Source: a virus
Length of the DNA: 46,409 nucleotides
Virus record (IMG/VR): IMGVR_UViG_3300020430_000027
Coordinates: 1-46,409 of that record
Strand: one strand, 5' to 3'
Positions 1 to 46,409 of the stretch are shown here, one piece after another (positions within the stretch are counted from its first letter, which is position 1; each line of letters begins with the position of its first letter). A model generated the notes under the pieces. That model did not search any database and had not been told where the DNA came from. It saw only the letters and a list, made by a program, of their open reading frames with translations. The position numbers and the translations under genes were made by a program.

Positions 1-235
1 AACCGTACAGATACGGTCCAAAACCGTACACCATGGTGGCCTCGAGAGCAGTCGATCTGGGATGCCTCGGCCCCTAGCAACCACATTTAAACGGTGGTCT
101 CACGGAGGAGGCCTCCGGCCTCTATTACTATGTGCTAGGCTGACTCTGTATATGTGTGGTCTTTGACGTGCTCTGTATATGCTATCACTACGGGCATATC
201 ACTGACGTGCTTCACTACGAGTGTTTCACTACCTG

Positions 236-424
236 TTATTTCTTTGGTGTTTTCTTTGTGGATTCGCCCCAGATTCTTCTCAGGTTCTGGATTATCTGTT
301 TGGTCTCATTCACTGAACCTGGTTCCGGATTGGTCAGTCCCATATCCTTGAAATCTTTTGGCTTCTTGTTCCTTTTGAGATCATCCTTGATGGATTTCTT
401 AAAAGGTGGGTTCTTCAGTCTCAT
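236..424 (-). CDS. Small basic hypothetical protein
   Basis: A 62-residue lysine-rich, hydrophilic ORF (begins MRLKNPPFKKS) with no recognised domain, signal or membrane segment. It is the only minus-strand ORF of sensible composition here. A leftward promoter (TTGACT, 18 bp, TAAAAT) lies directly upstream and would start transcription almost at the ATG, so the message would be nearly leaderless. A second leftward promoter lies further upstream at 668-696. No good Shine-Dalgarno sequence is present. It could be a small early basic protein, or chance; the call rests on promoter placement and composition only. Confidence 0.35.
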   Translation of the reverse strand: MRLKNPPFKKSIKDDLKRNKKPKDFKDMGLTNPEPGSVNETKQIIQNLRRIWGESTKKTPKK

Positions 425-430
425 ATGTAT

Positions 431-460
431 ATTTTAAACCTCATTGGGCCGGAAAGTCAA
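431..460 (-). promoter_or_regulatory. Leftward sigma-70-like promoter
   Basis: On the minus strand, -35 TTGACT at 460-455 and -10 TAAAAT at 436-431 with an 18-bp spacer. The predicted start falls at about 424, the ATG of the small ORF 236-424. Confidence 0.45.
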
Positions 461-667
461 GCATCAATTTCGCCAAAATCGGCCTCGTCTGGTCTCTGGA
501 CTATATGTTGTGATCTATACCTGGGACCGACACTAGATATTGTGGCCTGATCCTCAGGTCAGAGTTCGGCCCACCCTTTGAGTATCGAAGTGTCTGTGCC
601 CTGGTTTGATCTAACCTTACTCTTTTTTTGGTGAGCGGGTCTGGTGTTTGCTCCGGCTTATACTATT

Positions 668-696
668 ATAATATGATCAGAGGTGATATTTGTCAA
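668..696 (-). promoter_or_regulatory. Strong leftward sigma-70 promoter
   Basis: Minus-strand -35 TTGACA (696-691), 17-bp spacer, -10 TATTAT (673-668). It has the same spacing and -10 hexamer as the rightward promoter at 741-769, so the two form a back-to-back divergent pair about 45 bp apart. Confidence 0.7.
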
Positions 697-740
697 CCAA
701 AATATTTCGAAAAAAAGATCTTTTTTTTGGCAATTAGGGG

Positions 741-769
741 TTGACATATTGGATAGGTGGTGCTATTAT
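741..769 (+). promoter_or_regulatory. Sigma-70-like early promoter
   Basis: -35 TTGACA (741-746), 17-bp spacer, -10 TATTAT (764-769), preceded by the block ATTAGGGG that recurs before other promoters in this region. It drives the gene at 806. Confidence 0.8.
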
Positions 770-805
770 CAAAGTATAATAAAAAACAACGCCAAGGAGG
801 GCTAC

Positions 806-1159
806 ATGGCAGATCGTAAAATCACACTTAATAAAACATTCACCGTTGACCTAGCTGGTGACAGCATATGGGACAAGGACAAGACCATCAATCCTGCTTC
901 CGTTGAGGTCACAGGGATCACCCTAAGAGAGTCAGATTATGGTGATGGTGACGTCTACTGGGATGCCACAATCACACATGATGGTCCCTGGGAGATCTAC
1001 ACAGATTCGGGATTCGTCAAAGGGATCATGGAATTGCTGGGTCCTGGTTGGGAGGGAGACTTCTCAGAACAGGGAATGCAGAATGATGGTGTTGCCCATT
1101 TTGACATCCATTCTCACCCATATGAGATAAAAAATCCGCTAGAACTGGAGGTAAATTAG
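806..1159 (+). CDS. Hypothetical early protein
   Basis: A 117-residue soluble acidic protein with no recognised family. The start was set at 806 because a strong ribosome-binding site (AAGGAGGGC) sits just before this ATG; the frame stays open upstream across the promoter, which cannot be coding. The sequence is rich in Asp, Gly, Trp and aromatic residues with alternating polar and hydrophobic runs, suggesting a beta-rich fold, and it has a His-rich tail segment (HFDIHSHPYE). It has no signal peptide and no membrane segment. It stands alone between two strong promoters, as expected of a separately transcribed early phage gene. Function unknown. Confidence 0.75.
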   Translation: MADRKITLNKTFTVDLAGDSIWDKDKTINPASVEVTGITLRESDYGDGDVYWDATITHDGPWEIYTDSGFVKGIMELLGPGWEGDFSEQGMQNDGVAHFDIHSHPYEIKNPLELEVN

Positions 1160-1162
1160 GGG

Positions 1163-1191
1163 TTGACAAATCCCTAGTTTGGTGATATATT
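1163..1191 (+). promoter_or_regulatory. Sigma-70-like early promoter
   Basis: TTGACA (1163-1168), 17-bp spacer, TATATT (1186-1191), again preceded by ATTAGGGG, whose TTAG overlaps the stop codon of the gene ending at 1159. It drives the cell-wall hydrolase gene. Confidence 0.8.
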
Positions 1192-1212
1192 AATAGTATG
1201 AAAGAGGGCAAA

Positions 1213-1869
1213 ATGAAAAAAACACTATTCGCAACCATCCTACTCGCAGGTATGGCCAGTTCAGGGGTGGCCGCAGACAAACTAAAATCATTCGATCACG
1301 CCGCGGAGTTGACTTCGCAGGCCAAGACTATATTATTTCAAGAATTAACCACCGCGTCAGTACCTAACAAAGACCACCAGCAGATTGTATGCCTTGCTGA
1401 GAACATCTACTTTGAAGCCAGAGCAGAGTCGATAGAGGGCAAGGCCGCAGTCGCGAACGTCACAAGAAACAGGGTTGAGGACAAGAGGTGGCCATCAACA
1501 TATTGTGAGGTGGTACAACAAGGGCCGGTCAGAGAGAGTTGGAAGACCAAACAACACGCCGATCTACCCGATGAAGAGAGAATTTACTATCCTAGGAAAC
1601 ACAGATGCCAGTTCAGTTGGTATTGTGATGGAGCCAAGGATATCATATGGGCCAACAAGGAGAAGTCAGGTCTGACCATAGAGGGGAATGCAAGGGCCTG
1701 GAGAGAAGCAGTGAGGATCGCGATCTATACACATGATCATGGCGGTTTCAGGATCAACGACAACACCCATGGAGCGGTATATTACTATGCCCACAACCTG
1801 GTATATCCTAGTTGGGCAGATCACAAGGAATTCACCGTGATCATTGGAAATCACACTTTTATGAAATAA
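1213..1869 (+). CDS. Exported SleB/CwlJ-type cell-wall hydrolase
   Basis: A 218-residue protein with a cleavable Sec signal peptide (MKKTLFATILLAGMASSGVA then Ala-Asp) followed by a SleB/CwlJ (Hydrolase_2) domain. Family landmarks are visible: CLAENIYFEARAES around residues 60-73, the likely catalytic Glu in YFEAR, EGKAAVANV, then CQFSWYCDG about 60 residues later. Members of this family cleave peptidoglycan, and in phages they act as endolysins or virion lysins. The start at 1213 was chosen because GAGGGC lies 5 nt before it; an upstream in-frame ATG at 1198 would contain this ribosome site. The signal peptide suggests export by the host Sec pathway, so it may not need a classical holin pore. 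It has its own promoter. The call is secure at family level; the role in lysis is inferred. Confidence 0.9.
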   Translation: MKKTLFATILLAGMASSGVAADKLKSFDHAAELTSQAKTILFQELTTASVPNKDHQQIVCLAENIYFEARAESIEGKAAVANVTRNRVEDKRWPSTYCEVVQQGPVRESWKTKQHADLPDEERIYYPRKHRCQFSWYCDGAKDIIWANKEKSGLTIEGNARAWREAVRIAIYTHDHGGFRINDNTHGAVYYYAHNLVYPSWADHKEFTVIIGNHTFMK

Positions 1870-1873
1870 ATGG

Positions 1874-1902
1874 TTGACAGAACGATATTTTGGATGTATA
1901 TT
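1874..1902 (+). promoter_or_regulatory. Sigma-70-like early promoter
   Basis: TTGACA (1874-1879), 17-bp spacer, TATATT (1897-1902). The stretch ATATTTTGGATGTATATTAA is shared with the promoter at 3467-3495, pointing to a duplicated promoter cassette. Confidence 0.8.
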
Positions 1903-1928
1903 AAACATATAATAGAAAGAGAGGGCAA

Positions 1929-2111
1929 ATGAGCAAAACAGGACAATGGGTTTATTCAATGCAAGAGGACGCATGGGAGATGACCAGAGAGGAATTCATT
2001 CAGAAGCATGGTCCATCAAATGTGGACATCTGGGATGATGAAAAGGCAAAGGCTGATGGAGAACCCACAGCCGATGAAATCAATGAAATGTATATGGAGA
2101 AGGGAATATGA
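1929..2111 (+). CDS. Small acidic hypothetical protein
   Basis: A 60-residue hydrophilic, acidic protein rich in Glu, Asp, Trp and Met (MSKTGQWVYSMQEDAWEM...). GAGGGC lies 3 nt before the ATG. There is no signal, membrane segment or known domain. Its stop overlaps the start of the next gene (2108) in an ATGA junction, so the two are translationally coupled and share the promoter at 1874-1902. Small acidic early proteins of phages often bind host proteins, but nothing in the sequence says which. Function unknown. Confidence 0.7.
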   Translation: MSKTGQWVYSMQEDAWEMTREEFIQKHGPSNVDIWDDEKAKADGEPTADEINEMYMEKGI

Positions 2112-2332
2112 AATTGAATCCAGTAGGTTCTAATATGAACGAAGTTGAGATCGGAGGCAAGAGCATCTTGTTCTCATACAAGACACCAGTGGCAGGTTAT
2201 GACGACATTGGTGCGTTTAGGTCAGAAGATTACTTTTCAGTGACGACCTCTAAACATATCAACAAGTACCTAGGTGGCCGTGATGTAGGCCGTAAGGTAC
2301 CGCAATCATACATCGAAGGGTTGGTTGCATAG
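2108..2332 (+). CDS. Small hypothetical protein
   Basis: A 74-residue soluble protein beginning MKLNPVGSNMNEVEIGGKSI, with a likely small beta-rich core (EIGGKSILFSYKTPVAGY) and a basic C-terminal half. It overlaps the preceding gene by 4 nt (ATGA), and its stop overlaps the GTG start of the lipoprotein at 2332, so all three are one operon. The segment resembles short phage proteins of the form 'F.Y.TPVA......+.S.T..HI..+L', which are common in marine phages, but no function is known to me. Confidence 0.7.
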   Translation: MKLNPVGSNMNEVEIGGKSILFSYKTPVAGYDDIGAFRSEDYFSVTTSKHINKYLGGRDVGRKVPQSYIEGLVA

Positions 2333-2523
2333 TGAAGAAGATTCTCGCAGTATTGATCATGGTCCCCTTGTTGGGGGCCTGTTCAATGACAGGCAAGGAT
2401 ATGATCAAGACAGCGAACTTGATCAAGAATGCCTCGAACCTATCCAAAGCAGGTGTCCAGGAGGAATTGATTGTCAAGACCAAGGACATTTTGGATCCGG
2501 CTAGAGGTGGAGGCAAATGGTAA
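2332..2523 (+). CDS. Small lipoprotein
   Basis: A 63-residue protein with a lipoprotein signal: basic start (KK), hydrophobic stretch, and lipobox LGAC with the modified Cys at residue 16. The mature part is about 48 residues, polar and probably helical. The start codon is GTG at 2332, overlapping the TAG stop of the preceding gene. A small outer-membrane lipoprotein beside an exported cell-wall hydrolase could be an outer-membrane spanin-like lysis factor or a superinfection-exclusion lipoprotein. No spanin partner was seen, so this remains a guess. Confidence 0.75.
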   Translation: MKKILAVLIMVPLLGACSMTGKDMIKTANLIKNASNLSKAGVQEELIVKTKDILDPARGGGKW

Positions 2524-2542
2524 TATTTTGGAAAAGAAATGG

Positions 2543-2571
2543 TTGACTTTTTCGATCCAATGTGTTATTAT
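2543..2571 (+). promoter_or_regulatory. Sigma-70-like early promoter
   Basis: TTGACT (2543-2548), 17-bp spacer, TATTAT (2566-2571), driving the gene at 2610. Confidence 0.75.
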
Positions 2572-2609
2572 TAATATAGTAATGAATAGGCAATTTAAAG
2601 GAGGACTTT

Positions 2610-2936
2610 ATGTCAACTACTAAACTATATACCGTGGCAGGAACTTCAAGTTTCAACGGTAAAACCAAGGTAAGGTTTGCGAACGATTATGTGAGCAGAT
2701 TCAAAATCTTAACAAAGAACGGCCATGAGAATATCAATATCATGGAACTGGACAAAAGTATGTCCAAAGGTGAGATCTGTAAGTTTTTACAGGGTCACGA
2801 CAAGTTTCAAGACGAAGCATCTCAATCAGCAATCGCTGAGTTCGTTGTTAGAAACATCAAGGCAGACACAACACCAGCACCAGCAGTAGAAGAAGCGACT
2901 GTGAATGTTGAGGTTGAAGAACCACTAGCACAATAA
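2610..2936 (+). CDS. Conserved-looking hypothetical protein
   Basis: A 108-residue soluble protein with a strong ribosome site (AAAGGAGGAC) before the ATG. The N-terminal 85 residues look like a compact mixed fold (TVAGTSSFNGKTKVRFANDY). The last 20 residues are a low-complexity Pro/Ala/Val/Glu tail ending in EEPLAQ, typical of a disordered acidic linker. It is transcribed from its own promoter. The two tRNA genes follow about 75 bp downstream and may be on the same transcript. No enzymatic motif was found; function unknown. Confidence 0.7.
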   Translation: MSTTKLYTVAGTSSFNGKTKVRFANDYVSRFKILTKNGHENINIMELDKSMSKGEICKFLQGHDKFQDEASQSAIAEFVVRNIKADTTPAPAVEEATVNVEVEEPLAQ

Positions 2937-2950
2937 ACAATCTGGTAAGA

Positions 2951-2975
2951 CCTGGGGGTAAAGTACATCCCCAGG
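2951..2975 (+). other. Intercistronic hairpin before tRNAs
   Basis: Perfect 7-bp stem CCTGGGG (2951-2957) / CCCCAGG (2969-2975) with an 11-nt loop. There is no U-tract after it, so it is not a standard intrinsic terminator. It could mark an RNA-processing point between the upstream mRNA and the tRNAs. Confidence 0.45.
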
Positions 2976-3010
2976 CACAGCTTACACCACAGCATAGGAG
3001 ACATCTATTA

Positions 3011-3097
3011 GGCCACATGGCGGAATAGGTAGACGCATCGGACTTAAAATCCGTGGATCATCAGATCGTGAGAGTTCGAGTCTCTCTGTGGCCACCA
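3011..3097 (+). tRNA. tRNA-Leu (UAA), CCA encoded
   Basis: An 87-nt class II tRNA. The acceptor stem GGCCACA/TGTGGCC pairs perfectly over 7 bp, followed by discriminator A and an encoded CCA. The anticodon loop is CTTAAAA with anticodon TAA (decodes UUA, UUG). It has a long variable arm (GATC ATCA GATC stem) and a normal T arm (GAGAG TTCGAGT CTCTC). This is a standard Leu architecture and a useful comparison for the odd tRNA at 14148-14234. Confidence 0.95.
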
Positions 3098-3110
3098 TCC
3101 TGGAGAATCT

Positions 3111-3184
3111 GCCCGTAGCTCAGCTGGATCAGAGCAACGGTCTTCTAAACCGTAGGTCGGGGGTTCGAATCCCTCCGGGCAGGC
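3111..3184 (+). tRNA. tRNA-Arg (UCU)
   Basis: A class I tRNA starting GCCCGTAGCTCAGCTGGAT, with anticodon arm ACGGT CTTCTAA ACCGT (anticodon TCT, reads AGA/AGG) and T arm GGGGG TTCGAAT CCCTC. The acceptor GCCCGTA/TCCGGGC has one mismatch. CCA is not encoded directly after the discriminator. AGA and AGG are heavily used Arg codons in neighbouring genes, which fits a phage-supplied tRNA. Confidence 0.93.
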
Positions 3185-3218
3185 CAGGGGTGTTGCAAAA
3201 ATACAACAAAAATAGTGG

Positions 3219-3247
3219 TTGACATTTGGATAAAGAGGTGCTATATT
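3219..3247 (+). promoter_or_regulatory. Sigma-70-like early promoter
   Basis: TTGACA (3219-3224), 17-bp spacer, TATATT (3242-3247), driving the small membrane protein at 3280. Confidence 0.8.
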
Positions 3248-3279
3248 AAGAGTATAATAAGAAATAGAAAGAGGGCAAA

Positions 3280-3459
3280 ATGTTATCACTAATTGGTTTA
3301 TTCGCAATCGCGTTCGTCATTGTAAAGTATTTTCCGGACATATTGATGTTCACGGTGAAGGCGGCGATCGTGATGATCGGACTTTATTTTTTACTCGGGG
3401 CTCTATTGTGGATCTTCGGGGCTTCAATCGCACTTAATATCAATGGGGCATTGTTATAA
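3280..3459 (+). CDS. Two-helix small membrane protein
   Basis: A 59-residue very hydrophobic protein (MLSLIGLFAIAFVIVKYF...). Two membrane segments are visible, roughly residues 3-16 and 27-52, separated by a short charged turn (KYFPD and TVK). GAGGGC precedes the ATG at 3280 and a strong promoter sits directly upstream. Size and topology resemble small class II holins, and an exported cell-wall hydrolase is 1.4 kb upstream, but many phage early membrane proteins look the same. The holin role is only a possibility. Confidence 0.75.
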   Translation: MLSLIGLFAIAFVIVKYFPDILMFTVKAAIVMIGLYFLLGALLWIFGASIALNINGALL

Positions 3460-3466
3460 TTAGGGG

Positions 3467-3495
3467 TTGACAAACCAATATTTTGGATGTATATT
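3467..3495 (+). promoter_or_regulatory. Sigma-70-like early promoter
   Basis: TTGACA (3467-3472), 17-bp spacer, TATATT (3490-3495), preceded by ATTAGGGG. It is nearly identical from spacer to -10 to the promoter at 1874-1902. Confidence 0.8.
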
Positions 3496-3527
3496 AATAA
3501 TATAAACTAAAACAAAGAGAGGGCAAT

Positions 3528-3755
3528 ATGAGTACAGATCTTAAATCACACGCACAGAAGGTAGACCTAACCAGGTTTTGGGGAGGCGAGAGAAGAGGTT
3601 CATGTGTGCAGATAACCATGCAGAGGGATCACAAAGAAGAGAGAGGTCCAGCAGATGCATTCTTCGATTCGATACAGTTGACAAGGGCTCAGGCGGCGGC
3701 ATTGGCGGCAGACCTGAATGACTTTGCACAGGGCAGAGAACAGGAGGACCTATAA
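3528..3755 (+). CDS. Small hypothetical protein
   Basis: A 75-residue soluble protein. The N-terminal half has a beta-like stretch (DLTRFWGGERRGSCVQITMQ). The C-terminal half is a predicted amphipathic helix (DSIQLTRAQAAALAADLNDF) ending in an acidic tail. Proteins of the form 'fWgG..RG.C.Qi......fd.iqLT..QA..LA.DL..F' recur in marine phages, but I know no function. GAGAGGGC lies before the ATG. The stop overlaps the next gene's ATG at 3755, so the pair is coupled. Confidence 0.75.
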   Translation: MSTDLKSHAQKVDLTRFWGGERRGSCVQITMQRDHKEERGPADAFFDSIQLTRAQAAALAADLNDFAQGREQEDL

Positions 3756-3946
3756 TGAAGACAGCGATCACGTTCATAGGATATCTTTTGGTGGCATTGG
3801 GCATCATGGCCATGGCCGGATCAGCAGGAGACTGTGATGGCAAGTGTGTGGAGAATGCCAACACCATGCTGGAGATGATGACGTTTGCAGGCATTGGATT
3901 GGCCATGTTCCTATTTGGATTCATGTTGATCCTGCAGAAAAATTAA
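3755..3946 (+). CDS. Small two-helix membrane protein
   Basis: A 63-residue protein with two hydrophobic segments (about residues 4-22 and 42-60) joined by a polar loop containing two Cys (GDCDGKC). The Cys pair could form a disulfide if the loop is periplasmic. It is translationally coupled to the preceding gene and shares its promoter. Function unknown; like the protein at 3280 it could affect the host membrane or lysis timing. Confidence 0.75.
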   Translation: MKTAITFIGYLLVALGIMAMAGSAGDCDGKCVENANTMLEMMTFAGIGLAMFLFGFMLILQKN

Positions 3947-3955
3947 TATTAGGGG

Positions 3956-3984
3956 TTGACAGTTACAGTAAAAGATCATATACT
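3956..3984 (+). promoter_or_regulatory. Sigma-70-like early promoter
   Basis: TTGACA (3956-3961), 17-bp spacer, TATACT (3979-3984), preceded by ATTAGGGG. It drives the AAA ATPase. Confidence 0.8.
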
Positions 3985-4033
3985 GTATACATAATAAGAA
4001 ATTAGGCAATAACAACATTTTAGAGAGGGCTAT

Positions 4034-5038
4034 ATGACACAACAGATCAAAATCAAATCCGGAACTTACAAGATCAGAGGCAAGGACGTTGAACTTGCTG
4101 GAATGGTATTTCCAATGGTTGAGGAGTTCAAGGTGGGAGCCGCTGGCGGTTACGTGACAGTGGATGGCAAGGCCATTGCTGGATTCCCAGATCGTAACAT
4201 CAAGATCAAGGTTGACTCAGCAGACGACTATGAGTTAACAAGAGAGAAAACAACTGTTAGAGAAGAGACAGATGAAGAGACCATCGACCGTCTCAGAGAA
4301 AGATTCCAAATCCTAGAAGACATGACTCGTGCTTGTAAGAAGGGCGATGTTAGGGCAATGATAGTTACAGGCCCTCCAGGAGTTGGCAAGAGTTTCGGCG
4401 TAGAGAAAGTACTTGGCAAGCATGAGCTGATCGCTGAGCTGGGTGACAGACCTGCGAAGTATCAAGTTGTCAAGGGTGCTATGTCGGCGATCGGTCTATA
4501 CTGTAAACTGTACAACTATGCCGACAAGGACAATGTACTAGTTTTTGATGACTGTGACAGTATACTCCAGGAAGACCTTTCACTGAACATCCTGAAGGCG
4601 GCACTGGACAGCAAGAAGACCAGACGTATCCATTGGAACACTGACTCATTCAAGCTGAGAAATGAGGGTGTGCCGGATTCATTCGAATTCAAAGGTAGTG
4701 CGATATTCATTACCAACATCAAGTTTGACAACGTTAAGTCAAAGAAGATGAGAGATCATCTAGAAGCTATTGAGTCCAGATGTCACTACATCGACCTCAC
4801 AATTGATACAGAGAGGGAGAAGATGCTACGTATCAAGCAGATCGTGGGCGATGGTATGTTGAGGGACTATGCATTCTCTGAGGATACCACTGAGAGAGTG
4901 ATGGACTTCGTTGACATCAACAAGAAGAACCTACGTGAACTGAGTTTACGTACAGTTCTCAAGATAGCGGACTTGGCCAAAGCATTTCCAAACAACTGGG
5001 AAGCAATGGCAGAGAACACAGTACTACGTAGAGCCTAG
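4034..5038 (+). CDS. AAA-family ATPase
   Basis: A 334-residue protein with GAGAGGGC before the ATG. Residues 1-95 form an N-terminal region of unknown fold. Then comes an AAA ATPase module with Walker A GPPGVGKS (113-120), Walker B VLVFDDCD (about 168-175) and a sensor-1-like strand ending in Asn (IFITNI). The C-terminal part is helical (NKKNLRELSLRTVLKIADL), as in AAA lid domains. Similar ATPases are common in marine T4-like phages, where their substrate is unknown to me. It is not a clamp-loader gp44 by its N-terminal region or size order. Strong promoter upstream and strong terminator downstream, so it is a single-gene unit. Confidence 0.88.
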   Translation: MTQQIKIKSGTYKIRGKDVELAGMVFPMVEEFKVGAAGGYVTVDGKAIAGFPDRNIKIKVDSADDYELTREKTTVREETDEETIDRLRERFQILEDMTRACKKGDVRAMIVTGPPGVGKSFGVEKVLGKHELIAELGDRPAKYQVVKGAMSAIGLYCKLYNYADKDNVLVFDDCDSILQEDLSLNILKAALDSKKTRRIHWNTDSFKLRNEGVPDSFEFKGSAIFITNIKFDNVKSKKMRDHLEAIESRCHYIDLTIDTEREKMLRIKQIVGDGMLRDYAFSEDTTERVMDFVDINKKNLRELSLRTVLKIADLAKAFPNNWEAMAENTVLRRA

Positions 5039-5067
5039 CCCTCACTAACTTGCTCCGAGTACTGTTA

Positions 5068-5112
5068 GCCCCTGGTAGAGTTGTGCCCTCGGCTCTCCAG
5101 GGGCACTTTTTT
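5068..5112 (+). terminator. Intrinsic terminator
   Basis: GC-rich stem GCCCCTGG(TAGAG)/(CTCT)CCAGGGGC at 5068-5104, followed by AC and TTTTTT to 5112. It ends the ATPase transcript just before the next promoter. Confidence 0.9.
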
Positions 5113-5114
5113 GG

Positions 5115-5143
5115 TTGACATATCTGATATTAGACCTTATACT
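5115..5143 (+). promoter_or_regulatory. Sigma-70-like early promoter
   Basis: TTGACA (5115-5120), 17-bp spacer, TATACT (5138-5143), placed directly after the terminator. Confidence 0.8.
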
Positions 5144-5174
5144 CAATATATAATTAGAAAACAAAGAGGGCAAC

Positions 5175-5516
5175 ATGAACTATAAATTATACCAAATACA
5201 CTTAACAGACGCAGAAGTAGACCAGGTCAATGCTGAAGGCCACAATAGTGTACCCAAGCAAAAGCTGAAGCTGGACATGAACTTCAACGATAAGCCGGAA
5301 GCTATTGCCACAGAGGGTATGGCCAAGGGCTACTATACACACGTATCTAACATAGAAGCTGAGGGCTTAGAGGGTGTGTTTGAAGTGGGTAACATAGGCC
5401 CTGAGGCCAACATAGAGAGGTTGGCTCCTATGTACTCTGTGAGTGTAGGGGACGTTGTAGAGACTCCAGAGGGTGTGCGTCACGTTGTGGCGAGTGTGGG
5501 CTTCCGACAACTGTAG
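5175..5516 (+). CDS. Conserved marine-phage hypothetical protein
   Basis: A 113-residue soluble protein with AGAGGGC before the ATG. The middle contains GYYTHVSNIEAEGLEGVFEVGN and the end MYSVSVGDVVETPEG...V.VGF, a small beta-barrel-like pattern found in many short marine-phage proteins of unknown function. It is a single-gene transcription unit with its own promoter and an intrinsic terminator about 20 nt after the stop. Recognition is by general pattern only; no function can be given. Confidence 0.78.
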   Translation: MNYKLYQIHLTDAEVDQVNAEGHNSVPKQKLKLDMNFNDKPEAIATEGMAKGYYTHVSNIEAEGLEGVFEVGNIGPEANIERLAPMYSVSVGDVVETPEGVRHVVASVGFRQL

Positions 5517-5538
5517 AATCAAATAATAAACGAAAAGG

Positions 5539-5565
5539 TCCCGGCTTGATGTCGGGATTTTTTTT
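5539..5565 (+). terminator. Intrinsic terminator
   Basis: Stem TCCCGGC (5539-5545), loop TTGAT, GTCGGGA (5551-5557), followed by eight T. Confidence 0.9.
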
Positions 5566-5698
5566 GACCGAATGGTCGAGGGGCACGGGGCGTTATAATA
5601 CAACTCAAGCAACTAGTTAGCAAGTGAGCAGGGGTAAAATCACCACCCAGAAAAGAAAAGTACTTCACCTTAATTTTTTGTAATCTAATTTTTTTGGA

Positions 5699-5830
5699 TT
5701 ATATACCCTTTTCGTGTACTGCCCAAACTATCAGCATTAATAGTATCAACAGTATGGCATAAGGTGCCCAAGCATAGTACTTGTACATAATATGGGTCAT
5801 TTGTTCAATATATGTGTATATGTAAGCCAT
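5699..5830 (-). CDS. Possible small membrane protein
   Basis: A 43-residue minus-strand ORF (MAYIYTYIEQMTHIMYKYYA...) whose C-terminal half is one clear membrane helix (WAPYAILLILLMLIVWAV), ending in a short charged tail. There is no Shine-Dalgarno sequence, and an AT-rich TTTAAATA-like motif lies directly before the ATG. It is the only reading of this otherwise empty stretch with protein-like composition. It faces away from the plus-strand lipoprotein. Could be chance. Confidence 0.45.
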   Translation of the reverse strand: MAYIYTYIEQMTHIMYKYYAWAPYAILLILLMLIVWAVHEKGI

Positions 5831-5844
5831 ATTAATATTTAAAC

Positions 5845-5873
5845 TTGACTTTATTGGTGTTTTATAGTACTAT
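5845..5873 (+). promoter_or_regulatory. Sigma-70-like promoter, leaderless start
   Basis: TTGACT (5845-5850), 17-bp spacer, TACTAT (5868-5873). The predicted transcription start coincides with the ATG at 5881, implying a leaderless mRNA. Confidence 0.65.
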
Positions 5874-5880
5874 AAGTAAT

Positions 5881-6144
5881 ATGATGTTCATACGTGTAAT
5901 ATTAATTGCCTTGTGTTTGAGCTCTTTATTGGGTTGTTCACAAGCCACATTATTGAGTTCAATAGGCATAGCATCAGGTGTTGCACAAAAGTCAACTGCT
6001 AGTGTGGTGTACTCAGGTGTTGATTTGGGTGTTAGTGCCACCACTGACAAGAGCATACGTGAACATATATTTGAAGAAGAAGGTGAACCAGTAGCACCAC
6101 TGATACCACCCAATAGCAACATAGAATGGGTCACCCCCAAGTAA
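5881..6144 (+). CDS. Small lipoprotein
   Basis: An 87-residue protein (starting at 5881, or 5884 if the second of two adjacent Met codons is used) with lipoprotein signal MMFIRVILIALCLSSLLGC and lipobox LLGC. The mature part is Ser/Ala/Val-rich (IASGVAQKSTASVVYSGVDLGVSATTDKS) and then acidic and Pro-rich (EEEGEPVAPLIPP). This pattern, including 'YSGVDLGVSATTDKSI.EH', is familiar from small marine-phage lipoproteins of unknown function. A more upstream in-frame start at 5845 was rejected because it lies inside the promoter. Confidence 0.75.
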   Translation: MMFIRVILIALCLSSLLGCSQATLLSSIGIASGVAQKSTASVVYSGVDLGVSATTDKSIREHIFEEEGEPVAPLIPPNSNIEWVTPK

Positions 6145-6252
6145 ATTCAAGATCAAAATTTTTTTGCACACATATTTTTTGGAATTAAATACCCATTTCG
6201 GGTGGCACAGTCTCGGATAAGTACTGTTACACTCATACACAAGGAGCATCAC

Positions 6253-6561
6253 ATGGACGGTAAAAACAAGATTGAAGCATTAGAAGATCAACTGTGGAAC
6301 ATCAAACAGAGATTGGAATACGTGGAGTCAGTGTTGGAGATCGATGTCGAGGACGAAGAAGACTGGGATCCAACCACAGAACCACACGAAGAACCAGATC
6401 ATGTGTGTGATGACGAGTGTGATCATGACTACGATGAAGCACACAACAATCACCCACTGGGCAGAGCAGACAACGACGATGTTGATGCTGAAGACCTTGA
6501 TCACTCCAATGCGGCCGCTTACGACTCACTGCCAAGTGACGTTGAGCCAGACAAGCAGTAG
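6253..6561 (+). CDS. Highly acidic small protein
   Basis: A 102-residue protein with a strong ribosome site (AAGGAG) before the ATG at 6253. Residues 1-35 form a predicted coiled coil (KIEALEDQLWNIKQRLEYVE). The rest is extremely rich in Asp, Glu and His, with a repeated Cys-acidic motif (CDDECDHDYDEAHNN) that could bind metal. The acidic tail resembles DNA-mimic or histone-like antagonist proteins, but this is speculation. A strong hairpin terminator follows. Confidence 0.7.
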   Translation: MDGKNKIEALEDQLWNIKQRLEYVESVLEIDVEDEEDWDPTTEPHEEPDHVCDDECDHDYDEAHNNHPLGRADNDDVDAEDLDHSNAAAYDSLPSDVEPDKQ

Positions 6562-6571
6562 GTTGTTTCAC

Positions 6572-6592
6572 AAGGGCCACTTGCTGGCCCTT
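6572..6592 (+). terminator. Hairpin terminator
   Basis: Perfect 8-bp stem AAGGGCCA (6572-6579) / TGGCCCTT (6585-6592) with a 5-nt loop, followed by TAAACCTTT. The U-tract is weak, so termination may be partial. Confidence 0.7.
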
Positions 6593-6611
6593 TAAACCTT
6601 TAAATACACAC

Positions 6612-6938
6612 ATGGAACTCATCATCAAAGCCATCATAGGTGGCATGGTTATTGCCACAGTCAGCACAGTAAGCCAACGTTATCCTAGCATAGGTGCGTT
6701 CATATTGGGCATACCTTTGGCCACGTTTGTGTCATTCGTGTTCATGCACTACGCAGGAGTTGATGTACACACATTCAAAACTGTGAGCATACAAACTGTT
6801 TACTTCGTGGCAGTCAGCTTGTTGTTCTTTCCTGTGTTTGTGCTGATGTTATCACAGTATGGATTTTGGTGGGCACTTATCACTGGTGCTGTTGCAACTG
6901 GTGTGTTGATGCTGTTGTTGTACAAATTCATAGCCTAA
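6612..6938 (+). CDS. Four-helix small membrane protein (DUF3147-like)
   Basis: A 108-residue integral membrane protein with hydrophobic segments at about residues 2-20, 27-45, 58-80 and 85-105. The N-terminal pattern (IIGGMVIATVSTVSQRYPSIGAFILGIPLATF) resembles DUF3147-type membrane proteins found in bacteria and phages. TAAATACA, a late-promoter-like motif, lies 5 nt before the ATG, and no clear ribosome site is present. Its function is not known. Confidence 0.72.
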   Translation: MELIIKAIIGGMVIATVSTVSQRYPSIGAFILGIPLATFVSFVFMHYAGVDVHTFKTVSIQTVYFVAVSLLFFPVFVLMLSQYGFWWALITGAVATGVLMLLLYKFIA

Positions 6939-6950
6939 CACAAGATCTCA

Positions 6951-6958
6951 GATAAATA
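6951..6958 (+). promoter_or_regulatory. T4-late-like promoter motif
   Basis: GATAAATA followed by CAG, close to the T4 late consensus TATAAATA, placed 23 nt before the ATG of pyrD with a ribosome site (GAGAGGC) in between. This is the best-placed example of the motif in the window. Confidence 0.55.
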
Positions 6959-6981
6959 CAGTTGTAGAAAGAGAGGCAACA

Positions 6982-8187
6982 ATGAAAAGTTTTATAGTTG
7001 GAATTAGAAACCTTACCCTTAAATTGCTTTACAAGATAGCAAGACCCGTTATATTTTTGATGGATCCAGAAGAAGCACACTATTCAATGAAAAGAATAGG
7101 CATAGCTCTGGGCAGTACCAATGTGACCAAATGGCTTACATCACTGCTGTATGACTACAATGACGATGCATTAAAAACAACGGTTGATGGTGTCAAGTAC
7201 AGAAACCCAATGGGATTGTCAGCAGGCTTTGACAAGGACGGTGAACTCACAAAGATATATCCGTCACTGGGCTTTGGACTGGCTGAGCTAGGATCAATCA
7301 CTGGAGAGATATGTCCAGGTAATCCAGGCAAAAGATTGTTTAGAATGATCAAGTCAAAAGCAATCGTGGTATGGTATGGACTCAACAACATGGGTGCAGA
7401 AAAACTTTCAAAGAATTTATCCAACCAAGACTTTGGTAGATTGCGTGTTGGTATCAATGCGGCACTCACAAATCAAACATCAAACTTTGATCTTGATGCG
7501 GCTGTAAAGGACTATGTCAAAACAATGACCCTGTTCAAAGACATTGGTGACTACTTTACAATCAACATCAGTTGCCCTAACACACAGGAAGGTGAACCAT
7601 TTGTAATCAGAGAGAATCTAGATGCACTATTGACAGCAGTCAATGAGCAGATACGTCCTATTACTAGAAAGCCCATATACGTTAAACTTGCGGCAGACAT
7701 GAGCATTGAAGAAATAGACATCATAGTTGATGCTTGTACAGATCACAAGATGGACGGCTTTGTGTGTACCAACCTTGCTAAACCAGAGTTCAACTCAGAA
7801 CATAGACCAGAAGAGTATCCAACCACACAAGGACTACTGCCCAAAGGCAAAGGTGCAATGAGTGGATTACCTCTACAACGTATTTCAACAGATGTGATAC
7901 GCCATGTGTACAGAAAGACACAAGGCAAGATGACAATCATAGGTGTTGGTGGAATATTCACTGCCAAAGATGCGTATGAAAAGATCACGTCAGGTGCTAA
8001 CCTGTGTCACATGATCACAACAATGATATTTGATGGTCCACAGAACATCAGTGAAATAAACAGAGGATTGGTCAAACTATTGAAAGCAGATGGATTCAAC
8101 TCAGTCGCAGAAGCAGTTGGGTCACGCAATCCGTTGCCAACCAATGTGGTAAGTTCAAAGAAATTTGAATTGCTTAAATCAGCTTAA
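6982..8187 (+). CDS. pyrD: Dihydroorotate dehydrogenase (class-2-like)
   Basis: A 401-residue enzyme of the PyrD family, which oxidises dihydroorotate to orotate in pyrimidine synthesis. It has class-2 (quinone-dependent, membrane-associated) features: an N-terminal amphipathic/hydrophobic extension (residues 1-28) followed by DPEEAH, then NPMGLSAGFDKDGE (75-88), FGLAELGSITG, PGNPGKRLFRM, and FMN-binding IGVGGIF near the C-terminus. Length is slightly above the usual 340-390. Odd point: the active-site segment reads INISCPNT with Cys198, where class-2 enzymes normally have Ser (SSPNT); Cys is the class-1 catalytic base. Late-like promoter and good ribosome site upstream. As a phage auxiliary gene it would feed nucleotide supply for DNA replication. 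Family assignment is firm; activity is untested. Confidence 0.92.
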   Translation: MKSFIVGIRNLTLKLLYKIARPVIFLMDPEEAHYSMKRIGIALGSTNVTKWLTSLLYDYNDDALKTTVDGVKYRNPMGLSAGFDKDGELTKIYPSLGFGLAELGSITGEICPGNPGKRLFRMIKSKAIVVWYGLNNMGAEKLSKNLSNQDFGRLRVGINAALTNQTSNFDLDAAVKDYVKTMTLFKDIGDYFTINISCPNTQEGEPFVIRENLDALLTAVNEQIRPITRKPIYVKLAADMSIEEIDIIVDACTDHKMDGFVCTNLAKPEFNSEHRPEEYPTTQGLLPKGKGAMSGLPLQRISTDVIRHVYRKTQGKMTIIGVGGIFTAKDAYEKITSGANLCHMITTMIFDGPQNISEINRGLVKLLKADGFNSVAEAVGSRNPLPTNVVSSKKFELLKSA

Positions 8188-8396
8188 TCTTCAAGTATCA
8201 GGGCTTTAATACTTTTTTCGCCCATGTATATTTCTATCTGGGCTTTACTCTTGATGCATTGATATTTTACAGACTCTGAATAGTTTCTTTCAGCATGGCG
8301 TTTGCCTCTTAGGCACATGGCCATTGACTCTTGTATCCTGTGTTCCTTGATCTCATTGTTCACGAACATTAATAGTGCTACAACCGTTTCAATCAT
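8184..8396 (-). CDS. Conserved marine-phage hypothetical protein
   Basis: A 70-residue protein beginning MIETVVALLMFVNNEIKEHR, with a short hydrophobic start and a polar, Cys-containing remainder (MCLRGKRHAERNYSESVKYQCIKSKA). The pattern 'CL+GKR.AER.Y...V.YQC++S.A' is one I associate with small conserved proteins of marine T4-like phages, function unknown. It converges on pyrD with a 4-nt overlap of stop codons and lies 2 nt after the coiled-coil gene upstream. Confidence 0.78.
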   Translation of the reverse strand: MIETVVALLMFVNNEIKEHRIQESMAMCLRGKRHAERNYSESVKYQCIKSKAQIEIYMGEKSIKALILED

Positions 8397-8398
8397 GA

Positions 8399-8815
8399 TT
8401 AACTCCCGTTACCGTTTGTGTACTTGATATCTCTGTCAGCATCTTTTAGCTTTTCGATATCATTGATAACCTTGTCCATTTGTTTGTTTAAAAATTCTAT
8501 GTTGATCTTGTTGTTGGCCATTGAATCCAAATGTTTCTGCATGGTTTCAACTGACTTGTACAAATCCTCTATCAACATGAACTGTTCCAGATCGTTTTGT
8601 GATTGTCCTAACTCACCACGTGGATACTTGATCCTGAATTCAGTGTTCTCAGACAGATCCTTTTGCATCAATTCAAGTGTGGTTGAATGTTTGTTGAGCT
8701 GTTCAGTGATGCCAAAGTATGCCCACACACCCATTCCAACAGCACCTATGATGGCCAGCATATTACGTACAGGCATCGATATGTTTGTGCTATCGCTAAT
8801 GTTTAGTTTACTCAT
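8399..8815 (-). CDS. Membrane-anchored coiled-coil protein
   Basis: A 138-residue protein (start chosen at 8815, MSKLNISDSTNISM). One membrane segment (about residues 18-36, NMLAIIGAVGMGVWAYFGI) is followed by a long helical, Lys/Glu-rich region suggestive of a coiled coil to the C-terminus. In-frame codons continue upstream to 8860, but that part overlaps the late-like motif at 8830-8839 and the preceding small gene. The arrangement of one anchor plus coiled coil is common in small marine-phage proteins and could suit a lysis or i-spanin-like role. No function can be assigned. Confidence 0.72.
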   Translation of the reverse strand: MSKLNISDSTNISMPVRNMLAIIGAVGMGVWAYFGITEQLNKHSTTLELMQKDLSENTEFRIKYPRGELGQSQNDLEQFMLIEDLYKSVETMQKHLDSMANNKINIEFLNKQMDKVINDIEKLKDADRDIKYTNGNGS

Positions 8816-8829
8816 AAGTCTTTTTAATG

Positions 8830-8839
8830 AGTATTTACC
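8830..8839 (-). promoter_or_regulatory. T4-late-like motif
   Basis: Minus strand GGTAAATACT, 15 nt before the ATG at 8815 and overlapping the stop codon of the 48-residue gene. Weaker match to TATAAATA. Confidence 0.35.
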
Positions 8840-8981
8840 TCTCTTTGTTGTATAGATCAAACAGAGTACGTACCTTTTCCTCCAGTACGTCTATGCGATT
8901 ATACATCTTGGCCAGGACTACCACCAGTGAAACAAACGCCACAGCAATAGGCCAAAGCTGTACTAGTACATTAAGATCCAT
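8835..8981 (-). CDS. Small single-helix membrane protein
   Basis: A 48-residue protein (MDLNVLVQLWPIAVAFVSLV...). One membrane helix covers about residues 5-25, followed by a basic/acidic helix (MYNRIDVLEEKVRTLFDLYN) that looks like a short coiled coil. GGGGGCAGTTTCA precedes the ATG; the ribosome site is only moderate. It sits directly upstream of the other anchored coiled-coil gene, and the two may form a membrane pair. Phage genes of this shape (short anchor plus coiled coil) are often near lysis genes. Confidence 0.62.
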   Translation of the reverse strand: MDLNVLVQLWPIAVAFVSLVVVLAKMYNRIDVLEEKVRTLFDLYNKER

Positions 8982-9035
8982 TGAAACTGCCCCCAATCTG
9001 AAATGTGCGAACATGAATATTTATTAAATACCTAC

Positions 9036-9227
9036 ATGAAGCCATTTGTAAGATCACTGATACAAGCAGGAATTGTTTTGATTCCAACATATATTGTTGC
9101 ATATACCACAGACAAGATGGTGTACACCATACCCATGTTGGCGGCCATGAGTTTTATTGCGGCTTCGTTGGGAACTGGCGATCAGTCCAAGAGGGTGGAC
9201 GATGTAGCCAAGGAAGGTAAGGACTAG
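9036..9227 (+). CDS. Small two-helix membrane protein
   Basis: A 63-residue protein starting at 9036 (MKPFVRSLIQAGIVLIPTYI). It has two hydrophobic segments (about residues 7-22 and 30-48) with a positively charged start and a polar acidic tail (GDQSKRVDDVAKEGKD). TTATTAAATACC lies just before the ATG. An upstream in-frame ATG at 9003 was rejected because the late-like motif falls inside that extension. Function unknown. Confidence 0.65.
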   Translation: MKPFVRSLIQAGIVLIPTYIVAYTTDKMVYTIPMLAAMSFIAASLGTGDQSKRVDDVAKEGKD

Positions 9228-9247
9228 TCTACAAGCCGAGTGTAATC

Positions 9248-9313
9248 ATGAGAATCATATTCATAATCCTACTGTTGATTGCGGCTTTTTATCTAGGCGT
9301 TTACGTTATTTGA
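9248..9313 (+). CDS. Possible 21-residue membrane peptide
   Basis: ATG AGA ATC ATA... encodes MRIIFIILLLIAAFYLGVYV plus Ile, essentially one membrane helix. There is no clear ribosome site. Its stop overlaps the end of the convergent gene at 9306. Too short to be confident. Confidence 0.28.
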   Translation: MRIIFIILLLIAAFYLGVYVI

Positions 9314-9515
9314 GTTTTGCTACTTGCTTGATAATCTTTGCTTTGGTTTCACGACGATCAACTTCAAATCCAAACTTGCGACCATAAGCTTCTAGTTCTG
9401 ATTTAGTCATCTTCTCCAGCTTGGCTTTGCTGATCTTCTTGGACTTGACTTCCTTGGTAAGAACCAAAGGTTTGTCAGTGATGCCAAAAACATTCTTCTT
9501 GATCCAATTAAACAT
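9306..9515 (-). CDS. Small basic protein with SAP/HeH-like end
   Basis: A 69-residue Lys-rich protein (MFNWIKKNVFGITDKPLVLT). The C-terminal 35 residues (KLEKMTKSELEAYGRKFGFEVDRR...KIIKQVAKL) have the pattern of a SAP/HeH-type helix-extended-loop-helix motif ('mtk.eLe.ygrk.GievDrR.tKa.lI'), which often binds nucleic acid. The start at 9515 (ATG) has GTGGAG 6 nt upstream; an earlier GTG at 9527 was rejected because it contains this ribosome site. A CATAAATAC motif lies upstream. Known family trait: such short proteins are common in T4-like marine phages. Confidence 0.72.
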   Translation of the reverse strand: MFNWIKKNVFGITDKPLVLTKEVKSKKISKAKLEKMTKSELEAYGRKFGFEVDRRETKAKIIKQVAKLK

Positions 9516-9529
9516 ATTAATCTCCACAA

Positions 9530-9538
9530 GTATTTATG
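9530..9538 (-). promoter_or_regulatory. T4-late-like promoter motif
   Basis: Minus strand CATAAATAC, 15 nt before the ATG at 9515 with the ribosome site in between. Good match to TATAAATA. Confidence 0.5.
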
Positions 9539-9583
9539 ACGGTAAAGTGTGCAGATTACTCTGCACACCTGTATAGATATTCG

Positions 9584-9778
9584 TTATTTTTTTTGATCGG
9601 AAATAACTGTGGCGCCAGCTCCCACTGCCGCTCCTTCGGCGCACTTGCCGAACAGAACTTCACCAGCCACACAACCAATGGCGGAGTTTGATATCAATCT
9701 CTTGCCATCGTCAGTGACGTATGATGTTCCACAGGCAGTCAGCATCAGCCCTGCCACGATTACTAAAACAAACTTCAA
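9584..9778 (-). CDS. Small lipoprotein with glycine-rich end
   Basis: A 64-residue protein with a TTG start codon and a strong ribosome site (GAGGAGG) 5 nt upstream. Lipobox LTAC places the modified Cys at residue 16. The mature part carries Gly/Ala stretches (AIGCVAGEVLFGKCAEGAAVGAGAT) resembling a glycine-zipper membrane-active segment, plus two further Cys. Glycine-zipper lipoproteins are widespread in bacteria; a phage copy may alter the envelope. It lies just downstream of the pseudoazurin gene, in the same direction, so both proteins are exported. Confidence 0.7.
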   Translation of the reverse strand: MKFVLVIVAGLMLTACGTSYVTDDGKRLISNSAIGCVAGEVLFGKCAEGAAVGAGATVISDQKK

Positions 9779-9810
9779 TGGATCCTCCTCTGCTTGTTTT
9801 GATTCACTTC

Positions 9811-10284
9811 CTACTGTGCGTCAGCCAGTAACTTGGGAAGTATCTTCTTGGATTTGCCCAACACACGGGTCTTGGCCACTGCATCAGCATTGGATACATC
9901 GCCTCCGACCACAACAAGTGCAATCATGCCCATGCCTTTGTGTGGAGTGCATTGATAAAGGTATATGCCTGGCACTTCAAAAGTGTAGCTATACTCTTTG
10001 TTCATTTTTGATTTTTTGGGTTTGTCCCAACCATCAGGTCCAGCAATGAATTCAACATTGTGTCCTTTGGTAGTGGGAAGCCATGTGATGGTGTTGCCCA
10101 CATCAATCTTTGCAACGTCTATGCTATAAACCATTTTAGCACCATCGTCACGTTTGTTAAGCATTTCAATAGTCATGTCATCTGCTCGTGCATGATTTGA
10201 AACCATCACGAATGCAAATGCAACAAGCAGACCCACGAACAATGTGGGCAAGTTGTCCAGTATCATATATTTAAAACTTTTCAT
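9811..10284 (-). CDS. Pseudoazurin-type blue copper protein
   Basis: A 157-residue exported cupredoxin. The start at 10284 is preceded by AAAGGC. Residues 1-34 form a signal sequence with a long hydrophobic core (LFVGLLVAFAFVMV) and a likely cleavage site after HARA. The mature part matches pseudoazurin: MLNK..DG near its start, TKGHNVE with Cu ligand His75, then QCTPHKGMGM with Cys112, His115 and Met120 at the usual 0/+3/+8 spacing. All four type-1 copper ligands are present. Pseudoazurins carry electrons in the periplasm, for example to nitrite or nitrous-oxide reductase. A 30-residue basic tail after the domain is unusual. A phage copy would presumably keep a host periplasmic electron path running; that role is inference. 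Confidence 0.9.
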   Translation of the reverse strand: MKSFKYMILDNLPTLFVGLLVAFAFVMVSNHARADDMTIEMLNKRDDGAKMVYSIDVAKIDVGNTITWLPTTKGHNVEFIAGPDGWDKPKKSKMNKEYSYTFEVPGIYLYQCTPHKGMGMIALVVVGGDVSNADAVAKTRVLGKSKKILPKLLADAQ

Positions 10285-10593
10285 GTTTTGCCTTTCTGTC
10301 AGTTTTGGATTGAACGTTCTTTTGTTGCACGTACTTATTTTTTGTGTGTGATCCCCTGGCGTGTTATGGAATGTGTGCAACGGAGTTTACACACGGGTAG
10401 CTCGTGTGCATATAGGCGTCTTAAACGCACATAGACGTCTTTATAGCACGTTCTAGTACTGTGATAGTGTCAAAGTACTTAAACTGCAAATAAGAGCCAT
10501 TTAGACGGTAAAAACCATTGTTTAAGGAGTCTGTCGCATTGGTACTTTAAAAGGGTGTTGCTCGTATAAAACATCATTTTGTTGTGTATGGTG

Positions 10594-10650
10594 TTTACAA
10601 ATTTACAAAACAAAGGTATAGATTTACAAAGTTTACAAGCCAATTTACAC
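10594..10650. repeat. TTTACA repeat cluster
   Basis: Five direct copies of TTTACA(A/C) at 10594, 10602, 10623, 10632 and 10644, all on the plus strand, in 57 bp of A/T-rich sequence. Spacing is 8, 21, 9 and 12 bp, so three of the steps are close to one helical turn. Confidence 0.6.
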
Positions 10651-10776
10651 TCGGATTAAAGAGCCAAAAACCTCGCTACTTTTTTTGCTACCGCTAGTCG
10701 CTTTGCTCTTGAAAAATTTTCGCTACCGATTGCTCTAAATGGCTTTACCGCGAGCGGTCGCTTCGCTCTTTTGTGC

Positions 10777-10805
10777 TTGACAAAAACCGAAATAGGTGTT
10801 AGTAT
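10777..10805 (+). promoter_or_regulatory. Sigma-70-like promoter, leaderless start
   Basis: TTGACA (10777-10782), 17-bp spacer, TAGTAT (10800-10805). Transcription would start at about the ATG of speD (10811), so the message has no room for a ribosome site. Confidence 0.7.
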
Positions 10806-10810
10806 AAAAT

Positions 10811-11206
10811 ATGTCCATCAAAGAACACAAACACATTATCATCAGAGCGGAAGTATTAGAGCCGCCTAGAGATGAAGAAACTGTAACTAATCAAATAAAA
10901 GACCTAATAGAACAGATTGGTATGAAAATACTAATGGGTCCTTTTGGCAAGTATTGTAGTATGGAAGGCAACAAAGGATTAACAGTTGTTGCCATTATAG
11001 AAACTAGCCATGTTGTTATGCACGTATGGGACGAGGACAGTCCTGCATTAATGCAATTAGATGTTTACACTTGTGGACCATTTGATAAGGACATTGTATT
11101 TAAATGGTTAGAACAATACAAGCCAAAAGATATCATGTTCAAATACTTGGATCGTGAAACTGGTCTGAGAACTCTGGCTACCAATACCAATAAATATACT
11201 ATATGA
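10811..11206 (+). CDS. speD: S-adenosylmethionine decarboxylase proenzyme
   Basis: A 131-residue AdoMet decarboxylase of the short bacterial/phage type; it supplies decarboxylated AdoMet for spermidine synthesis. The central signature IETSHVVMHVWDED (63-76) followed by LDVYTCG (83-89) contains the self-cleavage Ser66, His67 and Cys88. Thr precedes the Ser instead of the common Glu, as in cyanophage SpeD-like proteins I recall. Length is normal for the family. It heads a plus-strand run of four overlapping genes and appears leaderless (promoter at 10777-10805). Polyamine provision for DNA packaging is the usual explanation for phage speD; that is inference. Confidence 0.88.
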   Translation: MSIKEHKHIIIRAEVLEPPRDEETVTNQIKDLIEQIGMKILMGPFGKYCSMEGNKGLTVVAIIETSHVVMHVWDEDSPALMQLDVYTCGPFDKDIVFKWLEQYKPKDIMFKYLDRETGLRTLATNTNKYTI

Positions 11207-11529
11207 AAAATGTAAACGATTTAATACGTTGGCACAAAAGCCATTTAAGCAGAATGCAAAAGTTAATGGGCATTAGTCATTATAGTCAGTTATGGTATGC
11301 CTTTGGTAAAGGATTATTCATAGGTATAATATTATGTGTTCTATTATCAGGTTGTACAACAGTTAAAAGCACTACCATCATATCCGAGGAAAGAAAACAA
11401 GAACTTGGAGCCATTGGCAAGACTTTAGGTTGTGTGTTTGCACCAGCTTCTCCAGAATGTGAAAAACTAAAAAGAGAAAGCAAAGCATCACAAGACGAAC
11501 TCAATAAAGAATTTGACGAAATCAAATAA
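11203..11529 (+). CDS. Conserved hypothetical, membrane segment with Cys
   Basis: A 108-residue protein overlapping speD by 4 nt (ATGA). The N-terminal 35 residues are polar (NDLIRWHKSHLSRMQKLMGI). A hydrophobic segment follows (about residues 38-50, GLFIGIILCVLLSGC) ending in a lipobox-like LSGC; the remainder is polar and helical. The signal-like stretch is too far from the N-terminus for a normal lipoprotein unless translation starts later, so it may instead be a membrane anchor. The 'W..H...L..MQ..lGis.Y...W.aF.KG' pattern is one I associate with marine T4-like phages; function unknown. Confidence 0.75.
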   Translation: MKNVNDLIRWHKSHLSRMQKLMGISHYSQLWYAFGKGLFIGIILCVLLSGCTTVKSTTIISEERKQELGAIGKTLGCVFAPASPECEKLKRESKASQDELNKEFDEIK

Positions 11530-11533
11530 ATAC
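11525..11533 (+). promoter_or_regulatory. T4-late-like motif
   Basis: AATAAATAC overlapping the stop of the gene ending at 11529 and just upstream of the next unit. Good match to TATAAATA. Confidence 0.45.
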
Positions 11534-11535
11534 TA

Positions 11536-12045
11536 TTGTCGGAACAAGTTAGGGAGAGGGCAATATTAGATCCATTTTCGGCCATCGCGGCCGCAACAAC
11601 GGCTTTTAATACAGTCAAAAAATTCGTCCAAGCCGGACAAGACTTTGAGAACACAGTCGGGCAAATGGGCAAATGGTATACCGCTATATCCGATTTCCGT
11701 AAAGGACAGCAGATGCAAAAGAAGCCTCCGTTGTTCAAAAAACTTTTCAATGCAGGATCAGTAGAAGAAGAAGCATTACAATTATTAATGCATGAAAAGA
11801 AAATCATAGAACAAGAAAAAGAATTACAAGCATTGTTAAACTTCCGTTATGGTTATGGTACATGGGACGAACTCAAAGAGATGCGTAGAAAGATCAGAGA
11901 CAAGCGTGAGAAAGAAGTTTACAGACAAGCACAGATGCGTAAAGAGTTTATTGAAATTTGTCAACTAGGCGCCGCCGTGATTGCCATTGCCTTGGTAGCA
12001 GGAGGATTGTTATATTGGGCATTAGACATGAAAGGAATGCTGTGA
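11536..12045 (+). CDS. Conserved T4-like phage protein, coiled coil plus C-terminal anchor
   Basis: A protein of about 160-169 residues. The N-terminal segment LDPFSAIAAATTAFNTVKKF is a signature I recall from hypothetical proteins of marine T4-like phages. A basic region and a Glu/Lys-rich coiled coil follow (about residues 75-130), then a C-terminal membrane helix (IAIALVAGGLLYWAL). The start is uncertain: a TTG at 11536 lacks a ribosome site, while a strong GGGAGAGGGC lies downstream just before an in-frame ATA where the conserved part begins. Its stop overlaps the GTG start of the next gene. Possibly structural or membrane-associated. Confidence 0.75.
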   Translation: MSEQVRERAILDPFSAIAAATTAFNTVKKFVQAGQDFENTVGQMGKWYTAISDFRKGQQMQKKPPLFKKLFNAGSVEEEALQLLMHEKKIIEQEKELQALLNFRYGYGTWDELKEMRRKIRDKREKEVYRQAQMRKEFIEICQLGAAVIAIALVAGGLLYWALDMKGML

Positions 12046-12380
12046 TTCATGTCCTTGTGGTTATTGCTTTACTATCTCCGAATGCGGTATTGGCCGGAGC
12101 CAAAACGTATGGTGCCACAAAGCCTTACACTTATGATCAACAGATAAGACGTGGAGAGCGTGAAGCTCCTAACCTTGTTACTGCACGTAGAGTGTTCAGA
12201 GGATTCATAGGAGATAATCAAGTTTGCATTTATGTAGGTGCAAAGAATTCAAACGAAGTTATTGTTACAGGTAGAGACGATTGGTGCCCAGGTAGTATGA
12301 AAGTCCCCTTCAGACCCAATCCAAATTTTAATTGGAAAGAAACTGTCAAAAAAATGAAATCGGAAGCAAAGAAACACTGA
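12042..12380 (+). CDS. Secreted small hypothetical protein
   Basis: A 112-residue protein with a GTG start at 12042 overlapping the previous stop (GTGA) and AAAGGA upstream. Residues 1-17 (IHVLVVIALLSPNAVLA) are a short signal peptide. The mature part is basic with a compact middle (VFRGFIGDNQVCIYVGAKNSNEVIV...DDWCPGS) containing two Cys that may form a disulfide. The last 25 residues are Lys-rich. It ends the plus-strand run and faces the large minus-strand cluster 28 bp away. In-frame sequence upstream of the GTG overlaps the other gene and was excluded. Function unknown. Confidence 0.7.
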   Translation: MIHVLVVIALLSPNAVLAGAKTYGATKPYTYDQQIRRGEREAPNLVTARRVFRGFIGDNQVCIYVGAKNSNEVIVTGRDDWCPGSMKVPFRPNPNFNWKETVKKMKSEAKKH

Positions 12381-12407
12381 CCTCACGAGGTTGTTCGAAC
12401 ACGTTCT

Positions 12408-14051
12408 TTATCGTCTTTTCGAATAGCGCCATTCGTGCATATTGTATAGTTTAACGTCAGTGCTTTGTATATATTCGCTGTGATTTTGTGTACGCACAAC
12501 ACCTCTGCCATGTACTATGTCGCCATCTCTATATCCAAAAGGCTTTTGAATAGTAACATCTATGTATTGTCCGTAGTCTATTCCTAAAGTAACAAACGTT
12601 ACATACTTACCATTTTTACCTTTGAAAACTCTGCCATTGGCAATAACTCCTGCAAACTCTACATGGTCCAACCACTTCTGTTGTACAAAACAATTTTTAA
12701 TAAATCCATTCTGCCACCAACCTGGTTTAGTTTCTATTCCTTGTCTGTGTGCTTCTGCTTGATACACCCAACTCCTATATGAACCTTGACAATGCTTTAG
12801 GTTAGCTCTCCAAAAGTCTTCTGGGTTGTGTGCTTTCTGATATGCCAATGCCCATATCAATCTACCCAAGTTTACTGCATGAGCTCTGCACAAACCAAAT
12901 CCAGATAGTTCTTGTAGTGCCGCCATGGCTTCTTTTTTCTTAGGATGATTGCCCAGCTTCTCAACAAACTCTAATATCTTTTCATCATTCTTTTTTGCAA
13001 AAGCTCTACGATACATATCTGCTTCATACATATCAACTCCTATAAAGTCTGATATGATATCTATTGCATCATCTTCAAACACCACAGAGTCCTGTACAGT
13101 TTCCTTTGACCAGTCTTGAAACATAGCGGCCTTTTGTCTACCACTCATAGCAACAGGACGTATCATTGCAGTAGCAAACACACAGTCATTAACTGACTTT
13201 GGTTGTATAGCTCTAAACAATCTTCGCATGGCTGGCGACTCTCCTTGTGTTACTCCTAACACATCACCTCTGCACAACAACGCACTTGTCTTTTCATCTT
13301 GTTCTGGATAGTGTTCTAATTTGGTTATTGAATCTATTTCTAACAGTTGACTCAAACCTCTGTTTGCTAATATGTCAACTTTTAAATGTTCCAAGTCTTC
13401 AATCTCGTATTTGTCTAATAATATTTGATTGTCTTGTGATATTAATGATTTAGGTAATTGCCTAGTAAACATAACGATGCCTCCACAATGTTTTGATATT
13501 GCTCTCTTCTTGCCTAACAGTTTTCTTTCAATGCGTTTTGCTTCTTTAACATCAATGCCTAAGTTTTCATATTTAAAGTTACGTGGTAAGTTTCCTGTAA
13601 CACCTAAACGTTTAGCCGCTTCACGTCTTGCACTCTTTTCTTTGAAAGTTACATAGTTGGAAAGCCTTGCAGACTTCCCAGGCCACTTTTTAAATATGCG
13701 TTCCATAACATCACCTTGTCTCCAATGTTCAAAGTCTATGTCAACGTCTGGTAAGTCATCACGTAATGGATTCATAAAACGTGCAACTGGTATGTTCCAT
13801 TTGATTGGATCAATATCAGTTATACCAAGCAGGTAACATATCAAGCTACTACCAGCTGACCCACGTGTCATGTGTGTAAGGTCCTCTGTGAGATCGATGA
13901 TATCACATATTTGTAAAAAGTAATCTGTAAATCTTTGATTTAGAATTAATTCAAATTCTTCTGCGAGACGTTGTTGATATATTTCACCGGGCGGCATTTG
14001 CCTTTTAAATCTATCCAACAGCCTTTGTATGTTGTCAATATCAGTTTGCAT
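12408..14051 (-). CDS. Compact DnaE-like (family C) polymerase without PHP domain
   Basis: A 547-residue protein resembling the catalytic core of DNA polymerase III alpha. Landmarks in order: RGSAGSSLICYLLGITDIDP (63-82); the palm motif PDVDIDF (101-107) with the two catalytic Asp; HCGGIVM (188-194); KVDILANRG (224-232) with the third Asp; a fingers-like segment GVTQGESPAMRRLF (267-280) then MIRPVA; GFGLCRAHAVNLG; and a C-terminal OB-like region (FAGVIANGRVFKGKNGKYVT). The roughly 280-residue PHP domain of bacterial DnaE is absent and the whole protein is half normal size. The start at 14051 was chosen because the upstream in-frame part runs through the tRNA; GGGGAT precedes this ATG and a late-like motif sits at 14090. 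It could be a lesion-bypass, repair or accessory polymerase; activity is inferred from motifs. Confidence 0.82.
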   Translation of the reverse strand: MQTDIDNIQRLLDRFKRQMPPGEIYQQRLAEEFELILNQRFTDYFLQICDIIDLTEDLTHMTRGSAGSSLICYLLGITDIDPIKWNIPVARFMNPLRDDLPDVDIDFEHWRQGDVMERIFKKWPGKSARLSNYVTFKEKSARREAAKRLGVTGNLPRNFKYENLGIDVKEAKRIERKLLGKKRAISKHCGGIVMFTRQLPKSLISQDNQILLDKYEIEDLEHLKVDILANRGLSQLLEIDSITKLEHYPEQDEKTSALLCRGDVLGVTQGESPAMRRLFRAIQPKSVNDCVFATAMIRPVAMSGRQKAAMFQDWSKETVQDSVVFEDDAIDIISDFIGVDMYEADMYRRAFAKKNDEKILEFVEKLGNHPKKKEAMAALQELSGFGLCRAHAVNLGRLIWALAYQKAHNPEDFWRANLKHCQGSYRSWVYQAEAHRQGIETKPGWWQNGFIKNCFVQQKWLDHVEFAGVIANGRVFKGKNGKYVTFVTLGIDYGQYIDVTIQKPFGYRDGDIVHGRGVVRTQNHSEYIQSTDVKLYNMHEWRYSKRR

Positions 14052-14089
14052 TGTTATCCCCTGTATATGCCTTGAGCCTATTATGTGTA

Positions 14090-14097
14090 TATTTATT
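14090..14097 (-). promoter_or_regulatory. T4-late-like motif
   Basis: Minus strand AATAAATA between the tRNA (ending at 14148) and the DnaE-like gene (ATG at 14051). It could give the polymerase gene a separate late transcript. Confidence 0.4.
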
Positions 14098-14147
14098 ATT
14101 TCAGTTTTTAGTAAATTATAAAAAGTGGCACATTTTGGACAACAAGT

Positions 14148-14234
14148 TGGCTCTGGGGGAAGGAATCGAACCTCCAAGGCACTAGATGCCACACGAGAAA
14201 CAATCGTGCGTGTTTACCGTTTCACCACCCCAGA
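14148..14234 (-). tRNA. Unusual class II tRNA with GUU (Asn) anticodon
   Basis: An 87-nt tRNA with encoded CCA. Acceptor TCTGGGG/CCCCAGA pairs over all 7 bp; discriminator is G. D arm GTG AAACGGTAAA CAC; anticodon stem CACGA/TCGTG with 7-nt loop TTGTTTC, giving anticodon GTT; long variable arm with stem GGCA/TGCC; T arm GGAGG TTCGATT CCTTC. The D arm, variable arm and T arm look like a tRNA-Leu (class II) body. The terminal pair U1-A72, discriminator G73 and GUU anticodon are the bacterial tRNA-Asn set. Position 37 is T rather than a purine, which is odd. It lies 7 nt after the stop codon of the AsnRS-like gene on the same strand and is probably cotranscribed. Structure is clear; decoding and charging are inferred. 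Confidence 0.88.
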
Positions 14235-14241
14235 TTAAACT

Positions 14242-15072
14242 TTAGTCTTTCCAGTGTATGTCTAATGCTGATATCATACGTGTCATACCTATACCGCCAC
14301 CAACTCTCGGAAAGAAATCAAACTCTAAAAACTTTTCAAGTTCTGCTTCTACACGTTCTTTACTAAACAGTTTGTAAAGTAGTTTGCTATATTCTCCGTC
14401 AGTAATGCTATGGAAAGTATCACGCATCATTTGTACATCGCAAGATCGTTCTGCTGATCCTATTGTTTCCATACCGCCTAGTATCACGTCTATCTTCTTT
14501 GCAGTTTTGCCATCATCATTTCTACTCATGTTCCAAAACGGTGATGTCATTTCAGGAAAGTCAGTAATCATTGTTGTACCAAATTCTTTATGCATCTTAG
14601 TTTCTTCTTCAGCAGTCATTTCATAGTCTTCAGCAAGTCCATAATGTTGTTGCCATTCAGCATAAGTTTTTTCAGTAGGCATCTTGAATCCCATGTGTTG
14701 GCACAGTTCATATTCCATTTTCTTAAGATCATCTATGTCACCTGGCATCTCAAATTCAAACATAGGAAATATAATATCATGTCTACCTGGTATTGCATTT
14801 GGCTCTTGTCTATAGGAAGTGGAGACACAAAAAAAGCCCTTTGAATCGGGCTTGGAAAGTAATTCGTGTTCTAACCACATTTGGCCTGTCTGGGGCAAGG
14901 GCCATACCTGGCCTGCGTAATTGTATGTAGCTACATTAAATGGATCTTCACAAGCCGCTAGTATCGATAATCTATTCTGGGTATGGACTTCTTGAAATCC
15001 TTTATCCAAAAAAAATGACCTTAATAGGCCAACGGAGTGTGTAAACTTAGAGGGGTTAATCAGTTGTGTCAT
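14242..15072 (-). CDS. AsnRS-like class II synthetase catalytic core
   Basis: A 276-residue protein with the class IIb (Asp/Asn/Lys) synthetase catalytic domain. Motif 1 lies in residues 10-35 (VGLLRSFFLDKGFQEV). LPQTGQMWLEHEL (59-71) resembles the AsnRS element SGQL..E rather than AspRS SPQ. Motif 2 is YRQE (87-90) with RHDIIFPMFEFE (97-108). DVILGGMETIGSAERS (195-210) matches the ATP/amino-acid site. Motif 3 is GGGIGMTR (258-265) with its Arg. The N-terminal OB-fold anticodon-binding domain of AsnRS (about 110 residues) is absent; bacterial AsnRS is about 466 residues. It may be a minimal AsnRS acting with the adjacent tRNA, or an asparagine synthetase of the AsnRS-derived archaeal type. 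Start overlaps the preceding gene (ATGA). Family assignment firm, substrate inferred. Confidence 0.85.
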   Translation of the reverse strand: MTQLINPSKFTHSVGLLRSFFLDKGFQEVHTQNRLSILAACEDPFNVATYNYAGQVWPLPQTGQMWLEHELLSKPDSKGFFCVSTSYRQEPNAIPGRHDIIFPMFEFEMPGDIDDLKKMEYELCQHMGFKMPTEKTYAEWQQHYGLAEDYEMTAEEETKMHKEFGTTMITDFPEMTSPFWNMSRNDDGKTAKKIDVILGGMETIGSAERSCDVQMMRDTFHSITDGEYSKLLYKLFSKERVEAELEKFLEFDFFPRVGGGIGMTRMISALDIHWKD

Positions 15073-15335
15073 TTTCTTTTCCTTTCTTTATAGAATACAA
15101 ATTCATCAGAACGTTTGTTGTATTTGTAGTTCAACTTGTCCCAATGAGGTATTGTATTGATATGATCGGACCACAGTTGCTTATACTGTGTGTCCCAACG
15201 AATGTTGTCAACTTTAACTTTGTATGTGGAGGACGAAGGTCGCTTTAAGGCCTGCTCCATTATTGCAACCAGCTCTACGTCTGGCATATTGGAAGACCCG
15301 TTTATGTGGAATCTTTTAGTATTACGTCTCTGCAT
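15069..15335 (-). CDS. Small basic hypothetical protein
   Basis: An 88-residue basic protein (MQRRNTKRFHINGSSNMPDV) rich in Lys, Arg and Tyr, ending ERKRK. No known domain. It overlaps the AsnRS-like gene by 4 nt (ATGA), so the two are translationally coupled and it may take part in the same process. Its charge would suit RNA binding, for example of the neighbouring tRNA, but no RNA-binding motif is visible. A second possible start is Met17. A GGTAAATA motif lies upstream at 15346-15353. Confidence 0.65.
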   Translation of the reverse strand: MQRRNTKRFHINGSSNMPDVELVAIMEQALKRPSSSTYKVKVDNIRWDTQYKQLWSDHINTIPHWDKLNYKYNKRSDEFVFYKERKRK

Positions 15336-15348
15336 ACTAAAAGTATAT

Positions 15349-16143
15349 TTACCTTTTAGAGAGCCAATGCTTGAGTCCTTTGGGCTGATCTTTGTATAAT
15401 TTATTGCTTGTCTCCACCAGTTGCGGTCCTATGTGTTCTGTGGCTGTAAGTCTTTCATTACCTTTTAGAACGTGCCTTTGAAATCCTATAGTCAAGTCTA
15501 GTGCATTGTTTGTTATAATACTGTTTGCACACTTGTCTGCCATGATGCTGTGGTTAGCTTTGATCATGTGATTGTATCTTGTGTCTATGCCATCACTGTA
15601 CCATTGTTCATCATCTTTCTCACTTACAAACTCTGCGTTGCTAACACTACCCGTCATGTCTCCCATGACTTTTATGATATCAGTATAATCTATATCAACA
15701 GTAAAGCCTGGTATCAGTAATAATGTAAATCCTAAATTGCGTTTTAATTCTTTGATCCAAGCCACCTGTTGTTCAACTCTAAATGAGTCTAATTCATCTC
15801 TTTGCAAGTAATTCACATAACCCTTTACTGCATCAACATGACCTTTCTCATGCTTAGACGCAAAGTTATCCCAGTTTGCTATCCTATAATTGCTTAATTC
15901 AGGTTTGTCTTTAAAGAACCAGTATCTATATGGGCTTGTTAATACAATTACAACAATATCATCTTTTGTTATTTTATGGCGTTGCTCTTTTACTTTGTGC
16001 ATGATCCATTCATTGCTACAACCAATGATACTATCATTCAACATGGCATCAACCCTTAACTTATCAGCAAGTTGTCTAGTCCATGTCCAATCAGTCTTAT
16101 AGTCTACTGTAAATGAATCACCGAATATGTATAAAGTACGCAT
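15349..16143 (-). CDS. SGNH/GDSL-type hydrolase
   Basis: A 264-residue protein starting MRTLYIFGDSFTVDY, with block I of the SGNH hydrolases (FGDSFT, nucleophile Ser10). The oxyanion Gly/Asn regions fit GCSNEWIMHK (about residues 41-50), and a C-terminal D..H-type pair fits the segment around MIKANHSIMA. Members are esterases or acyl-hydrolases acting on polysaccharide acetyl groups, lipids or peptidoglycan. Related proteins are frequent in marine phages. It is followed by conserved small genes and the gp41-like helicase, sharing a transcript by tight spacing. The substrate is unknown; deacylation of a surface polysaccharide would match the sugar genes elsewhere in the cluster. Confidence 0.78.
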   Translation of the reverse strand: MRTLYIFGDSFTVDYKTDWTWTRQLADKLRVDAMLNDSIIGCSNEWIMHKVKEQRHKITKDDIVVIVLTSPYRYWFFKDKPELSNYRIANWDNFASKHEKGHVDAVKGYVNYLQRDELDSFRVEQQVAWIKELKRNLGFTLLLIPGFTVDIDYTDIIKVMGDMTGSVSNAEFVSEKDDEQWYSDGIDTRYNHMIKANHSIMADKCANSIITNNALDLTIGFQRHVLKGNERLTATEHIGPQLVETSNKLYKDQPKGLKHWLSKR

Positions 16144-16317
16144 TTAATTAATTCCTATTAACCCCCAGCCATGATTGGCTATTGCGTTTAAGATAATAGC
16201 AAGGCAAGTAGAAATGTGCAACACCACCCACCCAGTACGAATAATTGCCACTGTGTCAGCTCTACGTTTATCTTCATATGCTTTGCTCCCTATTGCTTTG
16301 CACCATATTTCCCACAA
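16144..16317 (-). CDS. Small conserved membrane protein with TTG start
   Basis: A 57-residue protein (MWEIWCKAIGSKAYEDKRRA...) with a polar N-terminal part and one membrane helix (about residues 28-48, TGWVVLHISTCLAIILNAIA). The TTG start at 16317 is supported by a near-perfect ribosome site (GAGGAGG) 6 nt upstream, located inside the end of the gp41-like gene. The stop codon abuts the ATG of the SGNH gene. The 'W..WCKA+G.KAYE....AD..A.IRT.W...HI.TC..II.N' pattern is familiar to me from marine T4-like phages; function unknown. Confidence 0.75.
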   Translation of the reverse strand: MWEIWCKAIGSKAYEDKRRADTVAIIRTGWVVLHISTCLAIILNAIANHGWGLIGIN

Positions 16318-17751
16318 TTAATCCTCCTCTGATTCTAAGTTTTGTAAAAATGATCTTAGTTTAGTTGAATCTGTTTCAGCCTTGATTGGCTTAACTATTT
16401 CACCTTGATTTGGTTCCTTGGGTGTATCAGGCTCTTTGTCTGTTGTTACACTTGTTCTTTTTAAGTTATCAAATATCGTTGACTTACGTTTGTCAAATTC
16501 TTTGTAGTCATCATCTTCAGCCAAGTCTCTTATACGCAAACTATCTATATCAAATTCTAAATCTATCTTTGCACCAACACCACTAGAACTTCTAGTTTTC
16601 ATTAGCTGTATTTGATATCTGCCACGTTCTCTCATTGCTCTACTTGTAAAGATACCAATCACGTTATCAGCAGTTTGTATCTTACTTAATCCACCTGCAA
16701 TATGCGAATGATCAAATTCTATTTCTTCAACACTAGCTCTGTTCAACTGCGATGCAGTTACAAATATAATTTGTAGTTCCATTGCCAAGTTTCTAAGTTC
16801 TTCAGATACAAATTTATCTTTTACAAACAAATCACTTGGACTTACTTTTTTGCTCAACGGCATCATCAAATCTAAATAGTCAACTAGTATTACATCAATC
16901 TTCCTACCAGTTTTGATTTCATATTCTTTTATAAAACTTCTAATATCATTTGCTGTCTTACCACTTGGCATATACTTAATCTGGAAAGCACCAGACTTCT
17001 TACCAACTAGTTTAACTTTCATTTCAACGCCATCTAAATCTCTAAATATTTCTCTGCTTGGAATATCTGTCATCATACTATCTAATCTCATTGCAACTAA
17101 ATTTTCACTTAATTCAAATGTTAGATACACAACATTCATTCCGTTGAGTGCCCAGTTTACACCTAAGTTTGCAAGAAACAAAGACTTACCTGCACCACTA
17201 CCACCTGCAAATATATTCAACTCACCTTTGTTGAATCCACCAAATAGTTTCTTATCTAAACTTTCCCAACCTGTGCTTACTTGTCCATTGTTGTCTTTCA
17301 AAGACATAAGTCTACCTTTAGGATCTTTAAAGTAATCAATACCAAGATCTTTTTGTAATCCTATCTGTACTGCGTCTTTGATCTTTACTTCAACTGGACC
17401 ATATTCACCTTTTTCAAGCAAGTCAGCACTTTCAAGTATTGCACGTTCTAGTGCTTTGTGTCTACTGAAAGTTTCAAAGTCGCTCAACAACCAATCATAG
17501 TGTTGTTCATTTAGTCCTGTTGGAATAGTTAGTTTTACTTGTGGGCTATTACTGTTTACAATCTGTTCTGTAGGAAGTGTGTTGTGTTCAGCAACAAAAT
17601 TTTTTACAAACTCTGCCGCTGGCTTTAGTTTACGATCAAAACTTTCTGGATCAAATATTGCTTGGCAACGCACAAACGTTTGAGCATCACTCAACATGAT
17701 CTCAAGATAAGTTTTCTGTATTTCGAATCCGTAATCTGTATTTTGTTTCAT
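16318..17751 (-). CDS. gp41: Replicative DNA helicase, gp41/DnaB family
   Basis: A 477-residue protein, essentially the length of T4 gp41 (475). The N-terminal 150 residues form the helical collar region. The RecA-like domain carries Walker A GGSGAGKS (183-190), a Walker B strand DVILVDYLDLM, the arginine-rich QIQLMKTRSSSG region and a DnaB-type VTASQLNRAS motif. An acidic/Ser-Thr-rich tail (KEPDTPKEPNQGE) ends it. It unwinds DNA at the phage replication fork as a hexamer and works with the primase encoded 3 kb upstream (20583-21590). The start overlaps the preceding stop (TAATG) and lacks an obvious ribosome site, so translation may depend on coupling. Confidence 0.95.
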   Translation of the reverse strand: MKQNTDYGFEIQKTYLEIMLSDAQTFVRCQAIFDPESFDRKLKPAAEFVKNFVAEHNTLPTEQIVNSNSPQVKLTIPTGLNEQHYDWLLSDFETFSRHKALERAILESADLLEKGEYGPVEVKIKDAVQIGLQKDLGIDYFKDPKGRLMSLKDNNGQVSTGWESLDKKLFGGFNKGELNIFAGGSGAGKSLFLANLGVNWALNGMNVVYLTFELSENLVAMRLDSMMTDIPSREIFRDLDGVEMKVKLVGKKSGAFQIKYMPSGKTANDIRSFIKEYEIKTGRKIDVILVDYLDLMMPLSKKVSPSDLFVKDKFVSEELRNLAMELQIIFVTASQLNRASVEEIEFDHSHIAGGLSKIQTADNVIGIFTSRAMRERGRYQIQLMKTRSSSGVGAKIDLEFDIDSLRIRDLAEDDDYKEFDKRKSTIFDNLKRTSVTTDKEPDTPKEPNQGEIVKPIKAETDSTKLRSFLQNLESEED

Positions 17752-18755
17752 TATTTTTTATTATACCACACTTGCTCATCAAAGTCAATATGCCTATTTT
17801 CCAAAGCCAAAACTGAACCAATGCAACTGCCTGGATCACCTGGATTTTTTGGCACATAAACGTAATTCCAATATTTTCTGATTTTCTTCACTGCATCTCT
17901 ATTTAACGCACAACCGCCTGTCAAGATTAAATTACGACTTGGTAAGTTTTTCATGCACCAATCATTATTTGATTTTAAAATTGTTTCAAATACAAATTGT
18001 GTTGCATTCGCTAACCTTTTCATATCTTGTTCTGTTGTAAGGTCTGGCTTGTACCAATCGCAACCTTTATGTAAGTTTACCTTAAACTTTACGCCTGGCT
18101 TTGATCCATCGAGTGGTTTAGCAATAAAGGTTTCAATCATGTCATTGATAAGATGTAAGTTTTCATGTGTAGCAATATCCATACCCATCTCACTTACTTT
18201 GTATTCATCTCTATTTGCTTTCAATCCTAATCGTTGTGTCATTGCACTATAGAACAAGCCAACACTATGTGGATACTTTCCTGAATACACTTGCTTTAGT
18301 CCTGCACCAGGTACGTATGAATCACCTGTCCATATAGTAAACGTTTCAAACTCACCTATTGAATCCAAGCACATGATTGTTGCATTAGTTAATCCGCTAG
18401 TGAAAAAACCATAAGCCGCATGAGCTCTATGATGTTGCACATACTCAATAGGAGCATTTATGTTCCACTTGCTTAGATATTTTTTGATATTGTTTTCACT
18501 TGCTAACCAACCTTGTCCTGCCTTCAATTGACGCAACGTTTTAAGGAAAGGTTTTTCATACCAAACAACTTTGTCTGGCACTTGCAATCTCCAACCGCTG
18601 GCTTCTTTAGCGGCGTTCACAAGGTCTGGATTCAAATGGGGATCGTGTTCTATCTTAGAGAAGTCTTTCGCCAAAGCCGCCCATATCAGTTTTCCATCTT
18701 TAAAAACTGCTATACTGGCATCATGACTGTTACCAACAATACCCCAAACTATCAC
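17751..18755 (-). CDS. NodU/CmcH-type carbamoyltransferase, N-terminal domain
   Basis: A 334-residue protein with a GTG start and a strong ribosome site (GAGGAG). It resembles the N-terminal, Kae1-like half of the NodU/CmcH/TobZ carbamoyltransferases: [16 protein letters not shown] near the start, [15 protein letters not shown] with the metal-binding His pair (about residues 107-118), [10 protein letters not shown], and [15 protein letters not shown] near the end. Full-length enzymes have about 550-600 residues with a C-terminal carbamoyl-phosphate domain that is missing here. Related proteins occur in T4-like marine phages. Such enzymes carbamoylate hydroxyl groups of sugars or nucleoside-like substrates; a role in modifying phage DNA or glycans is possible but unproven. 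Confidence 0.83.
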
Positions 18756-19345
18756 TTACGTTTCTCCTCGATCCTATCTGCAAGACCATATGCTATTGTT
18801 TCTTCTGCACTCATAAAGTAATCACGATCCATATCTTTCATGAAGTCGTCATAAGTTTTACCTGCTGTATTGTGCTTTACATATAGCTCTGTTAATTTTT
18901 CTTTTAGATATTGAATCTCTTTGTAACGTATTTCAATATCACTTGCCATACCTTTTGCACCACCACTTGGTTGATGTATCATTGTACGACTGTTTGGCAA
19001 TAATATTCTTTTGCCAGGAGCACCTGCTTGAGCAAGAAATGAACCCATTGAACAAGCCTGTCCTAATACTATTGTGCTGACATCACACTTGATGTATTGC
19101 ATAGTATCGTATATGCTCATTCCACTAGTTATTACTCCACCTGGACTATTGATATAAAAATTTATATCCTTCTCAGGGTTTTCACTTTCCAAGAAAAGCA
19201 TTTGTGCAACTACAACGTTTGCACTATGATCTTCAACAGGACCATTCAACATTACAATTCTATCCTTCAATAGTCTACTGTAAATGTCGTAGGCTCTTTC
19301 TCCTTTGTTGGTAGACTCAACTACCATTGGTATAAGTGTACTCAT
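18752..19345 (-). CDS. clpP: ClpP-family serine protease
   Basis: A 197-residue ClpP, of normal length. The start at 19345 follows AAAGGAA; in-frame sequence upstream belongs to the preceding gene. Signature elements: INSPGG (65-70), catalytic Ser99 in GQACSMGSF, His124 in TMIHQPSGG, Asp175 in [10 protein letters not shown]. The full triad is intact. Cys replaces the usual Ala before the Ser, and Ser replaces Ala in GSF. ClpP forms a 14-subunit chamber that degrades proteins delivered by ClpX/ClpA, or processes capsid proteins in some phages. No Clp ATPase is encoded here, so it would use a host unfoldase or act alone. Overlaps the carbamoyltransferase start by 4 nt. Confidence 0.93.
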
Positions 19346-19581
19346 TATATTCCTTTCATTTTTTTCCAACCAGTGTGTAAGATATAAAACCATACACCGT
19401 TTATACTAGGCTCAACAAGTGCTACTGCACCAGCCTCCCATAAACTTGCACCTGTCAAAACTGTAACCACTGACATAGCAATTATGATATGTCCAAGGGT
19501 ATATATTAAAGCAAGTGACAAACTTGAACCAGTTAGAATTCTGCGAAATGCATTTTGCATTCCTTCTGTGAACTCAGTCAT
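19345..19581 (-). CDS. Small membrane protein (DUF2061-like)
   Basis: A 78-residue protein with two hydrophobic segments (about residues 20-42 and 47-68). The layout resembles DUF2061-type membrane proteins: an N-terminal 'R.....s.s..li...t...I', then 'a...a..ep..n...yy.H...W'. The C-terminal end HTGWKKMKG matches that 'H..W' ending. GGAGAG precedes the start. Its last base overlaps the clpP ATG. Function unknown. Confidence 0.7.
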
Positions 19582-20231
19582 CAGTTCTCTCCTTCCATAA
19601 ATGTTACGCCCATTACATTGAAACTCATGCTTATACGAGTTACGTTTGATTTGAATGGGTATACTGTGTGTTTTAAACCTGCATGAAACAGTAAGAAGTC
19701 TCCTGTCTTAGGAACTATCTTGTGTGTGCCATTGGCACCTACCACGTCTGGTCCATACATGAATTCTATTTGTCCTGGGCAATTCATATTAGTATCTTTT
19801 GTATATTCTTCATTTTGTATTTCTTCAGGAACATCTATGTACACAACTGAACTAATCATACCTGCGTGGCTGTGCATAGGATTAAATTCGTTTGCTGTTT
19901 GAAAATTAATCCAAGGTCCTGATCCTAAACTAAAACTTATTTTGTCATAATCTTTTTCATCGCTGTCATCTATAAGCAAATGGCTTCTCATTCTTTCGTC
20001 ATCATATTTTACATAGTTTCTAATATGTGGTGTAATCACATGATTAAATCTATCCATGTCCTTAACTGCAATACCTAATTGTTCTTTGATGTTACCAGCC
20101 AAATCATATCCAACATTGTTCCTAGCTTCTTCTGTATCCTTTGCAACTTGCTTTAGATAATCTATTTCGTCGCTTGTTAAACGTCCGTGATATATTGTTG
20201 GGCCAAATGGTCTGATAATATTATATTGCAT
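19581..20231 (-). CDS. 2OG-Fe(II) oxygenase
   Basis: A 216-residue protein whose C-terminal half follows the pattern of the putative 2OG-Fe(II) oxygenases common in marine T4-like phages: WINFQTANEFNPMHSHAG (iron ligands in HSH), SSVVYIDVPEEI, then IVPKTGDFLLFHAGLKHTVYPF with the distal His, and RISMSFNVM with the 2-oxoglutarate-binding Arg. These enzymes hydroxylate proteins, nucleobases or small molecules using O2 and 2-oxoglutarate. Its overlap with clpP-side and upstream genes (TAATG) places it in the same operon. The substrate is unknown. Confidence 0.85.
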   Translation of the reverse strand: MQYNIIRPFGPTIYHGRLTSDEIDYLKQVAKDTEEARNNVGYDLAGNIKEQLGIAVKDMDRFNHVITPHIRNYVKYDDERMRSHLLIDDSDEKDYDKISFSLGSGPWINFQTANEFNPMHSHAGMISSVVYIDVPEEIQNEEYTKDTNMNCPGQIEFMYGPDVVGANGTHKIVPKTGDFLLFHAGLKHTVYPFKSNVTRISMSFNVMGVTFMEGEN

Positions 20232-20464
20232 TAGTGTTTTGTTGGACCTTTCATTTTTTCAACGTTATCTCTAGAAACAAATATTGCCTCCATTATATCA
20301 TCATAATCATTTTCATTCAAACAAGTTTTGTAAATTTTAATTGCTTGGGCACACATTACTCCTGCTATTTCTAAAGGATCGTAACCTGCTTTGTCGCCAA
20401 GTAATTCATTTACTTTGCTTTCAATAATTCTGTATGCTTCTTCTGTTCTGTCTTGCTTTTCCAT
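20231..20464 (-). CDS. Small helical hypothetical protein
   Basis: A 77-residue protein (MEKQDRTEEAYRIIESKVNE), predicted mostly helical, with a middle segment YDPLEIAGVMCAQAIKIYKT. The start at 20464 has AGGAAAC upstream; the longer in-frame version overlaps another small gene (20473-20595) and was rejected. Its stop overlaps the oxygenase start. This 'A..YdPl.IAgvm..qAl.iYkt.L...Dy' pattern is common among small marine-phage proteins of unknown function. Confidence 0.75.
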   Translation of the reverse strand: MEKQDRTEEAYRIIESKVNELLGDKAGYDPLEIAGVMCAQAIKIYKTCLNENDYDDIMEAIFVSRDNVEKMKGPTKH

Positions 20465-20472
20465 AATGTTTC

Positions 20473-20595
20473 CTACTTGTATATAAACGGATCTTTCTTT
20501 TGTAACTCTTTGATTCTCTTTTTGAACTTCCTTTGTTCCTTCCAATTTTCAAAGTAGCTTACAATTTTATTAAACATATTTTTTAACCAAACCAT
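20473..20595 (-). CDS. Tiny basic conserved protein
   Basis: A 40-residue Lys/Arg-rich protein (MVWLKNMFNKIVSYFENWKE...KKRIKELQKKDPFIYK). The start at 20595 is supported by AAGGAG 6 nt upstream, inside the end of the primase gene; an in-frame Met7 is an alternative. The 'MFnKi..YF.n.KEq.KFKKRIKELkK+DPFIY' motif is a recurring small marine-phage protein, to my recollection. Predicted amphipathic helix; function unknown. Confidence 0.7.
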   Translation of the reverse strand: MVWLKNMFNKIVSYFENWKEQRKFKKRIKELQKKDPFIYK

Positions 20596-21590
20596 TGTTT
20601 GCTCCTTAATTTAATTTTTAGTTCATTGTCTTCTGTGGAAGATACTATTGTGTGTAAAGTATACATTTTGCCATATTTCATTACTGCGTCATTTACGTCT
20701 TTGACATCTTCGTCCCAGTCAGGCATACTAACTGACCAACCCAAGTCAATTGCTTGTTCTAATAATTTTTTACCATTATCATCTCTGTCAGGAACAAGTA
20801 TAACCTTTTTATTTAATGATTTGATTAGTAGTGCCTGTTGATCTTTGACTTCACTTCCTAGCAACGCAACACCATCTACGCCTAGTGCATCAAACGGACC
20901 TTCAACAACAATACAGAATATTCTTTTGTAGTGTTGTGCATCAAAGTTAAACACATACCCAGGTTGTTGTTCACTCAAATATTTAGGAGTGCCATCAACA
21001 ACTTTTCTTGCAGTCCAGCCAACAACTTCATCTTTATAATAAAATGGAACAATCAATCTATCTCTATAACCTAGCTTGGGTGTCCAATGGAAATTGTAAT
21101 CATCATGATTGAGTTGCCTCTTCTTCATGTACTCAGCAACCTTTACTAGATTACTATCAACACCAGTTGGCTCTAGTGCCTGCCAGTCGTCCCATTGATT
21201 GATTGGTCTTGCACCTTCAGGCAGTTCCACAGTTTTAAACTCTGGCAAGGAAACAATGTCTTGAGTCAAACCTTGTGTTTCATTATACTGTAGAACTGCT
21301 AAAGCCAATTTAGTAATTGTGTCATCAGATGCGTTTAGCCATTGCAATAATCTTTTCATCTTGACAGAAAGTTTACGTCCTTCGTTCCAACTTGCTTTGA
21401 ATCCACAGTTGAAGCAGTGATAAGAAACACCGCCAGCAGGATTAGTAATCAAACCGCCACGTTGTCTTGTGTCTTGAGTAGTTCCGTTATGGTGACAACA
21501 TGGGGCATTGAAGCTAGTCCAACCACTTGGAGTTGTTTTCCGTTTTGCGGGAAGATGTGCGATTAATGTATCAAAGACCAAACTACTCAT
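20583..21590 (-). CDS. gp61: DNA primase, gp61/DnaG type
   Basis: A 335-residue primase, near the length of T4 gp61 (342). The N-terminal zinc-binding domain has CC..H around residues 31-34 and CFNC at 59-62. A TOPRIM domain follows with the acidic residue of VVEGPFDALG, then LLGSE, then VPDRDDNGK carrying the DxD metal pair. It makes RNA primers for lagging-strand synthesis together with the gp41-like helicase. It is driven by a near-perfect promoter 10 bp upstream (21600-21628). Assignment is secure. Confidence 0.95.
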   Translation of the reverse strand: MSSLVFDTLIAHLPAKRKTTPSGWTSFNAPCCHHNGTTQDTRQRGGLITNPAGGVSYHCFNCGFKASWNEGRKLSVKMKRLLQWLNASDDTITKLALAVLQYNETQGLTQDIVSLPEFKTVELPEGARPINQWDDWQALEPTGVDSNLVKVAEYMKKRQLNHDDYNFHWTPKLGYRDRLIVPFYYKDEVVGWTARKVVDGTPKYLSEQQPGYVFNFDAQHYKRIFCIVVEGPFDALGVDGVALLGSEVKDQQALLIKSLNKKVILVPDRDDNGKKLLEQAIDLGWSVSMPDWDEDVKDVNDAVMKYGKMYTLHTIVSSTEDNELKIKLRSKQWFG

Positions 21591-21599
21591 AACAATATT

Positions 21600-21628
21600 A
21601 TTATAGTATAGTCTTAATAAAAAGTCAA
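21600..21628 (-). promoter_or_regulatory. Near-consensus sigma-70 promoter before primase
   Basis: Minus-strand TTGACT (21628-21623), 17-bp spacer, TATAAT (21605-21600). It starts the primase-helicase-clpP transcript immediately upstream of the primase ATG. Confidence 0.8.
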
Positions 21629-22414
21629 CTAGTTTCTAACTAAAACCTTATCAATTGTTCCAGAAGTTTTGGTATATCTAACTCTTAAATGATTGAATAC
21701 GCCATTAAAGTTTACATAGTTTGGTTGCGTAGAACTTGCTATGTTTACCTTTACTATGTCACCAAATTTGGTTTGTCCTGTGACTGCGTTTTCTAATGTG
21801 CCTTCTATGAACACATCACCAGCAAAGTCTGTGCTGTAAATGGCCGCTGTGTGAAGTGCTTCATTACCATTTAGTGCCGGCTCTGCCGTAATAGTTTCAC
21901 TAACAAATATGTCTGTGTCAACACCAGTTTCTGTAAAAGTTTTGATGCTGTAACTGTTTGATGGCCCTGGAAAAGCATCACCTTTAATTTCAATAGTGCC
22001 TTTAGCATTGTAATGAGTGTTCGCATAGGTCAGTGTTTTAGCATTGTCAGATGTAGCAACCAAGTAGACATTGTAGCTGGCGAACTGTGACTTTAAACTG
22101 AGCAGGTCATTCTCTGATACCTTAACAGTAAATTGTCCTTTGAATGAAGGAGTAGATGTTTCTTTAATTGTTCCTTCACGTTCTAAAATTTGCGTATTGT
22201 TTTCGTCAAACATTACAAAATAAGGCTTGTAAGTGTTTAATATACTTACAGGCTTCTGGTCATGGTTTTTAATCTCAAAGGTTAGAGTATTATCTATGCC
22301 TCTGTAGACTATCATATTTCTTGCGTACACTGGTCTATACTCCGTTATGTTGTTAGTCAGATCTGCTATCAATACTGACTTATTGGTTGCTAAATATCGA
22401 TATGTTAGTTGCAT
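21629..22414 (-). CDS. Probable virion/surface beta-rich protein
   Basis: A 261-residue protein (263 if the Met at 22420 is used). It is rich in Thr, Asn, Val and Tyr with alternating beta-strand patterns. It begins MQLTYRYLATNKSVLIADLT, followed by RGIDNTLTFEIKNHDQKPV, the layout of an Ig-like strand pair; the C-terminal third again looks like a beta sandwich ending HLRVRYTKTSGTIDKVLVRN. Similar proteins in marine T4-like phages are usually listed as virion structural proteins. A GATAAATA late-type motif sits directly before the start (22420-22427), fitting a late structural gene. The longer N-terminal reading overlaps the divergent gene and was rejected. Confidence 0.65.
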   Translation of the reverse strand: MQLTYRYLATNKSVLIADLTNNITEYRPVYARNMIVYRGIDNTLTFEIKNHDQKPVSILNTYKPYFVMFDENNTQILEREGTIKETSTPSFKGQFTVKVSENDLLSLKSQFASYNVYLVATSDNAKTLTYANTHYNAKGTIEIKGDAFPGPSNSYSIKTFTETGVDTDIFVSETITAEPALNGNEALHTAAIYSTDFAGDVFIEGTLENAVTGQTKFGDIVKVNIASSTQPNYVNFNGVFNHLRVRYTKTSGTIDKVLVRN

Positions 22415-22419
22415 ACACA

Positions 22420-22427
22420 TATTTATC
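22420..22427 (-). promoter_or_regulatory. T4-late-like promoter motif
   Basis: Minus strand GATAAATA. Its distance to the ATG at 22414 is so short that transcription would begin at about the start codon. It sits in the 19-bp gap between divergent genes. Confidence 0.45.
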
Positions 22428-22433
22428 GAGAAA

Positions 22434-22811
22434 ATGTTATTAAAAGATATTGAGAAGAACTTCCCCTTTTTAAGCATTGTGCAGTACGGTGGCAATGAAT
22501 ACGTAGGTATCATTAACAACCAGGACAATAACGTAACAAGTATGTACGTTTACACGTTGCTTAAGGCAGAAGAAGAAAAGAAGATGTTCATAGAGATGGG
22601 CGAGGTCTGGTGGCATGAAAGCAATCGAACAATACCTATCAGTATATTCCTACCCAAAGAGTTTGCCAACTTCAGGCACAGTTTAATCACAATGAATAGT
22701 AAAGATGTTAAAGTAACTACTGGTCCAGTAGTCAACATAGGAAATTTAGCAATTAAAAGGGTAAAGCGAAAGAGTGTGCAACTTGTACGTAAGCCATTTA
22801 TAAAAAAGTAA
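22434..22811 (+). CDS. Conserved marine-phage protein on the opposite strand
   Basis: A 125-residue protein beginning MLLKDIEKNFPFLSIVQYGG. The elements NEYVGIINNQDNNVTSMYVY, GEVWWHESNRTIPISIF and KRVKRKSVQLVRKPF form a pattern I recall from hypothetical proteins of T4-like cyanophages and pelagiphages. The basic C-terminus suggests nucleic-acid contact. It is the only plus-strand gene inside a 34-kb minus-strand cluster, divergent from the putative structural gene (19 bp apart) and converging on a small membrane-protein gene with a 14-nt overlap. In-frame upstream codons to 22347 lie inside the other gene and were excluded. Confidence 0.8.
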   Translation: MLLKDIEKNFPFLSIVQYGGNEYVGIINNQDNNVTSMYVYTLLKAEEEKKMFIEMGEVWWHESNRTIPISIFLPKEFANFRHSLITMNSKDVKVTTGPVVNIGNLAIKRVKRKSVQLVRKPFIKK

Positions 22812-22947
22812 GTGGCCCTTCCTTTGGTTTTTTATCCTCTAATTCTTTCTTGTAGTTTTTTATTGCAACAAGATAAGCTATAAAAAAGCCAACCACTGTC
22901 ACACCCATTCCTATAAAAAAGAATAGTATACCGTGTTCAAAGTCCAT
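22798..22947 (-). CDS. Small single-helix membrane protein
   Basis: A 49-residue protein (MDFEHGILFFFIGMGVTVVG...) with one strong membrane helix (about residues 6-28) and a charged Lys/Glu-rich tail. It overlaps the end of sufE by 11 nt and the convergent plus-strand gene by 14 nt. Its composition is typical of tiny phage membrane proteins. Function unknown. Confidence 0.6.
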   Translation of the reverse strand: MDFEHGILFFFIGMGVTVVGFFIAYLVAIKNYKKELEDKKPKEGPLTFL

Positions 22948-23347
22948 AAGTTTTTGCTATTGCAATCATTCTTTCTACTAGACTACCAAAGCCTACTTGC
23001 CTTTGCATAGTAAGTAATTGTTTTATACCCAAGCCCTCAAAACTCTCTAATGTTAATTCTGCTATTGCACTTCGATGTTCACCATTAAGCAAATCAACTA
23101 AAACTTTTGCAGTTCCTTTTGTTATCCAAGCATCTGCATCGTGCCTATATGACATGGTTCCGTCTTCATTCATTTCTCCTACTACCCAAAGATTACTTGC
23201 ACAACCTCTAATTTTGTTTTCATCTATCTTCTCGTTATCTGGCAACGGTTCTACTTCCCTTGCAATATCAATTAGGTATTGCAATCGGTCATGTCCTTCT
23301 AATGGAGCCATTTCTTCTCCACGTGCTTTTATTTTGTCTATTATCAT
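22937..23347 (-). CDS. sufE: SufE-like sulfur-transfer protein
   Basis: A 136-residue protein matching SufE/CsdE. The key active-site loop KIRGCASNLWV carries Cys49, the residue that accepts persulfide sulfur from the SufS desulfurase. The remaining helices (AKVLVDLLNGEH, LTLESFEGLGI, MQRQVGFGSLVERM) also fit the family; length is normal (about 138). SufE stimulates Fe-S cluster assembly under oxidative or iron stress. No sufS or sufBCD is in the window, so it would work with the host system. Overlaps the neighbouring gene start by 4 nt. Family is firm; benefit to the phage is inferred. Confidence 0.9.
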   Translation of the reverse strand: MIIDKIKARGEEMAPLEGHDRLQYLIDIAREVEPLPDNEKIDENKIRGCASNLWVVGEMNEDGTMSYRHDADAWITKGTAKVLVDLLNGEHRSAIAELTLESFEGLGIKQLLTMQRQVGFGSLVERMIAIAKTYGL

Positions 23348-23568
23348 TTGTGCCTTTTGCTACGTTCTAACAAATATTCTGCTACCTTGTAAACTCTATG
23401 TAGTGTGGTTACATCTTGTCCACGGTCTTTCCAATACTTGTCCATCAATGGTTGTGCAATTCTTCTTAATGCTTTACTGCGTTTACTTTCTTTGACACCT
23501 GCTTCGTAAACAGCACCGCCTGATGTTTTTTCTTCTATTTCAAAATCCGTTAACTTTCTTTCAATCAT
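23344..23568 (-). CDS. Small basic hypothetical protein
   Basis: A 74-residue Lys/Arg-rich, mostly helical protein (MIERKLTDFEIEEKTSGGAV). No recognised domain. It overlaps sufE's start and the stop of the gene upstream by 4 nt each, so it is tightly coupled. Its charge suggests nucleic-acid or protein binding, nothing more. Confidence 0.7.
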   Translation of the reverse strand: MIERKLTDFEIEEKTSGGAVYEAGVKESKRSKALRRIAQPLMDKYWKDRGQDVTTLHRVYKVAEYLLERSKRHK

Positions 23569-24302
23569 TTATACCTTTTAGGACTTAACTTTTCTCTATA
23601 ATGTTGTGCCTTGAATAAACTGTTGTGTATGAATTGTGTTACCTTGTTCTTGATACTTCTATGATCACCAACTGCAACTTCCATTTCATAATCTTCTCTC
23701 TTGAAAGGAATGACTTGACATATAGGCATACCATAATCAAATGTTATTTCTTCTCCTATTGGTGCAGTGAAGAAACTGTTTATGTGTGCTTCATGATACA
23801 AGTCAGTATCAATAACACCGTTCATTATTTCTAAATTTTTATGTTTGTTGTAATATGGAGCAATTACATAACAACTGTATCCAGGAGGAGTCTTAATGTA
23901 CCAAGGATTCATAAATTTAAAACTGCCTTTGAATGTGTCTGGACCAAATGGATATGTAGATATTTGTTCCATAGGATGCGTACTTGCACCAAACATACTT
24001 TGTTGACCTCCAGGCATTCTCCATCTAATGCCTTGTGGTTGTTCATGTGTTTCAGGTACACGTACAACTTTGTAATCACACCATAAAGGAATAATGTAAC
24101 CCATGTTAAGCACGTCTAATATACCTGGACAACTTTTTACAGTCTTAGGTCCACCACGGTCAATCATTTCCTGTGACATAGGCACTTCTGGTGTCTTTTG
24201 CTTTTTGAACCATTCAGGCCAAAACTTACTTGCAGGTACGGGTGGCAAACTTAATTTAAGTTCTTCGTAGTTTGTAAAAAATGTTACTTTAGTTGGCTTC
24301 AT
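23565..24302 (-). CDS. Marine-phage 'WPEWF' family protein, copy 1
   Basis: A 245-residue protein (MKPTKVTFFTNYEELKLSLP). Landmarks are SKFWPEWFKK near the N-terminus, KSCPGILDVLNMGYIIPLWCD, a middle with MNPWYIKTPPGYSCYVI, and the late TFDYGMPICQVIPF. A second gene at 29330-30079 has the same layout, so they are paralogs. The family (possibly DUF6065) is widespread in marine T4-like phages; I know no function. Conserved Trp, Pro, Cys and His residues and alternating strands suggest a cupin- or beta-sandwich-like fold. The ATG at 24302 was preferred to a GTG at 24314. It overlaps the mini-DnaE end. Confidence 0.72.
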   Translation of the reverse strand: MKPTKVTFFTNYEELKLSLPPVPASKFWPEWFKKQKTPEVPMSQEMIDRGGPKTVKSCPGILDVLNMGYIIPLWCDYKVVRVPETHEQPQGIRWRMPGGQQSMFGASTHPMEQISTYPFGPDTFKGSFKFMNPWYIKTPPGYSCYVIAPYYNKHKNLEIMNGVIDTDLYHEAHINSFFTAPIGEEITFDYGMPICQVIPFKREDYEMEVAVGDHRSIKNKVTQFIHNSLFKAQHYREKLSPKRYK

Positions 24303-24855
24303 AAAGTTGTTCACATATCAAATTCATTTGCACAACAATGGCGTGTGCGTATGCAACTGCGTGTGCTTTCTTAAAGTAATATGATCCATCACTTGGCTTT
24401 ATCCATACCTGTTCTAGTATCTCTTTCCATGTCTTGTCTTGCAAGTGTCTCTTTGCTGGTCTTATCACTGCCAGTGTCGCCGCCAGTTGCTCTATCGTTG
24501 TTGGCTTTAGTTTCTGTAGCAGACCACTGTGTTCTCCTACGTGAAATAATTTGTCGCTGAATTCTTTGTGCGTGAGTAAATCCCATAACGGCTCCTTTGA
24601 TAACAATTTGTTAAGTTGTTCTTCACTTGTAATATCTTTATACAAACTTACATTAAGAAAGTCTAGTTTAAAATATCCTCTGTCTTCTGCTTGTTCATAA
24701 TCAAGTGTAGACATATTATCCACAGGATTGTGTGGAATCTCTGTTACATAAACACCTGTGTTGTGTTTTTTATCTTTGTTTAATTTTGCAACACGATGAT
24801 TAATCTTATCAAGTATTACATTTCTATCAGCAAAATCTATATCAATATCTGGCAT
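24289..24855 (-). CDS. Mini-DnaE-like protein
   Basis: A 188-residue protein that looks like a stripped-down DNA polymerase III alpha palm. It begins MPDIDIDFADR, so the catalytic DxD motif is at the very N-terminus (residues 3-7). KLDFLNV (63-69) matches the third catalytic Asp region. HVGEHSGLLQKL and LAVIRPAKRHL match the fingers region, and KKAHAVAYAHAIVVQMNLI matches the later 'KSHA.AYA' motif. Everything between these is shortened; no PHP, thumb-adjacent, HhH or OB domain remains. A larger DnaE-like protein is encoded at 12408-14051. Start overlaps the preceding gene's stop. It may be a regulatory or repair remnant, or part of a split enzyme. Confidence 0.75.
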   Translation of the reverse strand: MPDIDIDFADRNVILDKINHRVAKLNKDKKHNTGVYVTEIPHNPVDNMSTLDYEQAEDRGYFKLDFLNVSLYKDITSEEQLNKLLSKEPLWDLLTHKEFSDKLFHVGEHSGLLQKLKPTTIEQLAATLAVIRPAKRHLQDKTWKEILEQVWIKPSDGSYYFKKAHAVAYAHAIVVQMNLICEQLYEAN

Positions 24856-25541
24856 TACAATCCTGCTTCTTTCACTATTTCTTTTACAAGTTCTATATCA
24901 GCTACATGACGTTTGAAACGCAAAGCCCAATGCTGTGGATTCATAACATGATATACAATTTGTAGTTGTTCATCATTAAACTTGCCCATCATTTCTTTAC
25001 CTGACTTGCAATTTAAAATTAACCAAGGACTTATTTTTCCATCTTTAATATCTTGCGTTGCTCTATTCAAACTTGCATAGTTGAAGTAATCTTGCCAACG
25101 TGCTTCTTTGTCTTCACCCCAGTCCATCATAGTCTTCACACTACGTTCTAATGCAGTTTCAACACTTTCTTTTAGTATTAGTTCTAGTGCATAACGTTCA
25201 TACATTTCTTCTCTGCACCACTGATCAAGTTTTACTCCACTTGTTACAACATAGTCTACATATCTCTCTGGATACAATGGACGCACATTGTTTACAAATG
25301 ATCCAAACTTTACAAATGCATTGTAGTATGGGCTATCACAAAACTGTTCATATGTTTTATCTTCTTTTGCCTTTTGACACAATTTGTAAAATCTATTGAA
25401 AGTCAAGAAGCCAATCTGTACACGTTTCTCATCTTTTTGAAAGTGTCTACGTTTCTTTTCACACATATGAACTGCAAGAGTTTTTTCTCTTGTAAAACTT
25501 GCACCACAATAAGGACAAGTAAATGGTTTAGAATTTGACAT
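24855..25541 (-). CDS. N-terminal zinc-finger protein
   Basis: A 228-residue protein starting MSNSKPFTCPYCGASFTREK, with a C2H2-like zinc finger in the first 35 residues (CPYC, then H..C and H). The remaining 190 residues are helical with many Tyr/Phe/Trp (FLTFNRFYKLCQKAKEDKTY) and no known domain. The start at 25541 overlaps the end of the preceding gene; codons further upstream belong to that gene. The sequence is typical of DNA-binding phage proteins located beside replication genes. In its operon position it lies between a possible gp62-like protein and the mini-DnaE. Confidence 0.72.
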   Translation of the reverse strand: MSNSKPFTCPYCGASFTREKTLAVHMCEKKRRHFQKDEKRVQIGFLTFNRFYKLCQKAKEDKTYEQFCDSPYYNAFVKFGSFVNNVRPLYPERYVDYVVTSGVKLDQWCREEMYERYALELILKESVETALERSVKTMMDWGEDKEARWQDYFNYASLNRATQDIKDGKISPWLILNCKSGKEMMGKFNDEQLQIVYHVMNPQHWALRFKRHVADIELVKEIVKEAGL

Positions 25542-25995
25542 CTTTCTTATCCAACCCGTGGTCTTCTGCGTATTGTTTGAGTTCTTGTTTTGTAGATATT
25601 GTAGCAAGTAAATTTACCTCATCTTCTTTCATGTTTGGAAACATATCCTTCAACCACTTTACGACTTTAACATCTCCACCTTTTTGTTTTAATCCTTGCC
25701 AGACGTGTTGTCTTGACTTGCGTGATGCGTTGTGCGTTGCACATAGCAACTGCCATTGTAGTTTAGGATGTCTTGTTCCTAATATATTCCAATTCTTGTT
25801 ATAGTATTCATTTGTCGAAACCACTGCCCATTCTTTTGCATCTCTTGATCCTGCTATCGAACTTGCATATCGATTCAATAACCAAAAGTTTAGTTCTTTT
25901 CTTTCTTCATCAGACCACTCATCATAGGCGCCTTTTGCGTCCATGTCCATAGCCATAAAGACTTCATTCAGAGGCAGTTTTCTTTTCGGCTTCAT
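25528..25995 (-). CDS. Conserved protein, possibly gp62-like clamp-loader subunit
   Basis: A 155-residue protein (MKPKRKLPLNEVFMAMDMDA...). The sequence 'FWLLNRYASS', 'STNEYYNKNW', 'HPKLQWQLLCATHNASRKSR...W', and a C-terminal helical part (DVKVVKWLKDMFPNMKEDEV...ISTKQELKQYAEDHGLDKKD) follows the layout of the T4 gp62 small clamp-loader subunit in marine phages, as I recall it. The resemblance to T4 gp62 itself is weak, and no gp44 large subunit is in the window. Call is tentative; a replication role is plausible from position. Confidence 0.6.
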   Translation of the reverse strand: MKPKRKLPLNEVFMAMDMDAKGAYDEWSDEERKELNFWLLNRYASSIAGSRDAKEWAVVSTNEYYNKNWNILGTRHPKLQWQLLCATHNASRKSRQHVWQGLKQKGGDVKVVKWLKDMFPNMKEDEVNLLATISTKQELKQYAEDHGLDKKDVKF

Positions 25996-26227
25996 CTTTT
26001 ATAGTATACCATATTGTCTTAAGTTTGTCAAGTTGTTTCTGTAGTATCGGATAGTCTTTTGCGTAATATTTGCAGTCTTCAAAATCTTTATACTCAAATA
26101 TATCTGGTTGTTTATTGGGAGCTGATACAAGCCATCTTTCTATTTCGGGTCTATCTCTGTAATGGGCGTAGACTGTTTCGCCTCCGTCTGGTGACTCATA
26201 AATTAAAGCCTCTTCTTTTTTGGGCAT
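25964..26227 (-). CDS. Small acidic hypothetical protein
   Basis: An 87-residue protein (MPKKEEALIYESPDGGETVY) with a short beta-like N-terminus, an aromatic middle (KDFEDCKYYAKDYPILQKQL) and a charged helical end. It overlaps the next gene by 32 nt, an unusually long overlap. The motif 'IYESPDGG.TVYAR..G...R.lv' recurs in small marine-phage proteins. Function unknown. Confidence 0.72.
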   Translation of the reverse strand: MPKKEEALIYESPDGGETVYAHYRDRPEIERWLVSAPNKQPDIFEYKDFEDCKYYAKDYPILQKQLDKLKTIWYTIKDEAEKKTASE

Positions 26228-26251
26228 AGTCGTTCCTTTGTTAAGTTAAAA

Positions 26252-26605
26252 TTATTTTGAAACTTTTGTGCCTACTGTCCTTCTTACGATATCATCGTGA
26301 TTGAATTCAGCCCAGTACAATTCAAAAGCAACTCCGTCTTCTAAGCCTTCAAACTGATGCACTTTTCCAGGCTTGACTTGGGTAAAGTCTCCTGCTTCAA
26401 GAATAGTTTCATCAACTAAACCTTCCTGATCATCTTGCCAAACACGAACAATCATCTTGCCCGATTCAACAAAGAAGCCATTCCATTTAAATTTATGTTC
26501 ATGTTCAGAACATTTGAAACCTTTCTTAAATTTTATTCTATGGAATTCTAAAACTCCATTAGCATGAATAAGTTCTGTTTGTCCCCAAATCTTACCTGCT
26601 TTCAT
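26252..26605 (-). CDS. Cupin-domain protein
   Basis: A 117-residue single-domain cupin. Motif 1 shows as SEHEHKFKWNGFFVESGKM with metal-ligand His residues and the Gly before the second strand. Motif 2 shows as GDFTQVKPGKVHQFEGLEDG with the last His. Such small cupins are isomerases, dioxygenases or sugar/ligand-binding proteins, often acting in carbohydrate metabolism. The ATG at 26605 is inside the end of the preceding small gene (14-nt overlap). The substrate is not predictable; the sugar genes nearby make a carbohydrate role plausible. Confidence 0.82.
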   Translation of the reverse strand: MKAGKIWGQTELIHANGVLEFHRIKFKKGFKCSEHEHKFKWNGFFVESGKMIVRVWQDDQEGLVDETILEAGDFTQVKPGKVHQFEGLEDGVAFELYWAEFNHDDIVRRTVGTKVSK

Positions 26606-26747
26606 GTTCTTGTCCTTTAAAGTATTTCTTACTGTACCAACTGTAAAATGCTTTGTCAGTAAAATATTCTGCTATGTGATTTGCAGGAACTTGATCTGAT
26701 CTTATGCACTCTGCTAGTGATTCATATTCATCTTTTTTGACTTTCAT
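26592..26747 (-). CDS. Small hypothetical protein
   Basis: A 51-residue protein (MKVKKDEYESLAECIRSDQV...NHIAEYFTDKAFYSWYSKKY) preceded by a perfect ribosome site (AAGGAG) 6 nt before the ATG at 26747. The pattern '+...Y..L..C..S.QVP...I.e.f.d..F..wy...y' resembles short marine-phage proteins. It overlaps the cupin start by 14 nt and lies 2 nt after the oxygenase stop, so it is part of the operon. Function unknown. Confidence 0.72.
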   Translation of the reverse strand: MKVKKDEYESLAECIRSDQVPANHIAEYFTDKAFYSWYSKKYFKGQEHESR

Positions 26748-26749
26748 AA

Positions 26750-27535
26750 CTACTCCTTAAATGAAAAAAGTTTCTCAACAATATGTCCGTCTATGTTTAT
26801 ATAACGTCTAATGTGTGACGGATTTTCTCTAGGTGTCACACCATGTAGACTATTCAAACTATTAATAAAACAAACCATTGTGTTACGTTTGTATGGTATG
26901 TGATTTACTACTTCAATATCATCAAGGTCTACTTTTCTTCCTTTTAATGGTTTCCATTGTATACCTTCTTTGTTTTTATAAATGTTTAATCCACCGTCTG
27001 TACCTTTGTCTTCAGGCTTTTTAAAATAAAACAAACAAGCGAATAATTCTTTTGCTTGATCTACGTGTGGTGTACGTATTTGTTTTTGATCAATAGCATT
27101 CATAACAAATTGCATTTCCATTCTTACACTACCACCTTCAGGAGCTTTTCTTTGGCTTACTCCTGCTCTGATATATTTTGTGTAGAGGTCTTCAGGAAAA
27201 TGTCTAAGTTCGATTGATCCTTTAGGATACAGTTTTGTTATTCCTGTTCTAAACACACGTAATAAGTTTTCTTTAAATTCCATGCTTGTATGATAATTTG
27301 CAAAGTCACGCCATAAAGGAGTAACTGCATTTTCATAATCGAACTCATGTTGCTTGTAACGTATAGTACCAAAGCCTGTTGTTTCGTTCTTTGTACAATA
27401 CTGTTCAGGGTATTCTCTTTCTAATCTTTCATACAAATCCCAAGGCAAAACTTCTGGAATGTGTATGTATGGAAATGGTTCCATGTGTAAATTTTCTTGT
27501 TTAAAATTTTGTAATACACTTAACTGACTATTCAT
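26750..27535 (-). CDS. 2OG-Fe(II)/prolyl-hydroxylase-like oxygenase
   Basis: A 261-residue protein. The first 100 residues contain PFPYIHIPEVLPWDLYERL, typical of the entry to such phage dioxygenases. Then come the iron site TPHVDQAKEL (H-x-D), the strand LFACLFYFK, GGLNIYK, and the distal site NSLNSLHGVTPR with the second His, followed by RRYINID with the 2OG-binding Arg. All facial-triad residues are visible. It is a different subfamily from the oxygenase at 19581-20231. Possible substrates are sugars, nucleobases or proteins. It overlaps the methyltransferase gene upstream by 4 nt and may act in the same pathway. Confidence 0.82.
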   Translation of the reverse strand: MNSQLSVLQNFKQENLHMEPFPYIHIPEVLPWDLYERLEREYPEQYCTKNETTGFGTIRYKQHEFDYENAVTPLWRDFANYHTSMEFKENLLRVFRTGITKLYPKGSIELRHFPEDLYTKYIRAGVSQRKAPEGGSVRMEMQFVMNAIDQKQIRTPHVDQAKELFACLFYFKKPEDKGTDGGLNIYKNKEGIQWKPLKGRKVDLDDIEVVNHIPYKRNTMVCFINSLNSLHGVTPRENPSHIRRYINIDGHIVEKLFSFKE

Positions 27536-28254
27536 TTGTATTTCTTTCCGATCTCGTCGCTTGTTATATTTTCTCCGCTATACAAATGTTGTTGTGGTAT
27601 TTCAAATTCAGCATCAACATTTTTCTTTAGTATAGCACATATCATTGGATCACGTTCCCAAGTATCTAATTGAAAATCATTTCTATAGCCCTTGTATCTT
27701 CTTAACTTTTCTGTTGGACACTTTTCAAGTCTATCGCCATTGCTTGTTCCTATCCACAAGCCTTTTAGATCATAGTTGTTTTGTAAAGCTAGGCATGGAT
27801 ACAAATTAGGTTGCGTATTAAAAAAGCCGTGATCAACCCAACGGTAAAAAGGTAGTACGTGTATCATATAGCCACCTACCTTTGTTAAGTCATGTGTGTT
27901 CTTGTATACAGTATATTGATTAAAAACGTGTTCACCTGTGCCGTTATTAGTAACTAGATCAAACTTTTCAGTCCAGTTATATTGTTTGCTTATGTCTGTG
28001 TTAAGATCCATAGCAACTGCGTCCATGTCAGTGTTTACGTCAATGGCTAGGTATCTTTTGAATCCTAAACCTAAAAAAAATTCTTTAGTGCTAGTTGGTG
28101 TTGTATGAATATTTAAACGTTGATAAAGTTTTGCTCTTGACTTATTATTCTTCAATCTTTGATTTCCTAACTCGCAAACAGTTGGGTTAGGTTTGTTTCT
28201 AATATCATCTACGACATAATCGATTGCAGTTGTGATTAAATTTGTAAAGCTCAC
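27532..28254 (-). CDS. SAM-dependent methyltransferase-like protein
   Basis: A 240-residue protein with GTG start overlapping the DoxX-like gene's stop. Motif I is seen as TVCELGNQRL (about residues 24-33), an acidic strand end at RYLAIDVNTD (about 68-77), and the later FDLVTNNGTGEHVFNQYTVY with VGGYMIHVLPF corresponds to the class I methyltransferase post-motifs. The motif I Gly pattern is degenerate (ELGNQ rather than ExGxG). Such proteins methylate sugars in surface-polysaccharide clusters. The nearby oxygenase supports a small-molecule or sugar-tailoring role; the substrate is unknown. Confidence 0.72.
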   Translation of the reverse strand: MSFTNLITTAIDYVVDDIRNKPNPTVCELGNQRLKNNKSRAKLYQRLNIHTTPTSTKEFFLGLGFKRYLAIDVNTDMDAVAMDLNTDISKQYNWTEKFDLVTNNGTGEHVFNQYTVYKNTHDLTKVGGYMIHVLPFYRWVDHGFFNTQPNLYPCLALQNNYDLKGLWIGTSNGDRLEKCPTEKLRRYKGYRNDFQLDTWERDPMICAILKKNVDAEFEIPQQHLYSGENITSDEIGKKYK

Positions 28255-28664
28255 TTGACTCTATTTCCTCTCAATGCAAAGAACAATCCACCACAGTACA
28301 ACATCAAATGGAAATGTTCATATAGTATTACGTACATAACACTTTCAGGTTCACTAATAAGTATTACTCCTGTCATAATACCACAGATTACTATGCCTGC
28401 AAATCTTGTAAGCATATCACCAACACCTGGTCTAAGTGCTATGGTCAGTCCACCTACTAATAAAAATATTCCTGCAAACAATTCTCCCCAAGCAACGAAA
28501 AACCAAACTTGCATAGGCAAGCCAAATGCTTCTGCGTCTTCTATGTTTAATGGAAGTTTTTGTAATCCTTGTAAAATAAAAACAATAGCAAGTGGTGTAC
28601 GTATGAGCCAATTGGCTCCTTTAAATTCTGGAATTTTTTTCAAGTATGATTCTAATGGTTGCAT
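28251..28664 (-). CDS. DoxX-like membrane protein
   Basis: A 137-residue protein with four hydrophobic segments (about residues 20-38, 50-70, 86-104, 112-130). RTPLAIVFILQGLQKLP, then FGLPMQVWFFVAWGELFAGI and RFAGIVICGIMTGVI follow the DoxX family layout (R..l...fi..G..K....; E...G; R..a......m). DoxX-type proteins are small quinone-related or redox membrane proteins of unclear role; they appear in phages as auxiliary genes. Tight overlap with genes on both sides. Confident as a four-helix protein, fair for DoxX. Confidence 0.75.
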   Translation of the reverse strand: MQPLESYLKKIPEFKGANWLIRTPLAIVFILQGLQKLPLNIEDAEAFGLPMQVWFFVAWGELFAGIFLLVGGLTIALRPGVGDMLTRFAGIVICGIMTGVILISEPESVMYVILYEHFHLMLYCGGLFFALRGNRVK

Positions 28665-28780
28665 TAATCGTCTTTCCTTTTATGCCCTTCTGAATCTGCC
28701 CAACCTAATAAAGCCATTATGCCTAACGATATAGGAAGTGCTATGCATAGAAATAAAATTGATGTCCAAAAGTCCCACAT
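28664..28780 (-). CDS. Tiny single-helix membrane protein
   Basis: A 38-residue protein (MWDFWTSILFLCIALPISLG...) with one membrane helix (about residues 6-26) and a charged end (DSEGHKRKDD). Both its start and stop overlap neighbouring genes (TAATG junctions), a strong sign that it is real. Function unknown. Confidence 0.7.
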   Translation of the reverse strand: MWDFWTSILFLCIALPISLGIMALLGWADSEGHKRKDD

Positions 28781-29343
28781 TACTTTTCTAGCACCACAAT
28801 ATATTTGTTGTTAGGTTTAACGTTACCTTGTTTATCCGTTCTTGTTTTTTCAACAAATTCATGATGCACAAATTTTACACCTGGCATATTTTCTTCAATT
28901 TTAGTTTTCCACCACCCTGGTGTTTCAACTATTAAGTGTGCGTTACGTCCATCAGCTAAAAACTTTTTAGCAGGACTTGTTGCAATAATTAAGAAAGCAC
29001 ACTTACTAAATGTTTCATGTACATCTTTAAGTACATTGTCTAAGAACACAGGTTCAATATGTTCAAGTACGTCTGTGCTGATAAGCATATCGTATGGTCC
29101 TGGAGCTCTTTCTTTAAAGTCAGGATGTCCTGGATCCCAACCTATTGCTTTTATATCTGGATATGATTCAGTGATAGCTTTTACAACTCCACCCTTGCCA
29201 CAACCATAATCAAAAACACTTGTTGGCTTAAATTTATCAATCCATTTTGCTATTGGTTTAAGTCCTTTTGCATCACCGAAAGATGCTTTTTGGTCGTGCA
29301 ACTTTTCAAGTTGTATTACATATTCTTCACTAATTGTCTTCAT
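28780..29343 (-). CDS. Class I SAM methyltransferase
   Basis: A 187-residue methyltransferase (start at 29343 chosen; Met codons at 29358 and 29391 are in frame). Motif I is VFDYGCGKGGVVKAI, a GxGxG-type SAM site; motif II ends at KAIGWDPGHPDF; the post-I strand is YDMLISTDVLEHIEP. After this the acceptor-side region contains ETPGWWKTKIEENMPG. Such small methyltransferases are abundant in marine T4-like phages and often thought to modify sugars, DNA or small molecules. Its stop overlaps the tiny membrane gene; its start overlaps the end of the 'WPEWF' gene. Substrate unknown. Confidence 0.87.
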   Translation of the reverse strand: MKTISEEYVIQLEKLHDQKASFGDAKGLKPIAKWIDKFKPTSVFDYGCGKGGVVKAITESYPDIKAIGWDPGHPDFKERAPGPYDMLISTDVLEHIEPVFLDNVLKDVHETFSKCAFLIIATSPAKKFLADGRNAHLIVETPGWWKTKIEENMPGVKFVHHEFVEKTRTDKQGNVKPNNKYIVVLEK

Positions 29344-30079
29344 ATTTGTCTCTTTCATCTTGTCTTTTTCTATTGTGGATAGACTTCGCATAGGATCCGA
29401 CAGCAGAAATGTTTGTAGTATTTAACCTTGTCATTTCCTCTGCACTAACAAGGTGGCACTTTATTTCAATTGGTTTGTCACTCAAAGGAATTATTTGTAA
29501 CCATGGATCTCCAGTATTAATTTTTACCCTTGAATTAAACGGTACCATTATGTTGTTCAATAGTGCGTGTTGATACTTGTATTCAATTATTCCAGGCACT
29601 CCCCAGTATGCTAAAGGATCTTTCTGATGCCATTCAGGCTTGATCCACATAAATTGTACACCAGTTTCTTCTGTCATTAACCAAGGACTGCCTACCTTAA
29701 CATGAGCATATCCTGGCTTGTGAAAGTTCCAGTCTTGTTCATCATGTGGCAGTAAAGCAGTATGTTCGGGAAACACTCTTTGGTTTAGTTGTCCATCTGG
29801 TCCACACTCTAAATGAAGTTCACACCAACTTGGAATAATCACACCCTGTTTTAATATTTCGTTGATAGCAGGACATTGTTTCATGCTACTTATTGGTACA
29901 GGAGAACCATCAGTATATAGATTGCCATTTGTTGATAAGTCAAATTCAGTTCTACTTGCAGGAAGTTTTTTCCACCACTCCGGTATCCATTTCTTCGCAA
30001 GTTGAGGTTTGCATTGATCTATTACATACTGTTGATTAGTATAAAAATTTAAAACTAAACTGTCAGATGAGTAAGCCAT
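29330..30079 (-). CDS. Marine-phage 'WPEWF' family protein, copy 2
   Basis: A 249-residue paralog of the protein at 23565-24302. The shared layout is KKWIPEWWKKLP, then MKQCPAINEILKQGVIIPSWCELHL, a middle with GSPWLMTEETGVQFMWIKP, and TGDPWLQIIPLS near the end. The two differ in most other positions, so the duplication is old. The family (possibly DUF6065) is known to me only as marine-phage proteins of unknown function. It overlaps neighbours at both ends. Confidence 0.72.
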   Translation of the reverse strand: MAYSSDSLVLNFYTNQQYVIDQCKPQLAKKWIPEWWKKLPASRTEFDLSTNGNLYTDGSPVPISSMKQCPAINEILKQGVIIPSWCELHLECGPDGQLNQRVFPEHTALLPHDEQDWNFHKPGYAHVKVGSPWLMTEETGVQFMWIKPEWHQKDPLAYWGVPGIIEYKYQHALLNNIMVPFNSRVKINTGDPWLQIIPLSDKPIEIKCHLVSAEEMTRLNTTNISAVGSYAKSIHNRKRQDERDKYEDN

Positions 30080-30569
30080 AATCTATTGTTTCACTTTGTC
30101 TACTAATGTCTTTGATAAACCAAGCACACAAAGGATTCTTACCGTCAGTGATAGGTGTACCAATTAGTTGTCCATTTTTAGTTTTAGGAAAATACCATTT
30201 CATATCATTATAAAAATTTGTGATCTTTACTTCACCCCATTGCATTGTATATCCTGTGAGTGGATTGTAAAGGAATGCTTCAAAGCCTCTGTCGTTCAAA
30301 CTTGTCAACGGCAATACTTCTATATCGCCTGAACCTTCACTATCACCTACTGCTAGATTCCAATCTATAGGCATTGTTATTTCATGTCCATTTATTTCTA
30401 ATACCATTGCAGGACTATTAAAACTTTCAAGGAATATCAAAGGAATAAAAAAGAAGTCAGGTTCTTTAGGATTACTGTTGTCCAGCACACTAAATCTTAC
30501 ATCATCTTTTAGTTCCTGTGGTAAGTTATTCAGGTGAAACGTTTTGTTATCTAATGTTAATATTCTCAT
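30063..30569 (-). CDS. Conserved marine-phage protein near uvsW
   Basis: A 168-residue soluble protein with a pattern that is very familiar from T4-like cyanophages and pelagiphages: FFFIPLIFLESFNSPAMVLE, MPIDWNLAVGDSEGSGDIEV, LTSLNDRGFEAFLYNPLTGY, and KWYFPKTKNGQLIGTPITDG. It ends with FIKDISRQSETIDYGLL. It is usually found next to uvsW, as here. The function is not known to me. It is probably all-beta and DNA-metabolism associated by position. Confidence 0.83.
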   Translation of the reverse strand: MRILTLDNKTFHLNNLPQELKDDVRFSVLDNSNPKEPDFFFIPLIFLESFNSPAMVLEINGHEITMPIDWNLAVGDSEGSGDIEVLPLTSLNDRGFEAFLYNPLTGYTMQWGEVKITNFYNDMKWYFPKTKNGQLIGTPITDGKNPLCAWFIKDISRQSETIDYGLLI

Positions 30570-30790
30570 TCTTTTCTCATTTTCATAATTTCTTTAGGAG
30601 TAAGTTTTCCTGTATCTGGATCTAACTTACTGATCCTACAACTGAATAAATTTTTACGTCCTTTGCTTGTTACTAATATAGGTTGACCTTTTTCATCAAC
30701 CTCTATGCTTTTAATTTTAGTTGCAACATTTCTAAAACGTCCAACTAATATTTCGTCACCGGCTTTTATTTCTACTGTAAATTTTTTCAT
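30566..30790 (-). CDS. Small conserved protein, uvsW neighbour
   Basis: A 74-residue protein (MKKFTVEIKAGDEILVGRFR) with a small beta-barrel pattern (KIKSIEVDEKGQPILVTSKG) and a basic end (LTPKEIMKMRKE). The layout of 'v..gDei.vGRFKN....ik.i..de.GQP.v.t.kg...lf.cRi.Kl' resembles SH3-like small phage proteins. It occupies the place of T4 uvsW.1 but is not clearly homologous. It overlaps uvsW and the gene downstream by 4 nt each. Function unknown. Confidence 0.75.
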   Translation of the reverse strand: MKKFTVEIKAGDEILVGRFRNVATKIKSIEVDEKGQPILVTSKGRKNLFSCRISKLDPDTGKLTPKEIMKMRKE

Positions 30791-32244
30791 GCCCAGTCAA
30801 TCTTCTCCATAGTGAAAGGATACTCTGCTTCTCTATAGAATTTTTTCCTTTGTGTTAAATGCCTTTTTGCATACTTACAACTTGATGTCAGATCCCATAT
30901 CTGCACAAAGTCTTTGTCTTCTGCCTTTCTAATACCTCTGCCTATTGATTGTATCACTCTTACAAATGATTTGCCTGGTTCAATTAATACTAAATTAAAT
31001 ATTCTTGGTATGTTGATTCCAACAGCCGCTACTCCGTAAGTTGCAATTAAAACTTTGTTTGTAGCTTCTTTGATTTCATCATATTGTTCTTTCCTGTCTT
31101 TAAGTTTTACATCACCTTTTATAAAGACCGAATCTGGTATTGCTTCTTGCAGTTGCTCACCTGCACTTATTCTGTCTACAAGTATCAACGTGTTACCACT
31201 GTCTTTGATTCCTGCACACATCTTTGCCAAGTATTTTATTCTGTCTTTGTTTGTGACGAGATACTTTAATTCTTCTTGATATGTGGTGTAGACTGAAGTA
31301 TCAATCAGTTGTACAATGTTAACATGGCACTTGCTTAATACATCTTTGTCTTGTAGTTCTTTTGCACTTATTTGATTTATTACTGGTCCTATACTTGCTA
31401 ATATGCTTTGAAATTCAAATTGTTCTTTGGGTATAGTTCCTGTAAGTCCCCAACGCACAGGTGCATTTCTTAAATTTTGTGTTAGTAATTTCTTTAGCAC
31501 TTCTGCTTTTGCTTGATGAACTTCATCTATGATAATAGTTTCAACGCCATCTAAAAATTCAGCTAATGTTAAAACTGCTTCTCCGTCTTTTGTTTTCTTG
31601 TCTAGTATGTTTAAACTTTGCCAAGTACAAATTGTGTGTGTCTTGCCAAGTTCTTTTCTGTCACCAAAATATACTCCAACATCTAATCCACAGTTTACAT
31701 AGTCTTCTTCTGTTTGTGTTACAAGTGATTTGTTTGGAACAATTACTACTGTCCTACCTAGCTTTTCGCATAAGTGCGATAGTGTTGCAGTAATAATTGT
31801 TTTACCTGCACCAGTGGCAACTTCCTGTAAACATTGTGGATTTTCTATAAACTTGTTTATTACTTCTACTTGATAATCTCTTAGAACTATTGGCTCACCC
31901 TCCATTGGGTGTCCTTTAGGCCAAGTTTTGCCTTGCCAATAGTTTTCGTCTATGGTGTTAAAAGTAAGGTTATGTTTTACTCTCTTGTCTTGTATCTCTG
32001 CTATTTCAACGCCTGCGTCAACAAGTGTGTTTACAATGATATCAAGATGATTAACGTAACCAGTACCACCAATTCCGAAAAAAGATATATTTCCATCCCA
32101 TCTCCCTAGTTTGTATTGTGGAAGATAACGTGCATAAGGCACCTGGAACTTTAGCTTGTTAGCTATCTTACGTCTATACTCAACAGGTAAGTTTTCTACC
32201 TTGACGTTAACTTCGTCTTGAATGACAATTCTACAACTTATCAT
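30787..32244 (-). CDS. uvsW: UvsW-like ATP-dependent DNA helicase
   Basis: A 485-residue superfamily 2 helicase (T4 UvsW is 503). An N-terminal DNA-binding region (residues 1-115, with YLPQYKLGRWDGNISFF) precedes the helicase core. Core motifs: Q-like LRDYQVEVINKF, Walker A ATGAGKT (143-149), DEVH box (IIIDEVHQAKA), WGLTGT, and motif VI QSIGRGIRKAEDKD. UvsW reverses recombination and fork intermediates and turns off origin-dependent replication in T4. It overlaps a degenerate helicase-like gene upstream by 4 nt. Assignment is secure. Confidence 0.95.
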   Translation of the reverse strand: MISCRIVIQDEVNVKVENLPVEYRRKIANKLKFQVPYARYLPQYKLGRWDGNISFFGIGGTGYVNHLDIIVNTLVDAGVEIAEIQDKRVKHNLTFNTIDENYWQGKTWPKGHPMEGEPIVLRDYQVEVINKFIENPQCLQEVATGAGKTIITATLSHLCEKLGRTVVIVPNKSLVTQTEEDYVNCGLDVGVYFGDRKELGKTHTICTWQSLNILDKKTKDGEAVLTLAEFLDGVETIIIDEVHQAKAEVLKKLLTQNLRNAPVRWGLTGTIPKEQFEFQSILASIGPVINQISAKELQDKDVLSKCHVNIVQLIDTSVYTTYQEELKYLVTNKDRIKYLAKMCAGIKDSGNTLILVDRISAGEQLQEAIPDSVFIKGDVKLKDRKEQYDEIKEATNKVLIATYGVAAVGINIPRIFNLVLIEPGKSFVRVIQSIGRGIRKAEDKDFVQIWDLTSSCKYAKRHLTQRKKFYREAEYPFTMEKIDWA

Positions 32245-33539
32245 ATTTGTTCTGCTTTATAATATCCATAACTGTAATGCGGACTCACATCCGAATCATA
32301 TTGCATTATCAAATCATGTCCATGGACATAATCGTTGATAGTGCTATTAGTTTTTTTACTGCCTATTGTGAGAATGCCTTTTGGCCTAAAACCATTTTTC
32401 AATAATGGCTTAGGAACTTTATTATTACTAATATACACTATTCTTGTGTTTTTGTCAACATTATTATTTAAGCCCCAGGTCTTCACATATCGGTTAAATT
32501 GTATGGCGTTGTTGCCTTTCTTTGTGTCCATTCTAAACATAACGGACATTTCTTTCTTTGGCACATAGTTTGTAAACAGATTATTGAACAAACTTAATTC
32601 TTCATAACAAGACTCTGGATTTATAAGAACAAGAAGAGGATACCTTTTTAATTCATCAACCATTTCAAGAACTTGCATCAATCTCCAAGTATTTGAATTA
32701 ATGCAAATTAAATTACTTTGACGTTCCAAAACTTTTTTGGTAAGTGTGCTTAGGTCTTTGGCACTTTCAGCAACCTTGGCAGTATTAAAATAATTTAAAC
32801 CATAGTAATGCCTTCTATCAAAGTACCTATACAAGTTTTGATAATTTGGTTCTCCTATCTCACTCAAACATATATCCTGTCCTTTGGTAGGATAATTTTT
32901 AAATTTAAAATCGTAAATGCCAGGCACATAGTCTTGCGGAACTTTCTCCATAGCTTTTAATTCGTTATATATGTCTAAAACTTTTTGTTCTATGTCAAAC
33001 TTTGTATCAAACTTTTTTGCAATCTCAACAAGTTTGTAAATATATTGTTCTTGTATAGGAAAGTAATGCGTGTGTTTTTCGTAATGATATTCTTTGTCAC
33101 TATTGTTTTTAAGTTCTTCAATATACTTTATTACCTTCTTGTTAAAAGGAAATCTAATTGCAACAGTATTATTGTCCTGGCCATATCTATCTTTCACAGT
33201 AGTAAATTTTATCCAATGACTGCTGTCTATTTTACGTAAAGGCTGACGTAATTTTTCAACTGCTTCTTTTAAATCAATACCATGATCTGTAAATTGGTCT
33301 ACATAATATTCCAACAATAATTTTTTTACGAGTTGGTATTGTTTAAAAGTTAGAGCAGTACCTCTGAACACTTGCTTTGCAATACTGAACATGATGTTAG
33401 CATTGTCTTGGTGTAACGAAAAGTTTTGGACCTTTTGTAGCTCTGGATCTGCGTGATGTTTTAGGTCACTAATACCCGCGGCTATTTCCAAACAGTCTTC
33501 TGTGTTTAGTGCTTTTTTGGATAGAACTCTTCTGTGCAT
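32241..33539 (-). CDS. Degenerate helicase-like protein
   Basis: A 432-residue protein that has no Walker A motif. The N-terminal part (NANIMFSIAKQVFRGTALTFKQYQLVKKLL) and the segment NTVAIRFPFNKKVIKYIEEL then YEKHTHYFPIQEQYIYKLVE (about residues 125-170) resemble the HARP-like substrate-recognition region preceding some phage SNF2-type helicases. The C-terminal half has strands such as YPLLVLINPES and NTRIVYISNN that fit a RecA-like fold without nucleotide motifs. It sits directly before uvsW (4-nt overlap) and has its own near-perfect promoter. It may be an inactive partner of UvsW; the call is tentative. Confidence 0.62.
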   Translation of the reverse strand: MHRRVLSKKALNTEDCLEIAAGISDLKHHADPELQKVQNFSLHQDNANIMFSIAKQVFRGTALTFKQYQLVKKLLLEYYVDQFTDHGIDLKEAVEKLRQPLRKIDSSHWIKFTTVKDRYGQDNNTVAIRFPFNKKVIKYIEELKNNSDKEYHYEKHTHYFPIQEQYIYKLVEIAKKFDTKFDIEQKVLDIYNELKAMEKVPQDYVPGIYDFKFKNYPTKGQDICLSEIGEPNYQNLYRYFDRRHYYGLNYFNTAKVAESAKDLSTLTKKVLERQSNLICINSNTWRLMQVLEMVDELKRYPLLVLINPESCYEELSLFNNLFTNYVPKKEMSVMFRMDTKKGNNAIQFNRYVKTWGLNNNVDKNTRIVYISNNKVPKPLLKNGFRPKGILTIGSKKTNSTINDYVHGHDLIMQYDSDVSPHYSYGYYKAEQI

Positions 33540-33545
33540 TCATAT

Positions 33546-33574
33546 ATTATATGATATTATAGTGCAGAAGTCAA
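33546..33574 (-). promoter_or_regulatory. Consensus sigma-70 promoter
   Basis: Minus-strand TTGACT (33574-33569), 17-bp spacer, TATAAT (33551-33546). It overlaps the 3' end of the gene at 33557 and would start transcription at about the ATG at 33539, giving a leaderless message. Confidence 0.8.
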
Positions 33575-34402
33575 CCGATTTAGTGGTTCTCCGTTGGCAA
33601 TTTCTTCCAATGTCCACTCAGTATATGCAATATCGTTGAGCCATTGACTGCGGTCTGGTTTGTTTGGATTATTGATTGTATCGTAGCTTGAATTGCCTAC
33701 TTCATAGGCTAAACTTGCTTGACTTACAAACACTGGTACACCATTAATAACTGAATGTGTAGCAGGATTACTGCTGTGGTTTACAACTGCGTATGCTCCA
33801 CTGCAACTGAAGTCAAAGTCATCATAAGTGTCTTGCACTTGCACAGGATTTTGCCTAAACACGTTTTTGAAATCTTCTTCCAGATTGTTTACAGGAAATC
33901 TAGGGTGTGGTCTCCATACAATATCTCTATCTGTGTATTCTCTTATTTTTCTTATCTGTTCACTTACCCAACTAGACATATTAGGATTGTAACGCCATTG
34001 ATGTGAACGTTCATGTTGCCCTACTATCACTATGCTATCGCCGTTGTCTGTCCAAGGCTGTAATTGTAGTCCTAGTTTTTTTGCTCTGGTATCATCATTT
34101 CCTTTTGGACCAAAGTATGCTTCTCTATTGATGCCACCTATACCAACTTTCCATGTGGTACCTCTTTGTAACCCACCTACCTCTAATACTATTATTTTTT
34201 TGTTGTGTGTTGCGAAGTCGTCCCAGACTTTCTTGTTAGGAGCCATTCGCCCATGCCATAGCACACTCCAAATAACGCCAATGTCACAGTCGTAAGAATT
34301 ATCAACAACAGTATGGCCGGCATCAGAAAGGCTACTAGCAAAAGCATCAAAAACTGGTCGACTATTTTGTGCACCATACTCCCTAAATAAACTAAACTTC
34401 AT
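33557..34402 (-). CDS. GT-B/capsule-type glycosyltransferase-like, copy 1
   Basis: A 281-residue protein, one of three paralogs in this block. The shared C-terminal layout is SWVSEQIRKIREYTDRDIVW then RPHPRFP, AVVNHSSNPATHSVINGVPVFV, and W...IAYTEWTLEEIANGEP. This resembles the sugar-nucleotide-binding half of capsule/Kdo-type GT-B transferases (RPHP.. and NS...A...G.P). The N-terminal half is shorter than in the other two copies. It overlaps a 45-residue basic gene upstream (ATGA). Family placement by motif only; donor and acceptor are unknown. Confidence 0.7.
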   Translation of the reverse strand: MKFSLFREYGAQNSRPVFDAFASSLSDAGHTVVDNSYDCDIGVIWSVLWHGRMAPNKKVWDDFATHNKKIIVLEVGGLQRGTTWKVGIGGINREAYFGPKGNDDTRAKKLGLQLQPWTDNGDSIVIVGQHERSHQWRYNPNMSSWVSEQIRKIREYTDRDIVWRPHPRFPVNNLEEDFKNVFRQNPVQVQDTYDDFDFSCSGAYAVVNHSSNPATHSVINGVPVFVSQASLAYEVGNSSYDTINNPNKPDRSQWLNDIAYTEWTLEEIANGEPLNRLTSAL

Positions 34403-34536
34403 TTTGCTTTACCTGGTCGTCCTGTTCTCTTATCAATACGACCTTTGCGTTTCGCTTTGTGTTTAACCTTTCTTTTTTGTCTGCGTTCTTCTGTGAAAAC
34501 CTTTTTTAATTCTTTTGCAATATATTCGTAGCTCAT
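34399..34536 (-). CDS. Tiny highly basic protein
   Basis: A 45-residue protein (MSYEYIAKELKKVFTEERRQ then many Lys/Arg, ending RTGRPGKAK). Start and stop both overlap neighbouring genes by ATGA junctions, which supports it. The basic second half suggests nucleic-acid binding or a disordered tail. Function unknown. Confidence 0.68.
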   Translation of the reverse strand: MSYEYIAKELKKVFTEERRQKRKVKHKAKRKGRIDKRTGRPGKAK

Positions 34537-35345
34537 AACCAGTAAGCTTCTGTGCGTGGCTGTAACAAATCTCTTTTTCTACTTTTGCCTTCGTCTTTAC
34601 GCACACCTTTCAAATGATCAAAGTATTTTCCTAGTTCACAATTAATTAACGGATGTCCTTCACCATTGATAAGATGTCCGCTGTAATCTTTTATGTTTGG
34701 GTGTTGTGGTTTGATCTTTTTCAAAACTTCCCAGAATACATAACTATCATGCCATTCTTCCATATTGAATATTCCGTTGTTTTCTGCTTCATCATACACA
34801 CGTTGAAACTCTTTTAAGAATGCAGTTGCACCTTCAGTTCTTAGTGTCAATCCGTAGAAGCCACACTCAGGCCATTTTTTATTTCTACCAAGATAGTGTA
34901 ACCATTGTGTGTGCGGAACTAGATTTCTAAATTCTGTGTATGAAATAGGACTGTGTACAAAAGTGTCTGCGTCCATCCAAACTAAAATATCAATGCTAGG
35001 ATCTTTTGCTGTTTCAAATACAGCATAAACTTTGTTTGCAAATCTTACTGCGTCCCATTTAAATTCTTTATGATTGTCTCTGGGTCTTCTTTCTGGCCAA
35101 GGACACTTGCCATTTGCTTTAGGAACATCTTTCCAAGTTTGTTTAAATGCTTGTAGTTCAGGTAATGTGTTGTCAGCGTCTTTAATTATTATTCTTGGAT
35201 CATTTGATATAGGTTGACATTTTTCAGCATACACAATTAGTTTAATTTGTGGATCAACCTTTTCACTAAATGAGTCTATAAACCTTTGTCCATATTGTTT
35301 CATTCCGGGTTCATGAAATGTTGTTATGCAAGTTACGTTTATCAT
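34533..35345 (-). CDS. Glycosyltransferase, GT-A/DxD type
   Basis: A 270-residue protein beginning MINVTCITTFHEPGMKQYGQ. The nucleotide-sugar motif DILVWMDADTFVHSPI contains the DxD metal site (DAD), followed by CGFYGLTLRT and EEWHDSYVFWEVLKK, as in GT-A transferases related to phage and bacterial surface glycan enzymes. The start at 35345 was chosen because upstream in-frame codons lie within the small gene at 35347-35463. It belongs to the sugar block with three GT-B-like paralogs. Donor and acceptor unknown. Confidence 0.8.
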   Translation of the reverse strand: MINVTCITTFHEPGMKQYGQRFIDSFSEKVDPQIKLIVYAEKCQPISNDPRIIIKDADNTLPELQAFKQTWKDVPKANGKCPWPERRPRDNHKEFKWDAVRFANKVYAVFETAKDPSIDILVWMDADTFVHSPISYTEFRNLVPHTQWLHYLGRNKKWPECGFYGLTLRTEGATAFLKEFQRVYDEAENNGIFNMEEWHDSYVFWEVLKKIKPQHPNIKDYSGHLINGEGHPLINCELGKYFDHLKGVRKDEGKSRKRDLLQPRTEAYWL

Positions 35346-35346
35346 T

Positions 35347-35463
35347 TTATCCAAATCCTGTCCAGTTCCATGGATCTTTAAATTTATCTTTTTCGCTCTT
35401 GTACGGCTTTGATGAAAACCGTATTGCAAATCCTAATAATATTCCTAGTAATAACCATGTCAT
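35347..35463 (-). CDS. Tiny membrane-anchored protein
   Basis: A 38-residue protein (MTWLLLGILLGFAIRFSSKP...). The N-terminal 15 residues form a membrane helix or signal anchor; the rest is polar and ends DPWNWTGFG. The start overlaps the stop of the gene upstream (ATGA) and the stop ends 1 nt before the next start. Overlap pattern supports it. Function unknown. Confidence 0.68.
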   Translation of the reverse strand: MTWLLLGILLGFAIRFSSKPYKSEKDKFKDPWNWTGFG

Positions 35464-36395
35464 TTAAGATACTGCTTCATCCACTGCCATGCTTCTCCAC
35501 TACGTAGATCCGCAAAACTCCAATGGCATTGAGCAATCTTTCTTATCCATTCTTCGCGATCAAATGGTTGCAGTTTAACCATTTGAGATAGATCAGTATG
35601 ACACACTTCTTCTACTTGACTTGACTTAGGATCTTCAACAATGATTGGCACTCCTTCAATTACACTTGCAACTAAAGGAGAACTGTTAAATCCTACTGTA
35701 ACAAAAGCATGAGCCAAGTCATGTTCTATGTGTTCTCCAAAACTAATTCTAACATTATCGCCAACTATTCCTTTTACATATTCTGGTGCTTTCTTATCTC
35801 CAGGGTGAGGCCTTACTATAATTGGTCTGTTTGTGTGTTCTCTGATTTGTCTAATCTTTTCATTTGCCCAACTAACAACGTCCTTGCCTTTCATACTCCA
35901 ACCACCGTTACGTTGTAAACATAACAGGACTGTATCTCTTTCGTTAATTGACCAAGGCTTTAAACTTACGCCTAAATCTCTTTGTATGTTTCTCCAATTC
36001 ATGTCAGTAAACTTATCATTACAATATATTCCTGTGTCACTGAAAACTCCGTTGATACTGTATCTTAAATAATGAAAAGGAGCATTTTGTTTTGCTTTGT
36101 ATAAAAATAAGTTGCTGTCAGCAGTAATAAACCATTTGTTCCTAGTGTTACTTGCTATGTTTCTACGTAATTGTATGTGTGGCACATGATCGGATCTGTC
36201 ATGTAAAAAGCCTTGCATAACAGCAACATCAGAGTCAAGCATTTCATAACCATCATATACCAAACCGTTATCACCTGCTTCTCTTACACCTTGTATAAAA
36301 TTTTTTATAATATCTAACTTGTGGTTATCTTTTGGTAATTTATTATTAGAATACTTTCCTGGTGGAATGACTTTTGTATAACCAACTACTCTCAT
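35460..36395 (-). CDS. GT-B/capsule-type glycosyltransferase-like, copy 2
   Basis: A 311-residue paralog of the proteins at 33557 and 36392. Start at 36395 has a perfect ribosome site (AGGAGG) 6 nt upstream, in the end of the neighbouring gene. Shared motifs: LGVSLKPWSINERDTVLLCL, WANEKIRQIREHTNRPIIV then RPHPGDK, AHAFVTVGFNSSPLVASVIE then GVPIIVED, and W+RKIAQCHWSFADLRSGEA. This is the best-conserved copy for RPHP and NSSP.A.....GVP. Likely transfers a sugar to a glycan or other acceptor; no substrate can be named. Confidence 0.73.
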   Translation of the reverse strand: MRVVGYTKVIPPGKYSNNKLPKDNHKLDIIKNFIQGVREAGDNGLVYDGYEMLDSDVAVMQGFLHDRSDHVPHIQLRRNIASNTRNKWFITADSNLFLYKAKQNAPFHYLRYSINGVFSDTGIYCNDKFTDMNWRNIQRDLGVSLKPWSINERDTVLLCLQRNGGWSMKGKDVVSWANEKIRQIREHTNRPIIVRPHPGDKKAPEYVKGIVGDNVRISFGEHIEHDLAHAFVTVGFNSSPLVASVIEGVPIIVEDPKSSQVEEVCHTDLSQMVKLQPFDREEWIRKIAQCHWSFADLRSGEAWQWMKQYLK

Positions 36396-37396
36396 TGTCC
36401 ACCTCCTAGCTGTCTCCAAGCATGACCACTTAACATTTCTTCATATGTAAATTGATTATTTGCAAGATATCTACATAACCAAGTTAGATGTTTTCTGCCT
36501 GGGTGCTTAACAAATTCTATTCTGTCTAATCTTTTTTCACAAAGATCCTGAGCACAATTAGGTCCTAATACTATTGCAGGTTTTCCGTATATCATTGCTT
36601 CTAGAGCCGCAATACTATTAAACGTTACCATACAATGCACATTATCATCTAGTGCTTGTTCTATTGTGTTTACTGATACTCTATCTTCTCTACTTGGTTT
36701 CTTACGCACCTCAATTGGTCTTGATGTATGCTTTTTAATTTCTAAAATTGTTTCATTGATCCACTGATCCAAATCTCTTTCAAAATATTTCATTACCTTT
36801 TCACTTGGAGGAACAATTAAAATTTTTCTACCAGGTACATTGTCTTTGTATTGAATGCCTAGTCTTTTCCAACGTTCGCCTCCGTACAAATGTTCATTGC
36901 CTTCTTTCTCTGGCATATGAAGATTCTGTAATGCGTTCTTAACTATTCTGTGATAAATTTTCTTGCCGTTTGGATTAGTTGAACTAGGATTGTTGCCTAC
37001 GTAACCAGTGTCCATAAAATAGAAATCCTTTTTACGTGCAATACATTCTTTGATTATTTTTTGTTTGCCCAATCCACGCACTAAAAAAGGAGCAGGGTGT
37101 GACCAGTAATCGTTTACATCATCTGCTCTTATATACTTGCCGCCACTGCCTAAAGCCATTCCCATAATAAAAGAATCAACTATTCCAAATGATCCTTTTA
37201 CTTTCTTTTCAACTTTTTTAATACCGCTGTCAATACATATAAGTTTAGGATTTCTTACATCACTAAAAACATCTGTAATGGCTCTGACTGCTTTTTCATT
37301 ATCATGGATAGCAACAGAATACATTATGTCATCAACCAGTTGCTTTAGTCTTGTAGGTAACACTCTAGGATCCCATTCTCCGAGTCCTTCACTCAC
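36392..37396 (-). CDS. GT-B/capsule-type glycosyltransferase-like, copy 3
   Basis: A 334-residue paralog with a GTG start (GGAGAG upstream, inside the end of the adjacent gene). It shares WINETILEIKKHTSRPIEVR, MVTFNSIAALEAMIYGKPAI then VLGPNC, and W...YLANNQFTYEEMLSGHAW with the other two copies. RPHP is replaced by RKKPS, so the donor site may differ. It also has a longer N-terminal half (RNPKLICIDSGIKKVEKKVK). Capsule-type GT-B transferases are the closest known layout. Confidence 0.7.
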   Translation of the reverse strand: MSEGLGEWDPRVLPTRLKQLVDDIMYSVAIHDNEKAVRAITDVFSDVRNPKLICIDSGIKKVEKKVKGSFGIVDSFIMGMALGSGGKYIRADDVNDYWSHPAPFLVRGLGKQKIIKECIARKKDFYFMDTGYVGNNPSSTNPNGKKIYHRIVKNALQNLHMPEKEGNEHLYGGERWKRLGIQYKDNVPGRKILIVPPSEKVMKYFERDLDQWINETILEIKKHTSRPIEVRKKPSREDRVSVNTIEQALDDNVHCMVTFNSIAALEAMIYGKPAIVLGPNCAQDLCEKRLDRIEFVKHPGRKHLTWLCRYLANNQFTYEEMLSGHAWRQLGGGQ

Positions 37397-38075
37397 TCTT
37401 ACTCTCCATCATGCTAGAAAGAACGTCCTTCCATTCTTGATGGTAGTCGCAGTTTCTATAATTTTTAAACCATGGTCCGCCTTCAGTATAGTGTAATGCT
37501 CTTGGTGTTCCATCTGTGTACCAACCGACTAGATAGTTCCAGTCTTTAGGTAACTCACCAATTTCTGAATCATCTAACCAACTAAATCTATGAAAATATT
37601 TTCCATCATAGTTTGGATTGTTAACCATGTCTACTGTAATTTTTTGATTGCTAGGATGTCCACAGTTCCATAACACAACACTTGACCAATTCTTACGTGG
37701 ATATACTGTTTGTACCTGTCCGTCCATTTTAGTACCTGGCTTAGGTGTGTAGTCATGATGTACACACATGACAGCATACTTGTCATCTGCTAATGCAAAT
37801 AAATTATCAACATTTTCTAAAAATATAATGTCACTGTCAATAAACAATGCCCAACCTTTGTAATCGCAAAGGTGTGGAATAAGGAAACGTGTGAACGTAA
37901 ACTCTGTACTCGCTAGTTTATCTTCACCTCTCCAATACAATTTAACATCACGTAATTCTTTTTGTATCAAAGGTCTGACTTCTGCATCTTGATTATATTG
38001 CAAGATACTGTGTTCACATACTTGATATGCAATATCTTCTCGTGTGTCGTAACCGACAAATACTTTGTTTTTCAT
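37389..38075 (-). CDS. Glycosyltransferase, GT8/GT-A-like
   Basis: A 228-residue protein beginning MKNKVFVGYDTREDIAYQVC. TEFTFTRFLIPHLCDYKGWALFID contains conserved features, with DSD in FIDSDIIFLENVDNLF as the metal-binding DxD. The later WNYLVGWYTDG and ALHYTEGGPWF match glycosyltransferase families whose members act in lipopolysaccharide or glycan synthesis. It overlaps the GTG start of copy 3 by 8 nt. Family is clear; substrate is not. Confidence 0.82.
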   Translation of the reverse strand: MKNKVFVGYDTREDIAYQVCEHSILQYNQDAEVRPLIQKELRDVKLYWRGEDKLASTEFTFTRFLIPHLCDYKGWALFIDSDIIFLENVDNLFALADDKYAVMCVHHDYTPKPGTKMDGQVQTVYPRKNWSSVVLWNCGHPSNQKITVDMVNNPNYDGKYFHRFSWLDDSEIGELPKDWNYLVGWYTDGTPRALHYTEGGPWFKNYRNCDYHQEWKDVLSSMMESKSE

Positions 38076-38076
38076 G

Positions 38077-38754
38077 TTAGTCTTTCTTAATCACCACGGC
38101 TTTTTCGTCAATAATACTTATGTTAACACTTGGTCCAAAGACCTCATGAACGGCTCGTTTGCTACCTTGCCATGATAGGTAGTCGTCCAAAACCATGTAT
38201 CCGCCTTTAACAACTCTTGGCCATAGCACTTGTAATTCTTTAAGTGTTGATTCATACCAATCAGTATCAAGTCTTAAAAAAGCTATTTTGTTTGGCAAGT
38301 TGCTTGTATCATCTAGTGTCTTACACACGTCTCCTTTGATAAAGTTACGTTTTGCTTGTGGAATCATAAACTTGTTTAAATTTTCTTCTACTTCTTCTAC
38401 TTCTGCTCTGCACCATTGGTCGAAACCATTTTTGGATTTACCACTGTCTTTGGCATATCCTTTAGTGCCGTCTTTGTTTATTTTAAAATCAGCATCAGTG
38501 GGTGTAGTCATTCCTTCAAATGTATCATACAACCAAAAATTTCTTTGAGTGTTTGTGTTTGCCAACCAAGAAATAATAATTTGTCCACCTTTCCAAACAC
38601 CACACTCAACTATATCGCCCTCAATGTTTTGTTTGTCTAGTTCCTTAATTGTGTAAAAAGTATGTGCAAGTCTAGTGCCACTAGTCATGCTATATTCTGA
38701 AACTTGGTCCACAGCAGATTTACAATCTTTATAAACTTGCCAAGCTGGTATCAT
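38077..38754 (-). CDS. TylF/MycF-type O-methyltransferase
   Basis: A 225-residue protein of the macrocin O-methyltransferase (TylF) family. Landmarks: NIEGDIVECGVWKGGQII (SAM-binding motif I), NFWLYDTFEGMTTPTDAD with the conserved DTFEGM, then FIKGDVCKTL, FLRLDTDWYESTLKEL with the metal-binding Asp pair, and GGYMVLDDYLSWQGSKRAV. Members methylate sugar hydroxyls in antibiotics and surface glycans in a metal-dependent way. It sits between a glycosyltransferase and a sugar cytidylyltransferase, which fits methylation of a phage-encoded or phage-modified sugar. Confidence 0.88.
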   Translation of the reverse strand: MIPAWQVYKDCKSAVDQVSEYSMTSGTRLAHTFYTIKELDKQNIEGDIVECGVWKGGQIIISWLANTNTQRNFWLYDTFEGMTTPTDADFKINKDGTKGYAKDSGKSKNGFDQWCRAEVEEVEENLNKFMIPQAKRNFIKGDVCKTLDDTSNLPNKIAFLRLDTDWYESTLKELQVLWPRVVKGGYMVLDDYLSWQGSKRAVHEVFGPSVNISIIDEKAVVIKKD

Positions 38755-39521
38755 TATTTTCTTTCTATATCTTCTTCAACACAATTTTCGCCATATTGAA
38801 TCTCAACTATTCGTAAAGGTTTATCTGTTTCATTTGCTAACAGATGCCATTGTTCTTTGTCTATGTGCAAATCTTGATGTTTGTTAAACACACCCAACAG
38901 TTCATAATCTGTTGATGTAGGGCATATTGTATATACAGTTGCAGTACCTTCAGATACCAACCAATGTTCAGAACGTTTTCGATGACGTTGCATTGATAAT
39001 CTTTTGCCAGGTTCTACAGTTAATTCTTTTACTTTTGTGGTTGGACCGTCTTCATGTAACACTCTATAATACCCCCAATTTCTATTTGTTTTTTGATATT
39101 TATAGTTTTCTAAAATCCAACTGCTACTGTTAATCTTATTTTCACCACCAACACCAAACACAAATTCTACTTTATCATGCCAGGTTGACATTTCAGGTAT
39201 GTTTGCACTAGTTCTATCTCCACCATTTGCAAAGATAATTTTCTTTCCATAACCTGATGTTGCCATCAATTTAAATATTGCACCTGAGGCAGAATCATCG
39301 CTATCGTCCCATACTAAAACGTCATCTACCATTTTAAGATTGCTTATAATTTTTACACGTTCTTGTATAGGCATGAAAGGCCTACCTTTTTTACGTGTTA
39401 ACCATTCATCAGAATTTAACCCAACAACTAATTTGTCGCCAAGTTTCTTTGCTTCATGGAAATATGAAATGTGTCCTGAATGTAAAGGATCAAAACCACC
39501 TGTCACTAATACAACCTTCAT
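38754..39521 (-). CDS. Cytidylyltransferase-cupin fusion
   Basis: A 255-residue two-domain protein. Residues 1-130 are a nucleotidyltransferase of the HldE/RfaE2 kind: VTGGFDPLHSGHISYF (with the HxGH nucleotide motif), LVVGLNSDEWLTRKKGRPFM, and later FANGGDRTSAN. Residues 150-245 are a mannose-6-phosphate-isomerase type II (ManC C-terminal) cupin: NWGYYRVLHEDGPTTKVKEL, then LSMQRHRKRSEHWLVSEGTA. Normally these domains are in separate enzymes. It may activate a sugar phosphate to a nucleotide sugar and isomerise a sugar. Stop overlaps the TylF gene start. The substrate is unknown. Confidence 0.87.
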   Translation of the reverse strand: MKVVLVTGGFDPLHSGHISYFHEAKKLGDKLVVGLNSDEWLTRKKGRPFMPIQERVKIISNLKMVDDVLVWDDSDDSASGAIFKLMATSGYGKKIIFANGGDRTSANIPEMSTWHDKVEFVFGVGGENKINSSSWILENYKYQKTNRNWGYYRVLHEDGPTTKVKELTVEPGKRLSMQRHRKRSEHWLVSEGTATVYTICPTSTDYELLGVFNKHQDLHIDKEQWHLLANETDKPLRIVEIQYGENCVEEDIERK

Positions 39522-39536
39522 AGTTGTATTTAAAAT

Positions 39537-40181
39537 TTATCGATTCTCTGCCTCGACAAATTGGATCATAGTTTCTGGGTCTGATATTTCGTAAGGATCA
39601 TCATCTTCGTCTTTGTGATTGAATCCAGGTTCAACAAAAGCTTCAAAAATAATATTATTTTTTATTAAACATGAGTAACGCCAAGATCTCATTGCAAAAC
39701 CTTTGCTTCTTTTACTACATAGCATACCCATGGCATCTGTAAAGTCACCGTTACCGTCTGCTAACATTTTTACTTTTTTTATTCCTAGTGACTCTGCCCA
39801 AGCATTCATAACAAATCCATCATTGACTGATACACAATAAATTTCATCAACTCCTGCTTGTTTAAATCTTTCATATAATTCTTCGTAGGCTGGTAACATT
39901 TTTTCTGAACACACAGGTGTAAACGCACCTGGTAAACTAAAAATTACTGCTGTCTTATCTTTAAATAAATCTAAAGAATTTTGTCTTACAAATTCTCCTG
40001 CAACTCTTTGTACAAAATCTGCACTAGGTATCATGTCCCATTTTTGCAGTCTTTGTCTTTCACCGGGCAGTGACGTTCGTTTGTGATGATCAACTGAAGG
40101 ACGTATATTACCTCCATATTGTTTTGCTATGTTTTCACTTACTTGTTGTTTCCAAGCAGGCTTTGATTCGCTTAACTTCAT
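39537..40181 (-). CDS. Peroxiredoxin (Prx5/AhpE-like redoxin)
   Basis: A 214-residue protein. Residues 1-65 are an N-terminal extension of unknown role (KWDMIPSADFVQRV). The redoxin domain starts near 70 and has peroxidatic Cys91 in SLPGAFTPVCSEKMLP, then CVSVNDGFVMNAWAESLGI, and CSKRSKGFAMRSWRYS with the conserved Arg. The pattern PGAFTP.CS is that of Prx5-type peroxiredoxins, which reduce peroxides. The domain is slightly longer than usual, with a tail ending in VEAENR. A phage copy may protect infection from oxidative stress and fits with sufE elsewhere in the cluster. Confidence 0.9.
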   Translation of the reverse strand: MKLSESKPAWKQQVSENIAKQYGGNIRPSVDHHKRTSLPGERQRLQKWDMIPSADFVQRVAGEFVRQNSLDLFKDKTAVIFSLPGAFTPVCSEKMLPAYEELYERFKQAGVDEIYCVSVNDGFVMNAWAESLGIKKVKMLADGNGDFTDAMGMLCSKRSKGFAMRSWRYSCLIKNNIIFEAFVEPGFNHKDEDDDPYEISDPETMIQFVEAENR

Positions 40182-40212
40182 AAAATTTGTTTACTCCTAG
40201 TTTTGAAAAAAG

Positions 40213-40668
40213 TTATAAGCTGGCATCTTCCATGCCTGCAACTCTCAGCTTAACTATATTTGTGAGTTGCCATTGTTTTTGATCTAGTGCCTTTGTTACG
40301 CCTAACCATTTATTACGCATAAGAGCAAATTCATTAATTATTTTTTCATAATCAACTACGTCAGCTTCACCGTCAACATATTTTTCAACGTCTCTACTGC
40401 TTAATGCTCTTTGATAATTTTCTAAGTATTTCTTAAAAAATGAACTTCGAAGTCTGCGGAGTTCAATGTTCAAGTATTCCAATATTGCTTCAAGTTCCTG
40501 CAACTGATTGAATCTTTGTTCAACTATTCCTGGCATTTCTGCCGCCGCACGTTCTACATTTCCTTTGATTCTGATTTGACTTTTTGCCGCGATCAATTCA
40601 TCTTCAAAGTATTGTATAGCACTAGGAATCTTGCTTATATCCTTTGCAATATCAGAATACCATCCCAT
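40213..40668 (-). CDS. uvsY: UvsY-like recombination mediator
   Basis: A 151-residue, highly helical protein directly downstream of uvsX with one small gene in between. The C-terminal two thirds (LEYLNIELRRLRSSFFKKYL... then SSRDVEKYVDGEADVVDYEK and MRNKWLGVTKALDQKQWQLT) follow the layout of T4 UvsY: a basic helix, a 'Y' region, an acidic ...E.d...Y....., and a long end helix. UvsY loads UvsX onto gp32-coated DNA. The resemblance is by architecture and position; direct identity is low, so the gene name is tentative. Confidence 0.65.
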   Translation of the reverse strand: MGWYSDIAKDISKIPSAIQYFEDELIAAKSQIRIKGNVERAAAEMPGIVEQRFNQLQELEAILEYLNIELRRLRSSFFKKYLENYQRALSSRDVEKYVDGEADVVDYEKIINEFALMRNKWLGVTKALDQKQWQLTNIVKLRVAGMEDASL

Positions 40669-40898
40669 TAATAATCCTCGTCTTCGTAACCTTCATCTAG
40701 TTCAACATCTTCTTCCAAATAATAACCAATTGCTTTGTCAAGATCATTATCGGAACCCAATGCATCACGAAATGCTTCATCATCTGTGCCAAAGTCTGCA
40801 CACATATCAACATAACGTTCTGCTACTGTTTCGATGTGTTTCTTGTCAAGATATTCTTTGAATACTTGCCAAGTTTCTATTATTTGTGAACCATCCAT
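40668..40898 (-). CDS. Small acidic hypothetical protein
   Basis: A 76-residue acidic, helical protein (MDGSQIIETWQVFKEYLDKK then ending EEDVELDEGYEDEDY). It lies between uvsX and the UvsY-like gene; its stop overlaps the next start. In some marine T4-like phages a small protein with 'I..W.....Y.D+Kh.e..A..YvD..aD.G..d..f..alG.D..LD.AI..YL' sits in this place. A role in recombination is plausible by position. Function unknown. Confidence 0.75.
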   Translation of the reverse strand: MDGSQIIETWQVFKEYLDKKHIETVAERYVDMCADFGTDDEAFRDALGSDNDLDKAIGYYLEEDVELDEGYEDEDY

Positions 40899-40904
40899 GT
40901 ATCC

Positions 40905-41963
40905 TTACTCCTCAGGTTGTTTTTCAACTTCTTCTACAGATTCTTCTGTGGATAACTTTTCGAAGTCACTCATAATTAGCTCTAGTTGTTCACCAGACCA
41001 GTCTTTCCGATAATTCAAATGTTCTTTCCCCATAGAATCTACGTATTTAAGTCGATTCCCCTGTTGAGTAAGTAGTCCTTTTTTCTCAAATAAGTCAACA
41101 AGTCCACTGTAAGGATCCATACCTTGTTCATATGGAATTTTGACTTGTACTGATTCAAATGGTTTTGCATATCTTGTCTTCATAACTTTACAAGCGGCTC
41201 TAATACCTCTTACGTCAGTTACCTTTTTACCATCTTCATCTTCTTTTAATTTGAGCTTTTTCATAGCAACAACTATACTTGATGCATAGATAAATCCTTG
41301 TCCACCTGATATCTTATCATCTGGATCAAACATATCTTGTGATGCATACGTATGATTAGTTGCTACAAGTCCTACATTGTGACTACCAAACATATTAACA
41401 CAGTTTCTTACAAGTGCCGTTAGTGCCTTGGGCTTTCTACCCATATCACCTTTCATGTCACCTTTTGTAAACTGGTCAACATCTGTTGGAGTTAACAACA
41501 TACCCAATGAATCAATTACAAACAATACTTTTGGACGATCTTCTTCCGCCATATCTCTGTAATCACTCATAAATGTTGATACTGTCTTTGCGACATCATC
41601 AATCATGGACATATTAAGTTTTAATAATTTCTTTTCATCTGTATCAACATCAAGTGCTTGTAGCCAAGTTTCATCTAATGCGTTCTCAGAGTCAACCAAA
41701 ACAACAAATATGCCTTGCTTCTGTGCTTCTTTTACAATATTACCTGCACAAAAATAAGACTTACCTGATCCTGATTCACCTGCAAACACAGTTACTTTAC
41801 CTAGCGGAACACCTTTATTGAAGTCACCTGATACAAGATAGTTGAGTGCTTTGTTACCTGTACTAATCCAATCAGTCGGATCATGAAATCCTGCACTCAT
41901 ACCTGTGATAGATTTAGTTAAGTTTTTACGAAACTTTGAAACGTCAAATGCCTTGTTAGCCAT
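40905..41963 (-). CDS. uvsX: UvsX, RecA-like recombinase
   Basis: A 352-residue recombinase (T4 UvsX is 391). An N-terminal helical region is followed by a RecA core with Walker A GESGSGKS (62-69), Walker B KVLFVIDSLGML (about 144-155), and the L2-like region IKDKISGGQGFIYASSIVVA, with the strand VGLVATNHTYASQ. The end is acidic (ESVEEVEKQPEE). It catalyses strand invasion in recombination-dependent replication. ATG follows AAGGAG. A hairpin lies just upstream between it and gp32. Assignment is secure. Confidence 0.95.
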   Translation of the reverse strand: MANKAFDVSKFRKNLTKSITGMSAGFHDPTDWISTGNKALNYLVSGDFNKGVPLGKVTVFAGESGSGKSYFCAGNIVKEAQKQGIFVVLVDSENALDETWLQALDVDTDEKKLLKLNMSMIDDVAKTVSTFMSDYRDMAEEDRPKVLFVIDSLGMLLTPTDVDQFTKGDMKGDMGRKPKALTALVRNCVNMFGSHNVGLVATNHTYASQDMFDPDDKISGGQGFIYASSIVVAMKKLKLKEDEDGKKVTDVRGIRAACKVMKTRYAKPFESVQVKIPYEQGMDPYSGLVDLFEKKGLLTQQGNRLKYVDSMGKEHLNYRKDWSGEQLELIMSDFEKLSTEESVEEVEKQPEE

Positions 41964-41987
41964 TATTACTCCTTAATCCATATACTT

Positions 41988-42007
41988 GGGGTTGCCGAAA
42001 CAACCCC
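41988..42007 (-). other. Intercistronic hairpin between gp32 and uvsX
   Basis: A 7-bp perfect stem GGGGTTG/CAACCCC with a 6-nt loop (minus strand TTTCGG). No U-tract follows on either strand, so it is not a clear terminator. It could limit read-through or protect the 3' end of gp32 mRNA. Confidence 0.55.
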
Positions 42008-42022
42008 TTGTATAATTGTTTA

Positions 42023-42997
42023 TTAGTTTCCTTGGCGGTTTCTAATCATTGCGAGAATGTCTTCTGCTTTGTTATTATCCGCTTTTGGTTCCGCTGGTGC
42101 TTCTGCTGGAGCAGATGCCTGTGCTACTGGTTCTGCCTTTGGCTCTTCTGCCTTTGGCGCCTCAGCTTGTGGAGTTGGAGTACTTGCCTTTACAGGATCA
42201 CCTGTTTTTGCACTTACGCCTGCTGGTCTAAAGTATTGACCAAAAGCCTCCATGTCGTATGCTTCGCCATCAACAGATGCTTCAAACATTTTTTTGATAA
42301 CACCTACTTCAACTTCGCTAGGCTTCTTAGGCAAATAATCTTTTAGATTGAATAAGCCATGAGTTTCAATTGCCTTGTACTCAGTTTCATCTAATGGACG
42401 TTCTCTTCTTGCCCATGTTGATGTTGAATAATCAGCATATCCACCTTTTGATGCTTTAGTTAGTCTAAAGTCAACACCCTGCGTATAATCTGTTGGAAGT
42501 TCGTTCATATCAGGATCCATTAATGCTCCTTTGATAATTTGGAAAATTTGTGGACCAATAATAAAACGTCTAACTGGATTTTCTGGAGTTGTATCCTCTT
42601 TTAAAGGATTGTCTGTAACAAATCCTTGGAATACATAAGAACGTTTTTTCCAATATTTACGTCCCATATCTTCTAAAGATTTATCTTTAAACCATCCACG
42701 TACTTCTGAAAGTACTGGACAAGTTTCACCATACATTTCCATACAAGGAACTTGCACTTGTACAGGACGTGAATCAGTATCACCTTTGATTCCTGCAAAT
42801 GGAAGTTTGATTAATAATCTTTCTTGCCAGAAAAATGTATTGGAGTCGTCACCATCTGGAAGGAAACGCAGAGTTGCAGTTTCGCCTTCTTTAATATTCC
42901 AAAATGGGTAAATTGCGTTGTCGCCGCCACCAGTATTACCGCTTGTGCGGGTTTCCTGTTCTTTAAGTTTTGCTCGAATTTCAGCCAATGTAGCCAT
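42023..42997 (-). CDS. gp32: gp32-like single-stranded DNA-binding protein
   Basis: A 324-residue protein (T4 gp32 is 301). The N-terminal B-domain helix is basic (MATLAEIRAKLKEQET). The core has NAIYPFWNIKEGETATLRFL, the zinc-site region VPCMEMYGETCPV then GWFKDKSLEDMGRKYWKKRS with aromatic/basic DNA-binding residues, and a C-terminal acidic, Pro/Ala-rich tail, followed by NKAEDILAMIRNRQG. The tail (AEAPKAEEPKAEPVAQ) interacts with partner proteins in T4. Driven by its own promoter (43064-43092) with a ribosome site AGGAGG. Assignment is secure. Confidence 0.93.
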   Translation of the reverse strand: MATLAEIRAKLKEQETRTSGNTGGGDNAIYPFWNIKEGETATLRFLPDGDDSNTFFWQERLLIKLPFAGIKGDTDSRPVQVQVPCMEMYGETCPVLSEVRGWFKDKSLEDMGRKYWKKRSYVFQGFVTDNPLKEDTTPENPVRRFIIGPQIFQIIKGALMDPDMNELPTDYTQGVDFRLTKASKGGYADYSTSTWARRERPLDETEYKAIETHGLFNLKDYLPKKPSEVEVGVIKKMFEASVDGEAYDMEAFGQYFRPAGVSAKTGDPVKASTPTPQAEAPKAEEPKAEPVAQASAPAEAPAEPKADNNKAEDILAMIRNRQGN

Positions 42998-43063
42998 AAT
43001 TTTGCCTCCTATATAATAAGCCTTCGATGCTTTGTGCCTTTACTGTGTAGCACATAATTACAT

Positions 43064-43092
43064 ATACTACACTAATATACTTATAAAGTCAA
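43064..43092 (-). promoter_or_regulatory. Sigma-70-like promoter before gp32
   Basis: Minus-strand TTGACT (43092-43087), 17-bp spacer, TAGTAT (43069-43064), leaving a leader of about 60 nt with a small AAGC/GCTT hairpin before the AGGAGG ribosome site. Confidence 0.75.
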
Positions 43093-43126
43093 GTCTTTGT
43101 TAGCCAAAAAAGTGACTTTGTGATTA

Positions 43127-45592
43127 TTAAACACCTGCTAGGTCTTTAATTCTTTCCATTTCGCGATCTTTACCGCCTTGTAATCTAGCAATCATTTTTT
43201 GTGCAACTGGAATTGCCTTGTCGCCAAATTCTTTTTCACAAGCTGTAACTACCGCTGTTTCACCTTTTGGAAACTTGTTAGTTGTGTAATCGTAATATGA
43301 TTTAACAAGTTCTTCTAATCTTTCTCCAGGTGATCTGTTGTCTTCTTTTGCCTTTTCAATGCTACCGTCCGGATTCATTTTGACATCAATTGTGTCATCA
43401 TCTTCTTTGTAGCCTTTTTCTTTTGCTTCATCGTCCAATTCTGCTTTTCTACGCATAAGCTCTTTTTTTAGCTTTTCGTCTTTTGAAGTGTTTGGATCCA
43501 TTTGGATATCTTGTAGAGCCTTTTTCTTGGCCATGTAATCGTCTTTATCCTTGATGCCTTCTTTCATGTCACCAGTATCAATTTGCGACATAATCGCTGG
43601 TGCTTTTGCTTTGACATATTTCATTATCAATGGTCTAATACATTGATCAGAATCTTTTTCTCCGACTTTTCTAAACATATCAAGTAACATCGGGTCGTCT
43701 ATGACACCCTTTAAACTTTGTATAGCATTGGTTCCATTTATACCTGCTGGAAAATGCTGACCCATTAAGCCATTTAGTTTTTCAATCGCGGCTTCTTGGT
43801 CTTTGCCACTGCCGTTTACTAATGCATCGTTGCCTTCTCCTACTACATTGTCTAGTGCTTGTTCAAAGTCCTCTTCTGGAGTTAAGGTACCTTCGTTCAC
43901 TGTATAACCTGCTTTGTCTAGTGCATCTAATACTGCATCACGTGGTGACATAGTATGAATGATTACACCACCTTGACGCATTTCGTCTGGCTCACATTCA
44001 CAGTTGATACCTGCTTTGGCACAAGCATATTTCATTTCTTCACAATCTTTTTCTGAAATGCCTCTGTCTTCATCATAGTCGCCTTCAATGTCTATTCTAT
44101 GTGCGTGTGGTTCACTGCCTTCTGGACCACTTGCTTCATCTTGTATCAGTTCCATTTGATGTTTTTGTAATTCTTCAATTGAATCAAAAGGGCCGCCTGT
44201 CATCTTGCCGTTTCTAAATGAATAAAATTTTCCATCTTTGTGTTTTGCGGCAAGTCCATATTTGTTCATGCCCATATCTGAAACTTCATTTGTATTGTCT
44301 AGCATATCGGAGGCTTTTTCAACTGTTTCCTCATCAACACTACCCATGATTTTTTGAAAGTCATCAAGCATGGCATTGGTAATAGGCATTTCATCTATAT
44401 ACTTTAATGCGTTTCCTGAAACTTTATCTTCGCCATGTTTTTTAACAAGTGCTTCGTATTCACCTTTTTCAACAGTATCAAGGTCAACACCAGAATCTAA
44501 ATGAAACTTAAACATACCGTCTGCTAAATTATCGGCATCAGCACTTTGGTATTGTTTGTATTTTTCATACCAACTTTTCAGTTCTTCTGTTTTTTCTTCA
44601 CCTAAAAAATCTGCTGGACCCATTTCTTTTACTTTTTGTTTTTCTTTTACAAGTCTGTTGATGTATGGAAATACAGATTTCAATTCTTCATTGAAAGTTC
44701 TAATTGTTAATTCATCGATCCAACTGTTTTGTAAATCTTCTGGTACTTCTTCCATTACCATTGGAGCAAAGTCTTTGATTGTTTCTGCATAGTAATTTGC
44801 TCTTTGTAATTTCATTACTTCAGTTTTAATTGTGTCAATTCTTTCATTAACCATGTCCATGTAGCCTTTAAGGCCTTCTGCCATCACTGCCGATCTGTTA
44901 ATGTAAGTTTTGAATTGTTTTAACTTGCCAAGCTCTTCGCTGAGTGATACGATATGCTTACCAAAGTCATCATACAAGTTTCCACCGTTGCTTACGTGTT
45001 GTGCCAATGCTCTTGCACCGTTAAGGTGTCTCATTGGATACTTGTATCTTTCTCCATTTTCTGATTCTATATAAATTGCTTCTACGTGTTGTGTTCTTGC
45101 ACCAGGAACTTCTGCGTTAACAGGTTGTCTGTGTTTTAAAACAAGTCTTGCCTTGTCTATATCTTCATAACTAGTTCTACTAGTGCCGTACATTTTTGTT
45201 TCACTCATTGGTTTATCTCCGGCAGTTTTAGTTAAATGTGCATAATCTCTTTTATCAAGATTGGACTTATTAATATCTCTAGTATCAAAGTTTAGCATAT
45301 TTCTTTTTGAAAACATTCTCATTTCTTTTAAGAAATCATACCATTCTGACTTGATACCATCTGGTTGATCTGCAATAAAGTTTGTGTTGTACATTACAGC
45401 AATTTCTTTTTCTGTCAATGAAATACTTACTCTACCCAGAATATCTTCACCTACTATGTAGTCAAAATCAAAGTAACGCCCTGCTTTAGGATCGTCAGTG
45501 ACTAAACCTTGTTCATCACCTATGGTCACAGCAGGAAATCTACCTCTGATCTTAGCAAATAACTGTTCTGATATGTTGTCCATATTGCTCAT
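43127..45592 (-). CDS. Large conserved protein between terminase and gp32
   Basis: An 821-residue acidic protein (MSNMDNISEQLFAKIRGRFP). No Walker or nuclease motif is visible. Residues about 1-130 are a mixed region with VGEDILGRVSISLTEKEIAV. A long helical middle follows. A small alpha/beta region at about 490-570 carries a Cys/His-rich stretch (EPHAHRIDIEGDYDEDRGIS then CEEMKYACAKAGINCECEPD). The end is a charged helical segment. It starts at a GATAAATA motif overlapping the terminase stop, as for a late gene. Position beside the terminase suggests a capsid, packaging or internal virion protein; no function can be given. The start may be Met4. Confidence 0.8.
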   Translation of the reverse strand: MSNMDNISEQLFAKIRGRFPAVTIGDEQGLVTDDPKAGRYFDFDYIVGEDILGRVSISLTEKEIAVMYNTNFIADQPDGIKSEWYDFLKEMRMFSKRNMLNFDTRDINKSNLDKRDYAHLTKTAGDKPMSETKMYGTSRTSYEDIDKARLVLKHRQPVNAEVPGARTQHVEAIYIESENGERYKYPMRHLNGARALAQHVSNGGNLYDDFGKHIVSLSEELGKLKQFKTYINRSAVMAEGLKGYMDMVNERIDTIKTEVMKLQRANYYAETIKDFAPMVMEEVPEDLQNSWIDELTIRTFNEELKSVFPYINRLVKEKQKVKEMGPADFLGEEKTEELKSWYEKYKQYQSADADNLADGMFKFHLDSGVDLDTVEKGEYEALVKKHGEDKVSGNALKYIDEMPITNAMLDDFQKIMGSVDEETVEKASDMLDNTNEVSDMGMNKYGLAAKHKDGKFYSFRNGKMTGGPFDSIEELQKHQMELIQDEASGPEGSEPHAHRIDIEGDYDEDRGISEKDCEEMKYACAKAGINCECEPDEMRQGGVIIHTMSPRDAVLDALDKAGYTVNEGTLTPEEDFEQALDNVVGEGNDALVNGSGKDQEAAIEKLNGLMGQHFPAGINGTNAIQSLKGVIDDPMLLDMFRKVGEKDSDQCIRPLIMKYVKAKAPAIMSQIDTGDMKEGIKDKDDYMAKKKALQDIQMDPNTSKDEKLKKELMRRKAELDDEAKEKGYKEDDDTIDVKMNPDGSIEKAKEDNRSPGERLEELVKSYYDYTTNKFPKGETAVVTACEKEFGDKAIPVAQKMIARLQGGKDREMERIKDLAGV

Positions 45593-45597
45593 AATAA

Positions 45598-45605
45598 TAT
45601 TTATC
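45598..45605 (-). promoter_or_regulatory. T4-late-like promoter motif
   Basis: Minus strand GATAAATA overlapping the terminase TAA stop, directly before the start of the 821-residue gene at 45592. Confidence 0.45.
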
Positions 45606-46409
45606 TAACATTCGTTGAAACGAAGATAGGCATTGGAGGTGTGATATCCTCCTCTGTATCCGCCTGATTAAACGTTTCATACACTCTAGGATCCCAGTCT
45701 TTCAGCACAGCCATGATACGCATACTTAATAAACAAGCACTTACAAGGTCATCTGTTTCTCCTGGTTTAGCTTTGTAGCTACTGCCACTTGCAACAAATG
45801 CCTTGAGTTCGCTTACTAGAATCTTGCTGTTGATCTTTAGCCTGTCAGTTTCAACCATGTTCTTTAATCTTGTACAAGCACTAATTTTGGTGCTGTGTGT
45901 TGTGTTAAATCCTTTTCTAAATTTACGGACTCTGCCCTTTCTCATAGGTTCAGAAACACACATACCTGGTATATTTTCTTCGCCCATATCTCTAATTACT
46001 ATTAATGCTCCTTCACCTATTGAATTGTTTTCAACTGACCAATAAATGTTTTGTCCATCATTTTGACATTCATCTCTGATGTAAACACTAATGTCTTTTA
46101 AAATTCTTATCTGCGATGGAATAGGAGTTGTGTTGTGTCTCCATTCTGCTATTTGTTTGTAACTAGGCAATTCAAAAACTTGTATGGCGGCATAGTCTCC
46201 ACCTGTTCCCATTGACGGATCTAAGGCAATAACATAAGTGCAATCACTCTTAGGTTTACCGTACCAACGAGTTTGCCCCATGTTCCAACTTGGGTCACTG
46301 CCTTCTAGTGTGGATAATTTAATACTGTTGATAAGTGTTTCGTCATAGACTAAAAACTCACAACCGTACTCACGTCTAAATCTTTCTTCACCTATACGAC
46401 CTACTTCTG
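45601..46409 (-). CDS. gp17: Terminase large subunit, nuclease half (partial)
   Basis: A partial gene: about 269 residues, open to the window end. The first residues seen (EVGRIGEERFRREYGCEFLV) are the end of the ATPase-side region; the RNase H-like nuclease domain follows with YVIALDPSMGTGGDYAAIQV (catalytic Asp), YWSVENNSIGEGALIVI, and AKPGETDDLVSACLLSMRIM (third acidic site). The Walker motifs lie beyond the window. T4 gp17 is 610 residues. It cuts and packages concatemeric DNA. An internal ATG at 46281 is not the start, as the frame runs through it to the edge. Confidence 0.93.
   Translation of the reverse strand, partial: EVGRIGEERFRREYGCEFLVYDETLINSIKLSTLEGSDPSWNMGQTRWYGKPKSDCTYVIALDPSMGTGGDYAAIQVFELPSYKQIAEWRHNTTPIPSQIRILKDISVYIRDECQNDGQNIYWSVENNSIGEGALIVIRDMGEENIPGMCVSEPMRKGRVRKFRKGFNTTHSTKISACTRLKNMVETDRLKINSKILVSELKAFVASGSSYKAKPGETDDLVSACLLSMRIMAVLKDWDPRVYETFNQADTEEDITPPMPIFVSTNVR

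Follow-up and report, generated by a model that had tools for sequence, protein, structure and literature searches.

A small gene pair recurs in hundreds of marine bacterial viruses: an enzyme resembling the catalytic core of asparaginyl-tRNA synthetase (AsnRS) and a tRNA, which are almost always found together. The association holds when it is tested in both directions, which supports a conserved viral module with two evolutionarily coupled members. The tRNA keeps the bacterial Asn/Asp identity marks read by charging enzymes (G34-U35-U/C36 and G73) as well as the GatCAB mark (U1-A72), and has lost those normally needed for decoding. It therefore probably has a use other than ordinary protein making. 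We describe the pair for one viral stretch of 46,409 nucleotides (IMG/VR record IMGVR_UViG_3300020430_000027, hereafter the window; Table 1) and for its viral and cellular relatives.

Table 1. Location of the enzyme gene, the partner tRNA and parts of the tRNA in the window
Feature	Position	Strand	Evidence or remark
AsnRS-like class IIb catalytic core, 276 aa, without anticodon-binding domain	14242..15072	−	phrog_29758, Pfam, AlphaFold2 model
Spacer from stop codon to mature tRNA 5' end, 7 nt	14235..14241	−	
Partner tRNA, 87 nt with CCA, anticodon GUU	14148..14234	−	ARAGORN, Rfam, family comparison
Anticodon, positions 34-36, GUU	14199..14201	−	flanked by U33 (14202) and an unusual U37 (14198)
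tRNA variable region, 16 nt, small stem GGCA/UGCC	14176..14191	−	

The enzyme gene starts with ATG and has 276 codons. Residues 15-269 of its product match the Pfam family tRNA-synt_2 (E=9.5e-18), and the protein belongs with phrog_29758 (E=1.4e-128), a PHROG of unknown function. The AlphaFold2 model (pLDDT 91.8) consists of a single class IIb core; the OB domain is absent, as both the predicted model and the profile matches span the core only. The best structural matches are AsnRS enzymes (Z 26-28; for 8h53, Z 27.6 over 251 residues at 2.5 Å), followed by AspRS, while the archaeal asparagine synthetase reaches a Z of about 23.5. A preliminary description made from the letters of the window had proposed just such a 276-residue AsnRS-like core without an OB domain, followed after 7 nt on the same strand by a tRNA with GUU, U1-A72 and G73; Pfam, the model and the structural matches bear out the former, ARAGORN and Rfam the latter.

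Class IIb motifs 1-3 are present, and the family shows little or no variation in motif 2 (R88-x-E90...R97-H98), the GSAER209 element and motif 3 (R265). E106 aligns with what we take to be the AsnRS Glu at a site where AspRS has Asp, and the lysine of the AspRS QSPQxxK element is missing; both assignments come from a sequence alignment read against established AsnRS and AspRS structures rather than from a superposition. Taken by its sequence, the pocket would be AsnRS-like. With 28.8 bits, the protein stays far below the cut-off of the AsnS family TIGR00457 (342.6 bits), and it also scores far below the AspS and LysS cut-offs. It thus differs from AsnRS in this score, in its short length without the N-terminal OB domain and in having a fixed partner tRNA. 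The viral enzymes are strongly acidic, with a median of -20 per 265 aa as compared with about -1 for other ORFs of the window. Such acidity is odd for a tRNA binder and calls for caution.

Several other genes could be noted around the module. A DNA polymerase III alpha-like ORF lies on the minus strand at 12408-14192, with matches to the NTPase and finger domains only. As its listed GTG start falls within the tRNA gene, translation probably begins near 14051 instead. The same phage region carries, also on the minus strand, a carbamoyltransferase N-terminal domain on its own (17751-18755) and homologs of ClpP (18752-19393) and SufE (22937-23347). In close relatives, permuted tmRNA genes of the alphaproteobacterial type lie near the module (L006, 1072-1437; L009, 1068-1432; L072, 2570-2933; L074, 1060-1390), a hint at alphaproteobacterial hosts.

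Four protein scans of IMG/VR and a phage collection yielded 317 viral loci with a readable enzyme gene, 305 of them with at least 120 nt of downstream sequence. A tRNA on the same strand and within 330 nt directly follows the enzyme gene in 270 of these 305 loci, a number that includes one unrelated tRNA-Leu, while a few of the remaining loci hold forms of the tRNA missed by the script. The preliminary description had suggested looking for the same pair in the same order among other phages, and this is where it was found. The tRNA usually begins 4-11 nt past the stop codon and sometimes overlaps it; both genes are probably expressed from the same transcript. In the reverse search, which used a DNA pattern for the tRNA alone, the enzyme gene lay directly upstream in all 73 usable copies. 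Besides the tRNA, there are no conserved neighbours (the most frequent other gene occurs in 13 of 90 non-redundant loci), and PADLOC gave no match to a known defence family.

About 10% of the viral enzyme copies have no partner tRNA, and some of these phages have a canonical tRNA-Asn instead, for example the 328-kb record of L329. At locus L091, only two acceptor-stem halves are left just downstream of the gene, at about positions 3860-3890 of that locus (TCCGGGGTCCCCCGGAGCCA), as if the interior of the tRNA had been deleted. The Prochlorococcus phages P-SSM2, P-SSM5 and P-SSM7 have the same pair, with enzymes of the same family (T4-GC 194, 65% identity) and a tRNA-Asn in the same arrangement. 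In the portion of Sullivan et al. 2010 considered here, the T4-GC 194 gene is listed only as 'tRNA ligase' (PMC3037559); enzyme and tRNA appear there as separate genes, and that portion mentions neither the pairing nor the unusual tRNA. A literature search found no paper describing the pair or an AsnRS-like pyrimidine enzyme, an absence that is weak evidence.

ARAGORN calls the window tRNA as Asn(GTT), and it scores 48.7 bits with the Rfam tRNA model. It has a 7-bp acceptor stem, an encoded CCA, a D stem of 3 bp and a tRNA-Leu-like body. Loop positions 32-38 read UUGUUUC, which puts a U at position 37, a feature unmentioned in the preliminary description. Bacterial tRNA-Asn has A37, a short class I variable loop and a four-pair D stem. 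The window tRNA fails on these three features and keeps the GUU anticodon, G73 and U1-A72. Its bare fold energy is unremarkable (z -1.5), but 18 of the 30 cloverleaf pairs show compensatory changes among 23 relatives, which supports the fold.

The same division runs through the family, for which we compared about 174 distinct partner tRNAs, with GTT not required when scanning for the anticodon. Of these, 170 have the anticodon GUU and 3 have GUC; G73 is universal, and U1-A72 is found in all but one, whereas each of the pairs 2-71 to 7-66 occurs as several pair types. Position 37 is a pyrimidine in about 85% (143 U, 4 C, 17 A, 9 G), and U33 is lost in about 20% (139 U, 17 A, 15 C, 2 G). These losses of U33 and purine 37 are seen in several enzyme clades, while every other tRNA in these loci retains U33 and a purine at position 37. 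Since U33 and purine 37 are not kept, an ordinary Asn-decoding role is doubtful. In bacteria, the anticodon GUU and G73 form a transplantable Asn identity set (PMC9976931); C36 versus U36 separates Asp from Asn, and U1-A72 marks Asp-tRNA for amidation (PMC9976931; PMC4206432).

The length of the variable region varies between 5 and 39 nt. The long arm had been proposed as a recognition element for an enzyme without an anticodon domain; this spread and the existence of short-arm clades make it an unlikely identity element. In many loci (L009, L034, L044, L070 and others) the region measures 28-39 nt, and the type of 28-31 nt folds into a stem that reaches 10 bp and is capped by a loop containing GCAA, which is unusually long for a tRNA. 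Calls of Asp, Glu, Ile or Gly made by ARAGORN on long-arm versions proved to be misplaced anticodon loops of the same tRNA. A small viral clade (L358, L361, L371) has partner tRNAs with GUC, G37 (the Asp type) and 27-nt variable regions. When the family is turned into a covariance model, the usual best match among non-members is a tRNA-Leu.

Relatives of the enzyme at 50-65% identity were found in a scan of bacterial and archaeal genomes, namely in Patescibacteria, Rickettsiales-type alphaproteobacteria, Pasteurella atlantica, gammaproteobacteria, Dependentiae and DPANN archaea. Phage-like contigs excepted, the partner tRNA was not found beside these homologs. Nor was it found elsewhere in 20 of the cellular genomes: the best match to the model was a tRNA-Leu in 18, a tRNA-Thr in one and a sequence with no tRNA call in the other. 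The preliminary description had held that homologs regularly lacking the tRNA would speak against a pair; the cellular homologs and about a tenth of the viral copies do lack it, and the rest of the viral copies keep it. In a maximum-likelihood tree, built by a quick method and with some weak forks, the viral sequences form essentially one group inside the cellular diversity, next to copies from P. atlantica and Rhodospirillaceae. Seventy-odd positions are conserved to at least 97% in both the viral and the cellular set, and the motif 2 region shows no more variation in the cellular homologs without a tRNA than in the viral enzymes. Conservation specific to viruses is found mainly in an N-terminal MTxLIxP.

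The nearest cellular copies stand in operons with pyrF, pyrE-like and pyrD genes (neighbours whose names lack confirmation by a family search were named by our own reading of the sequence). Homologs head or adjoin such pyrF/pyrE/pyrD operons at L098, L103, L111, L114, L122, L144, L151, L159, L163 and L166. OMP decarboxylase was detected in 16 and dihydroorotate dehydrogenase in 12 of the 20 genomes. The family cut-off was passed by aspartate carbamoyltransferase in only 3, by dihydroorotase in 2 and by carbamoyl-phosphate synthetase in 2, absences that are suggestive only, as many of these genomes are MAGs of unstated completeness. Because several homologs stand at the head of minimal pyrD-E-F operons in genomes where carB, pyrB and pyrC are not recognisable, the ancestral job of the family may be something other than tRNA charging, and the gene contexts are suggestive of a possible novel entry step into pyrimidine synthesis.

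The explanation that we favour, tentatively and at somewhat less than an even chance, is that the module combines an AsnRS-derived catalytic core with a private tRNA that is charged by the host, carries Asn or Asp and is used mainly outside decoding. It builds on the pairing, the conservation pattern, the fold and the catalytic residues, and from these we infer the charging enzyme, the amino acid, the product and the role outside translation. The tRNA would receive either Asn or Asp, the latter being amidated afterwards, and the charging would be done wholly or partly by the host AsnRS or a non-discriminating AspRS (with GatCAB). Host charging seems probable because the anticodon is conserved even though the phage enzyme cannot read it. 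Once charged, the tRNA would deliver its amino acid to the enzyme encoded next to it, as a dedicated carrier and not a bulk decoder, and that enzyme would act on the Asn end with ATP. A carrier outside decoding is favoured because a conserved GUY can be explained only by the ribosome or by enzymes that read the anticodon, and use on the ribosome should have preserved U33 and purine 37 as well. Against this reading stands the fact that decoding, too, would conserve GUU. The acidity of the viral enzymes also speaks against it, as do the cellular homologs, which share the catalytic residues without the tRNA, and the viral copies lacking it, all of which implies that the reaction may not need a tRNA.

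The chief rival, which we consider rather unlikely, is that the OB-less enzyme and its tRNA serve translation as a private AsnRS/tRNA pair, which has evolved under host defences that cut tRNAs. The enzyme would ignore the anticodon loop, so that positions 33, 37 and 38 could change and evade anticodon nucleases while GUU still decodes Asn; it has been proposed that altered anticodon loops let phage tRNAs escape VapC, PrrC and nucleases like colicin E5 (PMC10264068). The conserved GUU, the constant company of the enzyme, its AsnRS-like pocket and an anticodon loop that departs from the expected tRNA of this type would all fit. However, decoding should suffer badly from a pyrimidine at 37 and from the lack of U33. 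Position 37 has not diversified but is a constant U in most versions, the GUC clade would read Asp codons, the remaining tRNAs in these loci are free of such changes, and the tRNA is missing from the cellular homologs. Of the earlier proposal that the phage has its own Asn charging system, the private coupled pair, the pocket and the Asn-type marks of the tRNA thus remain, and ordinary decoding is the part that is in doubt.

It is unlikely, in our estimate, that the enzyme is a small-molecule ligase independent of tRNA, similar to asparagine synthetase or working in the pyrimidine pathway, with the tRNA as a regulator, decoy or passenger. The cellular homologs point this way, as they have the same catalytic residues and head pyrD/E/F operons in genomes without recognisable CarB, PyrB and PyrC, and so do the nesting of the viral clade among cellular ones and the phages that have the enzyme without the tRNA. 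In a passenger tRNA, however, U1-A72, G73 and GUY would not persist through about 174 versions, nor would such a tRNA occur only with the enzyme. The archaeal asparagine synthetase (AS-AR; PDB 3p8t, 1nnh) is likewise a stand-alone core of similar length, but it matches less well in the family profile search (0.0037 versus 4.6e-13 for AsnRS) and the phage family has a conserved tRNA partner. The suggestion of an archaeal-type asparagine synthetase beside an unrelated tRNA is weakened by the same two observations.

A combined scenario, in which the family is an unrecognised metabolic ligase, strikes us as decidedly unlikely. The cellular enzyme would take over the entry into pyrimidine synthesis from carbamoyl-phosphate synthetase, aspartate carbamoyltransferase and dihydroorotase, for example by closing Asn and bicarbonate into dihydroorotate with ATP, a reaction of our own conjecture. 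Phages would have acquired this enzyme and paired it with a private Asn-tRNA that does not decode and serves as a protected supply of the amino acid.

Least probable is that Asn is loaded onto the tRNA by the phage enzyme without a host synthetase, through U1-A72, G73 and the body, for a non-ribosomal reaction, the anticodon being retained only by history or residual decoding: the obligate pairing and the invariant 1-72 pair and G73 alongside an invariant motif 2 region, with which class IIb enzymes touch the acceptor end, would suit it, but it leaves an invariant G34-U35 amid drifting neighbours unexplained, and motif 2 is just as invariant where there is no tRNA.

Because the defining features of AsnRS and of tRNA-Asn were each checked and failed, we assign the pair to neither group; its sequences suggest a variation on aaRS-derived enzymes and specialised tRNAs. 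PylRS/tRNA-Pyl and other orthogonal pairs resemble it in that a dedicated synthetase-like enzyme is encoded with a dedicated unusual tRNA, but those pairs decode, whereas the phage tRNA has lost decoding marks and its charging is only putative. A tRNA or an aaRS-like enzyme also works outside the ribosome in the case of Staphylococcus tRNA-Gly, AcmF and SbzA, which are cellular, concern other amino acids and are not known to have a tRNA co-encoded with an aaRS-core enzyme. The Staphylococcus tRNA-Gly is a specialised non-proteinogenic tRNA (PMC4810233), and AcmF and SbzA are aaRS-like users of aminoacyl-tRNA (PMC12945691).

If the favoured explanation is true, marine viruses contain a natural, widespread and very compact pair of an aaRS core and a tRNA, in which tRNA evolution separates the marks for charging from those for decoding. 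Such a pair would be useful for the engineering of orthogonal pairs and for understanding the use of tRNAs outside translation. The cellular branch of the family would point to a gap in known pyrimidine synthesis.
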